A DNA stretch of 64,000 nucleotides from positions 62,001-126,000 of the forward strand of contig JAIYDP010000116.1 in the NCBI GenBank assembly GCA_027487435.1, given 5' to 3'. Below the pieces are notes generated by a model, which searched no databases, was not told the DNA's origin, and saw only the letters and a program-made list of their open reading frames with translations. Position numbers and translations under genes: made by a program. Origin of the DNA: Verrucomicrobiaceae bacterium (GTDB taxonomy: Bacteria; Verrucomicrobiota; Verrucomicrobiia; Verrucomicrobiales; Akkermansiaceae). Below are positions 1 to 64,000 of this stretch, one piece after another; positions within the stretch are counted from its first letter, which is position 1; each line of letters begins with the position of its first letter.

Positions 1-945
1 CAAATCGACGCCGCGATCAACCCCGGCAACTCGGGCGGCCCCGTTCTCCAAGAAGGCAAAGTCGTCGGCGTCGCATTCCAAGGTCTCACCAGAGCCGACA
101 ACACTGGCTACATCATTCCCACTCCCGTGGTCCGACGCTTCCTGAAAGACATCGAAGATGGAAAATATGACCACTACGTCGATCTCGGTATCTCCGAGTT
201 CCCCCTCATCAATCCCGCCATGCGCGCAGCACTCAACCTCCCCGATGACGAACTGGGTGTCCTCGTCACCAACGTCACACCCACCAGCGCCTGCGACGGA
301 AAAGTTCTACCCGGAGATGTCTTGCTCGCCCTCGATCAATACCCCGTCGATTCTGCTGGTGCCGTGCTCATCGAAGGTGAAAAAGTGAACATGAATGAAA
401 TCGTCGAACGCAAATTTGCCAACGACACCGTCAATCTCACCCTATTCCGTAGCGGCAAAAAAATGCAAGTCGCCGTCACCCTCGTCAGCATCCCACCCAC
501 ACGAATCTACGCCATCAAATACGAAGCCAAACCTCGCTACATCGTCCACGGCGGCCTCGTGCTGCAACCACTCGACACCAATCTCTATGCCACCATGCAG
601 TTCAGCGATGTCAGCCTACGCCGCCTCTACGCCGACTACATCTCCAAGGGAATCTTCCAGAAAAAAGAAGACATCGTCGTTCTTACCCGCATTCAGTCCG
701 ATGAGCTCACCACCCAGATTCCCAAACTCGAAGGCCGAGCCATCTCCAAAATCAACGGCACAGAAATCACTTCCCTCAAGCAAGCGCACGACATCCTCTA
801 CGCTCCAGATCAACCCGAATTCCTCGTCATCAACCTCATCGGAGCCGAGCGCCCCATCGTCCTCCCCACCAAGGCAATCCCCGCAGCTAACGAACGCATC
901 AAAGAGCAATACAGCATCCCTTCCCTCAGCAACCTCACCGAGTAG
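1..945 (+). CDS. HtrA/Deg-like trypsin-fold serine protease with PDZ domain, 5'-truncated by window edge
   Basis: Frame 1 is open from base 1 (QIDAAINPGNSGGPVLQEGKVVGVAFQ), with the GNSGGP catalytic-Ser motif, followed by PDZ-like sequence (GVLVTNVTPTSACDGKVLPGDVLLALD). Confidence 0.85.
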   Translation, partial: QIDAAINPGNSGGPVLQEGKVVGVAFQGLTRADNTGYIIPTPVVRRFLKDIEDGKYDHYVDLGISEFPLINPAMRAALNLPDDELGVLVTNVTPTSACDGKVLPGDVLLALDQYPVDSAGAVLIEGEKVNMNEIVERKFANDTVNLTLFRSGKKMQVAVTLVSIPPTRIYAIKYEAKPRYIVHGGLVLQPLDTNLYATMQFSDVSLRRLYADYISKGIFQKKEDIVVLTRIQSDELTTQIPKLEGRAISKINGTEITSLKQAHDILYAPDQPEFLVINLIGAERPIVLPTKAIPAANERIKEQYSIPSLSNLTE

Positions 946-970
946 CTCCACCCGCAAACCACCACACGAC

Positions 971-2530
971 ATGAAACGTCATCTACTCCTCGCCATCACC
1001 CTACCCTTTTTCCTCGCCCAGTGCCAAAAGCCCGCTCCCACCAGCACGGCTCCAACTCCCGCGACTCCTTCACCATCCGTCACAGCGGCAACCGCAGTCA
1101 CCGACCCCGCGGAAGCGAAAAATTCCGTGCTGCGTGTGAACTCCACACTCCAAAAATGGAATGCTGTGCAGCCATGGGAAAAGTCCCCACCCACTTACCG
1201 CCGTGCCCTCGGCGCCATCGTCAACTCGAAAAACGCCTCTGCTGTACTCACCACCGCAGAAATGGTCGCCGATGCCGTATTCCTGGAACTTGAATCTATC
1301 GACGGCAAAGAGCTCGTCACTGCTCGCGTCGCCACCGTGGACTACGAGGCCAACCTTGCCCTACTCGTTCCCGCTGAAGAAAAAGGCAACAGCATCTTCG
1401 CTAACACCACACCCCTTTCGATTGCTGCGCCGCCGGCCATGAACTCGTCGCTCGACATCGTGCAAATCGAGGAAAACAGCCAGACACTCATCACCAACGG
1501 TATCCTCCAACGCGTCGATGTCGCATCCAGCTTCCTTCCCTCCCAGCTCTTCCTCACCTACCAGCTCAAGGCCTCGATGCAATCCAGTGCTTCTTCCTTC
1601 TCCGTCCCCGTCTTCGATCAAGGAAAACTCGCTGGCCTCCTCAGCTCCTACGACACCGAAGAACAACTCTGCGATGTCATCGCCACCGCCCTGCTCGACC
1701 GATTCCTCAAAGAGTCCCAAAAAGATACCTACCAAGGCTTCCCTAACCTAGGCATCGCCGCCGCCACCACCGAGGACCAACATTACCGCAATTGGCTAAA
1801 AATCCCCGATACCGCAGGCGGCATCGTCATCACCAAAGTCCGCAAACAATCCGCCGCAGACCTCGCAGGTCTTCTCCCGGACGACGTGATTCTCGCCATC
1901 GATGGCCAAGAAATCGACCGACGGGGCTACTACAAAGACTCCATCTACGGCCAACTCTACTGGATCCAACTCGTTCGCGGCACCAAATCCACAGGCGACA
2001 CCCTCAAAGTAAGCATTCTCCGCGATGGCAAACCCCAGGACATCAGCGTCACCCTCACTCGCCAAGAAGAAGACACGCGCCTCGTCCCCAACTACATGTT
2101 TGGCAAAGCCCCAAACTTCCTCGTCAAAGGCGGTATGATCTTCCAAGAGCTCAACCGACCCTTCCTCGAAGCCTTTGGCGAAGAATGGCAATCCCGCGCG
2201 CCACTCAACTTTCTCGATGCCCTCTCCAACCCCGAAAAATACCAAGATAAGCACGACCGCATGATCGTCCTTACCGCCGTCATTCCTTCCCAAGCCACCG
2301 TCGGCTACGATGGCCTCCGCAACCTCTTCATCTCCAAGGTCAATGGCAAAGACATCCGCAACATGAAAGACCTCATCGCCGCGATGCGCCATGCCCCACT
2401 CGGCACCATCTCCCACAAAATTGAATTCCTCGATGAAAAACTCGTCATCCACCTCGATGCCGGCATGAGTGACATCATCGATGCATCGCTCCTCAAACGC
2501 GGCCTCTCCATCCTCTCCCGCGCGAACTAA
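971..2530 (+). CDS. Lipoprotein with degenerate HtrA-like protease domain plus PDZ domain
   Basis: ATG at 971; lipobox LLLAITLPFFLAQC; PDZ-like GGIVITKVRKQSAADLAGLLPDDVILAIDGQEI. Catalytic positions look lost (see findings). Confidence 0.75.
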   Translation: MKRHLLLAITLPFFLAQCQKPAPTSTAPTPATPSPSVTAATAVTDPAEAKNSVLRVNSTLQKWNAVQPWEKSPPTYRRALGAIVNSKNASAVLTTAEMVADAVFLELESIDGKELVTARVATVDYEANLALLVPAEEKGNSIFANTTPLSIAAPPAMNSSLDIVQIEENSQTLITNGILQRVDVASSFLPSQLFLTYQLKASMQSSASSFSVPVFDQGKLAGLLSSYDTEEQLCDVIATALLDRFLKESQKDTYQGFPNLGIAAATTEDQHYRNWLKIPDTAGGIVITKVRKQSAADLAGLLPDDVILAIDGQEIDRRGYYKDSIYGQLYWIQLVRGTKSTGDTLKVSILRDGKPQDISVTLTRQEEDTRLVPNYMFGKAPNFLVKGGMIFQELNRPFLEAFGEEWQSRAPLNFLDALSNPEKYQDKHDRMIVLTAVIPSQATVGYDGLRNLFISKVNGKDIRNMKDLIAAMRHAPLGTISHKIEFLDEKLVIHLDAGMSDIIDASLLKRGLSILSRAN

Positions 2531-2544
2531 GCGCCCGCTCCCAC

Positions 2545-4848
2545 ATGCCCCAGCGCCTGCTCCAGCTCCTCGCCAAACTCGTCGCCATCGCATGCCTCGC
2601 CCACTGCGGCAAAAAAACCACGCCCCCAAGCCACGCCAGCAGCACCTCCGCCGCCGCGGCTCCGATTGTGGCTCCAGACGATAAGGTCCACCCGACCTAT
2701 GCTGGCTCCATTTCCTGCAAAGAATGCCATGAAAAAGCCTACGCCGACTGGAAAAACTCGCACCACGGCCTAGCCGAACGCCCCGTCCAGCCCGACCAAC
2801 TCGATCAACAACTCGCCGCCCCCCTCAAGCTTGAGCACAACGGCCGGACCTCGCAAGCCTACCTCGACAAAGAACAACTCCTCCGCATCGTCACCCAAGG
2901 CAAAGAACCCAAACCCCTCGCTTACCCCGTCGCTCGGATCATCGGCCACAATCCCCTCCGTCAATTCCTCATCCCCGCTCCAGGCAATCGCCTACAAACC
3001 TGCGATGTCACCTACGACCCGAAGCGCAACGAACTCTTCGATGTCTTCGGTACCGACGAACGCAAGCCCGGCGACTGGGGACACTGGACCGGCCAAGGCA
3101 TGAACTGGAACGCCATGTGCGCCGCTTGCCACAACACCCGCTTACGCAAAAATTTCGATCCCGCCACCAACTCTTACAACACCCGCATGGCAGAAATGGC
3201 CGTCTCTTGCGAGTCCTGCCACGGCCCGATGAAAGCCCACGTCACTTGGCAACAGCAAACCCCCCAATCCTCCCCCAGCCTCAAAGACCCGCACCTCCCG
3301 AAATTCTCGCGCGATCAAATGCTCGAAACCTGCGCCCCCTGCCACGCCCGCCGCAGCGAACTCACTGGCGACATGATCCCCGGCTCCTCCTTCTACGATC
3401 ACAACTCCCTCACCGTCACCGACCTTACCGACATCTTCCACGCCGACGGCCAAATCCGCGATGAAAACTACGAGGCCACCTCCTTTCTCAGCAGCAAAAT
3501 GCACCACGCCGGTGTCCGCTGCGTCGATTGCCACGACTCCCACACCGGCAAAACCAAGCTCCCCGGCAACGCCCTCTGCATGCAATGCCACACCACTGGC
3601 ACCCACCAAAACCTCACCGGCGAGAAAAACCACAGTCCCGCCCCGCTCACCCGTCCCGCCCCCATCATCGTTCCCACCCTGCACAGCCATCACGGCGAAG
3701 GCTCCACCGGCAATGACTGCATCAACTGCCACATGCCCACCACCACCTACATGCAGCGCCACCCGCGCCACGATCACAGCTACTCCATCCCCAACCCCCG
3801 CCTGACCATCGAGCACGGCATCCCCAACGCCTGCAACAAATGCCACACTGATCAATCCCCTACCTGGGCTCTCACCCATGCCAAACAATGGTATGGCAGC
3901 AAACTCGAAAAACCCACCCACCTCCGCGCCGACCTCATCACTCGTGCCCGCCGCCAAGACCCCACCGTTCAGCCCCAGCTCATCGAAATGCTGCGCACCG
4001 AAGTGATCCCCACCTGGCAAGCCACCGCCTGCCACCTCATGGCTCCCTGGCTCGCCAATCCCGCCATCCGCCAAAGCCTCACCGCCGCCCTAGCAAATCC
4101 CTCACCCCTCGTGCGCGAAGCCGCCGTCCGCACCCTCGCCCCCATGGTCAGGGAAAATCACCAGCCCACCATCGATTCCCTCCGCCCCCTGCTCGCCGAT
4201 TCCTCGCGCGCTGTCCGCATCGCTGCCGCATGGGCACTCTGCGCCACGCTCGATCTCACATCCCCCGCCGGCAAAGAACTCGTCCACATGCTCGACCTCC
4301 ACGCTGACCAACCCACCGGACGCATGCAGCTCAGCCAATTCGCCTTCCTCCGCGGCAATCCCACCGCCGCCATCAGCCAAGCCAAACAAGCGATCCGCAT
4401 GGATCCCAACTCCGCCCCCATGCACCACGACCTCGCCATCCTCCTCAGCACCATCGGCGACAACGCCGCCGCCCTCCTCTCCCTGCAAGAAGCCAGCCGC
4501 CTCGAGGCAAACAACTCCGAATACCACTTCAAACTCGCCCTCGTCCACAGCGAACTCGGCAAACCAGCTCTCGCCATCGCTGCCCTTGAAAAAACGACGG
4601 CCCTCGACCCCGGTTACGCCCGCGCCTGGTACAATCTCGGCCTCGCCTACAACGGCCAAGGCGATACCGCCAATGCCATCGCCGCCCTCTCCCGTGGGGA
4701 AACCGCCGACCCAAACGATGCCGAAATCCCCTACGCCCGCGCCACCATCCACTACCGGCTTGGTCAGAAACAAGAAGCCCGCGCTGCCGCCCTACGCACC
4801 CTACAAATCCGCCCCGATCACCCCCAAGCTCGCCAACTGCTCGAGTAA
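2545..4848 (+). CDS. Multiheme (8 x CXXCH) c-type cytochrome with HEAT-like and TPR C-terminal region
   Basis: CKECH, CAACH, CESCH, CAPCH, CVDCH, CMQCH, CINCH, CNKCH; lipobox-like CLAHC; TPR-like repeats after about residue 570. Confidence 0.85.
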   Translation: MPQRLLQLLAKLVAIACLAHCGKKTTPPSHASSTSAAAAPIVAPDDKVHPTYAGSISCKECHEKAYADWKNSHHGLAERPVQPDQLDQQLAAPLKLEHNGRTSQAYLDKEQLLRIVTQGKEPKPLAYPVARIIGHNPLRQFLIPAPGNRLQTCDVTYDPKRNELFDVFGTDERKPGDWGHWTGQGMNWNAMCAACHNTRLRKNFDPATNSYNTRMAEMAVSCESCHGPMKAHVTWQQQTPQSSPSLKDPHLPKFSRDQMLETCAPCHARRSELTGDMIPGSSFYDHNSLTVTDLTDIFHADGQIRDENYEATSFLSSKMHHAGVRCVDCHDSHTGKTKLPGNALCMQCHTTGTHQNLTGEKNHSPAPLTRPAPIIVPTLHSHHGEGSTGNDCINCHMPTTTYMQRHPRHDHSYSIPNPRLTIEHGIPNACNKCHTDQSPTWALTHAKQWYGSKLEKPTHLRADLITRARRQDPTVQPQLIEMLRTEVIPTWQATACHLMAPWLANPAIRQSLTAALANPSPLVREAAVRTLAPMVRENHQPTIDSLRPLLADSSRAVRIAAAWALCATLDLTSPAGKELVHMLDLHADQPTGRMQLSQFAFLRGNPTAAISQAKQAIRMDPNSAPMHHDLAILLSTIGDNAAALLSLQEASRLEANNSEYHFKLALVHSELGKPALAIAALEKTTALDPGYARAWYNLGLAYNGQGDTANAIAALSRGETADPNDAEIPYARATIHYRLGQKQEARAAALRTLQIRPDHPQARQLLE

Positions 4849-4917
4849 CGAAAAAACAAATCAAGCAACGCGGCGGTTCTGACAACAAACAACTGGCTTT
4901 GTTGATGAGTTACCAAT

Positions 4918-5859
4918 CTAAGGCGGCAAGGTAGTCTTAGGTGCTGGCGGCGCGATCAAGGTCTTAAATTCTTCTGCCCATTCCTTGGCTTTGACGTTGG
5001 AGATGTTGACCTCGATATGCTTCAGCATCTCCAAAGCGGCCACTTTTTCATCTCCTGCGGTAAATAAGTCCTTGTGCTTCGACCATAACAATTCCGGCAA
5101 GGTTGATTCCTGAAATTCGGCGATTTTGGGCGTCGGCTTGTCGCTTCTTGCAATTCCTGAGGGTTTCTCTTGATTTTCTTTGAGACTTTCTTTGACCAAC
5201 TCCATCTTGATCCGCTCGTCCCACAAATTTCGCAAATCCTGATAAGCGCGCGCCCTTCGCAACGGCGGCATCAAATATTTATCATAGACCGCAGCTATCA
5301 TGATCGGTGAATTTGGCCATTCTTTCGGCTTCATATCGCCCAATTCATACGCCGTGAAAAACACCGAGCTGCTAACATCTTGGGCGAGAATTTCGAACTG
5401 ACCTTTGAGCTCAAGAGAATTTCCAAAGAGATCTTTCATCGCCTTGCTCATCTCTGGAATGAGCTTCTGCTGGTCGTCGGGACGAATGCTCGCCCTCAAC
5501 GATAGGCATAACCAATTCAACTGATGTCGCAAGGCTTGACGGAAATGTGGATTTTTGTGCTGTTCTTCGTGGCTGCGTTTCCAATCGCGGAAATCCTGGG
5601 ACTTTTTTTGTTTATCGGTAAACTTCACTTTTTCTACGCACTTCAAATACAATTCCATCGCCGCTTCATCACTCTGGATTCCCGCACGAAAATCATCGAG
5701 TGCCACTTTGAATCGTCGATCCAATTGACTGCTCGCGCTCTCGGTAATCTGGTCAAGCCGTTCGCGTAATTCTTCTAAATCCGCCGAAGATAATGGCGCA
5801 GCATCCACCCGTAGCATACCTACGAGGATCAAAAAAGCAGGAGAAATCAAAGGTCGCAT
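4918..5859 (-). CDS. Secreted hypothetical protein
   Basis: Long ORF; internal start MRPLISPAFLILVGMLRVDAA looks like a signal peptide. Confidence 0.55.
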   Translation of the reverse strand: MRPLISPAFLILVGMLRVDAAPLSSADLEELRERLDQITESASSQLDRRFKVALDDFRAGIQSDEAAMELYLKCVEKVKFTDKQKKSQDFRDWKRSHEEQHKNPHFRQALRHQLNWLCLSLRASIRPDDQQKLIPEMSKAMKDLFGNSLELKGQFEILAQDVSSSVFFTAYELGDMKPKEWPNSPIMIAAVYDKYLMPPLRRARAYQDLRNLWDERIKMELVKESLKENQEKPSGIARSDKPTPKIAEFQESTLPELLWSKHKDLFTAGDEKVAALEMLKHIEVNISNVKAKEWAEEFKTLIAPPAPKTTLPP

Positions 5860-5946
5860 CGTGAAAAAATCATGCACCGCAGAACTCGTATGACAAGGAG
5901 AATCCCCGACAGCCTGATGATTTCTCACCGCAGAAAAACTCGTTAC

Positions 5947-6432
5947 TCACGAGTGCTCGATGTGGCCGTCCGCCGTATCGACCTCACGGACGCGCTTACG
6001 ATCGCGCACAATTTCCACTTGCGTACGCAGGTGCTCGCGCAGCTCATCCGATTTCCTTACCGATGGGATCAAAAGACGTTCTTGTCCACGATCCGAGGTT
6101 TCTATGGTCACAGTCCCAAGACCCAGCATTCGCTCAAACACACTGCGAGCAAGACTCACATCCTTCACGCGATAGAGTTCGACCTCATCAAAAACTTGGT
6201 TAAACACTCCACGTTTCATCCGCAGGCGTTCTGTGGTCAATTCAAAACTCTCTGCTGCTGTAGAAATCCACACCCATGCCGCCCAGAGCAGTGGCAGTGC
6301 CGCAGCAAGCCAAACGAGCGATATGTAGGTGCCACCCACAATGACGCCGATCAGCACTAACAAACATAACACATACACGCCACCATTGGTGATCTGTGAG
6401 CGACTGCCCTTCCACATTGTTGTTTCTTCCAT
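5947..6432 (-). CDS. PH domain-containing membrane protein (bPH2/YdbT-like)
   Basis: Two TM segments, then FELTTERLRMKRGVFNQVFDEVELYRVKDVSLARSVFERMLGLGTVTIETSD. Confidence 0.75.
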   Translation of the reverse strand: MEETTMWKGSRSQITNGGVYVLCLLVLIGVIVGGTYISLVWLAAALPLLWAAWVWISTAAESFELTTERLRMKRGVFNQVFDEVELYRVKDVSLARSVFERMLGLGTVTIETSDRGQERLLIPSVRKSDELREHLRTQVEIVRDRKRVREVDTADGHIEHS

Positions 6433-6566
6433 GCACGCGATCATGCCCTAGGAAATGACCCTGCGGCAAGTAGAATCCGCAGCCGAGATTCTTCTTCTTC
6501 AATGAAATATCGACACGCACCAATTCCCGCATTACATTTCCCCTCGATGGAATTCCTTACACAATC

Positions 6567-7244
6567 ATGAAACCTCGAACGATCCTTGCTCAAAGCCAGC
6601 TCGCAAATGGCGAAATGCTGGAACTCCACGAACACGATGGACGACATTACCTGCACCTGCATGGCCAGCAGCTTGGTGGCGATGCCTCGCGCAGCCTTGA
6701 AGCAGAACTTGCCCACCTCGGCACCCATCCTTTTCGTCCAGCCCGACAACCAAAAATTCTCGTCCTCGGTCTTGGCCTTGGCGGCTTGCTCAATAGCCTT
6801 TGCAGCACCATGGTGCAAAAACGCGCTCGTTTCACTGTCTATGAGCCCATGGTGGATCTCGTCGCCTGGCAAAAGCAGTTTTTCCCAGAGGCGAGCTTGC
6901 ATCGCGACTCGCGTGCCGATTGCACATTCCAGCTTACGCCTTCGTCGCTAGCACGTGAGAATGGCACCTTACATGCCATCCTTACCCATGCCGATACCTG
7001 CCCTATGGAGAAAGGCCGCCTCATCATCGAAGATAGCCGCTGGCTGGGTGCCGCTCGTGATGCCCTGCAACCCGGCGGACTCATCGGCATCGTATCTTTG
7101 CGCCCTGTGCCGGGACTTTTTGGCCGATGGAAGCGCGCAGGATTTGAGGTCACCGAGCATTTCATCGATGGCAATCCCAATGCCCGTAAGCCCCGTCGCC
7201 ATCCGCTTCTTCTCGCCCGTAAGGTTGCGCCCAGCACGGAGTAA
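6567..7244 (+). CDS. Spermidine-synthase-like methyltransferase-fold protein
   Basis: ILVLGLGLGGLLNSL plus VYEPMVDLVAWQKQFF. Confidence 0.7.
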   Translation: MKPRTILAQSQLANGEMLELHEHDGRHYLHLHGQQLGGDASRSLEAELAHLGTHPFRPARQPKILVLGLGLGGLLNSLCSTMVQKRARFTVYEPMVDLVAWQKQFFPEASLHRDSRADCTFQLTPSSLARENGTLHAILTHADTCPMEKGRLIIEDSRWLGAARDALQPGGLIGIVSLRPVPGLFGRWKRAGFEVTEHFIDGNPNARKPRRHPLLLARKVAPSTE

Positions 7245-7307
7245 TTTTCCCCGAAAGATTCTGATATTTTTCGCGATATAGATAGTTCATTGCCACACAT
7301 TCGCCTC

Positions 7308-8708
7308 ATGAAATTCCTCTCTCTTTATCTCGTTACGCTCGCTGCTCAAACCTTCAGCATCTCCGCTGAAGTCGTCGCCGTCAAACAACAGAACTTCTCC
7401 CAGAAAACTAGCTTTAGTGCTACATTGCTACCTGCTAAGGCACATCTTATTTCCGTGGATTCTGAAGCCTGGCAAAGCTTCGTCATCGAGGAAATCGTCC
7501 CGCACGGCACACTCGTCCGCAAAGGCGAAGCCTTGATTCGCTTCGATGCGGAAGACTATCAGAAAAAAGTCCAAGACGCAGAATCAGCCCACGAAGCCAG
7601 CAAACTCACCCTCGCGAATGCCGAGGCTGACTACGCCGCCGCCGTCAAATACCAGCCCATGCAGATGGAAAGCGCTCGAATGAAAAAAGAGCACGCTGCC
7701 GAGGCATGGCACTACTTTCAAAAAACCTCTCGCGAAGCCAAAACCCGCGAAGCGAACCTCCAGCTCCGCTCCAGCGAACTTCGCCTCGATTCCGAGCGCG
7801 AAGAGCTCAAGCAGTTGGAAAAAATGTATAAGGCTGACGACCTCACGGAAAACACCGAAGAAATCATTCTCAAACGTCAGCACGAGGCAGTAAAATTCGC
7901 CGAAGCTGCTCTGGAAGATGCTCGCCTCGAGCACAAGCGCACACTGGAAATCCAGCTCCCCCGCCTCGCCGTATCCCTTGAGCGCGAAGCACAGAGCTCT
8001 GCTATTGCCTTCCAAGAAAACGAAGAAAGCATCCCACGCAATCTCAAGCTCAAGCACATCGCCCTCGAGGATGCCCGCGTCAAAGCCAAGCGCGATCAAG
8101 AAAGCCTTCGAAAACTCACGGACGCTCGTCCCGAATTTGTGATCAAAGCCCCAGTAGCTGGATATTTTTACTATGGCACCATACAAGAGGGACGCTGGAA
8201 CATCGCCGAAAGCACTAAAGCTCTTGGCCCAAAAAGTCCAGTCCCGGTCAATCGCCCCTTCGCCACTTTGATTCCCACCAAAGGAATCATGAATGCCGAG
8301 GCCTTTGTCGATGAGCCAAGCATGCGCCAGCTCAGAGTCAGCCAAAAAGGCTACGCTAACTTGGTAGGCCTAGAGCACATCGCCCTTCCTGCTCAAGTCG
8401 AGCGCATTGCGCCCACGCCGACACTCGATGGCCGCTATCGCGTCACCTTGGATCTCAAGGCTAGCGATCTCAAAAATGTTGCCCCCGCAGCCAATGTCAA
8501 AATTACCATCGTCTCCTACCAGAAAAACGACGCCCTCACCGTTCCTGCCAAAGCCCTCCACGCCACCGACTCGGGCGATTGGGAAGTTGAGCTGAAGCAA
8601 GAAGGCAAAGACAACGTGCGTGTCTCCGTCACCCGTGGCATCATTAGTGGCGACGATGTCGAAATTCTCAGTGGCTTGAGCAAAGGACAGCAAGTCATCG
8701 TCCCATAA
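7308..8708 (+). CDS. HlyD-type periplasmic adaptor subunit
   Basis: Signal peptide MKFLSLYLVTLAAQTFSISAE; coiled coil; barrel-sandwich halves (IVPHGTLVRKGEALIRFD ... FVIKAPVAGYFYYG). Confidence 0.75.
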   Translation: MKFLSLYLVTLAAQTFSISAEVVAVKQQNFSQKTSFSATLLPAKAHLISVDSEAWQSFVIEEIVPHGTLVRKGEALIRFDAEDYQKKVQDAESAHEASKLTLANAEADYAAAVKYQPMQMESARMKKEHAAEAWHYFQKTSREAKTREANLQLRSSELRLDSEREELKQLEKMYKADDLTENTEEIILKRQHEAVKFAEAALEDARLEHKRTLEIQLPRLAVSLEREAQSSAIAFQENEESIPRNLKLKHIALEDARVKAKRDQESLRKLTDARPEFVIKAPVAGYFYYGTIQEGRWNIAESTKALGPKSPVPVNRPFATLIPTKGIMNAEAFVDEPSMRQLRVSQKGYANLVGLEHIALPAQVERIAPTPTLDGRYRVTLDLKASDLKNVAPAANVKITIVSYQKNDALTVPAKALHATDSGDWEVELKQEGKDNVRVSVTRGIISGDDVEILSGLSKGQQVIVP

Positions 8709-8719
8709 CGTCTGACTTT

Positions 8720-9889
8720 ATGCGTCATCTCTTCGCCACATTCCTTCTCGTTACACGTCTCATTGCCGAACCCGCTGTAGACAGCCGTATCCTCATTCCA
8801 GAGGATCAAGTCACCCTTGCCGCTGTCGAAGCATCGATCACCCGCGGTGTGGATTATCTTGTTGGCAAACAAAACGCCGACGGTTCATTTGGCGGAGCCA
8901 CTCGTACCAAGGGGCTTAACATCTACGCCCCACTTCCCGGCGCCCACCATGCCTTCCTCGCTGGTGCTAGCGGCCTAGCGCTCTCAGGTTTGCTTGATTC
9001 CCAAGACTCGCGCCCCGCCGTCACAACCGCCATCCAAAAAGGCGAAGCATGGATGTTTGAAAAACTCCCCAACCTTCGCCGCGCCGAAACCACCACCACC
9101 TACAACGTCTGGGGACATGCTTACGGTCTCCGTGCGTTATGCCGACTCCATGCCATAGCAAAAGAGAATCCCCAACAGCAAAAAAAAATCCAAGAACTCG
9201 CGCAAGCACAAATCGAACTCGCAAACCGCGTGGAAGACCTCAACGGCGGTTGGGGTTACCTCGATATCTATGACGATTTCTACACCCAGAAACCCACAGG
9301 TATCACCACCTCGTTCACCTCCGCTACCATGCTTCTCGCCATGCGCGAAGCTCGTGATCAACTCGGCAGCACTCTTAGCAAAAAGGCTATTACGTCCACC
9401 CTAGCCTCCATTCGCCTTCAGCGCTTCCCGGATAATACCTACGCCTACTCCCATGGGCATCATATCAATCCCACAGGTGAAATCAATCGCCGCAATGGCT
9501 CCCTCGCTCGTTCACAAGCCTGCAACGCAGCTCTTCGTGCCTTTGACGACACCACCGTCACCGATGCTATCATCAAGACCTGGTGCGACAATTTTATCGA
9601 GTTCGAAAAATGGCTCGACCACGGACGCAAAAAGCCCCGCCCGCACGAGTCCACGTTCAAGATATCTGGCTACTTTTACTACTACGGCATCTATTATTTC
9701 ACTGAAGCCGCGCGCACGCTCCCTGTCGATCAGCAACGTGCCCTTGCTCCCAAGCTCGCCCGCATCATCCTCACCCGCCAAGAAAAAGACGGCTGCTGGT
9801 GGGATTATCCCCTCTATGACTACCACCAGCCCTACGGCACCGGCTACGCCCTCATGTCCCTCCGCTGGTGCCGCGAGATGATGAAATGA
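8720..9889 (+). CDS. Secreted prenyltransferase/squalene-cyclase-repeat protein
   Basis: RGVDYLVGKQNADGSFGG, NGGWGYLDIYDDF and RQEKDGCWWDYPLYDYHQPYGTGYALMSL repeats. Confidence 0.7.
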   Translation: MRHLFATFLLVTRLIAEPAVDSRILIPEDQVTLAAVEASITRGVDYLVGKQNADGSFGGATRTKGLNIYAPLPGAHHAFLAGASGLALSGLLDSQDSRPAVTTAIQKGEAWMFEKLPNLRRAETTTTYNVWGHAYGLRALCRLHAIAKENPQQQKKIQELAQAQIELANRVEDLNGGWGYLDIYDDFYTQKPTGITTSFTSATMLLAMREARDQLGSTLSKKAITSTLASIRLQRFPDNTYAYSHGHHINPTGEINRRNGSLARSQACNAALRAFDDTTVTDAIIKTWCDNFIEFEKWLDHGRKKPRPHESTFKISGYFYYYGIYYFTEAARTLPVDQQRALAPKLARIILTRQEKDGCWWDYPLYDYHQPYGTGYALMSLRWCREMMK

Positions 9890-9906
9890 TTTGATCGCTC
9901 CGTAGA

Positions 9907-9923
9907 GCGGGCATCCTGCCCGC
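9907..9923. repeat. Perfect short inverted repeat GCGGGCA-TCC-TGCCCGC (hairpin)
   Basis: 7-bp perfect arms with a 3-nt loop, just downstream of the 9889 stop. Confidence 0.5.
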
Positions 9924-10336
9924 GTCCAAATACCCGAAAAATCTTAGGAAACTACGGCGTAGATGGGGCGAAGAAAGCTCACTGCCCGTGCATCCCCCCC
10001 AAACTCCTCACACTCACGAATGCTATTATCCCGAAATCCTAAGTACAACGCCGCCATCCGTTGCCATCATTTGCCGCGCAAGGCATTTCAGACCTTGGGG
10101 CAGCATCATTGGATGCAGCCCACTGCGGCCATGAAACGCCTTGCACATCAAAGCCTGGCAACGTCTCTCTGGCGTTGTAATTCGGATCTCGGGAATATTT
10201 CTTGCCGCCTTCGAGCCGCCCTGTAAAATCTCACTGTGTAAGTTTGTCGTGCACAAGGCAAAACATCCTCGGCAGCGCAGCCATCATTGCTCCAGAATCA
10301 TTTTGCTAAAATTTGCGTAAACCATAAATTACTGCC

Positions 10337-10600
10337 ATGACAGCAATCTTAACCATTGATCCAAACGGTTCAATCAGCCTCCTCCAATCGTTTCTGGATA
10401 AATTCCACGTGAAACTAGGTGCAACTCTTCTCGCTGATGTCAGCGATGCACCCTACTTGTTATCTGTAAAAACTTTAGATGAAGTTCGCCAATGCGATGC
10501 GGAGCAAAGCACCGCTGAAGCAGTAACGCCGGCGAAAGGGATGAAGGAAAATATGAAGGAATTCAATAAAGCTGGTGCGGGAATTTCATTTTCGGTCTGA
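10337..10600 (+). CDS. Small protein upstream of PIN gene, putative antitoxin
   Basis: 87-aa ORF whose stop lies 2 nt before the PIN ORF start. Confidence 0.5.
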   Translation: MTAILTIDPNGSISLLQSFLDKFHVKLGATLLADVSDAPYLLSVKTLDEVRQCDAEQSTAEAVTPAKGMKENMKEFNKAGAGISFSV

Positions 10601-10602
10601 GT

Positions 10603-11040
10603 ATGAGAATTTACCCTGATATCTGCACGCTCTGTCGACCTTTCGACGATCAATCGCAACCACGCATCTGGTTGGAGACCCATGCTTTGTGCGTGATCCT
10701 AGATCTTGTCGAAATCGGCCAACTTGAGATGATTCGGTCTCCCATTCATGATCTTGAGAACTCTAGAAACTCAATGGAATCGCGTCGGCTTTGGGTAGAA
10801 CATTGTCTGAATCACGCATCCCGCAAAGTCGAGCTTACACCCGAGATCAAACAGAGAGCGAACGACTTGCAAGCGCATGGGGTAAAACCCATCGACGCTT
10901 TGCACGCCGCCGCCGCAGAATTCGCAGATTGCACTCACCTGCTGACCTGCGATGATCGTTTTCGAAAGTGCTACATCGGCCCAATAAATATCTTGAATCC
11001 AACAGATTTTGTAGTTGGATACTTCAAACAAAAACTATGA
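10603..11040 (+). CDS. PIN-domain ribonuclease-like protein
   Basis: MRIYPDICTLCRPFDDQSQPR ... HDLENSRN ... PIDALHAAAAEFADCTHLLTCDDRF retains acidic PIN positions. Confidence 0.7.
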   Translation: MRIYPDICTLCRPFDDQSQPRIWLETHALCVILDLVEIGQLEMIRSPIHDLENSRNSMESRRLWVEHCLNHASRKVELTPEIKQRANDLQAHGVKPIDALHAAAAEFADCTHLLTCDDRFRKCYIGPINILNPTDFVVGYFKQKL

Positions 11041-11243
11041 ACGCGACCATCGAAACAGAACAAGAGCTTAAAGAGGAAGCCTTCGCGGTCCTCCGTCAGC
11101 ATCTATCTCCCCACAAAGTGGCCAGACTGCTCTCCATCTGGCAAATTGGCAAAGGCGATTATGTCAATGATCGTGACTCACTTTTTGCTAATGACACAGT
11201 AGATACCCTTTTCCATCTGGCACTTAACAAGCAATCGAAGTGA
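11037..11243 (+). CDS. Small hypothetical protein translationally coupled to the PIN gene
   Basis: ATGA overlap with the PIN stop; MNATIETEQELKEEAFAVLRQHL... Confidence 0.5.
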   Translation: MNATIETEQELKEEAFAVLRQHLSPHKVARLLSIWQIGKGDYVNDRDSLFANDTVDTLFHLALNKQSK

Positions 11244-11337
11244 ACTACTCGGCCTTTTAGCAACAACTATACGAAATTCCCCCATCATTTCCCGAAACTG
11301 CTCAATCTCAATGTTTCCTTGTTCCCAATAAACGACA

Positions 11338-11377
11338 TAGTGTCTGAGAAAAAATACCCATTTTTTCTCAGGCACTA
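11338..11377. terminator. Strong bidirectional hairpin terminator between convergent genes
   Basis: TAGTGTCTGAGAAAAAAT-ACCC-ATTTTTTCTCAGGCACTA: 18-bp arms with one G-T wobble; A-run and T-run inside the arms; lies between the 11243 stop (+) and the rtcR stop (-). Confidence 0.85.
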
Positions 11378-11392
11378 CATAACGCCAGCCTC

Positions 11393-13000
11393 TCATCCGC
11401 GCACCTGCTCAAATTTCACCCCAAATTTCGCCAGATATTTTTTCAGTCGATCCGCATCATTCGCGACTGCACGCTTTTCTCGCGATACCGCAAATAGCTT
11501 TCGGCCTGCATCGGAAATGCTTACGCTATCTCGGCAAACCCCCAGCACGTAAACCAACTGCGCTCGATCAAATGGATCTATCGCCGCGATGTCTTCCTCG
11601 TTCAAAATGTTTGTTAGATCATACTCGCTCGCGGGCAATTCTGACTCAGGCCGCTGCCACGATTGTTCGAGGCGTGTCATTTCCTCCTTCACATCTGCCG
11701 TGGTGATGCGGCCACGCGCGGCCAGAGTTGCCATCCGTGTGATCGCTGCATTTAAGTCGCGAAAATTCCCCAGCCATGCGGTAGTGGGCAAAAGCGCAAA
11801 ATGCAAAAATGCCTCTCGCGCCTCCTTGTTGAAGCTCACCGACCGACCATATTTTTCTGCGTAGCGCAGCAATTCATAATCAAGGTTCGGCTTGATGTCC
11901 TCCCTCCGTTGCGCCAGCGATGGTAACGTGAATGACCATAGATGGATTCGCGCCAAAAGGTCTTCGCGGAATTTTCCCTCGGCCACATCGCGCCGCAAAT
12001 CCCGATTGGTCCCGGCGATCAATTGAAAATCACTTTTCACCATCGCATCCGAACCAACGGGAAAGAAAATCTTATCTTCTAACGCTCGCAACAACATCGC
12101 CTGCTCATCCAAGCCTAACTCGCCGATCTCATCCAAAAAAAGCAAGCCACCATGGGCCTCGCGCAGGAGCCCAGGTCGGTCTTTTTGCGCGCCTGTGAAG
12201 CTGCCTCTCACATGGCCAAATAGTGTCGATGCCGCCAAATCACCCCGCAGCGTCGCGCAGTTTACTTCTACAAAATTTCCACGCAACCCTCCTCGCTGCT
12301 GCCGTAGTTCATAAATGCGCCGCGCCAACTGTGATTTGCCAGCACCCGTTGGTCCGCTCAACAATATCGGCTCCTTGGAGCGTAGAGCCACTTGCTCGAT
12401 GCGCCCGATCATCGTGTTAAATGCAGCATTTTTCGTCTTGATGCCACTCTTGAGAAAATCGGCGTCTTCTTTTGCCTGCTCTTCGAAGCGGGTACTAAGC
12501 TTATCGTATTTCGAGAGGTCCAGATCGATCACGTCGTAGCGCGCCTTTGAGCCTTTCGCGCGTTTCCCGCCCAGCGGCGGGCTGGATTGAATCAACTTTG
12601 CTGGTAAAAATCCCGCCTCCGTCAACAAGAACAAACAGATCTGCGCCACGTGCGTGCCCGTGGTGATGTGAACAAAGTATTCTTCCTTCTCGGTATCGAA
12701 TTGATATCCTTTCGCCCAATCGTATAAGGTACCATAGACCTTTTCGAAATCCCACGGATCGCCACCAAAATCAACCAAGTGCTGAACCACTTCACTCTCG
12801 GGAGAAACCTGCATGGCATCTCGTGCCGTTTGTAGCGCCGTATTGTGAAACGGTTGCTCATGGAGCAAGTCTAGTCGTCCGACGCACAGATCATCATGCT
12901 GAAACAATGACACCGTTGGACGCCAGGCATCCCAGCGATCTTCGCCACGCCCACGCCAATCCAACTGCGTACCCAATAATCCAATGATGACCTTTTTCAT
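11393..13000 (-). CDS. rtcR: RtcR-type sigma54-dependent activator (CARF-like N-terminus, AAA+)
   Basis: MKKVIIGLLGTQLDWRGRGEDRW N-terminus; Walker A GPTGAGKS; GSFTGA sigma54 loop; LLFLDEIGEL; neighbourhood rsr/rtcB/rtcA. Confidence 0.92.
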   Translation of the reverse strand: MKKVIIGLLGTQLDWRGRGEDRWDAWRPTVSLFQHDDLCVGRLDLLHEQPFHNTALQTARDAMQVSPESEVVQHLVDFGGDPWDFEKVYGTLYDWAKGYQFDTEKEEYFVHITTGTHVAQICLFLLTEAGFLPAKLIQSSPPLGGKRAKGSKARYDVIDLDLSKYDKLSTRFEEQAKEDADFLKSGIKTKNAAFNTMIGRIEQVALRSKEPILLSGPTGAGKSQLARRIYELRQQRGGLRGNFVEVNCATLRGDLAASTLFGHVRGSFTGAQKDRPGLLREAHGGLLFLDEIGELGLDEQAMLLRALEDKIFFPVGSDAMVKSDFQLIAGTNRDLRRDVAEGKFREDLLARIHLWSFTLPSLAQRREDIKPNLDYELLRYAEKYGRSVSFNKEAREAFLHFALLPTTAWLGNFRDLNAAITRMATLAARGRITTADVKEEMTRLEQSWQRPESELPASEYDLTNILNEEDIAAIDPFDRAQLVYVLGVCRDSVSISDAGRKLFAVSREKRAVANDADRLKKYLAKFGVKFEQVRG

Positions 13001-13004
13001 GGCT

Positions 13005-13397
13005 TCAATATCCCATCAATTTCAGTCCCGCCACCCGAGAAAAGTCCTGTACATTTCGCGTTACCAAGGGAACATCATGTTCTATCGCCGTTGCTGCGAT
13101 CCATAAATCATTGGCCCCCATGATGTTTCGGCTCAATCGTAATTTACGCGTGATTCTCGCATAGCAACGCGCCGTTGCTTCGGTGGATGGAACCTTTTGG
13201 AAGTGCTGCAACATCGCCTGACAGGCTGGCGACTCAACATCATCAAATCCCTCGATGAATTCCCCCACCGTCACCGCTGAGATGAGCGGAATCATTGCGC
13301 AATGTTGCTTGAGAAAAGCCATGGCAGCCCCCACGCCTTTTTTCTTTTCGCGCTCGAGATCAATCAGAAAGCACGTATCAAACAACATCGAATTCAT
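13005..13397 (-). CDS. VapC-like PIN toxin
   Basis: MNSMLFDTCFLIDLERE ... SAVTVGEFIEGF ... GANDLWIAATAIEHDVPLVTRNVQDFSRVAGL. Confidence 0.85.
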   Translation of the reverse strand: MNSMLFDTCFLIDLEREKKKGVGAAMAFLKQHCAMIPLISAVTVGEFIEGFDDVESPACQAMLQHFQKVPSTEATARCYARITRKLRLSRNIMGANDLWIAATAIEHDVPLVTRNVQDFSRVAGLKLMGY

Positions 13398-13633
13398 GAC
13401 CATGGATCATCGGGTGCTGCATCTTCACGTTGCGCCTTTTCCCAATAGCGCAAGGTCTTTTCATCCTCCGCAGGCATCAATGCCAAAGCTTCCAGCAAGT
13501 CACCGCAGGTGGGCGCGATTGCGTCCCATTTGGCTCTTTTGATCACCTGAGAAAAAGAATCTTTCTCGGTGCGTCGCGCTCGTTTTAGCACCTCATACGC
13601 CTCGATATCGATCGATATTGTTTTCGTTGCCAT
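13394..13633 (-). CDS. VapB-like antitoxin
   Basis: MATKTISIDIEAYEVLKRARRTEKDSFSQVIKRAKW; ATGA overlap with the vapC start. Confidence 0.75.
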   Translation of the reverse strand: MATKTISIDIEAYEVLKRARRTEKDSFSQVIKRAKWDAIAPTCGDLLEALALMPAEDEKTLRYWEKAQREDAAPDDPWS

Positions 13634-13848
13634 GCATGCAGCATACACAGACATGATGGCCCGTCAATATTATTTTCCGTATCCACAAAAAATTCGATCA
13701 AGTATATCGCATGATAGATAAATAACTAGCGAAAAAGATAAACCAGCGATAAATAAATTTCTCTGGAAATTATCCAGAAAAAATATTTCATCAAAATTTC
13801 CCTTATAACATCGATGTTTCTAAAGATTTTTCCCCTCAATAGCAAAAC

Positions 13849-13865
13849 TTGGCACGCTGCATGCC
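13849..13865 (+). promoter_or_regulatory. Sigma54 (-24/-12) promoter for the rsr/Y RNA/rtcB transcript
   Basis: TTGGCACGCTGCATGCC: GG at 13851-52 and GC at 13863-64 with 10-nt spacing, matching TGGCACG-N4-TTGC at nearly every position; divergent from vapBC-rtcR. Confidence 0.85.
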
Positions 13866-13893
13866 AATAGAGAGAAGAACCACAACAAACAAA

Positions 13894-15462
13894 ATGAACA
13901 AATCACTCTTCTCAACTCTCCGCTCGTTCGTGCGGTCTCCGGATTCGACAAACGATGCTGGCGCCCCGGCCTACCAGCTTTCCCCCGAAGCTGCTCTTGC
14001 TCAGCTCGCCTGCACTGGTTGCCTTTCGCAAACGTTTTACGCCACTGCCGAAACTCAACTGGATCGCGTATTGCAACTTGCTCGTCAAGTGGACACAGAT
14101 TTCCTTGCTCGCACGGCCCTGTATTCGCGTCAGGTCGCTCACATGAAGGACATGCCTGCCTTGCTCTGCGCCGTGCTCGCTTCGCGGAATCTTGATCGCT
14201 TGAACGATGTTTTCCCTCAGGTCATCAACAATGCTCGGCTCTTGCGGAACTTCGTGCAAGCCATTCGCTCAGGAGTGACCGGTCGGAAATCTCTCGGTAG
14301 CGCACCCCGCCGTTTGGTTCGTCAATGGCTCGACCTCGCCGATGACGAAACCTTGCTCGCTGCGACCATTGGCAATGACCCCTCCCTTGCCGACGTGATT
14401 AAAATTGTTCACCCTCGTCCACGTTGTCCACGCCGTGAAGCGTTCTACGCTTGGATCATCGGCAAACCACACGATCCCGCGTTGCTGCCTGACATCGTGC
14501 AGGAGTTTGAAGCATGGAAAGCAGATCGCACCCGGCCATTGCCACGTGTTCCGTTTCGTTTGCTTACCGCGCAGCCACTCACCACGGAGCAATGGACAGA
14601 AATCGCTCGCCATGCCAACTGGACGACCACACGGATGAACCTGAACACCTTTGCCCGCCATGGGGTTTTGAAAAATACCGAAGTCGTCAACGTTCTCGCA
14701 AAACGATTGTCCGATGCCGCATTGGTGCGCAAAGCCAAAGTCTTTCCGTATCAACTTCTCGCCGCCTTCCTCAATGTCTCGAACGACATCCCACAAGTGC
14801 TCTCACTCGCTTTGCAGGATGCGCTCGAAGTTGCCACGGAGCAGGTTCCAGCCTTGCAAGGAAATGTTTTTGTCGCCATCGATATTTCCGGCTCCATGCA
14901 AAGCCCCGTCACCGGGGAGCAACAAGGCCGTAGCTCTAAGGTTCGTTGTCTGGATGTTGCCGCACTCATCGGTGCCGCGATCGTCCGCAAAAATCCGTTA
15001 GCCACGATCATCCCGTTCCACGAAGTTGCCACGCAAGCATCATTGAACCCGCGCGATTCCGTGCTGACCAATGCGCGTATGCTCGCCAACTTGCCTTCTG
15101 GTGGCACCGATTGCAGTGCTCCCTTGCGGTGGATCAATCAGATGAATGCCTCGCCCTCCTTGGTGATCATCGTTTCGGATAACGAGTCCTGGTGCCATGT
15201 CCATAATCGTCAATCGACGCCGGTTATGCGCGAGTGGAGTAAAATCAAAGCACGTCAGCCCGATGCCAAACTGGTGTGCATGGATCTTGCTCCCAATACC
15301 ACCACACAAGCTCCGGATCGTGCCGATATCCTTAACATCGGTGGATTTAGCGATGAAGTCTTCACCCTCGTGAAAAACTTCGCCGATAGCAACTCGGATC
15401 CCGATCATTGGCTGCAACGTATCAATCAACAAGTGCTGCGCGCTACCCTGCGCATCGCATAA
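13894..15462 (+). CDS. rsr: Ro60/Rsr (TROVE-HEAT ring plus vWA MIDAS) Y RNA-binding protein
   Basis: vWA MIDAS FVAIDISGSMQ, SGGTDCSAPL, IIVSDNESW; TROVE-like N-terminus. ATG at 13894 is preferred over the TTG at 13849, which lies inside the sigma54 element. Confidence 0.92.
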   Translation: MNKSLFSTLRSFVRSPDSTNDAGAPAYQLSPEAALAQLACTGCLSQTFYATAETQLDRVLQLARQVDTDFLARTALYSRQVAHMKDMPALLCAVLASRNLDRLNDVFPQVINNARLLRNFVQAIRSGVTGRKSLGSAPRRLVRQWLDLADDETLLAATIGNDPSLADVIKIVHPRPRCPRREAFYAWIIGKPHDPALLPDIVQEFEAWKADRTRPLPRVPFRLLTAQPLTTEQWTEIARHANWTTTRMNLNTFARHGVLKNTEVVNVLAKRLSDAALVRKAKVFPYQLLAAFLNVSNDIPQVLSLALQDALEVATEQVPALQGNVFVAIDISGSMQSPVTGEQQGRSSKVRCLDVAALIGAAIVRKNPLATIIPFHEVATQASLNPRDSVLTNARMLANLPSGGTDCSAPLRWINQMNASPSLVIIVSDNESWCHVHNRQSTPVMREWSKIKARQPDAKLVCMDLAPNTTTQAPDRADILNIGGFSDEVFTLVKNFADSNSDPDHWLQRINQQVLRATLRIA

Positions 15463-15470
15463 GATTCTCA

Positions 15471-15506
15471 GGGGCGATGCTTCGTTCTGACTTCGGTCAT
15501 CGTCCC
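15471..15506 (+). other. Hairpin immediately after the rsr stop
   Basis: GGGGCGATG ... CATCGTCCC: 9-bp stem with one G-T wobble and an 18-nt loop. Confidence 0.5.
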
Positions 15507-15515
15507 TTAACCCCT

Positions 15516-15638
15516 TTTCGATGAATGCCTTCATGACTCCATTGGTCGTCGGTTCGAGTCCGACCCTGCTCCCCCAGCAGGTAGCTCAGTTGGTAGAGCA
15601 GTAGTAAAAAAGCGTCATGACAAACTTTGTCATCGGAA
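15516..15638 (+). ncRNA. Y RNA-like 1 (YrlA type, permuted tRNA mimic)
   Basis: Terminal stem TTTCGATGA/TCATCGGAA; inner stem TCATGAC/GTCATGA; T-arm GTCGG-TTCGAGT-CCGAC (15548-15564); closed acceptor CCTGCT-CCCCC-AGCAGG; D-arm GCTC-AGTTGGTA-GAGC (15584-15599). Confidence 0.85.
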
Positions 15639-15659
15639 TCTTTATCTGATCCACACTTT

Positions 15660-15785
15660 TGCCGAATGCAGGGTGAAACTACATCACTACAAATTGACCA
15701 GGTTGCGGGTTCGAGTCCCGCCGGAGATTTTTACTCCGTAGTTCAACTGGATAGAACAGGATTGTTTCCCCATCCCTTGTCGGCA
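15660..15785 (+). ncRNA. Y RNA-like 2 (YrlA type, permuted tRNA mimic)
   Basis: Terminal stem TGCCGA/TCGGCA; GGTGAAAC/GTTTCCCC; T-arm GCGGG-TTCGAGT-CCCGC (15705-15721); closed acceptor CGGAG-ATTTTTA-CTCCG; D-arm GTTC-AACTGGATA-GAAC (15741-15757); followed by T8. Confidence 0.85.
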
Positions 15786-15807
15786 TTTTTTTTAACATAT
15801 TCCTTTT

Positions 15808-15917
15808 TCGATGAATGCACCAATGTTTCCATTTGTTGCCGGTTCGATTCCGGCCAGGCGAGAGCCTGTAGCTCAAATGGTAGAGCCATGCATCACATTG
15901 ATTCCCCTTGTCATAGA
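15808..15917 (+). ncRNA. Y RNA-like 3 (YrlA type, permuted tRNA mimic)
   Basis: Terminal stem TCGATGA/TCATAGA (one mismatch); CAATGT/ACATTG; T-arm GCCGG-TTCGATT-CCGGC (15838-15854); acceptor CAGGC-GAGA-GCCTG (GNRA loop); D-arm GCTC-AAATGGTA-GAGC (15871-15886). Confidence 0.82.
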
Positions 15918-15939
15918 TTCCCAATCACAAAATCATTCG

Positions 15940-16006
15940 TTGCCGAATGCCAGGTGAAACTACATTTATGATATGTTCAACCGTTTCACTCAATCCTTGT
16001 CGGCAA
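15940..16006 (+). ncRNA. Y RNA-like 4 (minimal, no tRNA module)
   Basis: Terminal stem TTGCCGA/TCGGCAA; inner stem GTGAAAC/GTTTCAC; 22-nt loop; same CGAATGC and CCTTGTCGG motifs as its neighbours. Confidence 0.75.
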
Positions 16007-16025
16007 TCTAACTTCTAACAAAAAA

Positions 16026-16161
16026 TCACGAATGCACGCGATAAATCCATCAAACTAGAGACGTCGGTTCGAATCCGACCCAACGAACACTGATCAATTC
16101 AGAATCGTTGGTGGAGCAATGGTAGCTCGGTAGCATGTATCATCGCACAACCTTGTCGTGA
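16026..16161 (+). ncRNA. Y RNA-like 5 (YrlA type, permuted tRNA mimic)
   Basis: Terminal stem TCACGA/TCGTGA; GCGAT/ATCGC; T-arm GTCGG-TTCGAAT-CCGAC (16063-16079); 7-bp acceptor CCAACGA/TCGTTGG closed by an 18-nt loop; D-arm GAGC-AATGGTA-GCTC (16114-16128). Confidence 0.82.
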
Positions 16162-16214
16162 ATTTCCTTAAACCATCCTAACTCTGCCCACACCTCTTAC
16201 CACTCAACACTATT

Positions 16215-17693
16215 ATGATCCATAAAACATCCGAGGCCTTTGGCTTCATCCCTACACGAAAAAGCGATGGCAAGCCCATCACCGTCATCGGCACAGACAA
16301 GATCCGCGATGGCTTTGACGAAACCTGCCTCGCCCAAGCACTTAATTCGCGAGAAGCTCCCGGCGTTTCCGATCTGATTCTCAATCCCGATGCCCACGCT
16401 GGTTACGGAGCTCCCGTTGGCTGCGTGATGGTCTCGCCGACTCACATCTATCCAGGGCCCGTCGGCGTGGACATCAAGTGCTCCATGTCGCTGCTTCAGC
16501 TCGATGTGCCCGAGGATGCCATCGCCGATAAAACGATACGCCGTGCCCTCATCAATGCCATTTGCGAACGCACCCCGACCGGTGCCGGACGTGGCCAACG
16601 CTCCGCAAAAAAATCTCGCCACGTGGGAATCGATCTCGGACGCAAAGTCATCACCCAAGGCGCGACAGCCGATGTGTTAGAAGCACTCGGTATCCCCGTG
16701 GAGTGGGCGGAGCGATGCGAAGACCACGCCCACTTCGGACACGATGGCTGTGTTTCCACCCTGCAAGAGCGTCTCGATCGCATGGAAAAATCCGGCTACC
16801 ATGATCGCTTGCCGAACAAGATCATGCAGCTCGGTTCCTACGGCGGTGGCAACCATTTCGGCGAAGCCGAGATTGTGGAAATCAACAACACGCCCGAGGC
16901 CCGTAGCGCTGCGGAAGTCTTCGGTTTGAAAAACAATCACGTCGCCTTTCTCAGCCATTGCGGTTCACGAGGACTCGGACATGACCTCGCGTCGAATCAA
17001 TTCAAGGCGCTCGAAAAACACTTCCAGGCCTGGCACTTGCCCTATCCTTCCGGCGATCGTCAACTCGTCTATGCACCGCTCGGTTCGCCCGAGGGCAATG
17101 CCTACCTCGATGACATGGCGATGGGATCGAACTTCGCGACCGTGAACCACATGTTGATCAATGCCCTAGTGCTCGAAGCCTTCCAGGAAATCTTGCCCGG
17201 AACGCAAGGAAAGCTCGTGTATTTCATCAGCCACAACATCGCCCGCGAAGAGATTGTGGACAACCGTCCGCAGTGGGTTCACCGCAAGGGGGCAACCCGT
17301 GCGTTTCCCGCTGGTCACCATGCCCTCAAGGATACGCCGTTTGCGAACACCGGCCACCCGATCCTGTTGCCCGGAAATCCGCGCGATGGCTCCCTCGTCA
17401 TGGCCGCGCTGCCGGGTGCGGAAAAATCATGCTATTCGGTCAACCACGGAGCCGGACGACAAATGGGGCGCAAGCATGCGATCCGCACCCTCGATCAAGG
17501 CGAAGTGGACAAGGACTTCGATGCCCAGGACATCCTTACCAACTGCCGAACCTATCCAAAAGACGAAGCTCCCGATGCCTACAAGGATTTCAACGAAGTC
17601 CGCAACAGCGTCGAACTCGCAGGCCTTGCCCACACCGTGGCGAAACTCCGCGCCCGCTTCGTAATCAAGGATGCGGATAAGGCAGATGATTGA
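16215..17693 (+). CDS. rtcB: RtcB RNA ligase
   Basis: NPDAHAGYGAPVGCVMVS, GVDIKCSM, GGGNHFGEAE, HCGSRGLGHDLA, HRKGATRAFPAG, VNHGAGRQMGR. Confidence 0.95.
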   Translation: MIHKTSEAFGFIPTRKSDGKPITVIGTDKIRDGFDETCLAQALNSREAPGVSDLILNPDAHAGYGAPVGCVMVSPTHIYPGPVGVDIKCSMSLLQLDVPEDAIADKTIRRALINAICERTPTGAGRGQRSAKKSRHVGIDLGRKVITQGATADVLEALGIPVEWAERCEDHAHFGHDGCVSTLQERLDRMEKSGYHDRLPNKIMQLGSYGGGNHFGEAEIVEINNTPEARSAAEVFGLKNNHVAFLSHCGSRGLGHDLASNQFKALEKHFQAWHLPYPSGDRQLVYAPLGSPEGNAYLDDMAMGSNFATVNHMLINALVLEAFQEILPGTQGKLVYFISHNIAREEIVDNRPQWVHRKGATRAFPAGHHALKDTPFANTGHPILLPGNPRDGSLVMAALPGAEKSCYSVNHGAGRQMGRKHAIRTLDQGEVDKDFDAQDILTNCRTYPKDEAPDAYKDFNEVRNSVELAGLAHTVAKLRARFVIKDADKADD

Positions 17694-17723
17694 GCAGGAC
17701 ACATAAGAGAGTAGAGTTGGAAG

Positions 17724-18557
17724 CTATTTCGATTTTTGCGGCATGAGGATGACGGCAGTATCATCGACCGTGATATCGTAATGCGCGACTTCGCAAATGC
17801 GTTTGAGCGCTTCAGACAGAGTCGTTTCTTTCAACTGCAATTTCTCGATTACAGTTGCTTTATCGCCAAGCGGTTTTCCGATTACGAAATTGATAGCTTC
17901 CTTACTTTGTGGATCACGCCAGCGCGATCTGGGAAGCAAAGAATTGACCGCTTCGCTAAGAGATACCTTTTCAAAGTCTATTTGAGGAACAGTGATTGAG
18001 TTAAGTCGAGTGATCAACTCTTGTCGCGCTATCTCATTGACAGGAATCACGGTCTCCTTGGCTCCTTGCATCTTTGCGGTAATGACGACCCCGTGCTCAG
18101 TCACGGAGAAAGACAAATTCGTTAGCAGACAAGTGTATTTTAGAGCCGATAGCACTGAAACGTTACGAAGCTGTAAATCACTGATACGCACCTCGTCGTT
18201 TCCCACCACTGCTGGTTCTCCCGCTTGAGCAGCCGGAGGCCTTGTCGTGTGAAAACTAATACCTTTATGAGTTGGATCTTTTTCTAGTATATCAAGCTCA
18301 CGAGTCCTAGTTCTGATAAAACCAAATGCCTCTTCTATGCTCACATCTTCAAAAATAATCGCCGGAATGAAGATCTGATTGAGTTTCGCCATGATGAATG
18401 CCTCCGCGCCGTCATTTTTTTGTTCTTCCGCAGGTTTCTCAGGAGCTATTGCTTTCTGCCCCACGACTCCTGAGAATAGCCAGAGGGAACAGATCACACC
18501 GACCGCCTTGTAGAAAGGTGCCGAAAGAAGCGTGGCGAACTTCGTATATCGTTTCAT
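17724..18557 (-). CDS. Secreted protein with repeated STN/secretin-like motifs
   Basis: Two related segments: IIFEDVSIEEAFGFIRTRTRELD and IDFEKVSLSEAVNSLLPRSRWRD; N-terminal hydrophobic segment. Confidence 0.55.
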   Translation of the reverse strand: MKRYTKFATLLSAPFYKAVGVICSLWLFSGVVGQKAIAPEKPAEEQKNDGAEAFIMAKLNQIFIPAIIFEDVSIEEAFGFIRTRTRELDILEKDPTHKGISFHTTRPPAAQAGEPAVVGNDEVRISDLQLRNVSVLSALKYTCLLTNLSFSVTEHGVVITAKMQGAKETVIPVNEIARQELITRLNSITVPQIDFEKVSLSEAVNSLLPRSRWRDPQSKEAINFVIGKPLGDKATVIEKLQLKETTLSEALKRICEVAHYDITVDDTAVILMPQKSK

Positions 18558-18652
18558 TTCATTCGCAACCTAGCACACATGCCATGACTCAACAAGCTGC
18601 AACTGAATCACTCGCTTGCTGAAAGACAATACCTATGATATCTATCATTTTG

Positions 18653-18898
18653 ATGACTACCAAAGCCAAAGTTTTTGCCAGCTGTCGGAGCCAAGCTATT
18701 CGCTTGCCGAAGGAGTTTCGCGTTTCGGGCAAAGCAGTGCAACTGAGTCGTGTGCCGGGCGTCAACCTGATCAGTGAGGCTGACCCATGGGATGCCTTCG
18801 AGGCTGGCTATCGCAGTTTGGGCAAAGGTTTATTTGACAAAGTGGATCAACGCGACCGCAAGACGCCTCAGCGCAGGAATTTGAACCTAGACCTGTAA
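18653..18898 (+). CDS. VapB/VagC-like antitoxin (AbrB-type fold)
   Basis: MTTKAKVFASCRSQAIRLPKEFRVSGKAVQLSRV; TAATG overlap with the next ORF. Confidence 0.8.
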   Translation: MTTKAKVFASCRSQAIRLPKEFRVSGKAVQLSRVPGVNLISEADPWDAFEAGYRSLGKGLFDKVDQRDRKTPQRRNLNLDL

Positions 18899-19353
18899 TG
18901 ATTCACTTATTGAACACCGGCAGCATTATTATGCTACTGCGTGGCACCGCCTTGCAGCAGTCGCGTACCGTGCGTGAGAAAAACCTGGCGGAAGCGGCTT
19001 CGCGGATTCGGCAGCAGTGTCGGAAGGTGACTTCTGAGGGTTATCACGTGGGACTGTCCGCCATCACTCTTGCCGAGTTGGAATTCGGGCTTCGAGCCAG
19101 CGGTCGCTATGCCGAGAAACGCCCCGCTTTGCATCAGGTGTTGCTGCCTTTCGAGCAGTTCACATTCGACTCCGTGGACTGCGTGCATCATTACGGGCAA
19201 ATTCGATACGAATTGGAAAAATCAGGCAAAACGATTGGCCCTCTTGATCTACCTAACGCCGCACATGCGCTCGCATTAAATGCGACACTCATCACCCATA
19301 ACACGCGGGAATTCCGCCGTGTGCCTAATCTTATCGCTGAGGATTGGGCGTAA
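18898..19353 (+). CDS. VapC-like PIN protein with Asn at the usual first catalytic Asp
   Basis: MIHLLNTGSIIMLLR ... AITLAELEFGL ... GPLDLPNAAHALALNATLITHNTREFRRVPNL. Confidence 0.8.
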   Translation: MIHLLNTGSIIMLLRGTALQQSRTVREKNLAEAASRIRQQCRKVTSEGYHVGLSAITLAELEFGLRASGRYAEKRPALHQVLLPFEQFTFDSVDCVHHYGQIRYELEKSGKTIGPLDLPNAAHALALNATLITHNTREFRRVPNLIAEDWA

Positions 19354-19385
19354 ATACAAAAAATTATGTCTGACAGTCGAACAAA

Positions 19386-19865
19386 TCATTTAGAATCGTT
19401 TGAGTCATCGTCCATTAGATTGGTCCTGACTCGGCCAAGTTCTTCCATATCCGCCAAGTCTTGCCAACGCGCCGCGTGTTTCTTTGCGATGCACAAATCT
19501 TCGAAAGATAAATACAAATGAACATCGTTGCCGCTGATCACAGCATTTCTGCGCTTCCAGCAATTCGCAAAACATAATGGTGGGATACTTGTCAAAAAGT
19601 CCAGCATTACAGGAGCAACCCCCAATACAAATTGAGTGCCTTCCGTTGCTAAATCCTCTTCAGTGATTTCAATCAATGGAATCCCGAATTCTGCAAAAGC
19701 TCTTGCCACCTGACGAGCGTTTTCGGCAGATGGTTCAAGCCACAAGTCCAAATCTTTCGTATATCTAGGCTGTGAATAGTGGATCACTGCATACCCACCG
19801 ACAATCAGGTACTTAACGTTGTGCCTTGCGAACGACTGTAATAGTTCTCTGAAGTCGGAGTTCAT
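19386..19865 (-). CDS. Nucleotidyltransferase-fold protein (MNT/AbiEii-like)
   Basis: FARHNVKYLIVGGYAVIHYSQPRYTKDLDLWLEPS: GG plus DxD NTase motif. Confidence 0.75.
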   Translation of the reverse strand: MNSDFRELLQSFARHNVKYLIVGGYAVIHYSQPRYTKDLDLWLEPSAENARQVARAFAEFGIPLIEITEEDLATEGTQFVLGVAPVMLDFLTSIPPLCFANCWKRRNAVISGNDVHLYLSFEDLCIAKKHAARWQDLADMEELGRVRTNLMDDDSNDSK

Positions 19866-20025
19866 CTTGATTACGATTTTGCAAAAGCCATGCTTCGCGC
19901 ACCATGTCCCATGCAGCAGATTGTCGGTCTTCTGCCGATAGTTTCTGCCAATCACCAACAGCGAGATTTCTCATCTCACCAAAAGTGTTGCATTTTCTTA
20001 TACGAGGCTGAAATAATGGACTCAT
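19813..20025 (-). CDS. Small partner protein overlapping the NTase gene
   Basis: MRNLAVGDWQKLSAEDRQSAAWDMVREAWLLQNRNQDELRLQRTITVV; ORF overlaps the NTase start. Confidence 0.55.
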   Translation of the reverse strand: MSPLFQPRIRKCNTFGEMRNLAVGDWQKLSAEDRQSAAWDMVREAWLLQNRNQDELRLQRTITVVRKAQR

Positions 20026-20138
20026 GCTGAAGCTATACCTACTATAGGAAGCTGACTTGTTCACAGCAAGGAGAAATTACGACAAACATCTCAATTTCCA
20101 TCGGCTCAATACATTCTTTACCATAAAAATATCCAACC

Positions 20139-21164
20139 ATGAAAACCATTTCCGGCATTAACGGCGGAGGCCAAATCCTCCGCACAGCACTGACGCTCTC
20201 GATGATCACCGGGCAGGCATTTCGCATGAATCACATTCGAGCGAAACGCCGCAAGCCTGGCTTAATGCGGCAGCACCTCACCTGCGTTAAAGCAGCGGCC
20301 AGCATTTGCCATGCGCGCATCGAAGGTGCAGAAATCGGCAGCACCGAACTCACGTTCATCCCGGGCACCATCACGTCTGGAGATTACCATTTCGCCATCG
20401 GCAGTGCTGGCAGCACGACCTTACTCGCGCAAACCCTCCTGCCCGCACTGTGGCACGCCGATGCGCCTAGCACACTAACCCTCGAAGGTGGCACGCACAA
20501 TCCACTTGCGCCCTCGCAAGCATTTCTCGATCAAGTGACCCTCGCCACCTTGCGTAAGATCGGCATCCATGTCAGTTGCCAGCTCCTCGAATACGGCTTC
20601 GCTCCCGCAGGCGGAGGGAAGATTGTTTTGGAAATTACTCCAGCGAAAGAAGTTAAGCCGCTGCATTTGTTAGAACGAGGGGCGCAACACTCCTTGGACA
20701 TTGAAGTCACTGCCCGTAACATCGACTGGACGATTGCCGAGCGTATGATCGCGACCGCCGCCGCGATATTTCCGCATGCCAATATTATTCGCAATTGCTT
20801 GAAAGAAGGTCCTGGCCATGGCATCACATGTCAGGTTCGCGCGAACTTCGAGCACAGTACGGAAATGTTCAGCATCTGTGGCGAGATCGGACTTTCCGCC
20901 GAGGCCGTAGCCAAACGTGCGGCGAATGGCATGAAACATTTTCTCAGCAGCGGCGCCGCCGTTCACCATCACCATGCCGACCAATTATTGCTTCCGCTTG
21001 CCCTGCATCGTGGAGGAACCTTCCTCACCCTACCGCCCGACGAGCACTTTCTCACCAATAGTGCCACCCTTCAAGCCTTCTTGCCCGATCTCCTCATCGA
21101 CATCAAGAAACAAGAAAAATCTCCCCTCCATGAAATCAGCATAAAACATTGTTTTGGTAGTTGA
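20139..21164 (+). CDS. rtcA: RtcA RNA 3'-terminal phosphate cyclase
   Basis: INGGGQILRTALTLSMITGQAFRM, GSAGSTTLLAQTLLP, GGTHNPLAPS, GPGHGITCQV, HHHHADQLLLPLAL. Confidence 0.95.
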   Translation: MKTISGINGGGQILRTALTLSMITGQAFRMNHIRAKRRKPGLMRQHLTCVKAAASICHARIEGAEIGSTELTFIPGTITSGDYHFAIGSAGSTTLLAQTLLPALWHADAPSTLTLEGGTHNPLAPSQAFLDQVTLATLRKIGIHVSCQLLEYGFAPAGGGKIVLEITPAKEVKPLHLLERGAQHSLDIEVTARNIDWTIAERMIATAAAIFPHANIIRNCLKEGPGHGITCQVRANFEHSTEMFSICGEIGLSAEAVAKRAANGMKHFLSSGAAVHHHHADQLLLPLALHRGGTFLTLPPDEHFLTNSATLQAFLPDLLIDIKKQEKSPLHEISIKHCFGS

Positions 21165-21380
21165 ACCTTACCAACAAAAAAGTCTCAATGTGTTAGTAAC
21201 TTCAACGCGAAATCTGAAGTTGACCGCGGTCACTACACGCGATCATTTGCTGTGCATTTCATGTCAGGCCTTGGACAAGCATCTTTGGGGTATGCAGACA
21301 TGTCGCAACGTTTTTCGTCTGTGGAGATGCCGAGATGTGGAGTTGCATCTTGCCGCATGACGAGGCATGATGATGGGGCG

Positions 21381-21788
21381 ATGAGTGCGTTTGTATTGCA
21401 TGAGCGGCTTGCTAAGGGCTGCGTGGATCTTGGCAGACATGGAATGTGTCGAGTTTTGCTGAAAGATAACTCCCTTTTCCCTTGGTTGCTGCTGGTTCCT
21501 GAGGTTGGGGCTCAGGTGACGGAGTTACACCACTTGGATGCAGAGTCTTACAAAGCGGTATGCGAGAGCATCCGCGTCTTTTCGGCGTGGATGGCGGAAG
21601 TTCCTACCATCGAAAAAGTCAATGTGGCTGCCATTGGCAATCAGGTGCGGCAACTGCATATCCATATTGTCGGTAGGCGTTCTGGCGACGTTGCTTGGCC
21701 TGGCGTGATCTGGTCTTGCACCGAGAAATTGCCTTATGAGGAGAATGCGTTTTTGCAACTGCAAGAATCCTTACGAGAGCTGCTATGA
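21381..21788 (+). CDS. HIT-family protein
   Basis: FPWLLLVPEVGAQVTELHHL and QVRQLHIHIVGRRSGD (HxHxH). Confidence 0.85.
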   Translation: MSAFVLHERLAKGCVDLGRHGMCRVLLKDNSLFPWLLLVPEVGAQVTELHHLDAESYKAVCESIRVFSAWMAEVPTIEKVNVAAIGNQVRQLHIHIVGRRSGDVAWPGVIWSCTEKLPYEENAFLQLQESLRELL

Positions 21789-21846
21789 GTGCTGTAATGC
21801 GAGCTTCGTGACAGGTAGGGAAAAGCATTGCATCCAGCAATGATCT

Positions 21847-23286
21847 TTGGTGGAATGCTCCAGCATCATGGACGTGGTCATCAATCTAGTGAAGTTTTTG
21901 GTGATCGGTTTGGTGTATTGCGGCATCGGGCCATTGCTGGGGGTTTTGATGCGGGATAAGGATTTGTATCGGCGTATCGCGCTGGGATTTCTTGCATTTG
22001 AGCTAGTAAGGCCGCCATCAGACTTCACGTTGATGCTGTATTCGATAGAAAAATATCGTGGCCACTGCCGTGGGTTTGAGTTTAATTTTTTAGAGGCCAT
22101 TGCCATAGGCTTTGCGGTGGCAGCGCTGTTGGAGAAGCGTCGAGATTTTCGTTGGTTCCCCCCAGGGTTGTGGGTGTGGCTGTTATGGGTGGGGGCATCA
22201 ATGCTCTCGGTGGTCAATGCGATTGAGCCGTTGTATGTGTTTATGCCGGCGTTCAAGTTTGTGAAGATGAGCTTGATCTTGGTGGGTGTGTTTTCTGCGT
22301 TGCGTGGGGAAAAGGATGTTTTGGCGATGATGCGGGGCTTTGCGGTGGCCTTGCTGGTGCAGGTGGTGATCTGCTTGTGGGGGCGCTATGTGCAAGGTGG
22401 ATTTCGCGTGATGGGGTGGTTTGAGCACCAGAATCCGATGGCGATCTGGTCGTATATGGTGGCGTTTCCGATCTTCGGGCTGGCGTTATCGGTGGAAACG
22501 AAGCCGCGGGATGTGTTGTTGTTTTTTGCGGCGTTTGGCGCTGCAGGATTGGTGGTGGTGCTATCGGTATCGCGGGCATCATTGGCGGCGTTTGGCGTAG
22601 GGGCGGTGCTGATTCTATTTGGCTCGTTACTCCAGGGCTTTACGGTGCGACGCATGGTGATCGGTGCGGTTGGTGCGTTAGGGGGGGTATTTGTTTTGGC
22701 GATGGCGGCGGATACGTTTATGGAACGGATGGGTGAGGATGATTCGCCGGAAAAGGACTTACGTCTCGCTCTGAATAAGCAATCGGCAAAGATGCTAGAG
22801 GATCACCCAGCGGTGGGGATTGGGTGGAATAACTTTGGTTTAGCGAACAGTAGGCCGCTGGGGACGAAGTATTCTGCGGTGCTGGAGCAGTGGGAAAGAA
22901 ACCGCGGGCGGGCGATCTATCCGGAACAATTCCGAGCGAATCCACTTACGGAGAGCTTGTATTGGTTGTTGTTGGCGGAGAATGGGATGTTAGGCTTTGG
23001 GACGTTTCTACTGTTTTTGTTGTGGTCTTTATGGTGCGCGTTGCGTTCGGCGTTGGTATTTTGGAGAACGTCGTTGGGTTTGCTTTTGCTAGGGGCGATG
23101 GTGGCGTTGACGTTGAATTATTTCCATGGGCGGGTGGAGAGGGTGCTGACGCAGACGAAGAATCTCACAACGTGGGTGATGGTCTGCGCTTTGGTATCGC
23201 GCGCGGAGTGGTGGCGGCGGCAGGGTATGGTGGATGCTGTTACGGAGGAGGGGCCGAGGAAGAGGAGGAAGAAGAAGGTGAGCTGA
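21847..23286 (+). CDS. O-antigen ligase/polymerase family membrane protein
   Basis: Multi-TM ORF; VLSVSRASLAAFGVGAVLILF and HPAVGIGWNNFGLA segments typical of the Wzy_C family. Confidence 0.8.
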   Translation: MVECSSIMDVVINLVKFLVIGLVYCGIGPLLGVLMRDKDLYRRIALGFLAFELVRPPSDFTLMLYSIEKYRGHCRGFEFNFLEAIAIGFAVAALLEKRRDFRWFPPGLWVWLLWVGASMLSVVNAIEPLYVFMPAFKFVKMSLILVGVFSALRGEKDVLAMMRGFAVALLVQVVICLWGRYVQGGFRVMGWFEHQNPMAIWSYMVAFPIFGLALSVETKPRDVLLFFAAFGAAGLVVVLSVSRASLAAFGVGAVLILFGSLLQGFTVRRMVIGAVGALGGVFVLAMAADTFMERMGEDDSPEKDLRLALNKQSAKMLEDHPAVGIGWNNFGLANSRPLGTKYSAVLEQWERNRGRAIYPEQFRANPLTESLYWLLLAENGMLGFGTFLLFLLWSLWCALRSALVFWRTSLGLLLLGAMVALTLNYFHGRVERVLTQTKNLTTWVMVCALVSRAEWWRRQGMVDAVTEEGPRKRRKKKVS

Positions 23287-23297
23287 GGGAGATGGCG
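23262..23297. repeat. Direct repeat copy A (36 bp)
   Basis: GAGGAGGAAGAAGAAGGTGAGCTGAGGGAGATGGCG; one mismatch to copy B. Confidence 0.8.
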
Positions 23298-23405
23298 CAC
23301 TCGTTACATAGCGTTATGGGCGTTGAGGAGGCTGTGGGTTGCATTTTTTTTAGGGATGCAAGAGCCATGCTCTGGGCTTAGTACGTCGTTTGAACGAGAA
23401 TTGTC

Positions 23406-24593
23406 CTATGAAACGGGGTCTGCCTGGTTCGGTTGTTGTTTGCTCGCGGGCAAAAGTATATCACGCAGCTTAATGAAAGGATTTTCCACCAACCAGGTGA
23501 ATATTGCGCCAACTGCGATGGAGACGATGATGAAAAGTACTCCGCGTGCGATCACTTCCAAGAGTGGATGCATGATGCTGGATGCGAGCCAGCCCTGCGC
23601 GAGCGAGTATCCGCCGAGGGGCAGGCCAGTGAAAAAAAAGTTCCAGAGGTAGATGTTGTAAGACCATGTTCCGATGCGAGCCAGCAGACGGCCGAGGAGG
23701 GCGGGTTTACGAAAATCAAATCCTTGAGAAAAGACTAGCAGAACGAGCGCATAGCCCAGCCCGAGTGCGGTGAATCCGATGGTGAACATGACTGGATGTG
23801 ATCTGCCCATGACTAGGCTGGGGGCGATGAGTGTGGCAGCGGCGGCCAATGCCCACCATGGATGAGCGATGATTTTTTGGGCAATTGGATGTTTCCGCCG
23901 TGCGAGCAATTGCACGAGAACGCCGAGGAAAAGGCTATCGATGCGGAAGTGACTCAAGCGGTAGTCCTCTGTATGGACGCCGGATTGCCACGCATGATAG
24001 CAGCGGGCGATAAGCACGACGATCATGACCGCTAGGCCAGAGGTAAGAACACGGCGTTCAAATAGGGCTGGCGTGATCCCGCCTTGAGAAAATAGCAGCA
24101 GTAAGCAAGGCAGCAGCAGATAGAAGTGCTCTTCTACAGCTAGGCTCCAAGTGGGGCCATTGGGGTTATGTTCTAGGTAATTTTGTAGGAATAGGCCGTG
24201 CTGAACGAGTGAGGTTACCGTGGCGGTGGGAGAACTCGTGTCGAGCCATGCGGTGGCTCCGGTCCACGCAAGTACTGCGAGAAGCACGGCGTAGGAGGGA
24301 ATGATCTTAAACGCACGCCGCCCCCAGAAACGACCTAGTGCTAAGCTGCCAGTGCGTTCTATTTCCTTAAACAGCAATCCGGAAATTAGGAAGCCGCTGA
24401 GTACAAAAAACATGTCCACCCCAGACCAACCGATGCTGCGCAAGCGCCAGTAAACGGCACCCACTGCCCCGTTAAGTGCGGGCAGACCTGGCAGAACGGA
24501 TGGTTCTACGTGGTTGATGAGCACGAGCAGAATGGCTATGCCGCGAAGGATATCGAGGCCCTGATTGCGAACGAAAGTAGGTGTGGAAGACAT
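23406..24593 (-). CDS. Acyltransferase 3 (OafA/YrhL-like)
   Basis: RNQGLDILRGIAILLVLINHVEP, GVDMFFVLSGFLISG, WSLAVEEHFYLLLP. Confidence 0.88.
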   Translation of the reverse strand: MSSTPTFVRNQGLDILRGIAILLVLINHVEPSVLPGLPALNGAVGAVYWRLRSIGWSGVDMFFVLSGFLISGLLFKEIERTGSLALGRFWGRRAFKIIPSYAVLLAVLAWTGATAWLDTSSPTATVTSLVQHGLFLQNYLEHNPNGPTWSLAVEEHFYLLLPCLLLLFSQGGITPALFERRVLTSGLAVMIVVLIARCYHAWQSGVHTEDYRLSHFRIDSLFLGVLVQLLARRKHPIAQKIIAHPWWALAAAATLIAPSLVMGRSHPVMFTIGFTALGLGYALVLLVFSQGFDFRKPALLGRLLARIGTWSYNIYLWNFFFTGLPLGGYSLAQGWLASSIMHPLLEVIARGVLFIIVSIAVGAIFTWLVENPFIKLRDILLPASKQQPNQADPVS

Positions 24594-24747
24594 GCTGGAC
24601 TGGATGCTGGATTTGGATGTGTTGGAAACGGCGAGTTGCGGAGAGACTAGGTTTTTCCACGGACTCTAAGAACAGCTCCGACATGGATTATGATAGATAT
24701 GACAAAGAGTGTAAACAGGAGCTGAGGGGCAAGTGATCTGTGGGGGG

Positions 24748-25851
24748 TCATGGTGGTGGAGCCGAGGAGGAAGAAGAAGGTGAGCTGAGGGGGATGGCGA
24801 TGGAGGGGGATTGGTTGCCGCCTGCGACGCGTGATCCCTCACCTGCTGCGATGGTGCGGGCGGCATCTTGGAAGACTAGCTCTATGGTGGATTCTAGCAA
24901 AGAGAGAGGACGTTTGGGGATGAAGACGATGTCGCCGGGCTGGAGGAGGACGTTGGTGGCTTTGCCGGTGAGGATGTCCTTGAGGTTGACGAGCGCGGCT
25001 TGAGGTTTGTCGAGGGAGCCACGGACGATGACGATTTCCTTGAGATATGCCCCTTTTGCGGGGCCTTTGCATTGGGCGATGCAATCGATGAGGGTGAGGG
25101 AGTCTTTGTAGCCGATTGCTTGTGGCAGGGCTACCGCTCCTAGCAGCAATACGGTAGTGCTGGTGGAGGAGGGGAGGTAAATGTGGTCATTGTCGCGGAG
25201 GTAGATGTTTTGTGATGTATCACCTGTGCGTACGAGTTTATCGAAGTTGACGGGAAGGATTTTGCCATCGCGGATGACGACGCTGTTGGAAAGATCTGCA
25301 AGTTCCTCTGTAAAGCCAGAGAAGCCAGATGTAAAAAGACCGCCAGCATCGGCGATGGCTTCGAGGAGGGTGGTGGGTTGGCGGAGTGGATAGATGCCGG
25401 GTTTGAATACGCGTCCGAGGATGGAGTAGCGGCGGGAGCGAACTTCGACGAGGGAGACGTTGACCACGGGTTTGCTGTAGTCTTTTTTCAGGGCTTGGGT
25501 GAGTTTTTCGGCAAATTGGTTTTGTGTGAAGCCCTCGGCGCGGACACCACCTGCGAGGTTGTAGTAAACGATGCCATCCGGCATGACGAAGGTTCGAGCA
25601 AGGGTGCCGGGGACTTCTGCGATTTCGATTTCGACAATATCGCCGGGGCCAAGGAGGTACGTTTCGGTGGGAGCCTTGAGGAGCTCTTTGCTGGGCTGGC
25701 GGTTGACTTTGACATTTGAGAATGTGAGATTTCTTACGGTTTGATTGCCACTCCGTGCGTCAAAATCGGAATTCGGTATGATTTGGCGACATGAGGCCAA
25801 CAGCAAAAAAAGAAGAGTGCAAAGCGTACGTGCTATGGAGCCGTGGATCAT
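24748..25851 (-). CDS. Wza-like polysaccharide export lipoprotein (SLBB)
   Basis: TYLLGPGDIVEIEI, YYNLAGGVRAEG, RRYSILGRVFKPGIYPL, LQPGDIVFIPK. Confidence 0.85.
   Translation of the reverse strand: MIHGSIARTLCTLLFLLLASCRQIIPNSDFDARSGNQTVRNLTFSNVKVNRQPSKELLKAPTETYLLGPGDIVEIEIAEVPGTLARTFVMPDGIVYYNLAGGVRAEGFTQNQFAEKLTQALKKDYSKPVVNVSLVEVRSRRYSILGRVFKPGIYPLRQPTTLLEAIADAGGLFTSGFSGFTEELADLSNSVVIRDGKILPVNFDKLVRTGDTSQNIYLRDNDHIYLPSSTSTTVLLLGAVALPQAIGYKDSLTLIDCIAQCKGPAKGAYLKEIVIVRGSLDKPQAALVNLKDILTGKATNVLLQPGDIVFIPKRPLSLLESTIELVFQDAARTIAAGEGSRVAGGNQSPSIAIPLSSPSSSSSAPPP
24764..24799. repeat. Direct repeat copy B (36 bp)
   Basis: GAGGAGGAAGAAGAAGGTGAGCTGAGGGGGATGGCG; one mismatch to copy A. Confidence 0.8.
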
Positions 25852-26873
25852 GGGTTGGTGAGAATGGGGTCGACGTTAAGAGTAGTCCAAGTGGAAGCCG
25901 CGCTGGTGGCAAAGGCTGCGAGAGCGAGTTTAAGAATATCTTCTGGTTTTGCCCATGGATGATCGGCGACGTAGATGATGTCCTTGGGTTGAATTTTGAA
26001 GTCGGTGGCTTTTGCCGAGAGAATGTCCTTCATGCTGACGACGTGGGTTTCTGGCTTCGTGAAACTGCCGCGAACGACTAAAACGCGATCAGTCCATGCG
26101 CGGTCAGTAAACCCACCACGGCGAGAGATGGCGGCGGCGACGCTGGCGTCTTCGGTGAGGCCTTGCACGCCAGGATTGCTGACGGCACCGATGACGTAGT
26201 AGTCATTCGAAATGGTCGAGGCGACAAAGATGAAGTCATTCGGCTCCAGTTGCACATTCTGCGTCATGTCTCCTTCATTTAACAACTTGCGAAAGTCCAC
26301 GGGGAGATGTTTGCCATCGCGGGAAATGAAAGATCGATCAAGGTCGGCAAGCTCGACCGTTTTCCGTTCGAAGAGACCCGTTTCAATACCGCCAGCGTTG
26401 GCGATGGCTTCGACCAGCGTGATGGGGCGCTCCAAGGTAACGGTGCCACGCTTAGTTACCTTGCCGAGGATGGTAAAACGTTTTGAGCCGATTTCTTGGG
26501 GAGTGACGATCACACGCGGTGATTTGAAATGACCTTGGAGTGCTTCTTCGATTTTTTGTCGAGATTCATCGATGGTCAAGCCATTGACATTGACGTTTTG
26601 TGCTTGAAGGTAACTCACGGTGCCATCGGGAGCAATGCGGAAGCCGGGACGATCCAGTTCAGGACGTCCGAAAAGGGAGAAATTGATGACATCGCCGGGA
26701 CCAAGTTCGTAGCGGTTGCGCCAAGATCTTTGGGATGCCGGAGGCTCGTCCTTGGCGGTCGATGATGCAGATGAGTCCGTGCTTGCGGCCGGTCGAGATG
26801 GATCCTTTTCCCCAGCCCAAATGGGAGAGAGGCAAGCAAGGATGAATCCTAGAATGACCGCGCGATGCTTCAT
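25848..26873 (-). CDS. Second Wza-like polysaccharide export protein (SLBB)
   Basis: YELGPGDVINFSLFGRPELDR, KRFTILGKVTKRGTVTL, IQPKDIIYVADHPW; 4-nt overlap with its neighbour. Confidence 0.85.
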   Translation of the reverse strand: MKHRAVILGFILACLSPIWAGEKDPSRPAASTDSSASSTAKDEPPASQRSWRNRYELGPGDVINFSLFGRPELDRPGFRIAPDGTVSYLQAQNVNVNGLTIDESRQKIEEALQGHFKSPRVIVTPQEIGSKRFTILGKVTKRGTVTLERPITLVEAIANAGGIETGLFERKTVELADLDRSFISRDGKHLPVDFRKLLNEGDMTQNVQLEPNDFIFVASTISNDYYVIGAVSNPGVQGLTEDASVAAAISRRGGFTDRAWTDRVLVVRGSFTKPETHVVSMKDILSAKATDFKIQPKDIIYVADHPWAKPEDILKLALAAFATSAASTWTTLNVDPILTNP

Positions 26874-26881
26874 AATATGGG

Positions 26882-28816
26882 TCAGGAAAATTTCTTTGTT
26901 AGAAATAGTGAAATCTGGTCGGCGAAGGTGCGGAGCCAGCCCTTAGCAGGAGTGTTGATGACGATGGTTCCGGTGCAAGGCTCAAGACATGCTCGGATGA
27001 GGTGGTGCACTTTCGCGAACTTTTGAAGCGAAGATTTTTCGCCTTTGATAACGGCGTACCAATGATGGATGGAGGAAAGATTATCTCGCCCAGAAGCATT
27101 TGGCAAAGAATTGCAGCGAAGGAACAGGCTCGGCACATCGGTCGGCTCGCTTCTTCGCCAACGTAGCGTTTCTGGTAAAGCGGAGGAAGCCCAAAGGTCG
27201 TCGTGACCGAGATCAAAAACATCCATAGGGGCACCAGTGTCTTGCATGATGGCGGCAGAAAGATGTTCCCAGAAGAGGCGTTCGTCAGCGGCATCGAGAC
27301 CAGCGGTCCAGAGGAGCACTGGGCTCTGGCGATGCGTTGTTTGCGGCGAGAGTTGGGTGATCCATAGGCTAGAAAATTCCGATGACAGTTGATTCTGGGA
27401 AGGTAAAACAGCGGACAGCGAGGCACCAGTAGCAGCGCAACATTCCAGTGCTGAGCGGCGCACGCTGCGCTGGGTGCGAAGTAGGCACAGGAGAACAGCG
27501 AATGCCGAGCCAGCGAAAGCACCTGCTACACCTAGCAACAAGGGTTTCTGGATCAGCGAAGAAGCAATGACGTTGCGTGGATCGGGAGCTTGGAAAATTT
27601 GCCAATAGCCTGGCGAGCCTGAGGCAAATATTTCCGCTTCTTTGAGACGATTGCTCATCAGAGTAAGCTCAGCATTGAAGGAATCACGTTTGGAGCGCAG
27701 GGCCTCGTAGCGAGTCATAATGGCGGGGAATTCCGCGAGACGCTCGGTTTCTGTTTCCTGTTGTTTTTGTAGTCGGGAGATTTGTGTGGTGGCCTGAGAT
27801 AGGCGGCTGCGCACGGCGATCATGTCGAGGTAGAGTTGATTACCAAGGGGTGATCCGGTGAAGGACTCGAGACTGGTTTCGGCTTCTTTGTCGAGCAAGG
27901 CGATTTGTTCTTCTAGGTAGGCAATGCTTTCCAGCTTGATTTGGACAAGCGGATTTTCATCGGTGTAGGTCGAGCGAAGTTCAGCAAGGGCATCGCGAGC
28001 TTCGCGGAGGCGAAGGTTGAGGGGGCTGTGGCTACGAATTTTGCGGGTGAGTTCACCAAGTTCTTCGCGGAGAGAAATTTCGCGTGAGCGAGCGTCTTCC
28101 AGACCGAGTTCAATTTGAGTAAGCTTGCCAAGAACAGCGGCGACTTGTGATTCACCGCCGATGTAATTGCGGGCTTTGGCGAAGCCAAGGATTTCGTTGT
28201 TCATTTCCTCGATGCGTTGATCCAGAGATGCGACTTCTTTATTGAGAATGGAGAGCACGCCGCGGGCTTCGGATTGCTGAAGACGTCTTGTGTAGTCGCG
28301 AATTTCATCCGCCCAAATGCCCGAAACGCGGACAGCATCTTCCGCGCTGATTGGGGAATGGTAGGTGATGTAAAAAATATCGGTATTTTCCTGCTGACTG
28401 GCTTCCACACGAGATGCTGCCTGATCCGTGCTTACGCCATTTGCTGCTAAGGTGAACGCCTTGTCTATTGGCTCGCTGGCTAGCAAAGTAGCAAGAAGTG
28501 TAGCATCGTTCAAATCCGCGGGACGGAATGCTTGACCGACTTCGGAGGTTTTTACGGTTTGGGGCACGCGCAATTTGATTAAGGATATTGAGAGCGAAAA
28601 CGTTTGGCGGGTGATGGCCTTGCCGGCAAGCGCACCAAGAATTCCAAAAATGATGGAGCAAACAAGAATCCATGGCCAGCGGTGAAGTATACCAGCAAGC
28701 AGGCGCATCGGATCAAAGGGCAGAGGAAAACGAAACCGGTGGGCATCATTTTTCACCGCAGAGGGCTCCTCTACGGTATCGGTTGATTCAGAAGCTGTGA
28801 AGTCGTTGTTTGACAT
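26882..28816 (-). CDS. Wzc/GNVR chain-length determinant protein
   Basis: N-terminal TM, long coiled coil, second TM; no obvious Walker-containing BY-kinase motif. Confidence 0.75.
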   Translation of the reverse strand: MSNNDFTASESTDTVEEPSAVKNDAHRFRFPLPFDPMRLLAGILHRWPWILVCSIIFGILGALAGKAITRQTFSLSISLIKLRVPQTVKTSEVGQAFRPADLNDATLLATLLASEPIDKAFTLAANGVSTDQAASRVEASQQENTDIFYITYHSPISAEDAVRVSGIWADEIRDYTRRLQQSEARGVLSILNKEVASLDQRIEEMNNEILGFAKARNYIGGESQVAAVLGKLTQIELGLEDARSREISLREELGELTRKIRSHSPLNLRLREARDALAELRSTYTDENPLVQIKLESIAYLEEQIALLDKEAETSLESFTGSPLGNQLYLDMIAVRSRLSQATTQISRLQKQQETETERLAEFPAIMTRYEALRSKRDSFNAELTLMSNRLKEAEIFASGSPGYWQIFQAPDPRNVIASSLIQKPLLLGVAGAFAGSAFAVLLCLLRTQRSVRRSALECCAATGASLSAVLPSQNQLSSEFSSLWITQLSPQTTHRQSPVLLWTAGLDAADERLFWEHLSAAIMQDTGAPMDVFDLGHDDLWASSALPETLRWRRSEPTDVPSLFLRCNSLPNASGRDNLSSIHHWYAVIKGEKSSLQKFAKVHHLIRACLEPCTGTIVINTPAKGWLRTFADQISLFLTKKFS

Positions 28817-28818
28817 CG

Positions 28819-30003
28819 TTACACTTCGGAGAAGTTAGTCGGTTGTGGTTCTAATGGAAAGCATGAAATGGATGAGCTCAGTTGATCGATGGCATGATAA
28901 AACGAATTACCAAAAGCTTCTAGTGACATGGTATCGCGAACGCGTTGCACGAGAGTTGTTGTAGGTGCGGGGCGCCCTGCTTTGATCCATGTTGTTAGAG
29001 TGCTAGCAAGGGAGGCTGTATCGTCTGGATGGAATCTGCGTTCGGCAGGAAGCAGATCTTTCATGCCATCGCGGTCGCTGCCAAAAACGCTGGTGCCCGA
29101 GGCGAGCGCCTCTAACATGACGAGCGGTAGCCCTTCGTAGCGGGACGGGATGACGAGCGCATCGAGTGCTTGGTAGAGTGGTGCTGTATCGCACCAAGCA
29201 AGGACAGATCCACGAAGCGAGTGAGAGCTGAGCAAACGTTTTAAGGAATCAGCATCTGGCCCGTCACCAGCGAATACCAAGTGGCATTGCGAGGCAAGAA
29301 ACGGATCTGAGGCAACGGCTTCGATGAGGCGATGTTGTTGTTTTTGGCGAAATTCGATGCGTCCAATCACACCAAGAAGGCATGCCTCTGTGGGGAGTGA
29401 TAGCTGGAGGCGTGCGGCAGTGGAGTCTCCCTTTGTGAAACGCTGTGTATCAATGCCATTGTAAACGACGTGTATGGGGGATGTGGCACCACGTAGTTGC
29501 AGCATTTTTGCCATTTCATCGGTGATGGTGATGAAGGCGTGCGGCAGGGAAAAAAGATTATGGCAAAAGAAATCGCGAAATTTCCCAAGCTTAGCACCCA
29601 TTTGCTCATTGGTGTGCGGGACTGGTATGTAACTGGCACAACGGAAGCCTGCGAGCCTTGCTGCATGGAGCACGAGCGATGAATGCTCGATGTTTCCTTG
29701 GATGGCGACGATGAGTTGCGGCGCGTGATGAGTTAGCATGTCCGCGAGTGTGCGGATGCGAGCCGGTTTGAGGCGATGGCGAATGGCTTCAAAGCGTGAC
29801 GATGACCAGGGAATGGCCGAGATGGTGAGGTGCGCATGGCGAGCAGAGATTTCTGCTAGCTTGGTGAGAAGTTTTTCATTGTTATGAGCTGCGAGGAAAA
29901 TGATGGGACGAGTCGTTGAGCGCAGCGTGGCTTCAAGACCGGCGAGAGCCATCACTTCGTGGCCGCCAAAAACGGGGCTGTCGTCATAAAAGAGAAGGCT
30001 CAT
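28819..30003 (-). CDS. GT4-like glycosyltransferase
   Basis: GVIGRIEFRQKQQHRLIEAV ... LVIPSRYEGLPLVMLEALASGTSVFGSD. Confidence 0.85.
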   Translation of the reverse strand: MSLLFYDDSPVFGGHEVMALAGLEATLRSTTRPIIFLAAHNNEKLLTKLAEISARHAHLTISAIPWSSSRFEAIRHRLKPARIRTLADMLTHHAPQLIVAIQGNIEHSSLVLHAARLAGFRCASYIPVPHTNEQMGAKLGKFRDFFCHNLFSLPHAFITITDEMAKMLQLRGATSPIHVVYNGIDTQRFTKGDSTAARLQLSLPTEACLLGVIGRIEFRQKQQHRLIEAVASDPFLASQCHLVFAGDGPDADSLKRLLSSHSLRGSVLAWCDTAPLYQALDALVIPSRYEGLPLVMLEALASGTSVFGSDRDGMKDLLPAERRFHPDDTASLASTLTTWIKAGRPAPTTTLVQRVRDTMSLEAFGNSFYHAIDQLSSSISCFPLEPQPTNFSEV

Positions 30004-30608
30004 GGAATTTCGAGACTGGGATGATTGAGAAGTTGCTCAATATGGTGGTGATTCAAATCATGAGGCACAACCAGATCAGCAAGTGACTGCTGAGGCTGAA
30101 CATAAAGGTCGTGCATGGGGGCGACATGTTCAAGGAATTGCCGACGCACCGATTCCTCGCTACGACCGCGTTCCACTGCATCGCGAGCAATGCGACGATC
30201 AAGACGAATGTCGGCAGGGCAATCGATGAAAATGCTGAGACTCGAAGCCCTGCGTATCGTTTCTTGAGAAATGGGCCATAGTCCTTCAAGTATAATCAGA
30301 GGAGTAGGAGCAAGGATGCGGTGCTCAGCACTGCGGGTATGCGTGGAAAAATCGTAGCGAGGAACCGTTGCTTGTTTGCCAAGGAACCATGCGTCGAGTG
30401 TCTGCGTTACGGCAGTCCAATCGATGGCGTCTGGGTGATCGAAATTGATATCATGGCGAAGATCCGATGGGATGTGAGAGAGATCATGATAAAAATAATC
30501 TAACGTAAGTGTCGATGCTCTAGCTCCAAGTGCGTTCTGCAGATGATGCGCGAGGTGAGATTTTCCTGAGCCGCTACCACCGGCGATGGTGATGAGGCGA
30601 GGTTTCAT
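30000..30608 (-). CDS. Uridine-kinase-like P-loop protein
   Basis: LITIAGGSGSGKSHLAHHL ... LDYFYHDLSHI ... NFDHPDAIDW. Confidence 0.82.
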   Translation of the reverse strand: MKPRLITIAGGSGSGKSHLAHHLQNALGARASTLTLDYFYHDLSHIPSDLRHDINFDHPDAIDWTAVTQTLDAWFLGKQATVPRYDFSTHTRSAEHRILAPTPLIILEGLWPISQETIRRASSLSIFIDCPADIRLDRRIARDAVERGRSEESVRRQFLEHVAPMHDLYVQPQQSLADLVVPHDLNHHHIEQLLNHPSLEIP

Positions 30609-31813
30609 ATCGTGAGGGATGCTTGAAGAAATCGTTCGATTTGCTGAGTGATGACCGCGATGTCGAATTTTTCGCGCACCTCCGCTAGAGCTCGGGTAGC
30701 GATGCCCTGCCGCAAAGAAACCGAGCTAGCCAGCTCTGCAATACACTCGGCGTAGCGGCGGGGATTTGCGGCTTCGGCGACGAGGCAGTTTGTGTGTGAT
30801 TGAGCGAGTTCCGCTTGGCCGCCATCAAGAGAAGTGATCACCGGCAAGCCGGAGGCCATGGCTTCGAGCGGAGTGAGCGCAAAGGGTTCGCCCCAGTTCG
30901 AGGTGAAAAGTAAGGCGTCGTATTGCGCATAGAGGTGCTTCATTTCCGCAGCACTAGCAGATTTAAGTAAAACCCGATTTTGTAGGCCGAGGGAGGCAAT
31001 CTCGGCTTTCAAGTTTTCTACATAGGAGGCATCGCCATGGCCGAACAAATCGAGAGTGATGTTCGGTAGGGGACAAGCGGCAAGTGCGCGAACTGCCGTG
31101 AGTGGATCCTTGTCTTCGGACAGTCTGCCCACCCAAAGCAGCTTGGAAAAAGAATCGTGCTGTTGTTTTACTGCGAATGCTGAGCTTTCAATGCCACAGT
31201 GAATGACTGATGCGTGACTGACAGGCCACCCACGTGATGCGGTGTGATCTCTCATGAAGGCACTACAAAAGTACATGCGGGAAAATTGTAAGGTATCCCA
31301 TGAGGCAGTGGGCGTGTGCTTTGATAGCACATTTCGTATGCCCTGCAAAATGATCTTCGCCACTTTGCCACGTGGGCGATTCCACCAACCGAGCCAGACA
31401 TCGGCGCGCAGGCTGCGGGCGATCCAGTGGTCTGAAACATCATAGACCACAGGGATGGTGCCTTGTTCCAGAGCGAGAAGAAGGGATTTCGACAAGCCAC
31501 CCATATTCCAAACGTGGATGAGTTCTGGGCGGAAGTGCGATATTTCCTCAGCGAGTGCGTGGTGGTTTTGCAGTTCTAAAGCGCGCAATTTGGTGATGGG
31601 TAGCCATGGATTGCCATACATGCCGTGGATGCGCAAACGGCGGGAAACGTGAGGCTGTGGCTCGGTGGTTCGACCATCGATTTTGTGTTGGGAGGTCAGA
31701 ACACGAATTTCGTGACCGGATGCCCGCAGGCGTTCGATCACATCGCGGCAACGGATTTCATAGCCACCGATTTCGTGAGGAGGGTAAAGGTTGGTGATGA
31801 CGAGTATTTTCAT
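30605..31813 (-). CDS. GT4-like glycosyltransferase
   Basis: MKILVITNLYPPHEIGGYE ... LLWVGRLSEDKDPLTAVRAL ... FTSNWGEPFALTPLEAMASGLPV. Confidence 0.85.
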   Translation of the reverse strand: MKILVITNLYPPHEIGGYEIRCRDVIERLRASGHEIRVLTSQHKIDGRTTEPQPHVSRRLRIHGMYGNPWLPITKLRALELQNHHALAEEISHFRPELIHVWNMGGLSKSLLLALEQGTIPVVYDVSDHWIARSLRADVWLGWWNRPRGKVAKIILQGIRNVLSKHTPTASWDTLQFSRMYFCSAFMRDHTASRGWPVSHASVIHCGIESSAFAVKQQHDSFSKLLWVGRLSEDKDPLTAVRALAACPLPNITLDLFGHGDASYVENLKAEIASLGLQNRVLLKSASAAEMKHLYAQYDALLFTSNWGEPFALTPLEAMASGLPVITSLDGGQAELAQSHTNCLVAEAANPRRYAECIAELASSVSLRQGIATRALAEVREKFDIAVITQQIERFLQASLTI

Positions 31814-32694
31814 CCTTCGCGTTTGTAGTGTTTCCAGCCATCGTGATGCCCAGCGCGCCGCCCTAGGCGCATGGCGAGTCGAACGGCCAATGCATGAGGA
31901 ATGCCTGCGATACGCTGATTTTTCAGACACCATGAAACATCACGTGCCGCATCCTTGAGCCAACCGAGAACGACGTAGTAGTGGAGATTGACATCGCGCG
32001 GGGAAACTTTGCTGGTTGCGGCCATGGCTTTCGCATCGCCATACGAGCGCTTGTAGCTTTGCTTTAAGGTGTAGTTGTGCGAGTGCATCGCCACGGAGTC
32101 GATGACGTAAATGACGTGGAAGTTCGCAGCGATAAGGCGGCGAGTCCATTCATCGTCTTCGGCGTATTGGAGGTCCTCACGAATGGGGACTTGTGCGAGA
32201 ACCGAACGGTGGGTGACGCAACTGACCATGCTAAAAAAATGATCCCAATTTGCCGATTCCCGCTGCGGGCCAAAGCACCGATCGTAGTCATGAGCAAAAA
32301 CCGCTTGGCAATCGGGGCGCGGGATTTGACGGGAAAAGGCAGCGCCAAAGCGCGGGTCATCAAGGCACGGGCGCAATAAATTTGATAGCCAATCGCGCCC
32401 TACAGGCTTCGCATCAGCGTTCAGATAAACGATCCAGTCGTGACTGGCTTCACGAGCACCTTGATTGAGAACCGGGCCAGGAACATAGGTGCCGAGCGGG
32501 ATCTGGATCAAGCGGGCGCGTCCGTCGTTTCGTATGATATCGATGGAACCATCTGACGAGCCGGAGTCGATGACGATTAGCTCGATTTCTCCTTCGAAGT
32601 CTTGGTTGAAAACTTCGCGAATGGTATCGCCAATGGCCCATGCTTCATTGAAGCTGCGCATGACGACAGAAACGGCATTAGGCATCGGGTTCAT
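31810..32694 (-). CDS. GT2-like glycosyltransferase
   Basis: VSVVMRSFNEAWAIGDTIREVFNQDFEGEIELIVIDSGSSDGSIDII. Confidence 0.87.
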   Translation of the reverse strand: MNPMPNAVSVVMRSFNEAWAIGDTIREVFNQDFEGEIELIVIDSGSSDGSIDIIRNDGRARLIQIPLGTYVPGPVLNQGAREASHDWIVYLNADAKPVGRDWLSNLLRPCLDDPRFGAAFSRQIPRPDCQAVFAHDYDRCFGPQRESANWDHFFSMVSCVTHRSVLAQVPIREDLQYAEDDEWTRRLIAANFHVIYVIDSVAMHSHNYTLKQSYKRSYGDAKAMAATSKVSPRDVNLHYYVVLGWLKDAARDVSWCLKNQRIAGIPHALAVRLAMRLGRRAGHHDGWKHYKREG

Positions 32695-33911
32695 GATCTG
32701 CGGTTGGATTGAATGATTTCGGCATAGTGGGTGGCAAGAGAATTCCCAATCGCAGGCCATCCAAAGCCGGTGTTGGCGGTGGTGATTCCGTTCGTTTCTA
32801 AGGTGTGGCGCAATGCATCATCAGACAATGCGCGAGCGATTTGGCTAGCGAAAGACTCCGCGTCATCGGCCAGCAAGACATCGCAATCATGAGCGAGTCC
32901 TAAGCCCTGTGCGCCGATGGTAGTAGAAACGACGGGCGTGCCAATGGCGAGAGATTCTACGATTTTCAATCGGGTGCCGCCACCAATGCGCAGGGGCACC
33001 ATTTGTAACCATGCGCGACGGTAGTACGGTCGAACGTCTGGCACGCCGCCTGTTACGGTGACACCTTGGCGAGACGCGTATTGTTTGACCTCGGCAATCG
33101 GATTTTTCCCAACGATGAGGATTTTCACCTGAGGAATTTTTTCCAAAAGAAGTCCGTGGATTTCCGTGAAGAACCATCGAAGAGCATCGACGTTAGGGCT
33201 GTAATCCATGGCGCCACAAAAAATGACCGTTGGCTCCGCATCGCGCGGATCGGTCGCAGCACTGGCTTGGAAATAAGAAAGATCTACGCCATTTGCGACG
33301 ACAAGAACCGGTGCATCAGTGGAAATGTGCTCACGAATAAAGGTTTCATCATCAGGACCACACACGACTTCTAGTGCGGCATTCTTGGCGAGTTTTTTTT
33401 CATAAAACCAAAGCTTCAGGTAGCTCTCCCAACGCAACAATGATGCGCGGGTGGAAAATTTCATGGTGCGATGCTCCATCAACTGGAACTGGAGATCGAC
33501 TCTGCTGCGATCCACAACAAAAGGAGTATGATGGCGATGCGGCAAGACGTACGGCATCAAGACGATGTCGCAGATATGAACCAGGTCATACCTGCCGGGT
33601 GTGAGACGGCGGTTGATGGCCTCGGCAATCGCGGGTTGTTGCCAATGTTGGACGTTGCTGGGGAGCGGGTTGAGAAGTCGCTGGGGAAAAAGTTTTTGCC
33701 ATGGCGGATGCTCGAAGGGAAGGAATTCGACATCTTTGCAGAACTCGGAAAAGACGGCACGTTTTTCCTCACCGCCTTCATTTTTTTCTGTTAGAGCGAC
33801 AAAATCGACTTCGTGCCGCTGAGCTAGAGCGTGAAGTAAGTGAAAGGTACGTTGGAACGTACCGCGATCGAGAGGCCATGGAGCATAGGGGTAGATGACG
33901 AGGAGTTTCAT
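32691..33911 (-). CDS. GT4-like sugar transferase
   Basis: MKLLVIYPYAPWPLDRGTFQRTFHLLHAL ... VIFCGAMDYSPNVDALRWFF ... GGGTRLKIVESLAIGTPVVST. Confidence 0.85.
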   Translation of the reverse strand: MKLLVIYPYAPWPLDRGTFQRTFHLLHALAQRHEVDFVALTEKNEGGEEKRAVFSEFCKDVEFLPFEHPPWQKLFPQRLLNPLPSNVQHWQQPAIAEAINRRLTPGRYDLVHICDIVLMPYVLPHRHHTPFVVDRSRVDLQFQLMEHRTMKFSTRASLLRWESYLKLWFYEKKLAKNAALEVVCGPDDETFIREHISTDAPVLVVANGVDLSYFQASAATDPRDAEPTVIFCGAMDYSPNVDALRWFFTEIHGLLLEKIPQVKILIVGKNPIAEVKQYASRQGVTVTGGVPDVRPYYRRAWLQMVPLRIGGGTRLKIVESLAIGTPVVSTTIGAQGLGLAHDCDVLLADDAESFASQIARALSDDALRHTLETNGITTANTGFGWPAIGNSLATHYAEIIQSNRRS

Positions 33912-34432
33912 GTGCGTGAAATGTTCGTGGCGATGACTTTGGCAGGAATGCCCACAGCGGTGGCATGGGCGGGAATATCTTTGGTGACAACGGATGATAC
34001 GCCAATGACCGAATTTTCACCTATGGAAACTGCGCCAACGGCTTTCGCTCCATCGCCCATAAACACTCCCGCAGCAAGGCGAGGACCTTGGGGGTTTCCG
34101 TGCGAAAGAACGAGACGGACATCGGCGTACAGGTCACAGCCTGCACCGATTTCGACATTGGGGGCGATGATGATACCCATGGGGTGGGGGAGTCGTAGGC
34201 CGGGTCCAATTTTTGCCATGCGGCTGACCTCGATTTTAAAAAACCAAAAGAGGAGTTTTGCGGCGAAAATCGTCGGTAGGTGATGTTTGGTGCACCAGAA
34301 TTGCAAGCGAATCAGAGCTAGGGCATGGATGCTATTGAGAGTGAGGCATAAGGCCACGCGTTTGATAGTCCCGCAGGGTTCGTAATCCCGAAGGTTTCTG
34401 GCAATGTCAGCTTGGAAGTTGGAAAACATCAT
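33908..34432 (-). CDS. Serine-acetyltransferase-like left-handed beta-helix protein
   Basis: IGPGLRLPHPMGIIIAPNVEIGAGCDLY ... VSIGENSVIGVSSVVTKDIPAHATAVGIPAKVI. Confidence 0.82.
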   Translation of the reverse strand: MMFSNFQADIARNLRDYEPCGTIKRVALCLTLNSIHALALIRLQFWCTKHHLPTIFAAKLLFWFFKIEVSRMAKIGPGLRLPHPMGIIIAPNVEIGAGCDLYADVRLVLSHGNPQGPRLAAGVFMGDGAKAVGAVSIGENSVIGVSSVVTKDIPAHATAVGIPAKVIATNISRT

Positions 34433-35562
34433 CAATTGTAGCGCGCCCAAAGTTTTTGATAGGCAGAAACAGCATCCTGCCAGTTGTGGATCGGTGAAAC
34501 AAATTGGCTGGCGAGCCATGAAAAATCTGCAGATTGCGGAGCCCAAAGAAGTAGCGCCAAGGCATTCAATAATGCCTCACGAGGATAGCGGAATCTCTGC
34601 TTCGAGAGCCAGCCGTTGATGCCAAAGGTGCGAAGGCGCAGCAGGGCATTTTTCAAGGGCGAGGTTTCTGGGCATTTGTTGTGCGGGGAAGCATAGTCCT
34701 GGGGAGTGAGCATGGTGCGCTTGAGTCGCGATTCTTCGACCCGCCGCCATACAGCCCAGGCCTGTGTGGTGACTTGGGCATGCAGTTCCGATAGTTGCTC
34801 ACGTGTGGCTGAGGAGACATGGGGGTGAAGTTTGAAATTCACGCCACTTTTGTGAAAGCTAAGAAGCTCGTCTAACGGTATGGGAGAGTTAGGAATTTGC
34901 TTGAGACGCTCGTGGCGCTCGACACAGCTCCAGTGGTAGCGACCGTTGATTGCGAGCAACGCATCGCCGAGAGCGAGTTGGGCTTTGGCAATGTTACGCG
35001 CAACGAAATCTGCATCAGACGCGGAAAATGATTTTGCTTCCAAGCGTTGTTTGGCGAAAAGCAAACCACTGCAGCGGTTCATCAGTAAGCGAGTCGCCTC
35101 GTGTGCAGGGATGCGCGTGGCATCAGTATGATGGCTGCATGAGCGCAGCGCGTCATCGGCACCGGCAAAAATCCTGTGACCATGAACCAAATCATACGTA
35201 AACATCGTGGTCTGCCCGGCAGCGATAGAGGCAAGGGACGCAATCTTGAACTCGACATCGATGCCGATTTTTTTCGTCATGCGCTGTTCGAGTTCGTGCA
35301 TGGCTGCACCATAACGCCGTTCGTGAAGTCGTGAAGAGCCGGAGAGAAAAAGGAAAAATTCTAAATCATTGTAAGGCGCATCGCCGCTCTGGGTTTTCAG
35401 GACACCACCTTCGCCACGTCCGTAGCCACCAGCAAGGGCGAGAGCTTGGAGGATACGGGAGGGAATGAAGCTCTGCATTTCGCGGCTGATCTCTCGGCAT
35501 GTATCGCGGATCAAGAGTTCGAGCGTGTCTGAGCCATCGATGGTGTAACGCGCTTCTTTCAT
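34432..35562 (-). CDS. Nucleotidyltransferase-fold-like protein within the EPS operon
   Basis: LALAGGYGRGEGGVL ... YNDLEFFLFLSG. Confidence 0.5.
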   Translation of the reverse strand: MKEARYTIDGSDTLELLIRDTCREISREMQSFIPSRILQALALAGGYGRGEGGVLKTQSGDAPYNDLEFFLFLSGSSRLHERRYGAAMHELEQRMTKKIGIDVEFKIASLASIAAGQTTMFTYDLVHGHRIFAGADDALRSCSHHTDATRIPAHEATRLLMNRCSGLLFAKQRLEAKSFSASDADFVARNIAKAQLALGDALLAINGRYHWSCVERHERLKQIPNSPIPLDELLSFHKSGVNFKLHPHVSSATREQLSELHAQVTTQAWAVWRRVEESRLKRTMLTPQDYASPHNKCPETSPLKNALLRLRTFGINGWLSKQRFRYPREALLNALALLLWAPQSADFSWLASQFVSPIHNWQDAVSAYQKLWARYN

Positions 35563-36830
35563 TGCGCCTCCTTTCTGGAGTTCGCGTGTGATTCGGCGAG
35601 TTGATAGATTTTTTCGAGGCGATCTGTGATGCGCGACCAGTCGTAGTGCGCAAAGGCTTCTTCTTTTCCCGCTTCACCGAGACGTTGCCGCAACGCAGAA
35701 TCTTTATGGAGAAGCACAAGTGCCGCGGCGAGTTGATTTGCGGCATCGGTAGCGTCTGGGTCAAAAAACAGCCCTGTTTCACCCTCGCGGATCAAGGACT
35801 GCAATCCACCAACGCGACTGGCGATCACTGGTCTTGCGGCGCACCAGGCTTCGAGCACGACGATGCCGAATGGCTCATGACGCGAGGCTAGCACGAAGGC
35901 ATCCGCTGCATGGTAGGCATCGACGAGAGAGTTGCTGTCGTTGCCTAAACCAGGGATGATCTGAACTGCGGAGCTTAGGTCATTTGCGGCGATGTAGGCT
36001 TGAAGTTTCGCCTCGTAGGCTGGCTGTGTCACTGGCCCGATGAGAAGCAGTCGTGCATTGGGAGTTTGCGCGTGAAATTTGGCAAAGCCTTCGAGCAAGC
36101 CGAGTTGATTTTTTTGCGAGTCAATACGTCCCATGTTGATAATGAGAAACGCATCGCGCGGAATGGAAAAGCGCTCGCGAAAGGCAGTAGGGTTTCCTTG
36201 AGAAAAGCGCTGACAATCGACACCATTGGGCAGGTAGCTTACGCGATCATGGTCGAGCTCTTGGCGGGCCTTCACAGACTCGCTCTCGCCTACGCAAATG
36301 ACATGATCCGCATCATCCAATACGCGTCGCGCTCCTAGCAGTGCGCCGAAAGGCTTGCCCCACTCGAATTTGCCTTGGATCGGTTTCGTTAGATCATCGA
36401 GCTCTGCGGTTGGCACATCAAAGATCCCGCCGTGGAGCGATACGACGTATGGCTTCTTGCGGATTCTGGCTGCCGTACGCACCATGCCGCCCAAACGCTT
36501 GAGTGCGTGGGCATGAAACAAGCGAACATCGGGCTCTCGTAACAATGCCGCGAGGAGTGGTAGCGACAGGAGGTTGCCGCCTTTTTTGTCCATGGCTGCA
36601 CGGTCAGCGGCATTCAATCCAAAAAAGGGATAGACGTGCGAGTGACGTTGCACAGGAATCCCAGTCATTTCGTTATGAGATTCCTTAGCAAGCGCCATGG
36701 ACGTGATGATTTTCGGATGAAACCCCGCCGCGAGTTGTTGTTTGGAAATTTCCAAAATAACCGTCTCCGTGCCGCCCCATTCATGAGCGACGAAACGGCG
36801 AGGGACATGGATGATGGTTTTTTGGCTCAT
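35559..36830 (-). CDS. GT4-like glycosyltransferase
   Basis: FVAHEWGGTETVILEISKQ ... INMGRIDSQKNQLGLLEGFAKF ... ASRHEPFGIVVLEAWCAARPVIAS. Confidence 0.87.
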   Translation of the reverse strand: MSQKTIIHVPRRFVAHEWGGTETVILEISKQQLAAGFHPKIITSMALAKESHNEMTGIPVQRHSHVYPFFGLNAADRAAMDKKGGNLLSLPLLAALLREPDVRLFHAHALKRLGGMVRTAARIRKKPYVVSLHGGIFDVPTAELDDLTKPIQGKFEWGKPFGALLGARRVLDDADHVICVGESESVKARQELDHDRVSYLPNGVDCQRFSQGNPTAFRERFSIPRDAFLIINMGRIDSQKNQLGLLEGFAKFHAQTPNARLLLIGPVTQPAYEAKLQAYIAANDLSSAVQIIPGLGNDSNSLVDAYHAADAFVLASRHEPFGIVVLEAWCAARPVIASRVGGLQSLIREGETGLFFDPDATDAANQLAAALVLLHKDSALRQRLGEAGKEEAFAHYDWSRITDRLEKIYQLAESHANSRKEAQ

Positions 36831-37987
36831 GGGTTTTCTGCGTGCCAGTGAACGGCTTTTTCCATGAGCCGATGAATGTGCGGGATGTGAGTGATGTCCT
36901 CAGCAACATCCTCGGTGTTGCTAAACAAAGTGGCATAACTTTGTGGATCGGTAGGATGGTAGCCATGCATCGCACGAATCGGGCGTTCGCCCATGTGACT
37001 TGGCACGATCAATACACCTTCTTGGGCCAGCCAAATCAATTCGCCAAATTGGTGGTCATCAAAATAGGCGCGATAGTGCTCAAGCTCTTCTTTCGGCATA
37101 ATGCGCCCCTCAGGCACGGTGGATAGAACCTTTTCGACTTTCTCGCGAACTCCAGGTTTGAGAAACCAGAAGCGTGCCATGGTAGAATCATAGACAACGG
37201 CGTAGTCCACGCCCATTTGCAGGCCGAGGGCATCGATTTTCACACGAAGATCTAAATGGCGATCGCAGTTGGCCATGCCGTGATCACTAAAGACGTGAAG
37301 CTCTACTTCGCGATAATGCTTGCGCGCGGTTTCCATCAACTGGTGAATCCAACGATCATAGTGATCGAGCTTTGCAGGAATCTCTGGCGAATCATTTCCT
37401 ACCATGTGCAGCAGCCCATCGAGGCCAGCCCAGTATTGAAAGGCAAAGTCGATGCGTTCACTGGTGATTTCTGCTAGCAATTGCTTGAGATGCTCTTCTT
37501 CCGGCAACGCAGGATTTGTCACATAATAAGGGACTTTTTTCTCCTCTAACACATCGAATATATTCGGACCGCGATTCATTCCTTCCGGCTTGAGCGGGCT
37601 TTTCTTTTCTGTGAAGTCAAAAAGATGAATGTAGCGAAAAGGAATGTTGTAGAGATCAAAGTAGCCGCGGAAATTGAGACGAACTTTGACAAATTTGGTC
37701 AAATATCTGCGGACAATGCGGCGACTTGTCAGCGCAGAAGGTAGCCAGCGGAGCATACGTAACGCCCGAAAGGGGGAATTTTTTGGATCGTAGATGAAAT
37801 AGCACCAGTTGCGATGTTCGTCGGGCCAGCGACCCGAGAGAATCGATGGTACGCAGGTGGAGCTGTAGCCAAAGACGCTCTCAAGCTTGCGGCGGTGCGG
37901 TGCAATGTCCTGGAGAAAGCCATGGTTTTTCACGATTTCCCAGCCGCAGGCATCGACCATAATGAAGAGTGATAAGCGTTGTTTCAT
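36827..37987 (-). CDS. Alkaline phosphatase/type I phosphodiesterase superfamily protein
   Basis: FIMVDACGWEIV, YSSTCVPSILSGRWPDEH, ELHVFSDHGMAN. Confidence 0.78.
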   Translation of the reverse strand: MKQRLSLFIMVDACGWEIVKNHGFLQDIAPHRRKLESVFGYSSTCVPSILSGRWPDEHRNWCYFIYDPKNSPFRALRMLRWLPSALTSRRIVRRYLTKFVKVRLNFRGYFDLYNIPFRYIHLFDFTEKKSPLKPEGMNRGPNIFDVLEEKKVPYYVTNPALPEEEHLKQLLAEITSERIDFAFQYWAGLDGLLHMVGNDSPEIPAKLDHYDRWIHQLMETARKHYREVELHVFSDHGMANCDRHLDLRVKIDALGLQMGVDYAVVYDSTMARFWFLKPGVREKVEKVLSTVPEGRIMPKEELEHYRAYFDDHQFGELIWLAQEGVLIVPSHMGERPIRAMHGYHPTDPQSYATLFSNTEDVAEDITHIPHIHRLMEKAVHWHAENP

Positions 37988-38355
37988 GGGGTTTTGATGA
38001 TGATTTGATCCAAAATGGAGAGGAGTTCCGTGGGGCTAAATGGCTTGGTGAGGAAGGCGCTGGCTCCATAGGAAAACGCCTGTTGTTGCGTGATGGAATG
38101 CCCGAGCGCGGTGAGAATGATGACGGGTGTTGATGCAGTTTCCACGTCCTTTTTGAGTTCACTCAATACCGCAAGGCCGTCCATGCCTGGCATCATGATG
38201 TCGAGAATCGCGGCATCTGGTTTATTGGTGCGGATCGCTTCCAGTGCGGCGTCGCCGCTGCGTACAGCCGTCCATTCATGCCCCTTCTTGCGTAAGGTCA
38301 TTTCCAGGAGCCGCAACATGTGCGGTGCGTCTTCGGCGATTACGAGTTTTGCCAT
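37984..38355 (-). CDS. Response regulator receiver
   Basis: MAKLVIAEDAPHM ... AAILDIMMPGMDGL ... FLTKPFSPTELL. Confidence 0.9.
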   Translation of the reverse strand: MAKLVIAEDAPHMLRLLEMTLRKKGHEWTAVRSGDAALEAIRTNKPDAAILDIMMPGMDGLAVLSELKKDVETASTPVIILTALGHSITQQQAFSYGASAFLTKPFSPTELLSILDQIIIKTP

Positions 38356-40052
38356 GATGGTGGTGATGGGAGATTGTTGCACGATAGCATCAAAAATGTC
38401 TGATCATCCGCTAAAAATGCGGCATCTTTATGATATTCGAGTCGGTCGAGCAAAGCGGTTTTCAATTCTGTCACAGTGGACGATTTTGGTGCAGCCGTCG
38501 CAAACCATGCCGCAACATCGTCTTCTTGGTCGAATGATGGACGAGCATTGCGAGGATCGACCAAGCCATCCGTGTAAGCCAGAATTTTGGTATTTGGTGA
38601 AATCGGCATCACAAACTGCGGATAGGTTGGAGCAGCCTCAATGCCAACTGGTGGATTTTCTGGGCCAATTTCGAGAGTGTGCTCGCCATTGGTGAGGACC
38701 ACAGGGCAATGTCCTGCATTGGCGATCCGAATTTCACCTGCGGGCACGTCAATGACGCCGACTGCCACAGTTACGAAGATTTCTAACCGATCGAGATCTT
38801 CGTGCATTTGTTTGGAGACCATTTCGAGCAAAGTCGCGGGTTGGAGATAGTATGCACTGAGTGAACGAATGACAGAGCGAGTTACGGCGGCCATCATACT
38901 TGCTCCCACGCCCTTGCCCATGACATCGGCAATGACAAAGAAAAATCCGTGGTTTTCGATAGGAATGAGGTCGTAAAAATCGCCACCGATGGAAAGAGCG
39001 CTTTCGCAATGCCCCGTTACACAAACATCGCAGACTGGAGCAAGAGGAGGAGGCAACAGCGAGCTTTGAATGGCAGCGGCGAGTTCGAATTCACGGCGAG
39101 CGACACTTGATCGAATCGCGGCCTCTTCGTGCCGACGACTGAGGATGTGCTGCGTAAAAAATTCGCTAAACGTGCGAATCATATTTTCCTCACCTGCATT
39201 GAATGGTGGCTCCCCCTGCGTGCGCAAAAGCAAAAGCGTGCCAATGGACTCTTTTTCATGGGAAAAGGGATGCACTAGCCCAACGAATTGGTTTTCTTGA
39301 GAAAATCCTTCTAGGTGGCCATGGACCCATCGATCAAGACAATCGCCTAAGGCTTGTCGTTCCAGTTCGATTACTTCGCAATCCTCGCAACCATGAAGAG
39401 CTAAGGTGAGAAGTTTGCCGTCCTGCATGACACGCAGAATGCCGATGTGTGAGGAAGTGCTCTGGATGAGATGCTCCAGCACGCTCGTGGCGAATTCTCC
39501 AAGTGTGGCAGTATTTCTTGCCTCCGAGATGAAGTGGAAAATCGATGCCAAGCTTTCATAGCAAGAGGAAAGCTCCTCGGTCATCGCATGTAAGGTCGCC
39601 TCGGTATCTTCCATCATCGCTTGGCCGGCTGGCAAGGATCGCTCCAGTTCAAGAATGTTGCGCTGGCGACTGCGAGCGTAGGTGCGTCGCTCTGTGAGGC
39701 AATCGATCAAATAGAGGCCACGTCCATTTTCGGAATCATCTGGTGGCAATGCCGTGCTTTCTGGCCAATCGAAACCTGGGGTGGAATCGCACAAACGCAA
39801 GATCACCTTCGTGGGGATGATGGTTACGAGTAAGTCGAGCGTATAGTTCGTGCTAGCATGGTCATGATGCAATGCACAGTTATTTCCAGCCTCGGCTACA
39901 ACCAATTCCCAGGCAGACACTTCTTCTTCAGGAAGGCTTGATTCTGAAAGAAACCGTCGTGTGCCGATGGATGCCTCACGAACCGCCTCCAATGTAGCAG
40001 GGCCTGTCCAATGCCATGAGCGAGCTGTTGTGTCTTGCGTGTGAAGATCCAT
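38340..40052 (-). CDS. RsbW-like ATPase-GAF-SpoIIE phosphatase fusion
   Basis: WELVVAEAGNNCALHHD ... SENGRGLYLIDCLTERRTY; GAF-like middle; SIGGDFYDLIPIENHGFFFVIADVMGKGVGASMMAA. Confidence 0.85.
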   Translation of the reverse strand: MDLHTQDTTARSWHWTGPATLEAVREASIGTRRFLSESSLPEEEVSAWELVVAEAGNNCALHHDHASTNYTLDLLVTIIPTKVILRLCDSTPGFDWPESTALPPDDSENGRGLYLIDCLTERRTYARSRQRNILELERSLPAGQAMMEDTEATLHAMTEELSSCYESLASIFHFISEARNTATLGEFATSVLEHLIQSTSSHIGILRVMQDGKLLTLALHGCEDCEVIELERQALGDCLDRWVHGHLEGFSQENQFVGLVHPFSHEKESIGTLLLLRTQGEPPFNAGEENMIRTFSEFFTQHILSRRHEEAAIRSSVARREFELAAAIQSSLLPPPLAPVCDVCVTGHCESALSIGGDFYDLIPIENHGFFFVIADVMGKGVGASMMAAVTRSVIRSLSAYYLQPATLLEMVSKQMHEDLDRLEIFVTVAVGVIDVPAGEIRIANAGHCPVVLTNGEHTLEIGPENPPVGIEAAPTYPQFVMPISPNTKILAYTDGLVDPRNARPSFDQEDDVAAWFATAAPKSSTVTELKTALLDRLEYHKDAAFLADDQTFLMLSCNNLPSPPSWQNS

Positions 40053-40062
40053 GGTCAGCACT

Positions 40063-40362
40063 TTAGGGGGCTAAGGGCATCACCCGTTGAAGTTGAGTTA
40101 GCTTTAGGATCTGCATCAGCGCAGAAGATGGTGAACGAAGTTGAAACTTCCCCTCGAACGATGATGCCATTTTTTTCAAAGAAAGTAATGCACCAAGGCC
40201 GCTAGAATCGAGAAACTGCAAGCTGGAGCCATCGAACTCGATGTTACAAATCGAAGGGGAGAGGTATTGAGCGATGCGCTGCTTGCACTCCCGTGCGTTC
40301 GCCGCGGTGAGCTCGCGCACGTGGCTGATCAGTAAGGTTTGCTGCTGGGTTTCGATTGTCAT
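40063..40362 (-). CDS. STAS-domain anti-anti-sigma-like protein
   Basis: ICNIEFDGSSLQFLDSSGLGALLSLKKM. Confidence 0.88.
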   Translation of the reverse strand: MTIETQQQTLLISHVRELTAANARECKQRIAQYLSPSICNIEFDGSSLQFLDSSGLGALLSLKKMASSFEGKFQLRSPSSALMQILKLTQLQRVMPLAP

Positions 40363-40373
40363 GGAGTGATAGA

Positions 40374-43300
40374 TTACGACATATTTTTCAAAACGGATGA
40401 AGAAGAAATCGAGAAGATGGCTTTACGAAGATGTTCTTCGGCTTTTTTGGCCGCCGCTACCAGCTCTGGTAACGCCGCTGCTGCATCATCATAGCGGTCA
40501 TGATGACATGCCGTCTCCATGGTGAAGGCAACTTCTTGCAGTTCTGATAAATCAAAGATCGAAGCCGTGCCTTTCAGCGAATGGGCATATCTTCGAACAT
40601 GTTGGTATTCCTTGCTCTCTAGCGCTCCTTTTATTTGATTGAGCTGATCTTCTAGGTCGGAAAGAAACTCTGTAGCGAGATTGACCGCATCTTCGAGAGA
40701 AAGTTGCTCTGCAAGCTTGGTAAGAGCCTCCAGTGATAATTGCTGTTGCGGCTCTTGTTCTAGGGAAACAGCAACGAGCCTTTCGCTACAGGCATTCTTG
40801 AGGGCGGCGCGCAAGGCATCAATGCGTATCGGTTTGGAAAGGTAATCATCCATCCCTGCTGCTAGACAAATTTCGCGGTCGCCCACCAAAGCATTGGCGG
40901 TTAGGGCGATGATATGAATCGGTGGGGCACCCGTTTCTGATTCCCATTGGCGGATTTTTCTTGTTGCCTCAAGCCCGTCCATGGTTGGCATTTGCACATC
41001 CATCAAAATTGCGTCGTATCCTTTTGCGATCGCAGCATGGAGTGCTTCTTCGCCATTTTTTGCGAGATCCGCTTGGTAACCCAATTGACTTAAGATCGCG
41101 AGAGCGAGCTTCTGATTAATTTTATTATCTTCAGCTAAAAGCAGCCGCAGTCCATTCATCGATTTAGGTTTTGATGTTGGTTGATTCTTGTTGTGGAACG
41201 CGGGAAACTTCGCATTGGCGTGAGAAATAAGAGCATTAAATAGCGGCGATACTTTGATCGGCTTCGAGACGGTAGTGAGATCGGTGATGCCGAAGCAGTC
41301 ACGCATGGTTTTGCTTTCCGCAGCTCGGCAAGGGATGAAGACGGCAACTCCCTGAGCCGACAGACCTTGCGCAAACGCAATGTCTGTCACATCGCTTAAG
41401 CGTGAATCAATCATCAAAAAATGCGGTAACCAATCTTGTAAGGATTTGGCAGCTTCCATGGTTGACGAAGCAGAGCGCACTTCCAAGCCCCACCGATGAA
41501 GTAAATCTGCGAGAACTTCCTGCGAGAGGCGGTGGCCGTCTACCAGCAATACTCGTTTACCAAGCAAATCAGGGCAGGGAAGAGGGCCGATCAGTGGAGC
41601 TGGCTCGCTGGAAACCAAAACCCCAAGACTGAAGGAAAACGAGGATCCTTCCCCCTGAACACTATGAACGGAAATTTTGCCGCCCATCAATTCCACAAGG
41701 CGTTTGCAAATCGCCAGTCCTAAGCCACTGCCACCGAAGCGACGGGATGTAGAACTGTCCTCTTGTTGAAACGCCGCAAATAGATGTTCAATGCGATCTA
41801 CCGCAATTCCTATACCCGTGTCCTTTACGGTGAAGGTTAGTTCGACTTCCTCATCAGTCATGGGCGTAGCATGCACTTCGATCTTGACTTCGCCAGCGTG
41901 GGTGAATTTTACGGCATTTCCGAGAAGATTGACAAGCACTTGCTTGATGCGCAGGGAATCGCCGAGAATCGATGCTGGAACATCCGCATGCACAAACGCG
42001 GCTAGATCCAAGTGCTTTTCTGCGGCATTCGCAGATACTGTCTCGACAGCTTCTTCAATGCATGTCTGCAAGCTGAAGGGGCTGTTCTCGATCTCCATGT
42101 GTCCTGATTCAATTTTCGAGAAGTCCAGGACATCATTGATGACACGCAATAGCGATTCCGCGCTACTCACAATTGCTGTAACGAATTCCTGCTGCTGCTC
42201 GGAGAGTTGACTCTCGTTAAGGAGATGTGCAAAGCCGACCACGCCATTCATCGGAGTGCGAATCTCGTGGCTCATCGTCGCGAGGAAGTCGCTCTTGGCA
42301 CGGTTGGCATTTTCCGCCGATTCTTTCGCGCGCATCAGCTCCTCTTGCGATTTTTTACGCACAATGAACTGCCCAACCTGATAGCAGATGCCCTCTAAGG
42401 TGTCATGCAACAAATCGTCGTGTTTTTCGCTGCTAGCACTAAAAAATTCCATCACCCCTTGAAATACGCCACTATGAAAGATGGGCAGTGCTAGAGCAGA
42501 CCGCAAACCACAGTTTCGAAATGCCGCAGACCTTCGACAAGAAGCGTAGAGGCTCTCGGTATCGAGCCAAGTCCTTTGTCCATTTTGCCATACTTTGCCG
42601 GGCAAGCCTTCCCCTTTCGTGTAGCTCAATGTTTTGCTCAATTCGATCAATGCACGACAATCAAGGCTAGGCTCATGCCATACCTCAGATAAAATAAGCT
42701 CGTTGTTCATTTCCTCGGGGTGCCAAAAACATCCTATGAGCGAACCTAGACCTTGGCAGATGGCTCGGAGGATTTTCCCACCAGCATCCGATAAACTACG
42801 GTCGCTCGCTAAAATCCGAGTCACCGAGTGCTGCATATTGCGGCGAGATTCTTCGAATTTTTTCTGTGTGATGTCTGCTTCGACGCCCATGAAGTTTGTG
42901 AGCTCACCTTTATCATCAAAAATTGGCTGAATTTCTGCTGAAACCCAGTATTTATGTCCATCTTTCGTATAGTTGAGAACCTCAGCACGAAAGCCTTCAC
43001 GAAGTTGCAATTTTTCGCGCATGAACGCTGCCGTATTCGGATCCGTATCTGGACCTTGAAGAAGACTGCCAGGTGTCTTGCCCAGTGACTCTTCCATACT
43101 CCATCCTGTAAGCCGTACGTAGCCTTCGTTGACCCATTCAATGCGGCCTTGCCCGTCGGTCATGATCACCGCATTGTCTGTGCGGGAGGCAATCATAGCA
43201 AGCTTCCTGGTTTCAGCCTCTTTGATTCGTAATTGCGTGCGCTGCGCTGTAAGTTTTTGCGTCAAACGCTGCAAATCATCATTCGCCATCCGTTGGGTTT

Positions 43301-43718
43301 GCAGAACCTGCAGCAAATCCATCGTTTGATCGTGAATCGCAAAGTCGGGCAGCGTCAATCCAAGGCGCGCGACTTCATCTGGATCATCGATCCATGGTGC
43401 ACCGAGCAGCAAAAAACTTTGGCGTGACTCTAACATCAAAATTTCACCGCGTAACGTGACATTCGTGCCGATGATCGAAAGCAAAAATAGCATGTCATTG
43501 CTACTGCGAAAAAACGCAGACGTCATCTCCCCTACGGGCCGTAGCAATGCGAAAATCTCTGTGATGTGTAATCCTACTCGCGCTTGCTGACAGATTTTTT
43601 CGAAACTCGGACCATAGGTGCGAATGCGTAGGTCTTCATCCCATTCAACATAAAACGGAAAGCCTCGGCGTAGCATGATATGATCGAATTCTGGGAGATT
43701 TGTCTGAATGAGATTCAT
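40374..43718 (-). CDS. Hybrid histidine kinase: HNOBA-like-PAS-GAF-HisKA-HATPase-REC-REC-HPt
   Basis: N-terminal [25 protein letters not shown]...; [70 protein letters not shown]. Confidence 0.85.
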
Positions 43719-43740
43719 TACCTTCCTTTGATGTTAGGGC

Positions 43741-44283
43741 TCACCAACTGACGGCAAAGACATCGTGATCCGCACCCTCGTCCTTCCTGGCAATAACCTC
43801 GGAAGTGCATGGCGTCTCATAAAGTTTCCCTAAACCTTGTAGCAAGCCTGTGACGAAGGATGTCAGGCCGGGACGATGACTATGATAGTGCAAATGCAGT
43901 CCGTGATCTGTGACATCGGAGCATTGAAATCGTGGGGGTTCGAGGTTCGGGTAAATCATTGCCACACGGGTATGGAAATTCGGCAAATTGACAAGAAATT
44001 CTTTCAGGGAACTTCCCCCAGACTTCATCATCGGCCCATAGCTTTTCGCTGCGGTTTTTAAGACCCAGTGCTCACCAAAGACGATCAAAATCTGCTCGGC
44101 GGGCAGGCCCAGGACTTCTGAAGCGGCTCCCACAAGTTTGTATGTCAATTCATCGGGATAGCCTTCATTGCTGATGAAAACATCAACGTCCACACCGGCT
44201 TTTTCTTTGATCAACTCCCATTTCTCTTCGCCAAAATTGGTGATGACGAGTTCTTCTACTGCTTTGTTAACGAGACCATACAT
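43741..44283 (-). CDS. H-NOX (heme NO/O2-binding) protein
   Basis: MYGLVNKAVEELVITNFGEEKWELIKEKAGV; NLPNFHTRVAMIYP; YHSHRPGL (YxSxR heme-propionate motif). Confidence 0.92.
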   Translation of the reverse strand: MYGLVNKAVEELVITNFGEEKWELIKEKAGVDVDVFISNEGYPDELTYKLVGAASEVLGLPAEQILIVFGEHWVLKTAAKSYGPMMKSGGSSLKEFLVNLPNFHTRVAMIYPNLEPPRFQCSDVTDHGLHLHYHSHRPGLTSFVTGLLQGLGKLYETPCTSEVIARKDEGADHDVFAVSW

Positions 44284-44376
44284 AATTGATTAAGTTTTTT
44301 GTTGTAAAGTGACTGCATCACTGTGTCCTAGAGCATCGGCATGTCAATGAAAATTGTGAAATTCAACATAGGTTTA

Positions 44377-46242
44377 CTATCGATTTTTGCAAAGTTGTTC
44401 CATTTCTGTCGCTGTCGGATGACGCGAAAGTATGGTTTCGATGCCAAATGTTCGTAATTCTTCGATTTCTTCCTCATGCAAACCTGCATTGACCGCAGCA
44501 TATCGAGTATAGGGTCTGCGTGTGATATCTCGCAAATAATCAGAAATATCACCATTTGCGTCATTGGTATCAAATATCAACAAGGAAGCACTCGTGCTAG
44601 CATCGCCAACCGCTTCGAGATCTTCCGCTACGATTACGTTCCAGCCATGTTTTTTCAGCAGAGAAATATGAAGCATCCTTACGAGACGATCCGAGCACAA
44701 AATGCAGGCAGAATCTTTTCGGTTTTCCGCCATCGACATCGAACTGGCAGACGTGGCAGCAGGCAGCCATACATGAAAATTGCTACCTTTTCCTCGTTCT
44801 GACTCAGCAGAAATATGCCCACCCATGGCAGCGCATAGGCGCTCAGCCAGCGATAATCCAAGCCCCGCGCCGTCGTGCTGCCTACCGCGAGTGGAATCGA
44901 GCGGCGAAAATGGTTGAAAAAGCAAATCTTTTTGCTCAGGAGAAATCCCAATACCCGTATCGATGACGCTGAAGCAAATCCCTCTAACATCGTTTCTTGT
45001 TTCAGGGGCGACGCGCAGTTCCACACCTCCGCAATAGGTGAATTTCACGGCATTCTCAATGATGTTATTGAGGATCTGGAAGAATCTCGTGGGATCAAGC
45101 GCGATCTGGCTTGGCGTATCATCAGAAATCTCAGTCCTCCATGTTAGTCTTTTGGCTTGGGCAAGAGGGCGAAAATGCTTTGTTAACGCCGCAATCAGCT
45201 CGTTCATTTGGCAGGCTTGTTGTTGGATCTGCAGTTTGCCTGCTTCAATGTCTGAAAAGTCCAAAACATTGTTGAGCAAGGCGAGCAATTGATCGCCCGA
45301 TGCATGGATGGTTTTTGCGTAGTCCTTTTGTTGAGGCGTAAGAGACGTGGTGAGCAGGAGTTCCGTCATGCCGATCACGCCATTCATAGGAGTGCGAATT
45401 TCATGACTCATAGTAGCAAGAAATCGGCTTTTGGCCTCATTCGCTGCTTGAGCTGCTGCCGATGTTGCTTCGAGGCGTACAATGGTGGCATGCATTTTCC
45501 GTTGATGGTAGTAAACGCCTAGGCCAACCATGCTGGAAACCACAAACGATACGGCACCGCAGATCAAAGACCATGTAGCAAAACGCCGCAATTGTTCTTC
45601 ATAAAAATCTAGTTCCATGTCCACGACTACGGCCGCGATGATGTTTCCCTGCGCGTCACGCACGGGAGCGTGACCACTGAGAAAAGTGCCCCAGCGATCT
45701 TGTTGCGGTTGTTGATTCACGGTGACGATCCCTTGGGTAAGTGTGCGGCGGAGGTCGTCGCTGGCCTCGGGATATGGCTGCATCAGATGCGCTTTGTCGT
45801 CCACGCCATCGCCATCGGCATCGCCTTGTGGGGTCGGATCTACCACGAAATGCACCTCGTTTCCTTTCATGATGCAGCTGTAAACGAAGCGGAAAAATTC
45901 TGGATCTTGCATCGATTCCTTGGCCTTTTGCAAAGCATCGCATGAGCGAAGGTAGGGATCTCCACCTTCCAGCGAGGCCTCGGTGAGCGATGCATGTAGC
46001 ACTGGATCAACGGCAAGAGCACAATGCAATGCACTTCGGCGCAAGGCATTGCGCATTGCAGCATCCGCTTCCTTGGCCATGGTGCTGTAGAAAAACACTA
46101 GCATCAAGCTCGTCAAAAGAAACAATACCCCAGATGTGCTGATTGCCTGAACCAAAGGTCGCAGTCGCCCACCTTTGATGGTGCCATTTCGGTTCCCCGC
46201 AGACAGCGAATCAGATTTTGACGACTGAGGAAGTAGATTCAC
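44377..46242 (-). CDS. Membrane hybrid histidine kinase with Ca-motif-like extracytoplasmic segment and degenerate receiver
   Basis: Two TM segments; [48 protein letters not shown]. Confidence 0.85.
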
Positions 46243-46464
46243 TTAATGAAATTTTGTGTATTGATGTTTCCAAAATTAACCCTAGGCTCATAACGTTAGC
46301 GGAACTATTTCGGCATTGCGAGGATATTCTAACGATTCACTCACTTCGATCAATCCCCCCAAATGAGTGGCGAAGAATCTTGAAATTTCACTCAGTTGCG
46401 GGGATTGTGACAACACGATTTTATGGCAAACTGCATGCGTCTTCGACGAAACATCATCAACAAT

Positions 46465-47292
46465 ATGAAAACAACACAGGCGATCCTATTCGCAACCATG
46501 CTATCCTCCTCTGCCAGCGTAGTCATCACCTATGCGGAAGATCCTAACTCCTACAATTCCAGTCTTTCTGGAACTTCGGTTCTCGATTTCAACGACATGA
46601 AAGTCGGACGAAAAAACAATGTCTCATGGGACGGTGTGGGAACCTTCGATGCGCTACACATCTATCGCACCGATGTTTTTGGCGGTGCTCCTGATGCAAA
46701 TAATCCGAAAGGCTCGAACTACTCGGTACAAGGCGCAGGCTCAAAATTGGTCAACTCGACATTGATGCTAGAAAAACCCTCGGCCTACTTCGGCATGTGG
46801 TGGTCGGCTGGCGACGCTCGCAACGTGCTGAGTTTCTTCAGCGGCGGTGACCTCGTAGCGCGCTTTACCACAAGTTCGCTGATGGAACCACTTCCGGCGG
46901 AATACGACGGCAACCCGATGAATCGTAGTCTGAACCGTGGCGAACCCTATGCCTTCATTAACTTTTTCGGTGACACCAAGACAACTTGGGATCGCATCAT
47001 TTTCTCGAACGATGGTCAATCGGGCTTTGAGTCGGACAACTACACATCGCGTGTGGAAGCATGGGATCCCGCCAAAGACGGTGCCATCGCAGGCGTAGTC
47101 GTGGCAGAAGTTTCCGGAACGAGCACCAAGCTCCTCTCCACCAAAGATTTAGAAGGCACACGTTGGAGTTTGGATAAAACCACGGCGGCAAAAGCACCAG
47201 GTGCACCTGTCCCACCTTGGGTTCTCCTCGGAGCTTTTGGTGTCGTAGCTGTTTTGCGTCAATCGAAACGCAACAAAACCAGCCAAGCATAA
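46465..47292 (+). CDS. PEP-CTERM-like secreted protein with variant sorting signal
   Basis: Signal peptide MKTTQAILFATMLSSSASVVITYA; C-terminal APVPPWVLLGAFGVVAVLRQSKRNK (motif, TM, basic tail). Confidence 0.78.
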   Translation: MKTTQAILFATMLSSSASVVITYAEDPNSYNSSLSGTSVLDFNDMKVGRKNNVSWDGVGTFDALHIYRTDVFGGAPDANNPKGSNYSVQGAGSKLVNSTLMLEKPSAYFGMWWSAGDARNVLSFFSGGDLVARFTTSSLMEPLPAEYDGNPMNRSLNRGEPYAFINFFGDTKTTWDRIIFSNDGQSGFESDNYTSRVEAWDPAKDGAIAGVVVAEVSGTSTKLLSTKDLEGTRWSLDKTTAAKAPGAPVPPWVLLGAFGVVAVLRQSKRNKTSQA

Positions 47293-47305
47293 TTTCTTCC
47301 ATCTG

Positions 47306-48736
47306 ATGGCCCGACTTGTTTTATCGCCCCGCCTGATTCGCACATTCATGGCATGTGCGTTTCTGGCGGCGGCGGTTCTCTTTGCGCAATCGCAAGACGC
47401 TCTTCGGGAAATCACTCGTCCGCTCGTTCTCGGAATACTTCGTCTCGGCGGTCTAGCCGTTTTGGATCATGGGGAAACCATGCGCATCGCCCACCTCGAT
47501 GTGCCATGGACGCGGGATTGCGCAGGCATCAATCTGCTCATCATCATGCTCGCCCTCGCCGTTTGGGTGAATCGCGACGAGGAAAAAGTTCGAACGTTTT
47601 GGACGCGTATCGCGCTGACATTTCCCGCCGCGTTGGCTGCCAATGTGCTCCGTGTTTTGTCTCTCATCGCGTATCGCTGGATAGCCTTCCCTGTGGTAGA
47701 GAGCCCGCAAATGCATTATTTCCTTGGGTTTTTCTGGATGGTGCCATTCATTGCTTGGATTACGCCGAAGAGGCAGAGGCCCGGTTCTCATGCGTGGATG
47801 GAAACTCTTCACGCGGCGGCTACCGTTTCCTTATTGACGCCCGTTACCGGTATGCCCAACGGTTCCATGGCTGCGATCGCGGCGATTTTCGCACTAGCAC
47901 AATGTCGCATTCGCCAAGATTTTTGGGTTCGACGCCTTGTGCTGACTTTTCTCTGGGCTATTGCAGGAGGTCTTGTGGCATCGATGAACATGGAGTCGTT
48001 TTGGCTGCCATGGCTCTTATGTTGTCCTTTGTTGATCGACTTTCGTTGGGTCTTGAGTCCCGCTGGTTTCATGGTGCTTCTATGCACGCAGTCGATGTTT
48101 GCCTTGCAATCCTGGGCACCTTACCTCGGTTGGCCTGCTATCGGTTGGGCCGTCTGGTCGTGGATGGGCAAATCTGCAGAGAATACCGATCAACCTAGCG
48201 GAAGTGATGCGGCAGTTCGTCGCCGATTTCGTCCTGTTTTTTTCGTCGCATGCTCGCCGATGTTTTTCGCGCCATTTCTTGCGTCGAGCTTGCTATCATG
48301 GAAGCATGAACGCTGGCAGCCACCCGCTACGCTGGAATCGCGTCTGTTAGAAAATCAAGGTTATGAAGTTCTCCTCCCCGAGCAGCCCAACAATATTGCG
48401 TTGCTTTGCTACGGCCCAGAAGGAAGTGATCGTCATCACACTCTGAAAATCTGCTTAAAATATCGCGGCACCGAATTGACCGCAACCACCGAAGATGCCG
48501 CGGTTTTCACGGATGGGACACACTGGATGCGTGAGTGCTTTGTGCAAGATGGGGCATTGCTTTTAGACTACCCCGAATACCTCAAAAGCACCTTTGCGCC
48601 AAAGTCATCTCCTGGGGTGCATCTGATTTTCATCGCACCGAAAGAGGCCTTTTCGCCTCAGGATTTCTCTCTGCTTGCAGCAAAACTAGCGAGACAGTTT
48701 CATGAGCATTGCATTACTCGTTCCTCATCGCCGTAG
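47306..48736 (+). CDS. Exosortase/archaeosortase family protein with C-terminal extension
   Basis: WTRDCAGINLLIIMLAL (Cys), AANVLRVLSLIAYRW (Arg), MHYFLGFFWMVPF (His); multi-TM. Confidence 0.85.
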   Translation: MARLVLSPRLIRTFMACAFLAAAVLFAQSQDALREITRPLVLGILRLGGLAVLDHGETMRIAHLDVPWTRDCAGINLLIIMLALAVWVNRDEEKVRTFWTRIALTFPAALAANVLRVLSLIAYRWIAFPVVESPQMHYFLGFFWMVPFIAWITPKRQRPGSHAWMETLHAAATVSLLTPVTGMPNGSMAAIAAIFALAQCRIRQDFWVRRLVLTFLWAIAGGLVASMNMESFWLPWLLCCPLLIDFRWVLSPAGFMVLLCTQSMFALQSWAPYLGWPAIGWAVWSWMGKSAENTDQPSGSDAAVRRRFRPVFFVACSPMFFAPFLASSLLSWKHERWQPPATLESRLLENQGYEVLLPEQPNNIALLCYGPEGSDRHHTLKICLKYRGTELTATTEDAAVFTDGTHWMRECFVQDGALLLDYPEYLKSTFAPKSSPGVHLIFIAPKEAFSPQDFSLLAAKLARQFHEHCITRSSSP

Positions 48737-48742
48737 CTCGCT

Positions 48743-49405
48743 TTAGGTGGCTTGCCTCGCATCCAAAAAGCGTAAAACCGCCTCAGTTCTGCTGCGAACG
48801 TGGAGTTTTTGATAGATCTGTTTCAGATAGTCGCGAACCGTTTCATAGGAAATGTGCAACTCAGACGCAGCTTCTTTCGGGACGAGTCCTTTTGCCAGCA
48901 GCTCTAAAATTTGTCGCTCGCGAGGGGAAAGCGAAGGAAGTGGCACGGTTGGTTTCTTGGGCGGGTTTTTTTGAAAGGAGCGTATGACCATGCCTGCGAT
49001 TGCCGGGCTGAGTGGCGACTCACCACGATGTGCCGTGAGAATGCCTTCGATGATGGTCTCGTGACTCGAATTTTTCAGCAAGTATCCATTGGCGCCAGCT
49101 TCTAAGGCTCCAAACACCTGCTCTGGGTGATCGTGAATCGTGAGAACCACAAGCGCTGCACTTGGCAACATTGCCGATAGAATTCGTATGCAATCTTGTC
49201 CATTCATCCCTGGTAGCTCTAAATCGACAATTACCACATTCGGAGCTGTCTCATGGATCTGAGGAAGTGCTTCTTCTGCGCTCGGCCATGCGCCACAAAC
49301 CTCCATATTGGGGGTCTTTTCAATGAGCTTGTGAAGAATGCTCATCATGGTTTTGCTATCTTCGATGAATGCTACGCGCAAGTTTTTTTCAGTAAGAAGG
49401 TTCAT
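48743..49405 (-). CDS. NarL/LuxR response regulator
   Basis: Receiver VVIVDLELPGMNG; HTH LSPRERQILELLAKGLVPKEAASELHISYETVRDYLKQIYQKLHVRSRTEAV. Confidence 0.92.
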   Translation of the reverse strand: MNLLTEKNLRVAFIEDSKTMMSILHKLIEKTPNMEVCGAWPSAEEALPQIHETAPNVVIVDLELPGMNGQDCIRILSAMLPSAALVVLTIHDHPEQVFGALEAGANGYLLKNSSHETIIEGILTAHRGESPLSPAIAGMVIRSFQKNPPKKPTVPLPSLSPRERQILELLAKGLVPKEAASELHISYETVRDYLKQIYQKLHVRSRTEAVLRFLDARQAT

Positions 49406-49548
49406 CTATTTGATTTTACTAGTTCAGCACTACACAGCACTACGGTCTTGGCAACTTTATATTGCATAAAACGAAAGAAAAATATAATTTAGGGAGGATT
49501 TTTCCTCTATGTATTTGACTTTTATGAAGTCAAAATTACTGTTTTGCA

Positions 49549-50730
49549 ATGTCTGTTTCCGAAATACGTGCTAACGATCGGTCAACCCTGCCGGCGCGGC
49601 CTTGGGCTCACATGCTGCCCCCGCCGATTGTGATGATGGGTGTGCCGATCGATCAATTGAATACCAGCCAAGCCCTTACGATCATCGAAGAAATGATCGC
49701 GAGTCGCAAGCCGCATGTCATCGCCACAGCAAATGTCGATTTCCTCGCATTGGTGCATGAAGATCACGTTTTACAAGGGATTCTTCAGGATGCCGACTTG
49801 ATCTTGTGCGATGGTACGCCGTTGGTATGGATGTCGAAACTACTGGGCGACCCATTGCCAGAGCGCCTTGCAGGCAGTGACATGGTGCCTTTGTTGCTGG
49901 ATCTAGCGCAAGAAAAAGGACATCGTGTTTTCTTTCTGGGTGGGCGTGATGAAGTTGTGGCGATTGCGGAAGAGAAGATTCAAGCTCGTTGGCCCCGTCT
50001 GCAAATCGCAGGCATGTATTCCCCGCCTTTTGCGCCGCTCGATCAAATGGACCACGCGGATCTTTGCCGACGCATTCGCGAGGCGAAAGCCGATATGCTA
50101 TTTGTGTCCTTTGGTTGCCCCAAGCAGGAAAAATGGTTGGCAATGAATTTTCGCGAGGCCGGCGTTCCTGTAGCGATGGGAGTAGGAGCCACGATCGATT
50201 TCCTTGCCGGCGCGGTCAAACGAGCACCTGTGTGGATGCGCAAAAGTGGCTTAGAATGGCTATTCCGCGTGATTCAAGAGCCTCGCCGCTTGGCGAAAAG
50301 ATACTACACTGACTTTCGTATCGTTGTGCCTGGCCTCTTGTGGCAATATCTTAAAACACGCTCTTCAGGTGAGACTCAGCAGATTTCTCCAGCAGCTCCT
50401 CCGGCAGTGCAGATTGCAGCTCCTCCTGAAAACTACTCGATCATCACCTTACCAAGCCGCCTTGATGCGATTGCTGCGCGAGATGCCGCGCTATGGCCTG
50501 CCGATATGGCGTCGTCGGTGATCATTGATGCAAGTGCGACAACATTTCTTGACTCGACAGGGAGCGGCAAGCTCGCACGTCTTGCACGTACGACGCGTGA
50601 AATGGGAGGCAAATGCTACCTTGCTGGAGCCAATGACTCAACTCTACGCACGCTAGATTTGATGAAACTTCGCAACCTGTTCGTCGAGGTCGCCACGGTT
50701 GAAGCAGCACAGCGGTGCATAGAATCATGA
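49549..50730 (+). CDS. WecG/TagA/CpsF glycosyltransferase fused to C-terminal STAS domain
   Basis: IATANVDFLALVHEDHVLQGILQDADLILCDGTPLVWMSKLLG ... VSFGCPKQEKWLA; then SSVIIDASATTFLDSTGSGKLARLARTTREMGG. Confidence 0.88.
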   Translation: MSVSEIRANDRSTLPARPWAHMLPPPIVMMGVPIDQLNTSQALTIIEEMIASRKPHVIATANVDFLALVHEDHVLQGILQDADLILCDGTPLVWMSKLLGDPLPERLAGSDMVPLLLDLAQEKGHRVFFLGGRDEVVAIAEEKIQARWPRLQIAGMYSPPFAPLDQMDHADLCRRIREAKADMLFVSFGCPKQEKWLAMNFREAGVPVAMGVGATIDFLAGAVKRAPVWMRKSGLEWLFRVIQEPRRLAKRYYTDFRIVVPGLLWQYLKTRSSGETQQISPAAPPAVQIAAPPENYSIITLPSRLDAIAARDAALWPADMASSVIIDASATTFLDSTGSGKLARLARTTREMGGKCYLAGANDSTLRTLDLMKLRNLFVEVATVEAAQRCIES

Positions 50731-51860
50731 AGATTGGACTTACCGCCACCGTTGTGCAAGGGGGCCGCTCGGGCGTAGCTCAGTACGTGTTTTCTTTGAT
50801 TCGAGAAATGCTTCCCATTCATGATGTAGAACTCACGGTTTTTGTCTTGGAGGACGAGTTAGCGCTATTTGATTTCGCCGCAGATCAAATTAAGATCGTT
50901 CCCGTTCCGCGCCGGGCCAGCAGTCCCGTGAATAACATTCTATGGCATCAAACAGAGCTGCCTCAATTGGCTGAGCAGCACCGACTGGACTTGCTACATG
51001 TGCCAAGTTATCGACGTTTGATCTTCCGTGCCCCATGTCCCACCGTTGGGACCATCCATGACCTCGCGCCATTCCATGTCCGTGGTAAATACGACTTCGC
51101 TCGAATGTTCTACGGTCGCGTCATAGTAAAACAACTCGCCCGCAGGCAAAAAGAACTGATTGCCGTAAGTCACAATACGGCGCGGGACATCGAACGCTTT
51201 TTTGATATTCCAGCATCTACGATCAAGGTCATTCACAATGGCATTGATCACCAACGATTTTCCCCAGCTTCGCCTGATGAAGCGCGCGCATGGATGGCGA
51301 ACAAGCACGGTGTCGATGCTCCGTTTTTCCTCTACATTTCGCGACTCGAACACCCAGCAAAAAATCACGTGCGGTTGATATCTGCCTTTGATGCATTTAA
51401 GTCGAGAACGGGATTGGATTGGCAATTGGTGCTTGGTGGCGGCGATTGGCACGGCAGTTCGGCCATTTATGATGCCGCAGCGGCATCTCCATTTACGAAA
51501 GATATTACATTTCTCGGCTTCGTGCCAGACGAGGATTTGGCATCGCTCTACCGCGCTGCTCGCTGCATGGTATATCCAAGTTTGTTTGAGGGCTTTGGCT
51601 TGCCGCCGGTGGAGGCGATGGCTTGCGGCACCCCTGTGATCAGCAGTACTCGCGGTGCGTTGGAAGAAGTTGTAGCAGATGCAGCGCTAACGATTGATCC
51701 AGAAAACATTGAGGACATTGCGCAGGCACTTATCACTCTATCTTCTGATGCGGCTCTCGTATCGCAGCTTACTACCAAAGGCTTGGCAAATGCTGCCCGG
51801 TTCCATTGGTCGCGGGCTGCGGAACAGGTTGCCGAAGTCTATCGACTTACTCTCAGATAG
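50727..51860 (+). CDS. GT4-like glycosyltransferase
   Basis: MKIGLTATVVQGGRSGVAQYV ... FLYISRLEHPAKNHVRLISAF ... VYPSLFEGFGLPPVEAMACGTPV. Confidence 0.88.
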   Translation: MKIGLTATVVQGGRSGVAQYVFSLIREMLPIHDVELTVFVLEDELALFDFAADQIKIVPVPRRASSPVNNILWHQTELPQLAEQHRLDLLHVPSYRRLIFRAPCPTVGTIHDLAPFHVRGKYDFARMFYGRVIVKQLARRQKELIAVSHNTARDIERFFDIPASTIKVIHNGIDHQRFSPASPDEARAWMANKHGVDAPFFLYISRLEHPAKNHVRLISAFDAFKSRTGLDWQLVLGGGDWHGSSAIYDAAAASPFTKDITFLGFVPDEDLASLYRAARCMVYPSLFEGFGLPPVEAMACGTPVISSTRGALEEVVADAALTIDPENIEDIAQALITLSSDAALVSQLTTKGLANAARFHWSRAAEQVAEVYRLTLR

Positions 51861-51866
51861 GATCGT

Positions 51867-53387
51867 TTACTTCCGACTCATTGCCCGCAAGACTCCATGG
51901 CCCAGTGCAAGAAATGGCAAAAAGCAAATACCAGCACGCCAGCCTAATCCTACCAAACCTGCATCGACGGGGGCAGGTGCTCCAAATACCAATGCCGCAA
52001 GCACTAAGCAAAACGCACCCAGTGGGATGATCGTGCCTCGCGTATGAATGAGAAAAAATTCTTTCCAGCGAATCCCCAGTCGCTTTACAGAAAATGGCAC
52101 AATCCATAGCCAACCGACAAGTGTCGTAGGAATCATCGTGCCTAGTGCTACTCCTAATACTCCGAATCGATAAGCTAGCACGATGCTAAGAATCAAATTG
52201 GCCGCCGCATCGACAAGCGAAATTTTCAGCAGTTTCCCTTCCTCCCCGCACATCATCAAAACACGTTTCGAACTCCCACTTGTCAGTTGCGAACTATACG
52301 TGGCAAAAAGCAGCGCTTGGCCCACCCAAAAGGTTTCTCGCGGAACAGGATTGGTTCCCGTCAGCAACTCGATCAACGGCTCAAGGTAGGCAGCCGCGAG
52401 AAGATAGCAAGGAGTCACAAGAAAAAACGTCAGTCGTGAACTTGCCAATAGCAAGCCTCGCAAGCCACTCACATCCCCCTGAGCATGCAAAGACGCCGCC
52501 GCTGGCGATAAGGCTTGTTGCAGTTGCGTGCTAAACAAACTAAGCATTTCGCTCGCCTTAAACCCCGCTTGATAAATCACCACCATCGCTACGCCGATGG
52601 TTAAGGAAATCACCAACTGATCACTTTTGCCCATCAGCATATTGCTAAATGTGATCAAATACGCCGCTACCGAAAAGCCCATTTGCGAGCGCACGGCTGA
52701 CCAATCAAATCCTCGGGGCGAAAGCGATAAGCTCGGCAATTTTCGGAAAACAAATGCGGCAGCTACCAGATTCGGCAGCGCCGTAGTCACCACGCTCACT
52801 GCCATCAACCATGGCAAACTCCAGCCAGCACGCAGACCAACATAGAGAAATCCGAAGTTTAGCACAGTGGCCGCAGTGCCAACCCAATTGGCGATATCGA
52901 TCCGTTGCAATCCTCGTAAAATTTCAGGAAATAACCCCAGTGGCAGCATCACCGCTAGCCCGACAAAAAACACCAAATACGCCGCGCCAAACTCATCTAG
53001 CTTCTCCACAGGCACAGCCATCGATGACAAAAAAGGCTGCTGAATCAGCAAAAACACCGTTAAAAGCAAAATTGCCATCGCCACGAAGGTCCAAAAAATT
53101 GTCGCCAATAAGCGATTTAGTCCCGCCATATCGCCCGTGGCCGTCTTTGTCGCGACCTCTTTCTGCGCGGTGAAGCCAAAGCCAAAATCTAATAAAATTC
53201 CGTAGCCAAACAGGGACCACAACAACGCCCAAAAACCAAATTCTGCGGCAGAAAAATTCTGAAACATGAACCGAAACAGCACGAGCCCCAAAAGCATTCG
53301 CGTGATTACACCGATGTAGCCGCTTGCCGTCGTACTCCAAAATCTTTTTCTCCACTCCGCCATGACTTCGTACGCGAATGCTGTCAT
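51867..53387 (-). CDS. Wzx-like polysaccharide flippase
   Basis: Multi-TM ORF; GYIGVITRMLLGLVLFRFMFQNFSAAEFGFWALLWSLFGYGILLDFGFG. Confidence 0.8.
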   Translation of the reverse strand: MTAFAYEVMAEWRKRFWSTTASGYIGVITRMLLGLVLFRFMFQNFSAAEFGFWALLWSLFGYGILLDFGFGFTAQKEVATKTATGDMAGLNRLLATIFWTFVAMAILLLTVFLLIQQPFLSSMAVPVEKLDEFGAAYLVFFVGLAVMLPLGLFPEILRGLQRIDIANWVGTAATVLNFGFLYVGLRAGWSLPWLMAVSVVTTALPNLVAAAFVFRKLPSLSLSPRGFDWSAVRSQMGFSVAAYLITFSNMLMGKSDQLVISLTIGVAMVVIYQAGFKASEMLSLFSTQLQQALSPAAASLHAQGDVSGLRGLLLASSRLTFFLVTPCYLLAAAYLEPLIELLTGTNPVPRETFWVGQALLFATYSSQLTSGSSKRVLMMCGEEGKLLKISLVDAAANLILSIVLAYRFGVLGVALGTMIPTTLVGWLWIVPFSVKRLGIRWKEFFLIHTRGTIIPLGAFCLVLAALVFGAPAPVDAGLVGLGWRAGICFLPFLALGHGVLRAMSRK

Positions 53388-53535
53388 ATACTTATCGCGA
53401 AACCAATTTTATTTGTAGTTTTTTGTTCTGTTGCATGATGCGCCGAATGATTGTTACAAGGATGGATGAAAGCATAGGAATTTGATGAATTTAGAGTGGC
53501 AGGATTTCAAGTGAACGCTACGTTGCTTTGCGAAT

Positions 53536-54387
53536 ATGTATGATTTACCGATTTCCGTTTGTCTGAGCCGAGAGGATGTGAATTTCCCGATTTTTGAAAT
53601 CGATCATGCGAAATGCCAAGGGCGAATCGCTTTGCATGGGGCGCAAGTCTTGGCTTGGCATCCAGTGGATACGGCAGAGGTGCTTTACCTGAGTCCACAA
53701 TCTCACTACACGGAAGGAAAGGCGATCCGTGGTGGCATACCTCTATGCTGGCCGTGGTTTAGTGCTCATGCGAGTGATCCTACTATGCCATCGCACGGTT
53801 TTGCGCGAAGCCGCTTTTGGGGACTAGAAAGCGTTAGCGAAACGCAAGAAGCTGTCACTTTTCGTTTTGCAACGAAGTGGCGCGAGCTGGCAGCTAGCGT
53901 GGAGATCATCTTGGGAGATACGCTAGAAGTGCGTTTAACGACATTGAACATGGGTGAAGCCCATGAACTGCTCGGCGGGGCGTTGCATAGCTATTTTCGA
54001 GTGAGCGATATCTCCGACATTTCCGCAGAGGGTCTTGAAAATAGCATTTATCTCGATGTTCTGCCGCCTCAACAGTATAAGAGACAGGTCGGAGCCGTCC
54101 GCATCGTGGAAGAATTCGATGCTAACTTCTCGAGCGATGCCGTGGTAAGAATCATCGACGCGCCGCTGAAGCGTGTCGTCGTGGTGGAGAAAAGCGGGTG
54201 TCCTTCGACTGTTGTGTGGAACCCATGGATTGATAAGGCGCGCTCGATGCAGGATTTGCCCGATGAGGATTATCGGAAATTCCTCTGCGTAGAACCGGCG
54301 GTCCTCCATTCGGATGCCATCACTCTTGCACCAGGGGAAAGTTATACATTTTCCACGAAAATCCGCTTGGAAGCTCATGAGAAATAG
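53536..54387 (+). CDS. D-hexose-6-phosphate mutarotase-like (aldose 1-epimerase fold)
   Basis: GAQVLAWHPVDTAEVLYLSPQS, IRGGIPLCWPWFSAH, HGFARSRFWGL, LHSYFRVSDI, VEPAVL. Confidence 0.88.
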   Translation: MYDLPISVCLSREDVNFPIFEIDHAKCQGRIALHGAQVLAWHPVDTAEVLYLSPQSHYTEGKAIRGGIPLCWPWFSAHASDPTMPSHGFARSRFWGLESVSETQEAVTFRFATKWRELAASVEIILGDTLEVRLTTLNMGEAHELLGGALHSYFRVSDISDISAEGLENSIYLDVLPPQQYKRQVGAVRIVEEFDANFSSDAVVRIIDAPLKRVVVVEKSGCPSTVVWNPWIDKARSMQDLPDEDYRKFLCVEPAVLHSDAITLAPGESYTFSTKIRLEAHEK

Positions 54388-54465
54388 CTCATGACTCATC
54401 GACTTCGCGATGGTTGGAGCAGACCTTGCTCTTCTATCGGGAATCAAAACCTACCCAAACAACCC

Positions 54466-55545
54466 ATGACATACTTCGTTCGTCCATCGATCTGCAAAAA
54501 GAGTTTTACCATTTTGGTAGTGGCGCTTGCAGCCATCTCGCCTGTTCTCGCCGAAAAAATGCTACACACAGCGTTTCGCCCTGGGCAACCATGGCCTGAT
54601 ACCAACGGAGTTCATATCAATGCGCACGGCTTTTGTGTCGTCGATTTCGCTGGTCGTCACTACTGGTATGGAGCAGAGAAAATCCAAGGCAAAACCGAAG
54701 ACGAGAAAAACGAGGCTGGTGTCCGCTGCTACGTGAGTGATGACCTCATGAACTGGCAAGATCAAGGACTTGTTCTCTCGGTCTTTGCGCCTGGGACTCA
54801 TCCCGAACTAGCAAATGCCTTCATTTTGGATCGGCCTAAAGTGATTTATCAGGAATCCACGAAAACATTCATCCTCTATTTCAAACTCTATCCACCCAAG
54901 TCGCAAGGGGGGAAAAGCGGCAAAGATTACGCCTACGTCGGTGTCGCCACCGCGACTAAGCCCACGGGGCCTTTTGTCTATAAGGGTAGCTTCCTTGGAA
55001 ATAACAGCAAGTTTGGCACGGGAGATTTCGCCATTTACGTCGATGACGAAGGCGCGATCCATCACATTGCTGTCCGCAAGCCAGATAAAGCCTTGGTGTG
55101 CGGCAAGTTGTCACAAGATGGCATGAAGCCTGTCGGAGAATATGTCCCAATGGAAGGAATCACCCATGGCACGGAGGCTCCTACGATTTTTCGACGTGGC
55201 AAACAGGTGTTTTTGCTTGGTTCGGAAACTTCCGGATGGAAACCGAATGCCGCTCGCGTGTTTGTCGCGGACCGCATCACTGGGCCGTACAAGGAGCTTG
55301 CCAATCCATGCCTAGGCGTCAATCCAACGAACAAGCTCGGACCAGATAAAACCTTCGGTGGCCAAAGTACTTACGTTTACCCTGTGGCGGGGAAGAAGGA
55401 TGCGTGGATTGCGATGTTCGACATCAACCAACCGGATGAGCCAATCAAAGCCGGCTACATTTGGCTTCCCATCCAATTTGAAGCCGATCAACCCATCATC
55501 CGCTGGCGCGATCAGTGGGATCTCTCTGTATTTTCCAAACCGTGA
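54466..55545 (+). CDS. Secreted GH43-like beta-propeller hydrolase
   Basis: WPDTNGVHINAHGFCVVDFAGRHYWYGAEKI; YVSDDLMNWQDQGLVLS; GTEAPTIFRRGKQVFLLGSETSGW. Confidence 0.75.
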   Translation: MTYFVRPSICKKSFTILVVALAAISPVLAEKMLHTAFRPGQPWPDTNGVHINAHGFCVVDFAGRHYWYGAEKIQGKTEDEKNEAGVRCYVSDDLMNWQDQGLVLSVFAPGTHPELANAFILDRPKVIYQESTKTFILYFKLYPPKSQGGKSGKDYAYVGVATATKPTGPFVYKGSFLGNNSKFGTGDFAIYVDDEGAIHHIAVRKPDKALVCGKLSQDGMKPVGEYVPMEGITHGTEAPTIFRRGKQVFLLGSETSGWKPNAARVFVADRITGPYKELANPCLGVNPTNKLGPDKTFGGQSTYVYPVAGKKDAWIAMFDINQPDEPIKAGYIWLPIQFEADQPIIRWRDQWDLSVFSKP

Positions 55546-55757
55546 TGTGGGGACTGCTACTGTGAGTTTTTTAGGTGGCGCGGGATTGGTGCGCATCATT
55601 TTTTGTGCAAGGGGTCACACGCCTTGCTGACTGTGTGAGTTGTTGCCCGCCTCTCGACGGCATGAACAGATTTTCGTTTCCTCTGCATGCTTTTTTCCTT
55701 CTCAGTCATGAAGTCTTAGATAGCATCGCTTCTATCGCACCATTGCCCCAAAACCAC

Positions 55758-57215
55758 ATGTCTCATCTGCCAAAATTCACCTTTCTTACCATCGCCACTG
55801 CTGCGCTGATTGCCGGAAGCGCCCTAGCGATTTCCACTCCTGAAAACCTCGGGCAATGGGAGAAACCGACAAAAATCGGACCAGACAAGGAGTGTCCCGG
55901 TTTCCTCGTGAACCTTGGCCCCACCGGTGCCCGGGCGATTCTCAAGGAGTCCTCGTTCGTGGTGAAATACGTTTTCGCCAAATCACCAGCCGACGGACAG
56001 CTACGCATCGACGATGAAATCACTGGCGCAAACGGCAAAGCTTTCGCACAACACACCTTCGGCAAATTCTACGGTATGGAACCCGGCGTGGGCTACGAGG
56101 GGCCGATCATGGACATGGGCAACGCCATTGAGGATAGTGAGGGCAAGGACGGCATGCTCAGCCTCGACATCATACGCGGCGGTCAGCCCGTAAAGGTGGA
56201 GGTCAAACTCGAAGCCATTGGCCGTTTCAGCAATACCTTTCCCAAGGGCTGCCCGAAGTCGGAAAAACTAACCACGCGGGCGATGGACTACCTGCTCCAT
56301 CGCCCCGAAGAACGCTGCGGTATCGTACATGAAAAGGGTTTGCTCGGCCTCGCCATGCTCGCGCAGGGAAAAACCAAAGAAGCGGAAGCTCTTGCCATGA
56401 GCTGGAACAAGCCGCCGGGCGAAAAGGAGTGGACATGGTATCCTTCCTACCAAGCCATTTTCCTCTCTGAGTATTTCCTTCAGACCGCCGACAGTCGCGT
56501 CCTGCCGACCATCGAGGAGGATTGCAAACGCCTTTACCTCTCGCAAGTTATCGATCCAGAACTCTACAAAGACGCCATGCACGGCGGCAAGCCGCAGGCA
56601 AAAAATTTCCTCAAAGGCGGCAACGGCCACGGCGCGCGCATCGCCGGTTACGGCACCATGACCATCAGCACCCTCATGGCCATGCTTACTTGGGAGCTCG
56701 CCGAAGACACCGGGGTAAAAATCAACGACTTCAATCGCGACCTTGCCTTTGACTGCATCCACACGCACACCAACAAAACTGGCTTCATGGGCTATCGTCA
56801 CTCCACCGATGCCTACACACCTGTCGGGCGCCAAGGTCTCTGCCTCATCGTCCATCGCCTCGCCAACCGCCCGGATACCAGCGACTATGTGGCTCGCGTC
56901 ACCGCAAACCTCACCGCCTCCAAGACTCGTCTTAATGACGGCCACGGCGACAACGCCCTCGCCTGGGGTTGGGCTCTCCTCGGCGTTCAGCTTTCCGGAA
57001 ACGAAGCGGCCACACGCGAGGTCTTCGACTACAACAAAGCGTTCCTCAACATGGCTCGCACGCACGACGGAGCCTTCGTCATCCAACCCGGTCGCAATCT
57101 CGCTGAAAAAGCCTACTACATGTCCCCCCGCATACACCCCACCGCCGCTATGGTTCTAGCTCTCGGGACGGAAAAAGGAAAACTCAGGATTCAGGGCGCG
57201 AAGGCAAAACCGTAA
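55758..57215 (+). CDS. Secreted protein with PDZ-like region and DUF6288-like architecture
   Basis: Signal peptide; NLGPTGARAIL ... QLRIDDEITGANGKAF; GGNGHGARIAGYGTMTISTLMAMLTWELAEDTGV. Confidence 0.6.
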   Translation: MSHLPKFTFLTIATAALIAGSALAISTPENLGQWEKPTKIGPDKECPGFLVNLGPTGARAILKESSFVVKYVFAKSPADGQLRIDDEITGANGKAFAQHTFGKFYGMEPGVGYEGPIMDMGNAIEDSEGKDGMLSLDIIRGGQPVKVEVKLEAIGRFSNTFPKGCPKSEKLTTRAMDYLLHRPEERCGIVHEKGLLGLAMLAQGKTKEAEALAMSWNKPPGEKEWTWYPSYQAIFLSEYFLQTADSRVLPTIEEDCKRLYLSQVIDPELYKDAMHGGKPQAKNFLKGGNGHGARIAGYGTMTISTLMAMLTWELAEDTGVKINDFNRDLAFDCIHTHTNKTGFMGYRHSTDAYTPVGRQGLCLIVHRLANRPDTSDYVARVTANLTASKTRLNDGHGDNALAWGWALLGVQLSGNEAATREVFDYNKAFLNMARTHDGAFVIQPGRNLAEKAYYMSPRIHPTAAMVLALGTEKGKLRIQGAKAKP

Positions 57216-57409
57216 CCATGATGAAAGCCTGCCAGCCCTGCTTTGATTGACCCAATTTTTTCCGTCGAAAATTCCCGTGGAAATAGCAATCTTCGGCAAT
57301 TTTGATCGGATTCCTTGTAAAACGAGAGCGCAGACTACGTATCTTACGCGGATTGACTTCATCGCGGGAAAAAGCAAAATCCAACCATTCATAACCCATA
57401 ACATATTTC

Positions 57410-58798
57410 ATGAAATTCCTCATCGCCACCTTCGTTTCGGCATGCTTAGCAGCCACGTCGATCACTGCCGTAGAACCGAACAAGCCCAATTTCATCTTCA
57501 TCCTTAGCGATGACCTTGCGCAAGGCGATTTAGGAGCCTATGGACAAAAACTCATCCAGACTCCGAACCTTGATCGCATGGCGCGCGAGGGCACACGCTA
57601 CACGCAGGCCTACTGCGGCACCACCGTTTGCGCGCCTTCGCGCACGGCATTGATGACAGGGCTGCACATGGGGCACTCTCCGATCCGTGCCAATCGCGAG
57701 GCAAAACCAGAAGGCCAGAAACCACTTCCAGCAGAAACGTACACCGTCGCCCAACACCTCAAGACTGCCGGTTACTCCACCGCCGCCATCGGCAAGTGGG
57801 GCATGGGGATGTTTGATACCACGGGCAGCCCGCTGAAGAAAGGCTTCGATTACTTTTTCGGCTACAATTGCCAACGCCTCGCTCACAGCTACTTCCCCAC
57901 GTATCTCTACAAAAACGATCAGCGATTTGAACTCCCCGGTAACGATGGCAATACGCAAATCGAAGGCAAAGGTGCCATCTATGCACAAAATCTCATCGCC
58001 GATGAAGCTCTTACTTGGGTTCGGGCACAGAAGGATCAGCCATTTTTTCTCTTCTACGCGATCACCCTGCCGCATGGCACGTTTCAGATCGATGACCAAG
58101 GCCTTTACAAAGACAAGCCATGGACCACGCAGGAAAAAAACTACGCCGCGATGGTGACCCGCCTCGATAGCGATGTCGGGCGTCTTCTCGATCTTTTGCG
58201 CGAACGGAACATCGATAAAAACACGCTCGTGATGTTTGCTGGCGACAACGGATCCTCGTTCAGCACCGACTCTGCCATCGGGAAACGCTTTGACCAGACG
58301 ATGGGTGGCAAGCTCCGCGGATTCAAACGTTCCATGTATGAAGGAGCTCTGCGCCAAGCCTCCCTCGCTTGGTGGCCTGGAACCGTGACCGCTGGTCGCG
58401 TGAGCGAAGAGCCATGGGCCTTCTGGGATTATTTGCCAACGATTGCGGAATTGATCCATACGCCACTCGCTGCCAGTGTGCCTACCGATGGCCATTCACT
58501 GGCGTCATTTCTCAAAGGCGGCGCGGCACCAAAGCGCGACTACTTTTATTGGGAGTTGCACGAAGGAAAACCCATCCAAGCTGCGCGCTGGGGAGATTGG
58601 AAAGCTGTGCGCAATGGCCCTGCACAACCCATCGAAATTTACGATCTACAAGCCGATGTTAGCGAAGCCAAAAACCTAGCGAGCGAAAAGCCCGACTTAG
58701 TGGCCAAAGCCGAAACCATTTTTCAATCCGCCCGCACCGATCATCCCGATTGGCCACTGACGAAGCAACAAAAAGGACCTAAGCCCAAAAAACAATGA
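57410..58798 (+). CDS. Secreted sulfatase (type I)
   Basis: [19 protein letters not shown]; sulfatase signature [11 protein letters not shown]. Confidence 0.92.
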
Positions 58799-58901
58799 GA
58801 TGGGGAAATCGCTCGGAGAGGATACCCAATCCCTATCTGCTGAATCGACTCTCCATTTGCATTGATAAAACGCTTGGGCTTTTGCTGTATCATTCTAGTG
58901 C

Positions 58902-59252
58902 ATGGACTTGCCTGATTTGATTGAGTATTGCTTGCAATGTGAGCATTGCGAGGAATGCACGCCGTTTGGACCGGATATCTTGGTGTATAAGGTGGGCGGC
59001 AAGGTTTTTGCCATCACTGGGGTGGATTCGTTTCCTGTTTTTGTGAATCTGAAATGTGATCCGGAACGATCTCTCCTTTTACGCGAGCAGTATGATGGCA
59101 TCACTCCAGCGTATCACATGAACAAGAAGCATTGGAATTCTGTCGCACTTGATGGTCGCGTTCCAGCTTCGCTGATTCGCGAATTGGTGGATCATTCATA
59201 TCAATTGGTTCGCAAGAGCTTGTCCAAAGCACAGCGCGAGTCCTTGCGGTAA
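58902..59252 (+). CDS. MmcQ/YjbR-like protein
   Basis: FGPDILVYKVGGKVFAIT ... NLKCDPERSLLLREQYDGITPAYHMNKKHWNSVALDG. Confidence 0.82.
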   Translation: MDLPDLIEYCLQCEHCEECTPFGPDILVYKVGGKVFAITGVDSFPVFVNLKCDPERSLLLREQYDGITPAYHMNKKHWNSVALDGRVPASLIRELVDHSYQLVRKSLSKAQRESLR

Positions 59253-59302
59253 TGCTGCACCGAGGATGGTGTGGTTCGCTAGATCCCTGATTCCCTACGC
59301 TA

Positions 59303-62023
59303 CTAGTCTTTTTTAGGTTTGGAATCGAGAAGTGCCTTTTTTTCTTGTTCAGGGGGTGAAGTGAAAACGACGTGTTTCCATGTCGTGTTGGCGAGCGGGC
59401 CTGTGCCTTGGAATTGAAAGAGTCCTTTGATGATGGGCGATAGTGGAAATGTGAGAAAGCCTAGCAGTCCTCTCGCATTCATGCGAATGGTCATATCGAG
59501 CGTTTTTTTATCGAGATCGCAGGTGCCGTTGCCGGTGAATTTGAGATTTCCTGTTGCCGTCTTGAAGTCTGCAAATTCAAGGAGGCCATTTTTGATCGTG
59601 AAACTTGCGGTGGCGTTTTCGGCACGTTCGAAACCGACTCTGCGGTCGCCGACAATGCCAGCGATGAGCGGCGAAAGGGGTCCGAAAACGGGAACGGCAA
59701 AAAGTTCGCCGTTTTCAAGGCTGCTTTGACCATCGCCGTTGAGAGTGGTTGTGCCGTCATTGTCACCGCTGAGTTTGATTTTTCCCGTGAGCCTACCGTA
59801 GCCTTTTTCTTTGAATTCGTGAGTTTTGGCAATTTCTTCCATGGAAAAATTGCTCCATGACGTGTTCACCGTGAAGGCATTTTTTGCTTTGGTGCCCACA
59901 GAGATGGTGCCGGACGCATCGCCGTCAAAGAGCTTGCATTTGATTGGGCTGATGAGGACGGAATCGTCGGATACAACCACCTTGGCTGTGATCTCGCGAA
60001 AGACCGTGGGCTGGCCAATCAGTGTCCATGTCATGGCATCAGCGCGTTGAATGGCGATGTTGATGTTGGTGTTTTTTTGATGTCGGACATCGATGATGCC
60101 TGAGGCGGCGAGCTTGGGAGCTTGTTGGAAGAGATAGTCTTCGAGGTGATCTGCGGCTTGAGGGGCGAACATGCGCAGGAGCGGCGCAGGGTAGAGGGTG
60201 CCGCTAAGGGAATCGATAGCAACGTGTCCGTGCTCGTGGATCCAGTTGACCGAGGTAGCGGTGACAGGGCCGTGCGTCGCGGTGGTAAATTTTTTGCGCA
60301 GTGGATAATCAGTGTAGTCGAAGTCCACGGCAATTTTACTGAAGAGGAGTGCCGCGTTGCTGAGATCCATGTTGCAGGCTGCCTGATACACAGGCACGCC
60401 GCGGTAGGCGGTGTTCTTGACGCTGGCCGTACCGGTGACGTGCCATGCGTAGATGTTGGTGATATCCGATGTGCCCGAGAGTTTTACGTAGGTCTCCGCC
60501 TTGCCAGAGGGGGTGAAGGCGGCGAGAACGACTGCTAAGGGTTGGCCCGCGAAGAAGGGTTGGCCGATGGCAGGCGGCAGGGTGCTTTCGATTTCGTAGT
60601 CAACCAGATTTCCGGATACAGTCGCTGCGCCTTTAAGCCAACCCTGTTTGTGGGTGAGTTCTAGGTCTTTGAGGACGAGGGAATGCAGAGAGATGCTTGA
60701 TCCGAGGTTGATGTGGGCTTCGGCAGAGGCTTTGCATTGCTGAAGGCCGGTCGTTTCGAGATTTTGAAACGCAGGAGTTAAGACCGGGTGTTTGATGAGT
60801 GGGCGCAGCAGATCCATGGGCAAAGCTCCTTTGGCGCGGGCGCGCAGGGCTTGATCTTTCATCATGATCGAGAAGGTTAGTGGTCCTTGGGCATGGGTTA
60901 CGCTAACGTCGCGCAGGTAGATGTCTCCTTGGTTGTAGGAGAAATCAAGCTTGAGGTCATCGAGAAGATGACTGCGGTATTGAGAGGTTTTGCAGGCGGC
61001 GGTGCCAGTGGCTTGGAGGCCGAAAGCGGTTTTGGTGAGATCAAAAGAACCATCAAAGACGAGGTGTGGTGGAGTGATGAGGGCGATTTCTGGAACCAGT
61101 GGCTGAGGGCTGAACACGCGGGCGATGTGCAGGACATCGAGCTTGGAGTCGCATTGGAAATGGCCGCTGCGTTTGTAGAGATCGTAGGCAAAAGTGCCTT
61201 GGAACTTGCCGTTTTTGTCACTAGCGGTGCAATGAGAAATGTAAAGCACGGAGCGGCTGATATTGCCGGTGGCGACGATATCGTGGAGTTCGAAATCGTC
61301 ACGTTTCAGCTCCTTCGAGCGAAACTCGATGTTTGCTCGCAGCGCGTTCCATTTATTGACATCGGCTTGGAAGTCGATTTTGATTTCTGGAGGGAGTTCC
61401 TTATCCCATTGCCAGCGGGAAATTTCTTTGACAACGTTTTGTAGGAGTTGGCGGACTTTGAAGTCAGATTTTTCTTGATTTGCTTGAGTAGGGGTTTTTT
61501 TCCAGCCGATGACCTCGGCATTGATCACGAGCTTAATGCCAGCAATGACACCTTCGGCGCGAGTGAGTTCAAATTTTCGGTCGCGATTGATACGAATTTT
61601 GCCCGAAAGATCATCAATCTTCAAGTGCTCGATATCCCCGGATTCGGACGCGATGGGGATGAGGATGTCGGCGTTTTCGATTTCGAGTTTGGTGAGTTGA
61701 TGAACTTGGCGTAAGGCTTTGGTCTTATCTACATCGAATACGAGGTGTTCTAGCTTGGCGAGTTCTTGTCCGTGGTCGAGGCTTGTGTAAAAGCGAATGT
61801 TTTCGGCGACGATTCCCGACCAAGGAATGTAGCTGAGGCGCTCGATGCGAACAAAGATTCCATTTTGGGCAAGTTTGGACTCTAGGGCTGTACGCCAAGA
61901 TTGAGGCATGCCGATGGCATTAAGCCATAGCAAAAGAACGATGGCAAGAAAGAGGCTGGAAAGCGTGGTGAAGAAGAACGCTGTGCGCAGTTTGCGGAGA
62001 AATCTGGAGCGTGAGAGGGGCAC
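59303..62023 (-). CDS. AsmA-like large membrane-anchored protein
   Basis: N-terminal TM, long beta-rich ORF; GRLTGKIKLSGDNDGTTTLNGDGQSSLENGELFAVPVFGPLS. Confidence 0.65.
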   Translation of the reverse strand: MPLSRSRFLRKLRTAFFFTTLSSLFLAIVLLLWLNAIGMPQSWRTALESKLAQNGIFVRIERLSYIPWSGIVAENIRFYTSLDHGQELAKLEHLVFDVDKTKALRQVHQLTKLEIENADILIPIASESGDIEHLKIDDLSGKIRINRDRKFELTRAEGVIAGIKLVINAEVIGWKKTPTQANQEKSDFKVRQLLQNVVKEISRWQWDKELPPEIKIDFQADVNKWNALRANIEFRSKELKRDDFELHDIVATGNISRSVLYISHCTASDKNGKFQGTFAYDLYKRSGHFQCDSKLDVLHIARVFSPQPLVPEIALITPPHLVFDGSFDLTKTAFGLQATGTAACKTSQYRSHLLDDLKLDFSYNQGDIYLRDVSVTHAQGPLTFSIMMKDQALRARAKGALPMDLLRPLIKHPVLTPAFQNLETTGLQQCKASAEAHINLGSSISLHSLVLKDLELTHKQGWLKGAATVSGNLVDYEIESTLPPAIGQPFFAGQPLAVVLAAFTPSGKAETYVKLSGTSDITNIYAWHVTGTASVKNTAYRGVPVYQAACNMDLSNAALLFSKIAVDFDYTDYPLRKKFTTATHGPVTATSVNWIHEHGHVAIDSLSGTLYPAPLLRMFAPQAADHLEDYLFQQAPKLAASGIIDVRHQKNTNINIAIQRADAMTWTLIGQPTVFREITAKVVVSDDSVLISPIKCKLFDGDASGTISVGTKAKNAFTVNTSWSNFSMEEIAKTHEFKEKGYGRLTGKIKLSGDNDGTTTLNGDGQSSLENGELFAVPVFGPLSPLIAGIVGDRRVGFERAENATASFTIKNGLLEFADFKTATGNLKFTGNGTCDLDKKTLDMTIRMNARGLLGFLTFPLSPIIKGLFQFQGTGPLANTTWKHVVFTSPPEQEKKALLDSKPKKD

Positions 62024-62077
62024 TTTTTTTACAACAGGGAGAGGAAGTGGAGGACTGCACCGTTGGAGTTGCAGGAA

Positions 62078-63115
62078 TTAGGGGCGGCGGATGGCGCGTT
62101 GGGAAGGCGGAGTGACCGCATTTTTGTAGAGGAGCACGGCATCGGTGATCCCACGAGCCACCGCATCGAGGTATTTGCTGTTGTGAATCAATTGCGCTTC
62201 GTAGGCGTGGCTCATAAAGCCGCCCTCAAGGAGGATTGCAGGGTGGTTGACGCCCGTGAGGACGCTGTAGCGGGCGCGCTTGATGCCGCGATCGCGCGTA
62301 TTCGTGCCGAGCTTGACACGAAGTTGGCCGTGGACAGCGGTGGCGAGGGCGACGTTGGCGGAGTCATTGCTATTGCCTTGGAGGGAAACGTCATCGCTGT
62401 CACGGGCGGAGCGTCCGTAGTGGGCGACGCCGGCAGGGGAAAGGGTGAAGGTTTCGATGCCACGAGCGGCTCGGCCACCTGCATTGAAGTGGATGCTGAT
62501 AAAGATGGCAGGGTCTTTGACTGCATTGGCAATGTTCACGCGCTCATCCAAGCTAAGATAGACATCGCTTTTTCGAGTCATGATCACACGATAACCTTTA
62601 GCGGTGAGGTATTTTTCTACCAGTTGCGCGACGTAGAGATTGTAATTTTTCTCTGTTCCGTAAGCATTCACAGCACCGCTATCTTTGCCACCGTGGCCTG
62701 GATCGAGGATGACGGTGCGAAATTTCCCCGCGCCTGTAATATAAGTGGGGCGTAGAACAGGATCGATGAGTTTTTGTAAGTCGAGGCGAGAGATGCAGAC
62801 GTCAGTGCCTTTTTCGACGATGGGGTCGGAGCAAATAAATTTCACGCCATTGAGTGAGCACTCTTGATCGCCGACTTTGAGCTGAAACTTGATTTTGCTT
62901 TGATCTAGGCTGATGTTTTTGCCGTCGCGGGTGATCGTGGCAAACTGGTAGAATTTTTTTACGCTATTGAGTGTGATGTAGCTCTTATCGCCCACGCGAA
63001 CTTCTTGCCATGTCATGGCAGCAGGTTGAGCCTGAGCAAAAAGAAATGGAGTCGCGGAACTAAAGATCAGCGACAAGCAGGAAAGATAACGTGGGATTCT
63101 AGAACAGGTCAACAT
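62078..63115 (-). CDS. N-acetylmuramoyl-L-alanine amidase (Amidase_3)
   Basis: VILDPGHGGKDSGAVNAYGTEKNYNL; FISIHFNAGGRAARGIETF; ILLEGGFMSHAYEAQLI. Confidence 0.9.
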   Translation of the reverse strand: MLTCSRIPRYLSCLSLIFSSATPFLFAQAQPAAMTWQEVRVGDKSYITLNSVKKFYQFATITRDGKNISLDQSKIKFQLKVGDQECSLNGVKFICSDPIVEKGTDVCISRLDLQKLIDPVLRPTYITGAGKFRTVILDPGHGGKDSGAVNAYGTEKNYNLYVAQLVEKYLTAKGYRVIMTRKSDVYLSLDERVNIANAVKDPAIFISIHFNAGGRAARGIETFTLSPAGVAHYGRSARDSDDVSLQGNSNDSANVALATAVHGQLRVKLGTNTRDRGIKRARYSVLTGVNHPAILLEGGFMSHAYEAQLIHNSKYLDAVARGITDAVLLYKNAVTPPSQRAIRRP

Positions 63116-63215
63116 AGTTCATGTAGCGAACTTGAGAACACTATGGTCAAATCGCGGGAGTCTCGCAAGCACGATTTTACGAATTTGAGGCGTGACAAGA
63201 TTGGCTAAGTTCGCA

Positions 63216-64000
63216 ATGATGCTCCGCAGAATGAAATTGCATAAAACGCTAGGGAAATTCTTTGTTTTTAGCTTAGCCGCATGCTTGCCATGGGTGAGTT
63301 GCACTCCTGACTTATCACCGCCGATTACCTATTCTCAGCCGCAACAAACGGTAAAACCGAATTCTAGTTCAGCGCAGCAAGGGGGGGGATCCTCGCGAGG
63401 CCTGCAAAATCCATCGATGCAACTGACCAGCCAATTCGGCAAAAACACGGGTGTTACCGTAAGCCGAGTCGCAACTGCTGGGCCCTACGTGGCGTTGACG
63501 TTCGATGATGGCCCTCATGCGAGCAATACACCGAGATTGCTGAATATTTTGCGCAGTCGGAATGTGAAGGCGACATTTTATGTGATTGGAAAAAATGTGG
63601 ATCTCTACCCTGGAATCGTTCGCCGCACCGTGGACGAGGGGCATGAGATAGGCAATCACACCTACAATCATCCGAAGTTGTCTTCGATGAGTATGTCCGC
63701 AGTGAATCAAGAATTGAAGAGGACGAAAGATTCGATCGTTCAGGCATGTGGCATCGCGCCAAAGACCATGCGCCCGCCGTATGGTGCGCTCTTGCAAAAT
63801 CAGCGGCAGAGCATTTACGAGAGCTTTGGTTATCCAACGATCATGTGGTCGGTAGATCCCATGGACTGGCGTCGTCCGGGTGTTTCTGTGGTAACATCGC
63901 GGATTTTGTCAGGAACCACGCAAGGTGGGATCATTTTGCTTCATGACTTGCACGCCAGCTCGGTTGATGCAGTGCCTGGAGTCATCGATGGTCTGTTGCG
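63216..64000 (+). CDS. Polysaccharide deacetylase, 3'-truncated by window edge
   Basis: Not in the supplied ORF track because it has no stop in the window. Translates as VALTFDDGPHASNTPRLLNIL ... GHEIGNHTYNHPKLSSM ... MRPPYGALLQNQ ... MWSVDPMDWRRPG. Confidence 0.9.
   Translation, partial: MMLRRMKLHKTLGKFFVFSLAACLPWVSCTPDLSPPITYSQPQQTVKPNSSSAQQGGGSSRGLQNPSMQLTSQFGKNTGVTVSRVATAGPYVALTFDDGPHASNTPRLLNILRSRNVKATFYVIGKNVDLYPGIVRRTVDEGHEIGNHTYNHPKLSSMSMSAVNQELKRTKDSIVQACGIAPKTMRPPYGALLQNQRQSIYESFGYPTIMWSVDPMDWRRPGVSVVTSRILSGTTQGGIILLHDLHASSVDAVPGVIDGLL

What the first reader, a model, noticed from the sequence alone, without database searches (positions are those of the whole stretch)
15516..16161. 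Five-member tandem Y-RNA-like array between rsr and rtcB, four with circularly permuted tRNA mimics
Seen directly: five units spaced about 20 nt apart. Each is bounded by complementary ends (TTTCGATGA/TCATCGGAA; TGCCGA/TCGGCA; TCGATGA/TCATAGA; TTGCCGA/TCGGCAA; TCACGA/TCGTGA), with 5' CGA(A)TGC and 3' (C)TTGTC motifs. In units 1, 2, 3 and 5 a T-arm (TTCGANT loop) precedes a D-arm (GG in the loop). They are joined by an acceptor-like stem closed by a loop, so there is no free CCA end. Established: bacterial YrlA Y RNAs in rsr-rtcBA loci mimic tRNA with a closed acceptor end and bind Ro60. Inference: this is an expanded, diversified YrlA family that could give one Ro60 several adaptors. A set this large and varied in one transcript looks unusual, and none of it is in the ORF track.
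Basis: partly seen in the sequence, partly recalled or inferred. Interest (0 to 1): 0.95.

Follow-up and report, generated by a model that had tools for sequence, protein, structure and literature searches.

The report
Ro60 RNA array mimicking several tRNAs
An uncultured bacterium carries, inside its RNA-repair gene cluster, five small RNA genes of the kind that bind the Ro60 ring protein; four look like rearranged transfer RNAs, and one copies part of the special transfer RNA that starts proteins, which suggests that these RNAs imitate particular transfer RNAs and not just transfer RNAs in general.

Summary
Between rsr (Ro60) and rtcB lie five Y RNA units (15516-16165). Units 1, 2, 3 and 5 match Rfam YrlA (69.8, 67.4, 63.8, 40.5 bits). 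Unit 4 is a short Y RNA without a tRNA-like domain. When de-permuted, the four are called tRNAs by ARAGORN (0/100 shuffles each), and 17 of 23 pairs show compensatory changes in 48 units.

The claim that such an array is unusual fails: 61 of 76 homologous rsr loci from many phyla carry three to seven units. The units are old paralogues: 273 of 294 have their best match in another genome.

What looks new is isotype-specific mimicry. Unit 5 has an initiator-tRNA D-arm, with the A11:U24 pair that class I elongators lack. The pair is kept in all nine aligned members, with a compensated change beside it. A pattern search of 387 genomes found nine such units, all in rsr loci. Related arrays add tRNA-Leu-like units with a class II variable arm, D-less units, and units opened in the D-loop that keep an anticodon-like arm.

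Best reading: one RtcR/sigma-54-induced transcript gives Ro60 several tRNA-mimic adaptors. Function is inferred; expression and Ro60 binding were not testable.

The parts
11393..13000 (-). rtcR, sigma-54 activator with CARF-like sensor domain
   Evidence: Pfam RtcR 3.4e-75 and Sigma54_activat 5.5e-49
13850..13864 (+). Sigma-54 (-24/-12) promoter-like site TGGCACGCTGCATGC, shortly before rsr
   Evidence: Pattern; a similar site lies within 400 nt upstream of rsr in 24 of 63 homologous loci, background 0.009 per 400 nt
13894..15462 (+). rsr, Ro60 orthologue (522 aa)
   Evidence: Pfam vWA_Ro60 1.4e-21, TROVE 6.5e-5; 87% identical in the nearest relative
15516..15638 (+). Y RNA unit 1, YrlA type, elongator-type D-arm
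   Evidence: Rfam RF02553 69.8 bits, above the gathering score; D-arm stretch identical (20/20) to host tRNA-Thr(UGU); 90% identical orthologue in L005/L034
15660..15785 (+). Y RNA unit 2, YrlA type
   Evidence: RF02553 67.4 bits; absent from the nearest relative; best match in Haloferula luteola L037
15808..15920 (+). Y RNA unit 3, YrlA type
   Evidence: RF02553 63.8 bits
15939..16007 (+). Y RNA unit 4, short, no tRNA-like domain
   Evidence: No Rfam match; same end stem and 5'/3' motifs; folds with z -2.7; 81% identical orthologue in L005/L034
16022..16165 (+). Y RNA unit 5, YrlA type with initiator-tRNA D-arm
   Evidence: RF02553 40.5 bits; A11:U24 and TGGAGC..GGTAGCTCG; best host match is initiator tRNA-Met; nine-member alignment with covariation
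16063..16079 (+). U5 T-arm (GTCGG-TTCGAAT-CCGAC)
   Evidence: Sequence
16080..16111 (+). U5 acceptor-like stem CCAACGA/TCGTTGG closed by an 18-nt loop
   Evidence: Sequence
16112..16129 (+). U5 initiator-type positions 8-26: T8 G9, D-stem GAGC/GCTC, G26
   Evidence: Pattern search
16215..17693 (+). rtcB RNA ligase
   Evidence: Pfam RtcB 5.4e-101
20139..21164 (+). rtcA RNA 3'-phosphate cyclase
   Evidence: Pfam RTC 3.3e-73

Best explanation
This is a five-member Y RNA cassette of an RtcR-controlled RNA-repair operon. Shown by sequence: all five share the terminal stem and motifs of bacterial Y RNAs; four carry a tRNA elbow that corresponds to a tRNA opened at its anticodon arm with its acceptor end closed; one of these has the D-arm of initiator tRNA. 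Inferred: broken tRNAs activate RtcR, sigma-54 transcription runs through rsr, the array and rtcB, and the units are cut out of that transcript. Each unit binds Ro60 (Rsr) by its common lower stem. The variable upper module presents a different tRNA-like face, so one Ro60 can be tethered to different tRNA-handling proteins (PNPase, modification enzymes, nucleases), with the short U4 serving as a plain gate or tether. The retained initiator features suggest that at least some modules imitate a particular tRNA and not tRNAs in general.
For: Rfam YrlA matches. Covariation in 17 of 23 pairs over 48 units. De-permuted units called tRNA, 0/100 shuffles. Operon proteins and a conserved sigma-54 site, 24/63 loci against 0.009 expected per locus. 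No promoter or terminator excess on the + strand inside the array. U5 class: A11:U24 in nine of nine aligned members, one member with a compensated 12:23 change, covariation score 0.342 against 0.167 shuffled. A pattern search of 387 genomes found nine Y units, all near rsr. Module types are old: only 21 of 294 units have their best match in their own locus. Orthologues of U1, U4 and U5 in the nearest relative. Published: RtcR is activated by 5' tRNA halves (PMC7790460); Rsr-Y RNA-PNPase complex, and DusA/TruB action on YrlA (PMC8394870).
Against: No expression, processing or Ro60-binding data for this genome. Acceptor stems do not match the acceptor of the tRNA suggested by the D-arm, and there is no anticodon, so mimicry of one isotype is partial. 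The tRNA-like faces could be interchangeable. U2 and U3 are missing in the nearest relative, so not every member is essential.
Confidence: 0.55

Rival explanations
1. Decoys: the tRNA-like modules compete for anticodon nucleases or other tRNA-attacking enzymes that trigger the operon. Lacking a cleavable anticodon arm, they protect tRNAs of several kinds. Ro60 stabilises them.
For: Hughes et al. propose that YrlA could be a competitive inhibitor of the nuclease, and found that it is not cut (PMC7790460). The mix of elongator, initiator and Leu-like faces fits a panel.
Against: Anticodon nucleases usually need the anticodon arm (general knowledge), which the window's units lack. No nuclease is conserved beside the locus: vapBC is present in one relative only and in another position.
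Confidence: 0.22
2. Dosage and drift: any tRNA elbow on a Y stem works, several copies simply raise the Y RNA amount, and the isotype traits are leftovers of tRNA gene capture.
For: Most units with a parsed D-arm have the generic GCTC/GAGC stem (156 of 192); copy number varies between close relatives.
Against: The A11:U24 pair is kept with a compensated neighbour. Class II variable arms are kept in 5 of 6 Leu-like units. Units are 54-62% identical within the window, yet types persist between genera.
Confidence: 0.2
3. Untranslated spacer with tRNA gene remnants, not Y RNAs.
For: D- and T-arm sequences resemble host tRNAs.
Against: T precedes D, the acceptor is closed, the Y-specific stem and motifs are present, Rfam YrlA matches, and there is strong covariation.
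Confidence: 0.01

Closest known systems
YrlA / Y RNA-like (Rfam RF02553), e.g. Salmonella yrlBA
   Same: Lower stem, AUGC and UUGUC motifs, T-arm, closed acceptor stem, D-arm; next to rsr and rtcBA under RtcR.
   Different: Five units instead of two; U5 has an initiator-type D-arm and scores 28 bits below the gathering score.
Short Y RNAs without a tRNA-like module (Salmonella YrlB, from own knowledge)
   Same: U4: same end stem and motifs as the array's other units, simple upper hairpin.
   Different: No direct comparison with YrlB was made here.
Bacterial initiator tRNA-fMet
   Same: U5 positions 8-26: U8 G9, GAGC/GCUC with A11:U24, G26. A real initiator tRNA of the Akkermansia-like genus g3 (L169) has an 18-nt D-arm stretch identical to that of the Y unit in L176.
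   Different: Permuted, no CCA end, no anticodon arm, unrelated acceptor sequence.

Membership tests
YrlA (RF02553) | Covariance-model match | tested here: met
   U1 69.8 bits (cut-off 69); U2 67.4, U3 63.8, U5 40.5, below the cut-off but E 4e-15 to 2e-7; U4 no match, so U4 is not filed as YrlA
YrlA (RF02553) | T-arm, closed acceptor, D-arm order with covarying stems | tested here: met
   17 of 23 pairs with double changes; U1, U2, U3, U5 parsed
YrlA (RF02553) | Gene next to a Ro60/Rsr gene | tested here: met
   rsr ends at 15462, U1 starts at 15516
YrlA (RF02553) | Binds Ro60/Rsr in the cell | not testable with these tools
   Needs pull-down or CLIP
RtcR-controlled RNA-repair operon | rtcR divergent to rsr, rtcB and rtcA, with a sigma-54 site | tested here: met
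Initiator-type tRNA mimic (D-arm) | Purine 11 : pyrimidine 24 in the D-stem | tested here: met
   A:U in nine of nine aligned members
Initiator tRNA proper | C1 x A72 mismatch and three G:C pairs in the anticodon stem | tested here: not met
   U5 acceptor is fully paired and it has no anticodon arm; it imitates the D-arm only and is not an initiator tRNA

The most novel reading that the evidence does not exclude
Bacterial Y RNA arrays are panels of isotype-specific tRNA mimics. Ro60-binding stems have been grafted into different tRNAs (elongator, initiator, class II Leu with its variable arm, Ser-like) and at different points (anticodon arm or D-loop), so that each RNA targets Ro60 to, or shields, a particular tRNA-handling step.
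Probability: 0.33. Interest if true: 0.82.

Novelty: new variant of a known kind. Interest (0 to 1): 0.58.

Why it matters
What bacterial Y RNAs do beyond tethering Ro60 to PNPase is open. If their upper modules copy particular tRNAs, the partners can be guessed from the copied tRNA and tested one by one. The operon is switched on by broken tRNAs, so initiator- or Leu-type mimics would link sensing, repair and Ro60 in a testable way. The results also show that Rfam's YrlA model, at its gathering score, misses three of the four tRNA-like members here and some whole types elsewhere.

Tried and rejected
VapBC beside rtcR as a partner: found near the locus in only one relative and in another position, so treated as a passenger. 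Recent tandem duplication: rejected. Direct recent copying of host tRNA-Leu into Leu-like units: the variable-arm pattern matched only the Y array itself. Alignment A3 held a wrong L007 unit and was replaced by A4. The pattern TGGAGCARNGGYAGCTCG also hit coding DNA, other non-Y sequence and one real fMet; those were set aside. The key papers (Chen 2014, Sim and Wolin 2018, Wang 2018, Sim 2020) could not be read in the held library, so what they say on array size or isotype is unchecked. The tail of the initiator-type D-arm comparison is not clean: L034 u3 ties with host Tyr, and its assignment rests on A11:U24 and orthology with U5.

Full report
What is there. The window lies in a Verrucomicrobiales metagenome-assembled genome (G000, contig C447). 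Its nearest relative, with Rsr 87% identical, is G009, held also as L034, a Verrucomicrobiae bacterium assembly. The locus is a standard RtcR-controlled RNA-repair operon: rtcR on the minus strand, then rsr, rtcB and rtcA on the plus strand. A sigma-54 -24/-12-like site TGGCACGCTGCATGC lies shortly before rsr; a similar site precedes rsr in 24 of 63 homologous loci, against 0.009 expected per locus.

The five units. Rfam YrlA matches U1, U2, U3 and U5 (69.8, 67.4, 63.8, 40.5 bits; gathering score 69), so only U1 is found at the default setting. U4 has the same end stem and motifs but only a simple upper hairpin. ARAGORN reports no ordinary tRNA. If each tRNA-like unit is cut at the acceptor loop and the Ro stem is replaced by a generic anticodon arm, ARAGORN calls a tRNA in nearly all variants and in 0 of 100 shuffles for each unit. 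A MAFFT alignment of 48 canonical units from many phyla gives 23 consensus pairs, 17 of them with double compensatory changes.

Is it unusual? No. A scan of species genomes with an Rsr alignment returned 80 named loci from Verrucomicrobiota, Planctomycetota, Acidobacteriota, Proteobacteria, Myxococcota and others. In the 76 with enough downstream DNA, the number of Y units within 1.5 kb of rsr is 0 (3 loci), 1 (2), 2 (10), 3 (25), 4 (18), 5 (9), 6 (6), 7 (3); background 0.016. The sample is biased towards Rsr proteins similar to this one, and the detector is my own motif-and-stem heuristic. Rfam counts alone understate array size.

Are the units copies of each other? Not recent ones. The tRNA-like units of the window are 54-62% identical to each other, while U1, U4 and U5 are 90, 81 and 75% identical to units in the nearest relative, which lacks U2 and U3. 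Over 294 units in multi-unit loci, only 21 have their best match in the same locus. The types are old and maintained, with gain and loss.

Unit 5 is of initiator type. Its D-arm reads U8 G9 GAGC AAUGGUA GCUC G26. Class I elongator tRNAs have a pyrimidine 11 and purine 24; initiators have A11:U24 (established knowledge; in the host tRNAs listed, the initiator is the only class I tRNA with it). Against 28 host tRNAs U5 scores best with initiator Met (24, next 15); of seven other members with the same D-arm type, all have the initiator as best match, and the L034 orthologue ties with it. In nine aligned members A11:U24 never changes, pair 12:23 is G:C in eight and C:G in one (a double change, in L034), and the covariation score exceeds all 500 shuffles and all slid controls (the shuffles do not account for relatedness). 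A pattern search over 387 genomes of the order returned 21 hits; nine are Y units beside rsr in three genera, the window's own among them. The rest are coding DNA, other non-Y sequence and one real fMet whose D-arm stretch equals that of the Y unit in L176. The acceptor stem of U5 is fully paired and unrelated to that of fMet, so only the D-arm is copied.

Other mimic types in related arrays. Six units from relatives in the same family have a tRNA-Leu-like D-arm (GGCGGAAT.GGUAGACGC); five of them also have a class II variable-arm hairpin just before the T-arm, with different stems (folds, where the minimum-energy fold keeps the variable hairpin but not always the T-arm). Some units have T-arm and acceptor hairpin but no D-arm (L006, L014, L020; folds). 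Seven candidate units in other phyla are opened in the D-loop and keep an anticodon-like arm; closing the circle makes ARAGORN call a tRNA for five of seven and for none of 280 shuffles (folds). Rfam YrlA finds only one of the four of these that were scanned, at 37 bits. I know of no description of these types, but the main reviews could not be read.

How it probably works. Published work shows that RtcR is activated by 5' tRNA halves with cyclic phosphate (PMC7790460), that in Deinococcus a Y RNA tethers Rsr to PNPase, and that YrlA is a substrate of DusA and TruB (PMC8394870). From the shared lower stem and the varied upper modules I infer several Ro60 adaptors from one induced transcript. 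The decoy model is the main rival. Both predict that single units have distinct partners; the drift model predicts that they do not.

Verdict. The new part is the evidence that individual Y RNAs copy features of particular tRNAs.

Noticed in passing
L112:8475-8604; L090:8048-8172 and 8182-8308; L082:8113-8254; L048:4416-4552; L088:7636-7782; L076:7788-7902: Y RNA units opened in the D-loop instead of the anticodon arm, keeping an anticodon-like arm. Five of these seven are called tRNA after circle closure (0/280 shuffles), and Rfam YrlA misses three of the four scanned.
   Followed up: partly
L010:685-819(-), L012:839-971(-), L039:4128-4269, L177:2585-2732, L009:3534-3664, L172:653-776(-): Leu-like Y RNA units; all but L172 have a class II variable-arm hairpin before the T-arm.
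   Followed up: partly
L006:3347-3438, L014:3331-3421, L020:3333-3422: Y RNA units with T-arm and acceptor hairpin but no D-arm.
   Followed up: partly
L030:3709-3837: Y RNA unit with a Ser-like D-arm (GGCCGAGTGGTCAAAAGC); best host match is tRNA-Ser(GCU).
   Followed up: partly
L032 and L033, beside distant Rsr homologues (26-30% identity): Arrays of T-then-D tRNA-like elements on the other side of a divergent rsr, with a different end stem; perhaps a separate Y RNA family.
   Followed up: no
13005-13654 (-): vapBC toxin-antitoxin pair between rtcR and rsr; found near the locus in only one relative, at another position.
   Followed up: yes
15786-15793: Run of T directly after U2; no + strand terminator was scored there, but the U2 end stem could act as one.
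   Followed up: no
G000 whole genome: 9.39 Mb at 82% completeness while kin in the genus are about 3-4 Mb; some tRNA genes lack an encoded CCA, so the assembly may hold foreign (perhaps eukaryotic) contigs.
   Followed up: no
L048 4416-5940, L060 4876-5556, L106 5648-5870: Y units lie upstream of rsr, so the array is not always downstream.
   Followed up: no
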